The notes beneath the pieces are model-generated. The model did no database searches and was not told where the DNA came from. It saw only the letters and a program-made list of their open reading frames with translations. Source: Gonapodya prolifera JEL478 (taxonomy: Eukaryota; Monoblepharomycota; Monoblepharidomycetes; Monoblepharidales; Gonapodyaceae). Taken from it: a stretch of 26,932 bases of DNA. Where the stretch lies: NCBI GenBank assembly GCA_001574975.1, contig KQ965907.1:3867-30798 (forward strand), in the 5' to 3' direction. The position numbers and the translations under genes were made by a program. Of this stretch, positions 1-26,932 are shown piece by piece. Numbering within the stretch: position 1 is the first letter of the stretch; each line of letters starts with the position of its first letter.

Positions 1-960
1 CCACAAGTCTGTAAGTTGTGCTGTCTGTTCCATAACCAACCAAGATGTGATGTTGTGCCTTTGGTGCAAGTTTGTTGAGTCCTTTCTCTTTGTTCAAGAC
101 ATAAGCATCACATCCAAGGACTCTGAGGTTGGACAAGTCCACAGCCTTCTTCTGGAGGACTTCCAGAGGTACCTTGCCACCAATAGCCTGATAAGGTAAT
201 TGACTTGGTGTAGACAACAGCCCTCACAATTTCAGACCAATAAGACAAGGGAAGGTTGGACATGCTGAGAATGCAGCATGTTGGCTCAATGACAGTCTGA
301 TTGACATGCTCTGCCTTGCTGTTGAGCTGAGGAGTGTATGGTGGGCTTTCCTCATGAACAATTCCATGCATTCTCATGCATGCTTGCAGAGAATTTGATT
401 TCAACAACTCCTGAGCTTCTTGAGCACAAATCCCTTGTACTGCTTCTCCATCATTGATTTGTACTCCTTGATCCTTATGTCTGCTTCAGTTTGGTCCCTC
501 ATGAGGTACTCCACAATGACTGATGTTGCCTTGTCAATCATGAAGAGAATGTAGTGTTCTCCATGTAATCCAGTCACCCTAGCTGGTCCCCAAATTGTCC
601 AAATGAACACATGCAGCAGGCTGAGTCTCCTTCTGTCTGGCTGCATTATTGTAAGGGGGATTTGCTGCTTTGCCAATTTTGCAACCCAAGCAGTGCAAAG
701 ATTCATCAATGTCCTTCCTAGACACTCCTGGAAGCTTTCCAGATCTCACAAGTTGGATGAGATCTCTGTCACCAACATGAGCAAGTTTCAGGTGTGCAAG
801 TGCATGCTGTATCACCAAATTGTCTTCTGCACTCCTTGCATCACCACATTTGATTGCAGGGTAGATGAATGAGATGGGGAGTTCATAGAGTGTCCTTCCA
901 TGTCTTACTCCTTGACAGATGATCCTTCCACTCTTGTCAGTGAGATCCTTCAAATCAGTG
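1..960 (-). mobile_element. Ty1/copia retrotransposon fragment (pre-integrase and integrase), broken
   Basis: Read on the minus strand, pieces in different frames give the usual copia order. The GAG-pre-integrase zinc-binding segment (about 953-700) has a LAHVG histidine region and CLGC. The start of the integrase core (about 700-400) includes a WGP motif and FMIDKATS. The end of the core (407-200) has PYTPQLNSKAEHVNQT, corresponding to the family's PYTPQxNGxAExxN with the third catalytic acidic residue. The fragment runs to base 1 through a segment with LRVLGCDAYV and HHILVGY,, the usual link to reverse transcriptase. Frame changes near 700 and 405, and near 200, show that it is not an intact polyprotein. 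The left end lies outside the window and no LTR was seen. The copia family is clear; the subfamily is not. Confidence 0.85.
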
Positions 961-1355
961 CTTTACACCCTTTTCTGCTTTTGGTCCCAATGGCAAAATT
1001 CTCTTTGTCTATGGTGATCCTGGGTACTCAGGCAAATTCCCCCACCTCCAGTACCCCTTCAAGTTGACTTTTCCAATGCCAGAACAGCATGCTTGCAATG
1101 TGGAGATGTGCCAGCATTGGATTTGTGTGGAGTGGGGAGGGGGGAAGGCGAAAACAGAATTTGCTGCTTTGGACTGGTGGTGAATACATAAGGGTTTGTT
1201 GTCTCTAATTGCTTAATATTTTTGTTGTGGTATTTTACTAACTAATGCTCATACATGTCTGTATGGGAGTGAAACTTTGTCACACTTTCAGTGCCAACCC
1301 CCNCCCCCCCTATTGGAACAATATATATGTGTAAACCAATAAATTTTATACATTT
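961..1355. other. Repeat-derived or intergenic stretch with no gene seen
   Basis: No convincing coding frame was found. The part next to 960 may be the degraded upstream end of the copia coding region, because the minus-strand frame extends there with stops. The interval contains a C-run at 1298-1310 interrupted by an N at 1303, probably an unresolved homopolymer in the assembly, followed by AT-rich sequence. Confidence 0.4.
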
Positions 1356-2812
1356 CTAGGTTAATACAACATAATTAATACTGCTGTTTGCTGGTTGGAG
1401 GGCTAAATGAGGTGGACGAGCAAATCCTGCATTGCTCAGTTGGTCTCCCCCCTTTGTTCCTGCTCCTTCCTCTGTTCCTCCAACTGTGCCCTCTGCACCT
1501 CCAACTCCTCTTGTCAAAGTGCCTGGTCCTGAGTCTGTTTGTCCATCATTCGGGCAAGAGTGTTGATGATGGGATACAGCCTCTTGTTTTCCTTGTCCAT
1601 GAGGTCTTTGATGTCCCTGAGTGTGTTGCATCCTTTGCAACTGTCTGCTGCATTTTGGCCAGTGGTGTTCTCTCCAGCTCCAACAACTCCTCACTGTTGC
1701 CACACCCTGTCCTTGTCTGAATGCCTATCTTGTCAGATAGGTGCTGCAGAGCATTTTCATGAGTCGCTGGTGTAGAGGAGATATGATTAGTGCTAAAACA
1801 GTTGCTGAGACTGGAATTGCCTGTGCATTGCTTCAATAAACAGGGCTCACCTGCATGTATCTGCATTTCCATGTTTTGCTTCCTTGTGACTTCACTCCGC
1901 CTTGCATCGTGCTCCACTGTGTATCCCATATACTTGGTAGGGGGTTGCGTGTGCAATCATGGGCAGGGCGCTGTTAGGGGGTTAGAATCAATTTGATTTG
2001 TGCACAAAATTTTAAAACTCACCACTGCCCAGTATTTCTCAGCCAACTTGTCTAATTAAGTGTACTGCTCATTGCCTCCAGATTTCTTGAGAGCATTGAT
2101 GTTCTTCTTGCAATACCTGTCCAGTACTTGTTCCAGTTTTTGGGTGACATTGGTGGCATTGGCACCTGTGTGGGCAAGGGGGTTGAGGTTCACAAGCACA
2201 TCTGGAAGCTCTGTGTAGTTCTCCACCAGCGTTGTCCAGGGACGCATTGAAAAGGCTCCATTTTAATGGCAAGTTGGAGAAGGTAGAGGACTGCTGCCAT
2301 TGGCCATTGGAACAGTGCCTTCCTCTGTCCACCAGTGCCTGGCTTGTTGCCAATTGCCACTTATCATTGGTCAAGCTGCATTAGGGGGCAAAATGGCTGC
2401 AGGGACAGCAAATGGGGGGGAGGGGGAAAGGCAGTAAAGTTTGTGGCCACTTACTTGGGGTTTCTGCAGTCCAATTGGAGCCACAAGTCCACCATTCAGT
2501 TGATTCCTACAATCCTTCCTTTGTCACTTCTCTTCCATAGTAAGGCAAGGCTGTCTGGGGCTGTCTGGGGCTGTGCTTTGCCTTCTTGGGTTGCCTGTGC
2601 CCCATGCTGCGTTGGGAGTTGATTTGGGGCAGGGGCGCGCATCCAAGAGGCGCAGCACCCAAATCAGATGTCTCATTGTCAGAATTGGTGGGGTATTGGA
2701 TGGGGGTGGACCTGGGGATGAAGGGGAAAGGCAATGACAAGTGGTAAATTTTAGTCACCACCATGGGGTGATTCGGGGCTTTTGAGACCCGCAGCTGCAG
2801 CCAGGAACTCAC
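1356..2812 (-). pseudogene. Unrecognised decayed ORFs in transposon-rich DNA
   Basis: Several minus-strand ORFs follow each other in shifting frames: about 2812-2507, 2374-2056 and 1956-1356. The piece at 2247-2056 looks most like real protein. It is helical, contains QKLEQVLDRYCKKNINALKK, and after a TAA continues in frame with DKLAEKYWAVV. The downstream part is rich in Q, E, R and T, as in a coiled coil. The arrangement resembles the accessory or Myb-like ORFs of fungal DNA transposons, but no diagnostic motif was recognised, so no function is assigned. Position between a copia fragment and a hAT element and the low-complexity composition argue for a repeat. It could also be a decayed host gene. 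Confidence 0.35.
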
Positions 2813-2905
2813 ATGATGTCTGTGATGTTGTCCATTGATGGACGTTGGTCTGGTAGTGAGGGGGCAGCAAAGAAGTAATTTTCATTCAAGGGATTTTTTT
2901 GTGTG

Positions 2906-2979
2906 ATTTTCACTCATGCATTTTCACTACAAAATATCCTTGGCATTAAGTAGCCAAATGAAAATGTGCAAGTGAAAAT
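2906..2979. repeat. Imperfect inverted repeat, 21-bp arms
   Basis: The arm at 2906-2926 (ATTTTCACTCATGCATTTTC plus A) matches the reverse complement of 2959-2979 (ATTTTCACTTGCACATTTTC plus A), with a few mismatches and a 32-bp loop. It lies just outside the left end of the hAT element. It may be the hairpin end of another DNA transposon or a MITE fragment; a matching far end was not found. Confidence 0.55.
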
Positions 2980-3040
2980 TATTGCGCAAGGTCCCTAGTA
3001 GAGAATCATCATGATATGAGGGCAATAGGGTAAACATATG

Positions 3041-3048
3041 AGCAAAAG
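3041..3048. repeat. Left target-site duplication of the hAT element (AGCAAAAG)
   Basis: The 8 bases AGCAAAAG immediately precede the CAAGGTTATG terminus. They are repeated exactly at 5874-5881, directly after the other terminus. Eight-base duplications are the hallmark of hAT insertion. Confidence 0.92.
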
Positions 3049-3060
3049 CAAGGTTATGTT

Positions 3061-3245
3061 ATGTGTGAGTGAGTTGAAACTTGCCAACTCACTCAATCAC
3101 AACTCATGAGTACAAGTACAAGCTGCAGAAATTGTGAGCAAGCCGAGTTGCAAGTTGGATATTTTGGTGAGTGAGCAAGTTACAAGTTAGATAAGTTAGT
3201 GAGTGAGCAAGTTGCAAGTTAATTTTTTGTAACTCACTCACAGCG
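3061..3245. repeat. Left subterminal repeats of the hAT element
   Basis: Degenerate copies of GTGAGTGAGCAAGTT(GCAAGTT) occur at 3167-3180 and 3199-3213, with a related GTGAGTGAGTT just inside the left end. Inverse copies (AACTCACTCA) occur near 3086-3094 and at 3231-3241. The mirror-image set at the right end supports a role as transposase-binding sites, by analogy with other hAT elements. Confidence 0.7.
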
Positions 3246-3257
3246 CCACACAATATA

Positions 3258-5611
3258 ATGTCTGCTTCCCATGCTGAGAGCTCATTGGAAGAGCATGGAT
3301 GTACAACAGCAAGGCGGTTTGTTTCTACAAAGCAGGATCAATCATGGGTTTTCTGTGATGGCCACTTTGGAAAACAGGAAAACGGATCACGGAAGTGGGC
3401 AATCTGCCTCCAACTGGGACAGAATGGCTGTAAGGGAGTGATGTGAGTTCTTTTATTGCATTTGTTTTGTAACTATTGCAATGTGAATGTTTTCTTTAGT
3501 TATGATATGTTGAATCAACTTTCAACTACAACCCTTGGGGCGCACACAATCTGCTTCCATGCTGATTCTATCAAGGACTCCAAGATTTGGAAGAAGCTGG
3601 ATGATAAGAAAGGAGTGGCCACCAGCCAGTTGACCCTCCTGGACTTGTCAGTTGGAAAACAAAAACGTGATCCTGTTCAGGAGAGTGTTAGGGGTGACAT
3701 TTGTCATTTAACATCTAACAATGGTTCACATACATTCAAGGAGGACGCCTATTGAGCACCCATTCTCAATTGGGTTGTAGCCTCTGTCTGAACCATCCAA
3801 TTGGTGGTTCATGCAGATAATGGCTATTGTGAACCCCAACGCACCCCAAATCTCTGTGGACATGATTTGGGGGGACATTCTGGATGAAATTGAGTGACTG
3901 GTGGGAATACTGCATCAGCTGTTGGAGGTGAGTGATCCATTTATTGTCTGTCTCAGGCCCTTTTGTCCCTGCAACCAGGACGACTGCGTGCAAATTGCTT
4001 GTACAACAGATGTCTGGACATCACGGGACCAGTGGCATAGCTTTGCTGCTGTCACAGGACATTGGGTGGGGACTGGAACATGAAGAAGGTACTGCTGGAC
4101 TTTATTCATGTGAAGGGCCAGCATACAGGAGAAAGGCTAGCATCTATTATATTGGATGTGCTGAGGAAGAGGGGTGTTAGTAACTAGGTGAGTTCTGTGC
4201 AATTTAAGGGATATGTATATAAACACTTTACACCACACTTGTTCTTTTCCCCTCAACATGAACAGTTGATATCTTTCACAATGGACAACGCCTCTAACAA
4301 TGGGACAATGATGCGTGCCATTGCAGCTGCCCACAATGTCCCTCTGGACTTTGATGCAGAGGGATCCCTCATGCGCTGTTTTGCGCACATTCTCCACCTT
4401 GCTGTCCACACAGGTCTCACCAAGCTTCGGCTTCCAGATGTTGATGACAAGGACATTACTGAAGGGAACAGTGGGCCAGTGGAAAAGGTGACCGGCTTTT
4501 TGTCATTTTCTGCATGGCTAAAAACCTGAGTAACCCAGTTATTACAAGCAGTACAAGCTTATCTTCAAGGTCTGACGCACTCCACAGCTTTGCAAGCTGT
4601 ATGCGTCACAATTTGCAGTGCCATCAAATGCTCAGGAGCTGATTGCTCCTGTTGGGACATGGTGGAAGTCCGACTTCGACACCATCACCCATGCCATTTT
4701 GGACAGGAAGGAGGTTGAGAAGCTAATAGCTTCTGACAGGGATCTTTGGGAATGGAGGCTGTTGGACAAGGATTGGAACTACTTAGAGAAGGTCCAGAAA
4801 CTTCTTGAGGTGAGTGCTGAAACATTGGTTTTCTTGCAACATGCACACCTGTTGACTCCCTTCTACAGCCAATGGCTCAAGCGCTCTCTATGGTTGAGGG
4901 TGCAGGGTATCCTACCCTTGTGATGATTGTCCCACTGTTCAACATGGTCATGGACAAACTGGAGGATGCAGACTTGGACTCGGAGCCAGTTCTGGCAGCA
5001 GTTTGGGACAGCATTATGGACGTACTTCAGAAGTATTATGGGAAGATGGACAATACAAAGCTATATTGGATTGCACTAGGTAAGTTGTCCCACTGCGTAT
5101 TTTTATCTATCAAAACAACTAATGGGAACCATAGTTTACACCCTGCATACAAGCTCAGGTGGATGCGGGAGCAACAATGGGAGGCAAAGTACATGGAACA
5201 GGCACAGGACACAGTCCAAACGGCATTTGAGGGGATGTACTCAAATTTTGGTTCAGGACTTCATGGACAGGACAAAGGATCATCTCAGGACGTTGTCATG
5301 GCAAGTATTTTTGATGACGATGATGATATGCAGGGAGAGCTGGATTGATACCGGGGGAGGCGCGTAGACCAAGGAAAACGGACCTGCTGGAGTACTGGAA
5401 GGGGAGGAGTGACCTTCCAGGACTCCAACAGATGGCGCGGGACTATCTGGGGATTCCAGGAACAAGTGAGGAATCAGAGAGGATTTTTTCTGCTAGTAGG
5501 AATGTAATTGGTGATAGGAGGTTGCGATTAGGTCCTGAGATGATTAGAAATTTGATGTTATTAAAGAAGTGGAAACAGGAGTTTCCTGATATGATGCTTA
5601 GAAAACAGTAA
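3258..5611 (+). pseudogene. hAT transposase gene, interrupted
   Basis: Pieces in order: an N-terminal segment with a BED-like finger (3258-3446); a middle segment reaching CTTDVWTS (about 3989-4023), a conserved hAT motif around a catalytic aspartate; the TMDNASNNGTMM motif and CFAHILHLAV (4278-4415); a helical insertion domain (about 4618-5340, with introns near 4810-4868 and 5080-5131); and the C-terminal hATC dimerisation region (5390-5590: LEYWKG, GTSEESERIFSASR). GTGAGT-type introns explain some of the frame changes (for example 3440-3498 and 3927-3979). Two features are not explained by introns. A TGA after DEIE near 3896 sits in otherwise good frame. A TGA after GELD (5346-5348) is followed by a one-base shift needed to enter the hATC frame. 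Both stops fit CGA-to-TGA changes. The copy is therefore judged inactive. Confidence 0.85.
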
Positions 5612-5699
5612 AATAAATTTGACAGTAAATTCATTTGAAATTGACTTCTATTTTATGTTTCGATTTTGTAGATACAAATATGGCCCATCGCCTAATCTA

Positions 5700-5869
5700 G
5701 TTTTGCCTGCGAACGAGCCAACTCGCAAGTTGCGAGTTAGGAATCCTTGTGAGTGAGTGAGTTGCGAGTTACCTACATAAATGAATGAGTGAGTTGCGAG
5801 TTGGGACAACTTGCAAGTGAGTGAGTTGCGAGTTGGCCAAAGTGAGCGAGTAACTCACTCACTCATTAC
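5700..5869. repeat. Right subterminal repeats of the hAT element
   Basis: At least three copies of GTGAGTGAGTTGCGAGTT-like sequence occur (5749-5770, about 5788-5802, 5817-5835). Inverted AACTCACTCACTC lies at 5852-5864, immediately before the terminus. The motif mirrors the left-end set. Confidence 0.75.
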
Positions 5870-5873
5870 CTTG

Positions 5874-5881
5874 AGCAAAAG
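5874..5881. repeat. Right target-site duplication of the hAT element (AGCAAAAG)
   Basis: This is an exact copy of 3041-3048. Removing the element and one copy joins 3048 directly to 5882, restoring a continuous pre-insertion site. Confidence 0.92.
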
Positions 5882-6224
5882 TCATGATTTTTACATATCA
5901 TTTTTGAGACCCCAGAACGTGCCAAGCCTCCCTTGTCCCGACGTCTCATGAATCCAAAACTTCCACGAGTGTTGCAAATTTCATTATCTCGGGAGGTCAT
6001 TTGCTTCGCTTTGCGAATATTTCTGCCCAGAAATTCGTGTACGTACGCCCAGAGGTGTTCAGTAATTTTCCGCTTTAAATCTGCAGCTAAAAAATTCCAA
6101 ACTCAATTCTCGAGGATTGTTTTTCAAGCCAGAAAGGCGCGGTAGGGGGGTGGGGTGGGGAGTTCTCTTGTGTCTCGTTTGTTGGATGTTTTCTTCGACC
6201 AAAGTCATCGTTGAACACAATATC
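5882..6224 (+). promoter_or_regulatory. Upstream region of uL23m
   Basis: No convincing gene was found between the hAT element and the uL23m start codon. The 5' UTR and promoter should lie here. No clear TATA box was identified. A short G-rich patch occurs near 6144-6160. Confidence 0.4.
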
Positions 6225-6939
6225 ATGTTCCGTCGAATCCCGCGTGCAACAAGCCACGTGAGTCGATCAGCCCAATGATTGCTACCGGCATTTCCTCTGG
6301 GAATCCCGTTGACATTCTGCGGTTTTCAAGCACACTGGAACATCGCTATTCTTTCCGAATATCGTCTTTCGCCTCGTTCGTGGACCCACAGTATCGATCG
6401 TTCCTCCCAAAGAAACAGATAATCGTCTGGCGCAAGAGTCTTCTGAAGTCACCAGTACTCTGCTTCCCAACCAATGCGTATTCCGGGTAAGACACACGCA
6501 TGAGAACCATGAGGATATTGCAATCGCTGATGGGGCGGCTATTAAACTTCTAGGTACCCAGGAATCTGAACAAACTTGACATAAAGTCCTACCTCTCCGC
6601 ACTTTATGATGTCGAGGTCGTGGATGTCAAAACCTCCAACTACCTGGCCTCTGAAGGACGCGATCGACAAACGGGAAGACCGACAAGACGAGCCGCCTAC
6701 AAACGAGCGGTGGTGACCCTTGGCTCAGATTTTTCGTTTCCCCCACCGCCCTCTGAAGTAAGTATTGGTGTTTACTTTGAGCTCCGGACATTATTTATTT
6801 ATTTTACTGACTGACGAAGGACAAGGCGGACAAGATTACTGCATACGTTGACTTCGCCGCCGGTCGATCCGCAGAGAAGTGGGAACGTCGGAGAGCTGCC
6901 CGCGCATCGCAAGTTGGTTCTACTGAAGCCACCGTATGA
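6225..6939 (+). CDS. MRP20: Mitochondrial large-subunit ribosomal protein uL23m
   Basis: Four exons joined in phase (6225-6257, 6331-6486, 6554-6757, 6820-6939) give a 170-residue protein. After a short basic N-terminus, which fits a mitochondrial presequence, exon 2 encodes FFPNIVFRLVR. Exons 2 and 3 join to give VFRVPRNLNKLDIKSYLSAL, the conserved L23 fold segment, followed by YDVEVVDVKTSNY and a basic loop with RRAAYKRAVVTL. Members of this family line the exit tunnel of the mitoribosome. All introns begin GT and end AG and are 62-73 nt. The start is the first ATG that opens the frame. Identification rests on the L23 motif and length; a cytosolic uL23 would look quite different. It is convergent with the Sec24-like gene. 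Confidence 0.88.
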
Positions 6940-7199
6940 CCTGTGATTTTACGCGGTCTATAGCGGCAGATTATCTAGACCTGTCGAGGAGGAACTGGCT
7001 ACCATGTATATACATTAGCAAGTATTGTGGGTGGATCAAGCGTTACAATTCGCATTCTCAAATAACACAAATCCACACGCGCACAAGACGGCTTGAGCAA
7101 TTTCATCTGTCACTCAGGATTCCTAAGATCCAGCAGTGGTGTATATCGAACCTTGCGGCTGCAAAAGCCGCCTTCACTCTTACATGCACTATTGTACTT
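6940..7199. other. Convergent intergenic region between uL23m and the Sec24-like gene
   Basis: The two stop codons face each other across 260 bp, which must hold both 3' UTRs and poly(A) sites. No gene or clear terminator signal was seen. Confidence 0.5.
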
Positions 7200-10100
7200 C
7201 TACCCAGCAAGCTCAGTTTGGATAAGACGGTGAACGTGTGTGAGATAATCTGTGACGAGTTGCAAGTTGCGTTCACAAGGCGATTGGTGCGCAACAAACA
7301 ACCATTCCCTTCAACTCACCGACATAATTCATTCCATCGAACGACTTGTCCTCCGCAAGCATATTGCTCAGCTCCACCTCCAACAACGGGTCTGCTTGCT
7401 GGCGTACGAGCTGAGGTGGGACATTGCATATCAAAATGTAGCGGGCCTATGTCCATTCAAGTTTGAGAACCCACCTGAAGCCGCATATACGACGTCCGTT
7501 GAGACTGTAAGTACCCAACAATAGTGCGTACTCGGACGGACAGGGCATTATCAAGCTCCGGCAACGATCGCTGTACATGCGTTCAAAGAGGACAGCGACT
7601 TTAGTTTTTCACTTAAGCCGAATTCCAAGCATGCTACTCACCATCATCACATCAATTTTTTCATGAGCGTCCACACCAAACAGCGCCCTAAGAATCTCTG
7701 GTGGAGCCTGCCGACCAATCCAAAGCATGATCGCCTGTCCGTTCTCGACCAGGTATAGCCCGGCGGGGTCCATGCGCTCATACGAGGCTCGAACGCGCGG
7801 TGGGAGAATGTGACGGGAGAGTTCAAACGGTTCAGATTCCTGGGGATTGTGACTCGCCGTTAACTAGCTGTACCGCTGATCAACATGCCGCGCTTGGACG
7901 CTCACATCCAGAGGTCTTAGGTCATGCAGGGCGAAAATTCTAGGGTATATGAAAGGAACACTCGTGGTCACGGGCATTCCCTTGACAAAGCGGAGATGAT
8001 AAACTCGGACGTCGCTCGGGAGGTCGGGGCCTGTCGTCTCTTCGTCAATGAAGACAAATTAGGGTGACGGGTTCCGGAACCTCACCTCCCCGGAACGCTT
8101 TCATTTTCAGCAAAGAGAGGTTATATAGCGGATAAAGCTTGTATGATTCGGGTAGGATAAGCTATTAGAAGAAAAGATGTAGGTCGTTGGTACGAAGAAA
8201 ACACGGAATGCAACACGTGCTGTTCACCTGGCCCGGTTGTGTAGATGAGGCGCAATTCTTCCTGTATGACGCCAGAATTTTGACACATCGATCGGTGAGG
8301 GCCTCTCGTACTGACCGCAAACTTGACGCTACCGCCTGTGTCGCGGCTGAAGGGAATCGAAGTGAGACGTTCCAAAGTCACACGCCCCGTTAGCACCGCC
8401 CCGGCCCAACGAAGCTCCACTCACACGTCTTCATCAGATAATTCACCGTGGTGTCCATGTCCGCGTACCTGAACACGTTCCCAATCTGCGACGTCACGGG
8501 TACAGCAGCGTTCAGGATCCGGATCCTCCTGTTCCCGCCTGCTGTCGTGTACAGCATGGCCACTTGGAAGAACGCATCGGCCTTTTCATCCAGCTTACTG
8601 TCGTACTGCACGGCCACGGCCAGGGACGTCCGGGGCGACACGCCGGCGAGCTGCACGTCGGTGCTGTTGGACATATTGAAGTTGCCAAAGTGGTCGGCGG
8701 TACGGAGACCTATCATGGAAGCGAATACATCAGCCTCGCCAAGAATATACCAGCACTGTATGAGGAGGAACGCACCTGTAGAGCATCTCACTCGCAGCAC
8801 GGCGTCGTACCCAAAGTTCCCCTCAACCGACTTTCGGACGTCATTGACGAACTTGGGCCCGTCGCGGGCGTAATCGAATCCCTGGTAGTAATACGTGCTA
8901 CCACCGGTCAGGGCCGCAAGGGTTCCTTTTTCCACAACAGCCACAAAATGTCAACCGCCGCTTCACTTGTTGCCCCAAGGAGACCTCACCCACCAATCGT
9001 CGCCAAGTCGACATACCCCCCCGGCACGACCCACATATCAACGCACACGCCGTGGTTTACGAGACTGGTGCCCAGCTTCTTCCACAGGGGCACATCCTGC
9101 GGCTGGAACATGGTCTTCTCTTGGTCCGTTCCGAGGACTTTGGTATCCTCCCGCACGGAGAGCGCGCCGGGGCCTGCGTTGGCGAGCGAGCTCTGGAAGA
9201 TGAGCAAGCGGCCTCCGACGGCGGACTGCGAGTGTGGGAGGGGTTGTGGGGGAGATGTACAGGTAATGGAGGCAGGATAGGGAAAAAGTTCTGTGTGCGA
9301 GGAAAGAAGAAACGGTGCATTGCAATTCTACCCACCAACGCCATATCCACGGCTTGCACAGCCGCTCCAAGCACCGACTCCGTCGTCCGCGTCGTCTCGA
9401 ACATGGTCGGCAGGGTATCCAGCAGGGTCTCGAGGTTCGTCCTGAATGCCGGACAGGTCGTCAAGCATAAGCGAAGAGTTGGGACGGGTCGAGAGTGTCA
9501 AATCAAGGATGAGACACACGAAAAGCGCCGAGACTTCGCAACGCAACGCACGCACCTTCCCTCGTCGACGTCGACCAAGAACCCCTCGTTGATGGGCACG
9601 AACACGTCGTGCACGTCAGACACGACCAGCATTTGGGGGCCTTCGAGCTCCGGCTAGATGGGTTGGCATGGGGGCGAATTGAACGGAGTGGTGAGATTAT
9701 AGAGACGGGGAGAGAGCCATTGCAAACCGCACCGACACCGGGACAAACCCCCCCGCCCCTTCCAACAACCCGAAAATTCCTCCACCGCACGCACCTTCAC
9801 ATTGTAAAACTGCAGCGCCTTATCATACGTCACCACGCCCACTCTACACCCCCTCTGCACACCCGGAAGAGCCGCTCTGACCGCCTCACACGCTCTCGCC
9901 AGATGCCCGGACTGGACGCTCGTGTACGACACGTCGATCGCGAACACAATGTGCAAGGGAGCGGGCGGGCGCAGGGCGTACTCCTTCGTGGCGACGAATT
10001 CGACGGTGCCGTGCGTGAGTTCGGGGCGCTGGGCAAGGTCGAGCCGCCGGCCGTGCATGTCGAGGTTGGAGAAGTAGTCGTCGGAGACTGTGTGCGGGGG

Positions 10101-11885
10101 AGGGGTGGGGGAAGTCATGGTCAGCACAGCGCGATGACGTGCGCCAGGAGCAAGACCGAACGCGCGCCGCAAGACAACGTGACGCACCAGGATTCGGATG
10201 CCCGCAAATGTTACACAACCACCTCCTCCCGCCATCCACAAACACCACAAACGGGTTCACATACGCATGGCACCTATTACACCGTTCCGGCCCCACGTCT
10301 TCGGACCCCGTCAGGGGCACAGGGTCTTCGCCCGGTCCCGGGTCCGCGAGAGGCTGGATGAGGAGGGCGATGGGGATTTGGGAGAGTGTGGAGAGGTTCG
10401 GTGTGGAGGGGATGTTGGCGGTCGTGAGGCGAAGGAGGCGGGGGGAGGAGTTTCCTGGGAAGGTGGGGGTGGGTGGAGTTAGATGTGAGTTTGGGAGAGC
10501 GAGTAGGGTAGAGGAGGTCTGGTGCGCAGTACGCTCGTGGGCCGTAGCCTCATATCTTCTGGTGACTTTGTTCCCCAAATCCTGGTCGAAACCTTGCCAA
10601 GGTCGCATGCCGACATTTGGCCGGTAACCTCGTTCCGGTGAGCTTCGGTTCCAGCGGCACCAAACAGCTCCTCAACGCCGCCGGCAATGTCGCAGAACTT
10701 CTTTTACCCTCCAGCACATGCCCTCCACGTTCCTTTTTGCTCTTCCTCCAGGCATTGCCACATCCCGCTTCTTGCCTCTTCGCCCTCCTTCGAACCTCTC
10801 CAACCTCGCAGACCTTTTGGCGCCATCCCGCACATGCCCTCCTATTCCTTTCGCTCTTCGTCCAGCCAGTACACTCCAGACCTCGCGTCTCGCTCCTCCG
10901 GCCTGCTCGCTTCGCTCGCCGGTCTACGTCTCTGTCACTCACCATCATCGACAATCCTACACTCTGTCGAAACCAACGGCGGCGCCTGTCTCGTACTCGT
11001 CAACCATACACCCTCTGCGTGGGCCTGCTGGTCCGCCTCGTGCACTGCGACGGGTGAGGGGATCTGGTTGGGGTCGATGCGTTGTCGTGCGGGAGGTGCT
11101 CCCGGAGCGCTAAGAGTGCCAGGAGTGCCAGGAGTGCCAGGAGTTCCAGGGGGTGGTTGGCGGGGAGCAAGAGGGTGGACGGAGGGAGGTGTCGGGGGGA
11201 GGGAGTTATGGGATCCCTGGTGGGATGGCGGCGCAGGACCGGGAGCGGAGCCGGGGAAGGGCGGGCGAGGAGGGAATCCTTGTGGGCTCAGCGGCTGGAA
11301 TTGTGGGTTCGCATTCGGCGGTTGTTGAAACTGTTGTGGGTATGGGTATTGCGAGGCCGGCGTCGGTGGGACGCTCTGCGAAGGAGGAAGCGGAGCAGGT
11401 TGGCCCGGCTGAGGTTGAGGAGGAAACCCGGGCTGGTGCGGTTGAGGAGGGTAGTGGTGGGGTTGAGGCGATGGAGCGGGAGATGGATTGAATGGCTGCG
11501 GGGATGGCGAGGGACGGCCACCGCCTGGCATGGGCATGGGAGGCTGTGCACCCTGCTGCTGCGGGTAGACGCGTTTCCCCCTCGGGTGCGCGTTTGGGGA
11601 CAGCGACATGCTCGACATTCCGTTGGCCAGGTGCGACATTGAGGCACCCGGGGGCATGCCAGGACCGGGTGGGGCGGGCATTCCGAGCACTCCAGGTATG
11701 GGCGGCACACCAGGCATTGGTTGCATGTTTGGATTGCTGGTGTGGTGCTGCATGTGGTGCTGCATGTGCGGGTGTTGGGGATTGAACTGTGGCTGCTGCT
11801 GGGATTGGAACTGCGGATGCTGCGGATACTGCTGCTGCGTGTCCTGCTGAGCCAGCAGTGGTCTGTTTCCCGCGTGTGGCAGCAT
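7200..11885 (-). CDS. SFB3: COPII coat cargo adaptor, Sec24C/D type (Sfb3/Lst1-like)
   Basis: Fifteen exons join in phase to 1045 residues: 11885-10943, 10454-10188, 10087-9795, 9653-9556, 9441-9336, 9225-8994, 8925-8776, 8709-8425, 8346-8228, 8161-8086, 8039-7906, 7839-7642, 7570-7475, 7410-7320, 7249-7200. The protein selects cargo for ER-to-Golgi vesicles together with Sec23. Residues 1-290 are a Q/P-rich disordered tail. RIDPNQIPSP and TRQAPPLVSTECRIVDDG mark the Sec24C/D branch rather than classical Sec24. Next come the zinc finger (CNRC...CNIC, about 370-400), the trunk domain (FAIDVSYTSVQSG, about 445-650), the beta barrel (TGGSTYYYQGF), the helical domain (CVKILASYRKNCAS, LILPESYKLYPLYN), the gelsolin-like domain (LYLVENG...LWIGRQAP, about 900-960) and a C-terminal DYLTHVHRLIQ. 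The start is the first ATG in frame; codons upstream in this frame lack an ATG. Paralogue assignment to Sfb3 is by motif memory only. Confidence 0.9.
10455..10942 (-). other. Unusually long first intron of the Sec24-like gene (488 nt)
   Basis: Other introns in this gene are 45-141 nt. The boundaries are well fixed: the donor follows IVDDG and the acceptor precedes NSSPRLLRLT, a join conserved in Sec24C/D proteins. Inside, on the plus strand, a segment near 10725-10760 (ACATGCCCTCC...TTCCTTTTTGCTCTTC) recurs at about 10848-10880 with changes, so part of the length may come from a roughly 120-bp partial duplication. Open frames crossing it are Arg-rich and unlike protein. Confidence 0.6.
11113..11148 (-). 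repeat. 9-bp tandem repeat in the Sec24-like gene
   Basis: Four near-identical 9-bp units (AGTGCCAGG-type on the plus strand) encode a Gly-Thr-Pro repeat in the disordered N-terminal tail. A coding minisatellite of this kind may vary in copy number between strains. Confidence 0.8.
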
Positions 11886-12003
11886 CGATGTGAGTGGGTG
11901 TGGCTGGCTGAATGACACGCACGAGTTTACCCGGACACCATGATATGTGGCACACTTCAACCACCTTTTCTATGTCGCGCACAGGCCACGCCCCACCCTC
12001 GCA
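11886..12003. promoter_or_regulatory. Divergent promoter of the Sec24-like gene and ENP1
   Basis: Only 118 bp separate the two start codons, which point away from each other, so both 5' UTRs and promoters must share or overlap this interval. No TATA box is evident. Confidence 0.6.
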
Positions 12004-14630
12004 ATGCCCAAGGTCCCGTCGCAGCCAAAAGCAGCGCAGAGCCTCGCGCGATTCGCACCCGCAAAGGGACGGCCTGCGGGGGGAAAGGGCGACAAGCAGG
12101 TCTCGGTCTCGCGGAACAAGGCAAAGGCTCTAGGAAAAGATGCGAGGAAACGGGCAAAGATGGAGCAGGAGGACTACTCCAGTGACGACGATGGCAGCGA
12201 CGCCGAGTGGTCGGACGATGTTGGTGGAGACCAGGGTGGTGAAGGTCAGAGGAAGAAGTCGAGAGCAAAGAGCAAGGAGACCTGGGTCGATGCAAAGACC
12301 TCGGAGAAGATCCTCAGTCTGGCAAAGGAGCAGCTCGACGAGATTCACAGGGAAGAGCGTAGTGCTGTATCCGGAAGTGGGGTGAAGGCGAAAACGCCGA
12401 TGAAGAATGGTCGAGTCGTTGCTCAGAACAACGACGACGATGATGGTGGCATGGTTGGGATGAGCGAGGATGGAGACGGAGACGCTGGTCTAGGAGACAC
12501 TGCTGCCAACGTGGGCGCAGACGAAGACGACGACGACGACGATGATGCTGCACTCGACTTCCAGAACAGAGAGGACTACGAAGCTTACCTCGAGACTGTC
12601 GGTCTCGAAGAAAAGGTACGTCTTGATGAGGTGTTGGGGTGCAGGGGTGTGGGGAAAGGACGAGCAAGGAAACAGTGAGGGGCAGCGTCTTGTCGGACGG
12701 TTATATTGGGTGCCTGGATGCTTGGAATGGTGTTTCCGTGCTTGGAAGCTTGAAGGGGGTGCTCAAGAGAATGGACGATGGCAGGGACACCTCCTTGCCA
12801 CGTGCATCGATTGCTGGGGGCACTGATATAGCCCTTGTTCCGTGGATTGCCCCGGAAAACCTATTCCTTCTCCTTTCCGCTTCCCCCCGACTACCCACCA
12901 CACAGAACCTCGACCCCACCGACCTGCGCGCCCTGCACTCCTTCATGCCCTCCTCCTCCTCCCCCTTCGCCACGGGCGCCAACGCCGCACCCGCCCACGC
13001 GCACGCTCAGCGGGGACAGACCCTCGCGGACGTGATCATGGCCAAGCTCAAGCAGCGCGACGCCGATTTGGCAGACAGGGATGTGAAAATGGCGTTGCAG
13101 AGGCCCCCGGGGATGAATCCGAAGATTGTGGAGGTTTATTCGAAGTGGGTGTGAGGTTGGAGGGAGGGTGGGGTGGAGGAGTGGAGGCAAGAGGCGGCCG
13201 GAGTTGTGAGATGCGAGCGCAGCGAACATGAGGCCTAAGCGTCGCTAGACGCTGACCGAGGCTGTTTGGGGGAAGTGAGGTGTGCTTTGTCCCGGGAAGC
13301 AGGAGCATTGCGATAGAGAGTGTGTTGGAAAGTCATCGGGTGGATGGATTGACTGAAGCGGGGGGTAACCGAGGAACTGGTGCAACGGGTATAGAGTTTG
13401 TGTTTGAAATCCGTCCCGGCTCTGGATGATCTCACTGCCAGCATCCTAACCAACTAACCCCATCCCCCCCTCCCACAGAATCGCCCACCTCCTCTCCCGC
13501 CACCGCTCCGGCTCGCTGCCCAAAGCGTTCAAGATCATACCCTCGTTCGCTGATTGGGAGGAGATCCTCTACCTCACCAAGCCCACCGAGTGGTCACCCA
13601 TGGCCGTGTACCAGGCCACGAGGGTGTTTGTCTCGAATTTGAGGGGGGATATGGCTCAGAGGTGCGTTGCGCTGGGTGTGGATGTGGGTCGCGTGTTTTA
13701 CCGGACGCGTCTTGAGGGAATATGGTGCTGTTGTGTCTGGAGGCTTCCTCGAAAGCCTCGGCGGGCGACGCACCCGGACTGGACACATTCGTTCGCTCGT
13801 CGGACTACGTCTCCCCTCTCACACGTCCTAACACGCACCGTGACCCCCGTCCGCTAGATTCTTCAACCTCGTTCTCCTCGACCACGTCCGCGCCGACATC
13901 TCCGAGAACAAGAAGCTCAACTACCACCTGTATATGGCGCTCAAGAAGGCCCTGTTCAAGCCCGCGGCGTTTTTCAAGGGGATCTTGTTGCCGTTGCTTG
14001 AGGTGCGTTTATGCCAACCCAGGGACTTCTCCCTCCTCAACTGACGTCAAAATCCGCACCCCGACTCTTTTACAGGACGGCACGTGCACGCTCAAAGAAG
14101 CCGCCATCATCGGATCTGTGCTGTCTAAAGTGTCCATCCCCGTACTCCACTCCGCCGCCTGTCTGCTCAAAATCGCCGAGATGGACTACACCGGTACGTC
14201 TTCGCTTCCCGTCCTACCATCCTCACTCCATTTCACTTCACACCCTCTCGCATCAGGCCCGACCTCCGTCTTCATCCGCATCCTGCTTGACAAGAAATAC
14301 GCCCTGCCCTACCGCGTGCTCGACGCGCTCGTGTTCCACTTCCTTCGGTTCAAGTCCGACGCAAGAGTCATGCCCGTGCTGTGGCACCAGAGTTTGCTCG
14401 TATTTGTGCAGAGGTGGGTTTCCTCCCCGTGCTCACCTGCATCCGCCCGACTGACGCAACCGCGACCACCCCACAGATATAAAAACGACCTCTCGTCCGA
14501 CCAACGAACGTCTCTAGCCCAGCTCGTGCAGGTCAAGCACCACCCGCAGATCTCGCCCGAGGTGCAGCGCGAGCTAGATTCGGCAGAGGAGAGGCCCGAG
14601 GTTGGCGTTGATACGGAGATGGGGATGTGA
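12004..14630 (+). CDS. ENP1: Bystin / Enp1, 40S ribosomal subunit assembly factor
   Basis: Seven exons in phase (12004-12615, 12906-13144, 13479-13661, 13858-14002, 14076-14193, 14257-14413, 14477-14630) give 535 residues, near the fungal Enp1 length. Residues 1-200 are basic and then strongly acidic, with [12 protein letters not shown] and a run of aspartates near residue 180; this is the usual disordered nucleolar-type tail. From about residue 205 the bystin domain follows: [95 protein letters not shown] and [12 protein letters not shown]. Family members act in pre-40S maturation and export. The start is the ATG giving MPKVP; upstream codons in frame have no ATG. Introns 1 and 2 are longer (290 and 334 nt) than the rest. 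Confidence 0.95.
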
Positions 14631-14950
14631 TGGGTCGTGCTTGTTCTGACTTTCGAACAATGTCGTGTCTTATATTTTTATTGTTGGAGCACTGGGGAGG
14701 TGTGATGGTGATAGCCTCCATGGTCGCGCGTAATGTTAGTTTCGAATTTTGTTTGTATGCTGTTGGACGTGAAATGAAACAGATCGATGCAAGCAAAAGG
14801 TGATTGTGATTTGAGCACAATATGATGCTTCTTTTCATTTATAATCAACACACTATTTTTTATTATTTTCATTCAACATTGGAGAAAAGGGATGTCAGAA
14901 ACAACGGGAATGCAATGTTATGGTGGCGGCGACTTGAGGTACTGCTGGTA
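14631..14950. other. Convergent intergenic region, AT-rich
   Basis: This interval holds the 3' ends of ENP1 and the unidentified minus-strand gene. It is AT-rich at 14815-14890. No gene was seen. Confidence 0.5.
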
Positions 14951-17614
14951 TTAGACAATATGGAACAGGGGTCTGAAGAAAAGGAGGGACCCGGCGAGGG
15001 AGTCTTCGAACAGTTTGGCACCCAAGACGGCGCCCTCGGTTCCCTTCAGTCTCCGCTTGACCAGCTGGATACGCTGTTGCTGCGTTTCCACGTCGTGCCC
15101 TACGAGTGAACATTCGTTTCAGATAACAGGTCAACTCCGGGAGCGCAACCACTCACTCTTCCAAGAAATCATTGATGTACTTTCCCACCTCGTCAACCCA
15201 GTCCGCTCGTCCTCTGCAAGCACGTCCGACCTTCCCTGCCAACATTCTTGCCATCCTCCGCAATAATGTGACGGTATCGCTGTTTCTCACTGGAAGACTG
15301 GGGAACGAGAACATTGATCAGTTCGAGCATCTTCACGATACTCATACGTCTGTTGCGACGTACCGGTCCTCACCCCTTCGGAACTCAGGCATGCAGAACG
15401 TTTTGCACTCCATACAAACAACTATCGCAGTCAGCCAATCAACTTTGGTGGGAACGGGATTTGTACTTGATGGGTTGCTAACAATATTGACGCGTCAGCT
15501 CCAACTCCGATCAGCTCGGGCGCAAATCACTCACATCGACTTGTACTATCTTTGGCATAACTGGCATCGCTCTTTGGATGAGAGCCTCACTTGCAGGATA
15601 TATTTGTGCGGAATGGTCTGCGGAGTGATGGGGCAAATTTGTGAAGGGAACCTTCTCCGATACGCTAAACGCCAGCACAGCGCGTTACTGTCCATCAAAA
15701 CAGCAATTGCAAGTTATTGGGAGCGACATGGGCAGGGAATGTCCCTTGACACTTATGCACTTACGGGTTTGTTCGAAGGATTTGCTCAAACTGTTTGGAA
15801 ACTCCTGCGAGTTGGCCAATGCCACTAAATTGCAATACTTGAAAATAGCGAACTTGACTCTGCAAAATGTGGAGAAAGGAGCAGTGTAACTGTGGTTAGT
15901 GGCGGCATATGGTGATCGCACAAGGAGTAACGCGCTCGAGGGGCATGCATTTCAGAGGTGCTTGACTGGGATTGCAACAAACCCTCCTTACCATCGGAGG
16001 ACAACTGGGGACTCTGCAAAATATTTCAGTGGTCACACATTCCGCCAAATACCAGCGGAATAATGTCTTCACTTGTTCACTCACCGAACTCCGCTTGCTG
16101 GACGCGCGCCATGTGCCACAGTCTGATCCAGCGCCCCCTGAACAGTGGATGCTACCGAGTCCGTGTCCTCCGACGAAATGATGCAGCTGGCCTTGCTTGA
16201 GTCCTCCTCAGTCGTCGGCGTAAGTATGGGCGATCTTGGATCAGTGAGGGACTTGTCGGAGTCTGCTGAATTTGGAGGTCAGAGGCAGTCTGATCGATAA
16301 ACGACCAAAAAAAGAACAGAAGGGTGTTCGGCGAGCCATTTGTCAGCAAGAGAACCTTGATGGAAGGGCTGACACAAATCACGTACCTCGGAAAGCGTAT
16401 CGGTCGCAACAAATCTTTCTTGACCGGTCGTCTCCCCCACCCCGATATCCAAGGCGTTAAAGAACACAGCACGCATTGTAAGTACAAATATCATGCAGCC
16501 AGTTTTGAACAAGTTCAACCCACCTGCATGACATTTTTCGCCTCGTCTGATTCTGCTGAGGGCTGCTTCTGATGCACACTTCAGTCAGTACATGCATGGA
16601 ACCGATAGACTACATTGCTCGTTTTCAGACCACATACCTGCTTTTCGACACGTGCACTGACCTGGACCACGCCGGAACCTTTTGTCCAATGATAGAGATA
16701 CACCTCTGCTCCCAAGAAAAAGTTTGGACATGCGCAAGGAACCACTGAAATAAGATGTTGTTCACCTTGAGGGAGTTCGTTCGTGGATGTAAACGGGTTC
16801 AAGCAAGCCCTGCGACCCATTCAAAAAGGTTTAAGGTTGCGCAAAGCGGAAAACATTCAGGAGCTTCACTTGTTCCACCATTGCATAAGACTGCGCTTCA
16901 TGTCAGCTTTCCCAACACCTGTGAGGACTGTTTCACATGATTGAACGCTCGAACTCGAGTCCGCTCCCGTTCCTAATCGACGCAAACCGAGTTTCCCTTC
17001 AACCACTGGAATGAGCGATACGATCTCTTTGAATGCGATACCGGGAGAGATCGGCGCGTATATCCATTTCTTGGAAAGTATCGGTTTTTGGTGTTTCTTC
17101 GGCGGGTTGTAAGTGGCGGGCACCAGAACGACTTCCTCTGCGAAGAACGATGCGCCACACTTTTTATACGCAGCAGAGAGAGAGTCGATGATAGCTTGGT
17201 GATTTATCGAAGCAGTTGCGTCGATGGGACGGACAAGAAGATTTACAACCTTCGGATCTTGCTATTGATGCAGAATGACTGTCAATGCAGCGTCGCAGTC
17301 ATTCAAGCAACAGCGAGTGAATATCTCAGAAACGGAGCGGATGGTGCCATATACTCACTTCGGTCGAACAGCACCTGTCCGCGAAATGCACTCGATTGCT
17401 CCTGTGAGTCAAGCTCTCACTGAACACAGCCCGTTCCAAAAGTAAAATTAGGGAGCGTATTTCATCAAGGCTCTTGAAACTGAAGGAAGGATGTTGTGGA
17501 GTCACGGCCAGAATGCGGGGGTTTGATCTGTCCAATGAACGCCCTCACACCCGTTAAATTTGACTCATCTCTGCCGCTGGAATTACTTGCTGGTCCCCCA
17601 AATCCATCAAACAT
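14951..17614 (-). CDS. Unidentified multi-exon protein gene
   Basis: I do not recognise the family. The first five exons join cleanly in phase: 17614-17549 (start MFDGFGGPASN), 17472-17359, 17261-16879, 16809-16638, 16568-16524. Further exons are evident near 16431-16387, 16265-16085 (acidic, Ser-rich, ending ARPASGVR), 15880-15750, 15700-15520, 15480-15370 and 15280-15160, with a last exon ending HIV at stop 14953-14951. Readable segments include LDEIRSLILLLERAVFSESL, KKWIYAPISPGIAFKEIVSL, VVPCACPNFFLGAEVYLYHW, QVRYFQVLQFSGIGQLAGVS and WVDEVGKYINDFLEE. Branch points such as CTGAC precede several acceptors. It looks like a soluble protein of roughly 600-650 residues with a disordered acidic middle. 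The phase of exon 7 and of the last exon did not close in my model, so the gene structure is approximate. Function unknown. Confidence 0.55.
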
Positions 17615-18540
17615 TCGGAGATGTAATGGAATATTGAATTACTTTCCTTTACCAATATTTAAGAAGAGAATGTGCAATTGATGGTGGATTGGTTGGGCCT
17701 TCGCCTTTCCCTTCATCAGATCTGATGCTGTGCCCCATCAACTCAACCCCGTCTGATGTTCGGAGGAGCCAGCGAGGCAACGCGCACGCGCAGGTCATTC
17801 TGACCTTCAATCGACCTCTGACCATCTTCTGGTCCCGTTCCGCTGCGCGTTCGCCTCGTGTACATCCTAACCGAACATCGTGGGTCAAGCGGCGCATCGC
17901 GCAGGCTGTGACCAGCTATATTGTCGGGCAGTGCTCCTCCGTGAAACAATCGCGTTGGCGTTGTGGAGCGGCCCTCCGATTTGGGCGAGAAGCACCCCCA
18001 GCCCGGAGGGAAGTAGCGCGGGTTTCTACACTTCGTCGGAGATGTATATGTGCGGTGTTCCAACAGGGCCTCTTGACCGACATTGACGCTTCTCTTCAAC
18101 GTGGGCGGAGGGAGAGTGGTGGTCTCGAAGGGTGCTGATGCAGAAGAGCAACGAAACGTAAGTTTTTTCAGTACTGTGACTTCAACTTCCTGAAGAGCAC
18201 ACCTAATGTCGCCTCCACCCACCAGATGCCAACTGGAAACAGCGCAATGTCTAAACTGATGGACATTAGAAAGAGTGGTTGAGTGGGAGATTGGGAGAGG
18301 ATTCTGTGAAACAATCACTGTTACAATACCATTATCGATTCGAAGTTGAATGATTCAGTTCTATCATTCTCTATATGCTCTTTGTATTCTGCAAATGTTA
18401 AAGTATCGGCGCTCACCGCAAGTGGAAGCTTCCCACCCCTGCTTTCATATCAAAAGAATCCGTCCACTTGGTCGCACTTATCATACATGAACGAAAACTG
18501 ACCAGCAAGCATTTCATTAAAGCAATACAAAATGGTATCC
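17615..18540. other. Unexplained stretch, GC-rich, open on both strands
   Basis: About 17690-18140 is GC-rich and lacks stops for roughly 150 codons on the plus strand (17689-18138) and 190 codons on the minus strand (18318-17743). Neither translation shows a recognised motif, and neither starts with a convincing ATG and intron structure. A third minus-strand reading (about 18060-17930) gives coding-like sequence (ALLPSGLGVLLAQIGG) but contains stops nearby. It could be a gene relic, the upstream part of either neighbour, or non-coding. The interval should also contain the promoter of the gene starting at 17614 and the 3' UTR of the deiminase gene. Confidence 0.3.
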
Positions 18541-20563
18541 CTACTTTCTCTCCGCCGCCAAACTGCTCCACCACTTATCTCCCAAATCCCTCAACGTGTT
18601 GCTCCCACAATGCACTTCTCCGGCAGCCACATGCAAGTTCCAATAATCATTCACAAAGTGCGCCTTTATCCCACCCTTTCTGTACGCCTCGTCCACCGCC
18701 GCCTGGAGCACGTCGGTACCGTTAATTACAGGCCCGTGCCAATCATACTCTGCCCGACGACAATCCCGTTGATCGCCGTATGCCCTCGAGGGTGATACGC
18801 CGGGGATAAAGGGCCCGAAACGTGGAGGCGTGCTGTCTTCGCCCCAGTCGTTTCCAAAGAACCCAGAGGGAAGCCCGCCGTTGGTCTCGTCGTCGGGCGC
18901 TGCGTCGAACAGCGTGGGGACCTTGACGACATCCGAAGCCGGCACCCCAGTCTCCTCGAGAAGGACTTGCAAGCTCTGGTCGATATACTGTTGGGCCTGA
19001 CCTTGCACTTTGATGAAGTTCTTGTCCGCCAGCAAACCAGAGACCGTCACGTTCAGATTGTCATCCCCTAGTCCGACCACACCGGCCCCTACTCCACCGT
19101 CTGCCGGCACACGAGGAGTGCTCTTTGCCCTCACCACACCATTTTCTGCCTTCTCGGTGCTCCTCAGCACGTCCAGTTCCGAAATTGTATCCGCGATGCC
19201 GATGGTGAACCCAACCGAGTTGTTCTTTGGCAGGAACTGGAGCCATTCGTCGACGTGTCCGACCGAGAGCCATCCCGACTGGGGGATGAAGAGGTATTGA
19301 ATGCCGTCCCACTGAGCCTGCAACAGACCCAGCATGCCATCACTGGGGAGAAATTCGTGGTGCTTGCCAATGATGACGCTCCCGGCGAAGGGATAGTTTC
19401 TATGAGGAGTTTTGCGAATGGGGTAGTTGAAGAGATGACGTTCAATGACTGCTGCTCCCCGTTCCACTTCTGGGCACAAATCACACTCACAATGCTGCCT
19501 CCCGATTTGATCTCTCTCCACCCCAGCGCGCTGGGATCTGCCGTAGCTCCATTCCACGCACCGACGCCATTCCCTCTCACGCCGGGCGTCGTCCACAGTT
19601 GTCTTCCCGACGTCCGAGCCTGCTGGGCCGATCTGAGCAGCACCCTCACGGCAATGACAGTCCCATTGGGACCGGGCATACTCGCGTACCCTGGCTCAAA
19701 GAAATCTTGCGATACCGTGCCTTCTGGGAAATGCGCCAGCGGAGCCTTCACACCGGCCAACGTCTGAGCGGCATCAACCTCCGTGTTGAACGTCTTCTGC
19801 GCTCCCACGCCTGTGTCCGCCATGGTAAAGATCCGTTCCCACGCGCTGTAAGTGGTGGTGCGTGAGCACGGGTGCGAACCGCATGGCCACCTCATCGTCG
19901 GTCTTGCGGTCCCCGTCCACAACCGTCACACGGACGTTCACGAGTCCGTCGCAGTCGCTGGCAGGGTCAAGCATTGATCGCGCCTCCAGGCCTAGTACGA
20001 TTCCGGACCGAAGTGCCGTGGCAGGGCGCAGGCTTGGGGAACGTGGGTCCATGTTGGTGAGGGTGCCATTTGGGGCAAAGTGGAATCGCGGTCCGGGTTG
20101 AATGTTGTACCAGAAAAAGCGGGAGGTCGTGTCGCTGACGTCATTCAAGGGAAGGGTTCAGCTGGTTGGGGCGACGTACTCTGGCGAGTACAGCACATCA
20201 CCGGCGGCGTCACGACATGCCACCAGCTCTGCATCAGTGAGATCAGTCCCGTCGGTTCTCGTGTTGGGGCACCTATTCCCCGTGTTGCCGATGTTGGGAA
20301 GGAAAATGGCGCCACGAGCAAGTGTCCATGTGGTCTTGTCTGCAGCGTCCGCATTGTTAACAACGCCATCGCGGTTTGTGTCGGCGAGAATGGTGGGTTG
20401 GAGTGCCTGCGGTGTGTGTGTGTGAAAAGCAGGCCCAGGGGGGCGAGACAAGAAATCTGACGTGTGGCGGTTGTGTAGAGCACGGGGGCGCAAAATTAGA
20501 TACAGGAGCAATGTGCGCAATGCGTGCCGTTGTGCTCACCGCGATCTGCATATGCATGTACAT
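18541..20563 (-). CDS. Protein-arginine deiminase family protein, frame possibly damaged
   Basis: The family converts peptidyl-arginine to citrulline, calcium-dependent in the studied vertebrate enzymes. Visible landmarks from the N-terminus: ADTNRDGVVN (calcium-site-like middle domain), VSQDFFEPGYASMPGP (first catalytic Asp), WLSVGHVDEWLQFLP (catalytic His and Asp), WHGPVINGTDVL and GEVHCGSNT (nucleophilic Cys) just before the end. Proposed structure: exon 1 20563-20540, a 133-nt intron, exon 2 from 20406, and a 68-nt intron ending CTCATAG (near 19401) that joins the catalytic frames correctly. Three places remain difficult: an in-frame TGA at 20160-20158, a +1 shift near 19845, and two compensating shifts between about 18800 and 18735. 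Short introns of 45 and 46 nt could remove the first two. The start (MYMHMQIA) is weak and no signal peptide was found. The gene is either intact with tiny introns plus assembly errors, or a young pseudogene. Confidence 0.75.
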
Positions 20564-21165
20564 CTGCCGAGTTCGAGTGCGCGGACGAAATGCGGTCGCG
20601 ATGCGCTTCGTCTCAACTCCGGTTTATGAATATAAAAAGAACTCAACGCGGGACCAGGTCAAATCCGTCTCAGATGTGAGATGGGTCCCAAGTGGTGAGA
20701 CCATCGGCACGGATTGAAGGCCAAATTGTTGCACAACAGTAAACCTAGGTCCAAGTGTCGGGTGCACGGAAAACCGATTTTGAGAAGAAATGGCAAGTTT
20801 GAAAGCATCAACGCGGGGAGGTTACACACACATTTGCTGCCAAGTGCGTACAGCGGTCTCTTCCCCCGCATCGGCTCCCTGGAACCAAAACCCTGCGACC
20901 CTATAAACCTGTGAGCTTGTGAAAGAACGCCGCCCAAAAAGACGTCAGTCTCGCAGCTGTACGGAATGGGCGAATTATTGGAGGCAGTGTGTCTCCGTGT
21001 TAGGACGTATATTCCCTGCAGATTGAACAAAGACACATTCAACCGTCGGTGCCGTGCATATTCTAGGTTTGCGCGCTTTACCAAAGTACAGAAGTGCTCA
21101 ATGCCGCTGAAATGATTTGGACGTCCGCCCGTATCATTTAGGAATTTTGAGCCGCGGCTCCAGCT
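20564..21165 (-). promoter_or_regulatory. Intergenic region upstream of the deiminase gene
   Basis: No gene was seen in these 602 bp. On the minus strand a TTTTTATATT stretch near 20628-20638 lies about 65 bases upstream of the proposed deiminase ATG and could serve as a TATA element. The far end must contain the 3' UTR of PSMD5. Confidence 0.4.
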
Positions 21166-23341
21166 TCACCGCCCGGCCTCCATAGCCACCGCAGCTTCTG
21201 CCCCGGCAAAGAATGGGCCCTCGCTGTTGAACCTGTCGAGACGCTGGAGTGTGTGCGGGCCAAAAACAGTGGGGGCTGAAGGGTGAAGGTGGAGAGATTG
21301 GACGATGGAATATTTCCATTCCTGCAGGTGACAGGGATAATACGACAGGAGACTGAGTCCGTACAGTTCCAGGAGTAGATCTCTCATTTATCATACCTTG
21401 CCAATTGTGGAATGGTCCGTAGATCTATCCAGCAAAAATTCAATTATACCTGGCGTATCTCTGACCTTCTGCAAGGTTACGTCGACGACGTCGCAGATAC
21501 ACTTTTTCAGTTTCCGTCAGCTACAGCAAATAACAGCAAGCACTCACAACCAGCCCCCACTCATTCCCAGCAACACTCTTCAACACTGCATACGCGGCAA
21601 TGCGAGTCTCTTCGAACGAAGACCTCGCCAGGGGGAGGAGATCCTTGAGAGCGTTGGGGCGGCCACCGAGGGAGTCAAAGATCTTCGACGAGAGGGCGGA
21701 TATGAAAGGATTCGGAGGTTCACTGGAGGGACAAGTGAGATGGTGGATCCACGAGTAAAGTTCTTCTTCGTGGTTCACTCACACACTCGCAATCAAAGTA
21801 GATATCGTCCTGAGGCACATTACTCGATCCTCCCCGTTAGACGATCTATACAAACCCAAGAAGGTGCTCAGAAGCGTTTTTTGGTTGTCCAGGAGAAGGA
21901 GGCCTTGGACTGTGGAGCCGATGTTTTCGATGGCTACAATAATTCCTTCCTGAGAGGCAGTGCGAGCGCAGACAATGATATTGTAGCTTTCTCAGGGCGT
22001 CAGAGATGACAGAGAACCCACTTTTAGAGTCGAAGATCGCGTGTTTTGGAGAATGGAGTCGAGGGTATCGAAGAAGTGGTGTTCCGAGCTGAATTGTTCA
22101 AAGTTGGCACCCTATGAAATGCCACGGCATTAAATTGCAAACGGGGTTGCATTATCGGAGGTGCTCAACTAAAGTAACTCACCTCAACCGTTGCCACTTT
22201 GGCAAACAACTTTATCATCGCGGCCTTTACAAGATTTGTCTTAATGTCTTCTTCGGTGCTCTGCAGTACCTCCTCGCAAGCAGAGAAAATTTTGGCACGT
22301 TCAAGGAATTCCACTCCGCTGTTAGAGTGAAGAAGCTGCGCAAATATTGATCCGTTTTCGAGTCTTAACTTTCTGGCGATTCTGACAAACGCTCACCTTT
22401 GAGAAAAGCTCTACCGCATTGAGACGTAGCAGGANATCTTCCGAAGTGAGCTCTGCGAGGACGATATCGAACATTCCAGACTCCTCCGCCTTTGCGAGAG
22501 CTTCGTTGGAGAGGGAGGAGAGTCGTGCGATGAGATCGCAAACCCGGAACCGAATAATTTCATCTCTAAAATCGACACATTTGGTAAAAGAAGAGAAGTG
22601 CTCTTCCAAGATTCGAAAAGGGGCCCTACCGGGTGGCAAGTTCGCTCAGTTGAGACACGATAGAATCGTCAAATAAGCTACCCAGCCCATTTTCCGAAGA
22701 CGCAAACTATGAATCAAGTAGATTTTGAGTACCAGTCGAAGACAAGGCTTCTGAGACGTCACAACCTTGACCAATGCAGCTGTGGCTCTGTGAACCACAT
22801 CGAGCGATTCAGAGGATAGACATTCAATCGTTCGTTCAAGAACTGGGGATATCTTCAATTCGAGACTTTATTGGAGAGCCAGAACAGGGGTTCGAACACG
22901 ATGACGCAACCGAACCTCATCGGGCGACCCAGAAGCCAAACACCGCTCCGCTTCGTTCAAAGCGAGTATCCTGACCTCGGGGAGAGGGTAGGAAAGCCCG
23001 GCAACGATATAATTTCGGAAATCGAGAATGCTCTTGGTGTCCAAAGAGGACAGACATTTTGAGAGTACGGATACTAGTGCTTTCACCGCGTCGGAGGGAA
23101 GTGGAAGGCGAAAGAGTGAGAAGAGCGATTGAATTGAGATAGATTCAAGAACTGTGCTTGGAGGGATGGATCTTCCTGTTGAACGACGTGATATAAAAGG
23201 TTTCGATCGTTGGATGCCTCTCTGAAGCGCACCAACGATAAGCGCAAGGTCCACGAGAGCTGCCGAGACCACATCCACCGATACGCAGTCAGCGTCTTCC
23301 AGAGTGCTCGATATCGATTCAAGTGTTTGCGGGAGAGTCAT
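21166..23341 (-). CDS. PSMD5: 26S proteasome assembly chaperone PSMD5 (S5b) homologue
   Basis: Ten exons join in phase to 525 residues: 23341-22900, 22842-22766, 22706-22630, 22565-22397, 22335-22183, 22111-22022, 21949-21783, 21722-21548, 21468-21397, 21321-21166. The human protein has 504 residues. It is an all-helical ARM/HEAT-like protein. PSMD5 binds the Rpt1-containing base module during proteasome assembly; Hsm3 is the yeast counterpart. Segments matching the human protein from memory include FRNYIVAGLSYPLPEVRILA, ENGLGSLFDDSIVSQLSELA, IIRFRVCDLIARLSSLS, NPFISALSSKIFDSLGG, DTPGIIEFLLDRSTDH, and the C-terminal WKYSIVQSL with FNSEGPFFAG before the stop. An N at 22435 leaves one residue undefined in TSEDxLLRLNAVELF. 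The first donor (GTGTTC) and third exon's upstream donor (GTTGTG or GTGACG) are the least certain boundaries. It is divergent from LC8. Confidence 0.88.
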
Positions 23342-23570
23342 TGAAACGGCGATAGAACTTGGCCGAATTCTCCAACAAGCAATGTGGCACAGCCATCAGG
23401 GGGATTGAGGGCTTCGTTCAAAACCAACTCTTTGAACCACCGACGCGCTCTCTCGGCCGACGACTCACGAACTTGGACGTGACTGATAAGGACAATGAGG
23501 TGAGAGCGATATCCGGCACCAATCCGCGTCCCGCCACCGCTCACACAACTTTTGCGCCGATGCCCGTGAA
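23342..23570. promoter_or_regulatory. Divergent promoter of PSMD5 and LC8
   Basis: The two start codons point away from each other across 229 bp. Short ORFs here show no family features. No TATA box is obvious. Confidence 0.5.
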
Positions 23571-24295
<725 letters not shown>

Positions 24296-24385
24296 GACGC
24301 ATTCTCGCGATGTTTGCTGGGCACGGTTGAATACCCCCGCTCAAACAGAGTTGTACATAGTTCCACACGACGTGTGCCGTTGCAC

Positions 24386-24391
24386 AATAAA
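24386..24391 (+). terminator. Possible poly(A) signal AATAAA of LC8
   Basis: AATAAA lies 91 bases after the LC8 stop codon in AT-rich sequence. Fungal poly(A) signals are loose, so this is only suggestive. Confidence 0.4.
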
Positions 24392-24518
24392 TTCTTACTT
24401 TAGGCTACACTTATCATTCGAAGCTCTGGCGAAACGTTAACACCAAATATAATATTCGGGGGAAAGGGTGTGGCAGGTGGAAAAGCAGTTGACTTCGCTT
24501 CCAATTTTTCCATCCAAC

Positions 24519-25448
24519 ATGTTCCGATATTCGCTTGCTGCCGCTCGCCCACATCTATCAAAAACTTCTCTCAGCTCATCAATCCCTGTGCGAGGACTGG
24601 CCACTGTCGCTCCCGCAGCCTCTTCGTCGCATGAAGTGAAAGTCGGGGTGATTCTGAAACGCGATCCCATTGTCCTGCCCCGCCTTTCTCCCTTCGAGGA
24701 AGCCTATTTTCGCTACAAGGATACCGTGGCTGATGCCACCGCCGAGGCGCTACCCACGGCGTTCTATTTCAAGCAAGGATCGATCGCCGAACAGGAGTTT
24801 CGAGAACGGGGGGCGAGAGGCAAGGGTCCATCCACTGCAGAAGGAAACTTGGAATCAGGGGAAGTGACTCGGACAGCGGAAGAAGGGAACCTGAAGAGTT
24901 GGAACCGTGCTCTAGACAGGACTCTGTACTTGGTGGTAAAGAAGCCCAGGCTGGACCACGCGTGGCAGTTTGTACAAGGAGGCGTTGAAGGCGATGAATT
25001 TCTCCACCAGGTGAGTCCAGGTCCAGAGCTCTGTATTGCTACATCTGGTGCTTCGGATCCACTAACCATCAACCGTTCCTCTGAACAGGGTGCCGAGAGA
25101 GAGATGAAGGAAGAATGCGGAGAAGATCTCGAGTTTTGGCTTGTTGGGAAACGACCGGTCGCACACCACATCTGCAACTACTCAACCCCTCAAGAGCGAA
25201 ACGGTGTCGCTTACGATCGTGCAAAGGTGAGTTGTCCAGCCAAAGCGAACCATTTGCGCCGAGATGAACTATTCTTTGTTGTTTTCTGTAAAACACAGGT
25301 GTTTTTCATGTACGGTCATGCGTTTGGCGGCCAGGTGCAACCCGATGGGAAAGAGATCGTGGACTTCGCATGGGTAACGAAGGAAGGACTCGCAGAGTAT
25401 TTAGACCCAAATTATTACAATGCCATAAAAGACGTGCTTGTAGAATAG
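24519..25448 (+). CDS. MRPL46: Mitochondrial large-subunit ribosomal protein mL46
   Basis: Three exons in phase (24519-25010, 25089-25226, 25299-25448) give 259 residues. The N-terminus (MFRYSLAAARPHLSKTS) is basic, Ser-rich and without acids, as in a mitochondrial presequence. The body has the mL46 start region (VGVILKRDPIVLPRLSPFEE), the inactive Nudix-like fold (HAWQFVQGGVEG, GAEREMKEECGEDLEFWLVG) and a C-terminal VFFMYGHAFGG with FAWVTKEGLAEYLDP. The segment REMKEECGE resembles a Nudix box helix, but the family is structural in the mitoribosome. Yeast MRPL17 is the counterpart. The stop lies 24 bp from the stop of the convergent FGD-like gene, so the 3' UTRs must overlap. Confidence 0.9.
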   Translation: MFRYSLAAARPHLSKTSLSSSIPVRGLATVAPAASSSHEVKVGVILKRDPIVLPRLSPFEEAYFRYKDTVADATAEALPTAFYFKQGSIAEQEFRERGARGKGPSTAEGNLESGEVTRTAEEGNLKSWNRALDRTLYLVVKKPRLDHAWQFVQGGVEGDEFLHQVSPGPELCIATSGASDPLTINRSSEQGAEREMKEECGEDLEFWLVGKRPVAHHICNYSTPQERNGVAYDRAKVSCPAKANHLRRDELFFVVFCKTQVFFMYGHAFGGQVQPDGKEIVDFAWVTKEGLAEYLDPNYYNAIKDVLVE

Positions 25449-25472
25449 TTCCAATGTGAGGTATCCTTTGAT

Positions 25473-26932
25473 CTAGTCCCGCGTAAACTCTCCCGAAAAT
25501 TGCGTGAGTACCCCGTGTTCGGACGGCCTACGGACTTGAGTCCAATTGGTATTAGACACCGTGGACTCTTCTAGAGGGATCACGATTTTAATTTTTATCG
25601 TCCGGGAAGTACTCGAGCTTTCGTTTCCGTCGACGAGGATTAAGGCAACGCACCTGGTCCTGTGATACCGAATGCTCTCCACGCCCGAAGGATTCGTCGG
25701 AACCCCGTGCTCATCAAAAGACAGTAACTGGGTGAAGTTCGGGCGTCCATGCATTCGATAACATTGTTGGCACCACCGGACAGAGCGAGTTGTAGAGATG
25801 GAGGGATGTATGAAGTCGCTGAAAAAATGAAGGTGGAATCTTGCTTCATTGGGGCAAAAAGCAGCTTTAAAATCCACTTACGTTATGCAGTCTGAACAAC
25901 AGATCTTCTCGCAACGCTCGCACGTCCATCGTTTCGTCCAGGGCATAAATCGCGTCTGCTCGCAGCTCTGACACACGCCCTGTCCAACTCTTGAGGCAGC
26001 CCATTTTATGGCTTCCCCAGGATTGAGTGCTGATGCTACATCGGCAGCTTTGATGGCTCTCTCGGCTCTCAAGGCTTCGTTGACATGTAGAGAAAGCTTC
26101 TCGAGCCAAAGGGCCCTTTCCTCCGGCGTAGCAGAATAAACCGTGAAAGTTTTCTGCTCACTAAATATGTTGAACGCATTTGTGTGTACTTGGACGGAAC
26201 CCCAGGTCAGCATGAACTATGCTCCGAAAAGATATCGAATAGCTGTCCAGGCTCACTCTCATCATCAGGCAATGACGCAACACCAAGGCGAGAGAGAGGA
26301 ATGATAGTCTGATCTCAGCCGAGGGGTAAATAAGGTTCAAGAACACCATGCTGCCAATAAGCAGTCTCGTACATGTTGAGTGAGTCTCTTTAGCTTTCCG
26401 ACAGGTGTCCCATATAGAAGAATATCACTAAAAAGGAAAAATCTCCGGAGGCGAGGTCTAGGAGAGAAGATGCCCATCGAATGTTGAAGCTTGAAATAAT
26501 CGTTTTGAAGAGACGGGTCCTACCAACCCATTACGGCTCAATTTCGTGAGATTCCCGTCCATCACATCTACAAACAGTTATTTAGAGGCAGTTAGACGGA
26601 ATCATTCGGGTGGTTGATCAATGTAAGAATGAATGGATTTCAGAAGGAACCTACATCGTCGGTTTGACTTCGCGAGCTCTCCTTTCGTAAGTCCAAAAAG
26701 CTGCTCGATCTCAGCAATTTTGTCTGCATTCCGCTGCGCGTCCATAGAAGTCCCGCGCTGGTCGAAGCGCTAGTGTCAAATCACCCGAGACCGGATCAAA
26801 TTGGGTGTGTTGTGCATTCCACCGAATCGAATGGGTAAAAAAACTATTACATGAAGCTCCAAATGCTCTTTATGCACGAATCTCGCGTTGTCTCTCGAGA
26901 CGGTTCCGCTCTTCCAACTCGAAAGTTAGTTC
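25473..26932 (-). CDS. FGD-like RhoGEF, C-terminal half (PH and FYVE-type zinc finger), 5' end outside window
   Basis: Well-supported exons are 25818-25473, 26188-25882 and 26308-26257; further exons lie upstream near 26450-26395, 26570-26525 and 26770-26650, and the gene runs off the right edge. Reading from its N-terminal side: DAQRNADKIAEIEQLFGL resembles the last helix of a Dbl-homology domain. The PH domain follows, with VMDGNLTKLSRNG, RFFLFSDILLYGT, IIPLSRLGVASLPDDE and KTFTVYSATPEERALWLEKL. Then comes a FYVE-type finger (VCQSCEQ, WTCERCEKICCSDCIT, VRWCQQCY) whose basic motif departs from the usual RRHHCR. Such proteins activate Rho-family GTPases at phosphoinositide membranes. The DH domain itself would be outside the window, so RhoGEF activity is inferred from architecture; a PH-FYVE adaptor is the alternative. 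Confidence 0.75.

Follow-up and report, generated by a model that had tools for sequence, protein, structure and literature searches.

Two builds of protein-arginine deiminase (PAD) are set apart in the portion of Cummings et al. (PMC8826395) on which we draw here: a three-domain type found in cyanobacteria and animals, and a two-domain type of fungi and actinobacteria, which is marked by a triple-His motif linking the PAD_M and PAD_C domains and for which a transfer from actinobacteria to fungi has been proposed. The existence of fungal PADs, their two-domain build and the proposal of a bacterial origin are already published, and the remark in the original prediction that transfer between kingdoms has been suggested for this family matches that proposal. 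Table 1 of the same paper counts 177 PAD-bearing fungal species in UniProtKB in 2019, 176 of which are Ascomycota; with a single species left outside this phylum, PADs beyond the Ascomycota were rare at that time. The PADs of Emericella dentata and Aspergillus nidulans are catalytically active (El-Sayed et al. 2019, as cited in the same portion of PMC8826395). Our own literature search returned, among the matches listed, no title on a basidiomycete PAD, although one may still have been published.

The locus described here lies on the minus strand of a stretch of DNA of 26,932 nucleotides, which we analyzed as a whole and refer to as the window, and is flanked by the bystin gene and a PSMD5-like gene. 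We read it as a recently disabled PAD pseudogene of the two-domain type, with fungal-style introns and a one-base change of reading frame, and give this reading a probability of about 0.58. The parts of the gene, starting from its N-terminal end, are the following.

20180..20394, minus strand: N-terminal (PAD_M-like) exon piece, which starts TILADTNRDGVVNN and contains RGAIFLPNIGNTGNRC; the profile alignment begins here
20135..20179, minus strand: probable 45-nt intron GTACGT...CAG holding an in-frame TGA (20158-20160), with a consensus donor and a length in frame
19840..20134, minus strand: exon piece reaching as far as the PAD_M/PAD_C link APVLTHHHLQRV, which carries the triple-His mark (PF03068, profile alignment, tree)
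19836..19842, minus strand: one-base change of reading frame, at about 19839 (reference proteins, profile, replacement tests)
19774..19776, minus strand: stop codon in the upstream frame, 5' of every catalytic residue (ORF 19774..20157)
19713..19723, minus strand: lost D-x-W site, reading GTV (D and W in 29/29 relatives)
19562..19838, minus strand: opening portion of the catalytic domain, where the catalytic Asp lies (19704-19706; PF03068 positions 24-132)
19449..19561, minus strand: probable intron with donor GTGCGT at 19561 and acceptor end at 19470, 19452 or 19449 (92, 110 or 113 nt; three consensus solutions)
18541..19448, minus strand: rest of the catalytic domain, carrying His, Asp, Cys and the stop at 18541-18543 (PF03068 positions 141-394)

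Family, type and genomic setting of the locus

The PF03068 profile matches the locus in three frames and in collinear order, with two of the three matches above the cut-off of 25. The strongest, to ORF 18541-19695(-), reaches 171.1 bits (E = 4.8e-50, model positions 141-394) and is far beyond chance; ORF 19164-19925(-) follows with 36.7 bits (E = 3.1e-9, positions 24-132), and ORF 19774-20157(-) stays under the cut-off with 16.3 bits (positions 3-25). Further upstream, the PAD_M match is weak (ORF 20158-20535, E = 0.1, 12.6 bits against a cut-off of 24.8), and a scan of four ORFs gave no PAD_N domain, although where the gene begins at its 5' side is uncertain. PDB chains of PAD types 1, 2, 3, 4 and 6 also matched, amounting to 27 distinct sequences. 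For the analyses below, a profile of 27 bacterial PADs was aligned to the DNA by a script with set prices for frame changes, stops and introns. This alignment starts with TILADTNRDG at about 20394 and ends near 18547, and it gives no PAD signal in 20395-20563. Judged by these matches, the identity of minus-strand 18541-20394 as a protein-arginine deiminase (PF03068) is secure, and the family named in the original prediction stands. Third-position GC in the PAD pieces is 0.63-0.72, which is coding-like (bystin, 0.76; mitochondrial ribosomal protein L46, or mL46, 0.55).

The link between the two domains, APVLTHHHLQRV, includes the triple-His string THHHLQR, and HHH is likewise present in 53 of the 82 bacterial matches that were fetched. 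The nearest among the relatives compared are PADs of Streptomycetaceae, with a Streptomyces sp. KN37 plasmid matching at 9e-28. These relatives come from searches of different reach: an initial scan of genomes that used the window ORF on its own found none, 80 of 109 confirmed loci were kept from a further genome scan, a plasmid search with human PAD4 returned Streptomyces and Embleya only, and viral contigs and phages gave no relatives. In a tree whose 30 rows are the window, two human PADs and 27 PADs from bacteria, with fungi and cyanobacteria unrepresented, the window groups with 15 of the 16 Streptomycetaceae rows at 100/97, the remaining one, an Embleya row (L002), falling with Lentzea, and a 100/100 branch parts it from the human PADs. 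Its own end branch is very long (3.49), and its exact place in the tree is unsure. Three bacterial PADs, from a gammaproteobacterium (L079, 4001-5665), Paenibacillus amylolyticus (L081, 4001-5533) and Vibrio ouci (L082, 4001-5611), fall on the human side at 100/100.

From its sequence, the window PAD appears to be of the two-domain, Streptomyces/fungal type. It shares family, domain order, the THHHLQR link and the catalytic residues with Streptomycetaceae PADs such as WP_320592483.1 (Streptomyces sp. KN37) and that of Wenjunlia tyrosinilytica (L059); to the latter it is 37% identical over 456 columns, or 39% (220/559) in a frame-aware alignment. However, the 27 bacterial PADs are open, intron-free and keep D-x-W, whereas the gene in the window is interrupted by probable introns and a frame change and has lost invariant sites. 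The ascomycete PADs of E. dentata and A. nidulans can be likened to it by description, since the triple-His mark set out in the portion of PMC8826395 cited above places them in the same two-domain type. Vertebrate PAD1-PAD4, of which structures have been solved, have the catalytic domain and its residues in common with the window; they are built from three domains (PMC8826395, same portion) and lack the triple-His link that the window has. The likeness to vertebrate PADs pointed out in the original prediction is real, but more distant than that to the Streptomyces PADs.

The window is eukaryotic, and the surroundings of the locus include three intron-bearing genes, namely, bystin at 12004-14630(+), with six introns (63-334 nt) and open over 535 codons, dynein light chain at 23662-24295(+) and mL46 at 24519-25448(+). 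Pieces of the PSMD5-like proteasome gene lie at 22.3-23.4 kb(-), and an ambiguous base n at 22435, beside or inside this gene, is a sign of a draft assembly. Bystin is fitted best by a chain that we take to be human (388 bits), ahead of those that are presumably from Chaetomium (284) and yeast (277 or less), and mL46 is fitted best by a presumed Neurospora chain (116 bits), ahead of presumed yeast (85) and mammalian (49 or less) ones. Both fits suit a fungus outside the Ascomycota; the basidiomycete origin suggested at first is plausible, but the fits name no phylum. Elsewhere in the window, pieces of a Sec24-like COPII gene at 9657-10671(-) lie in a GC-rich (about 60%) part (Sec23/Sec24 zinc finger, 6.6e-15; trunk, 2.4e-11), a GAG-pre-integrase domain at 582-962(-) (PF13976, E = 9e-5, under the cut-off) may be what is left of a copia-type retroelement in the AT-richer left end, and 25881-26216(-) gives weak matches to a FYVE zinc finger (E = 0.018) and an alsin-PH-like domain (0.0037), both under their cut-offs.

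Catalytic residues and the D-x-W site

All three motifs quoted in the original prediction are present on the minus strand, but they are split over two reading frames instead of sharing one. VSQDFFEPGY, with the catalytic Asp codon at 19704-19706, is in the frame of ORF 19164-19925, and both VGHVDEW (His, 19255-19257; Asp, 19249-19251) and GEVHCGSN (Cys, 18607-18609) are in the frame of ORF 18541-19695. The four catalytic codons (Asp, His, Asp and Cys) are thus all kept, in two frames that are joined only by an inferred intron. The preceding domain, with the link described above, is in the frame of ORF 19774-20157.

The claim of a complete motif set does not hold, since the D-x-W part of the D-x-W-x-Q-D motif at the catalytic Asp is absent. 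The window reads G-T-V-S-Q-D here, whereas the D, W, Q and D of the motif are present in all 29 aligned relatives, two human PADs among them. From this conservation, we infer that D-x-W-x-Q-D is a defining feature of PADs; in PAD4, the tryptophan of D-x-W (W347) is a substrate contact. Among the 29 relatives, 61 columns show a uniformity of at least 90%; the window keeps 47 of them, and the D and W of D-x-W are among the 14 misses, three of which fall in the unaligned part and a few (two or three) at the uncertain second intron. Among the fetched loci, DxWxQD is found in frame in 81 of 82, the exception (L066) having an internal stop in the matched frame. Such a stop is also present in two further Streptomyces PAD matches, L031 and L065 (3/82 loci in all), and these three may be broken or mis-sequenced copies, or the match may run across two frames.

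Probable introns and the frame change near 19839

The neighboring genes served as controls. Introns fitted in bystin, mL46 and dynein light chain have a GTRNGT donor in 12/12 cases and a YAG acceptor in 11/12, a rule to be taken with some care, as part of the fitting was done by eye and part by an aligner favoring such donors. All three of these housekeeping genes read without a break. When the same aligner was run on bystin (against human and yeast) and on mL46 (against Neurospora), it gave introns but no frame change and no stop, and the scores were equal with or without frame changes allowed. It also gave one spurious 57-nt intron in mL46, at a place where the gene reads straight through, so that intron calls alone are no proof.

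Two interruptions of the PAD gene behave like introns. The first is the in-frame TGA at 20158-20160, which lies in a 45-nt GTACGT..CAG stretch (20179-20135) whose removal keeps the frame. The PAD signal of this stretch is about that of random sequence, given that 80 of 300 replacements were as good with the stop free and 292 of 300 with the stop priced at 8 bits, and a consensus intron spans a random stop in real coding sequence by chance at 3/495, 1/219 and 5/258 positions. We consider 20135-20179 to be probably a real intron, shorter than all 12 fitted neighbor introns (60-334 nt), and the TGA was dropped as a candidate lesion because the stretch behaves like an intron. The second is a change of frame at some point in the interval 19561-19405, where three consensus introns starting from GTGCGT at 19561 fit. 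The stretches that they would remove (92, 110 and 113 nt) again have a PAD signal close to random (102, 86 and 100 of 200 replacements as good), and chance consensus rescue of a random 1-nt deletion occurred at 4/495 and 0/219 positions, which together suggest that this frame change is probably an intron within 19449-19561, its borders being open. The best of the three consensus introns is outscored by 1.3 bits by a GT..AG of 38 nt whose donor is poorer, and the consensus cuts leave the S-x-G-N segment of the relatives uncoded and would also remove two of the 47 kept columns. A further candidate lesion, the out-of-frame AINGIVVG near 18776-18753, was dropped as well, as its signal is about random (78/300 and 90/300 replacements as good).

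The remaining interruption lies near 19839. All eight reference proteins tried place a frame change at 19839-19860, and the 27-sequence profile places one near 19839 at prices of 8, 12 and 5 bits, although at 5 bits the aligner also gives several further frame changes that we judged untrustworthy; in the Pfam match, the two frames abut at this same break. GTRNGT donors are limited to three in the region (20179, 19561 and 19490), none of which joins the two frames, and between 19777 and 19925 there is none at all, with the result that no consensus intron bridges the break. The DNA at the break, 19797-19842, carries PAD coding signal beyond chance, with 0/300 random replacements equally good at each of the prices 5, 8 and 12 bits. 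Even with introns allowed, the locus therefore does not read in a single translatable frame. Translation in the upstream frame stops at 19774-19776, some 70 bases ahead of the catalytic Asp codon and far ahead of His, Asp and Cys. The working enzyme that the original prediction implied is not supported, given this frame change and a stop ahead of all four catalytic residues, and it appears most likely that this PAD copy makes no active enzyme.

Disabled gene, assembly error or unusual intron

If the locus is a pseudogene, as we favor, its history may be pictured as follows. The ancestral PAD would have been an enzyme that turned peptidyl-arginine into citrulline through the usual Cys-His-Asp-Asp chemistry, and a two-domain PAD would have become an intron-bearing fungal gene before losing its function recently. 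With its frame shifted by one base between the PAD_M-like domain and the catalytic one, the gene is translated to a stop that comes before the catalytic residues; the invariant D-x-W beside the catalytic Asp is lost too, and there are signs of relaxed constraint. The long end branch in the tree and the losses at conserved columns speak for this account. It assumes a frame change carried by the organism itself and no fault of the assembly, as well as a loss of function, both of which we infer. Several observations argue against it. Apart from one base, the gene is readable with consensus introns and keeps its four catalytic codons, damage so slight that the break is accounted for equally well by one error in the assembly or by a mutation of very recent date. 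In addition, the ambiguous base at 22435 means that the window sequence is imperfect, and the codon-position GC of the PAD pieces is coding-like.

The main rival, to which we would give a little over a quarter of the weight, is that the locus is a working fungal two-domain PAD with a variant substrate site that lacks the D-x-W tryptophan and that an assembly error of one base lies behind the break near 19839. In its favor, there is only one break without a consensus intron, all four catalytic codons are preserved, and the two likely real introns suggest a settled eukaryotic gene; yet the coding sequences of bystin, mL46 and dynein light chain are free of errors of this kind, and the loss of D-x-W is no one-base error. 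This rival can be extended to a fungus outside the Ascomycota that holds a transferred, intron-gaining and still-used Streptomyces-type PAD, with an active site that does without the D-x-W tryptophan and with the frame change being an assembly error, but we regard this larger claim as doubtful.

Alternatively, the gene might work because 46 nt with a weak donor, GTGGGA..CAG (19842-19797), are spliced out at the break as an intron, which the frame arithmetic allows; this we hold to be improbable. The donor GTGGGA agrees with GTRNG, the gene probably has an intron of 45 nt at another place, and a fully open model exists, with introns of 45, 46, 38 and 45 nt and a score of 310.8 bits. However, the 46-nt intron would remove 19797-19842, the PAD-coding stretch that none of 300 random replacements equaled. 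Moreover, when any GT..AG of 38-60 nt is allowed in the intact neighbor genes, 399 of 400 random insertions can be rescued (as can 388/400 deletions and 248/400 stops), so that the fit means little, and since loose GT..AG introns rescue nearly any random insertion, the open short-intron model was discounted and set aside as evidence.

Still less probable is a shortened gene, in which a protein consisting of the catalytic domain only would be made from an ATG near 19824 (MADTGVGAQ..). The catalytic part is indeed open from this ATG, given the second intron, but the product would be missing the PAD_M-like domain, and the D-x-W site is lost here too. In known PADs, the PAD_M-like domain binds regulatory calcium. 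For human PADI2, such binding is described in the cited portion of PMC8826395. Finally, that the locus is no deiminase and carries the motifs by chance is refuted to near certainty by the PF03068 match (E = 4.8e-50) and the 27 distinct PDB PAD sequences that match it.

Neither outcome, a disabled or an intact gene, alters the known picture of the PAD family. If the gene is intact, it would extend PADs beyond the Ascomycota and provide a natural variant of an otherwise invariant site. If it is truly disabled, it would show that a transferred deiminase can acquire introns in a fungus and afterwards fall into decay there, a point of relevance to the patchiness of PADs among fungi.
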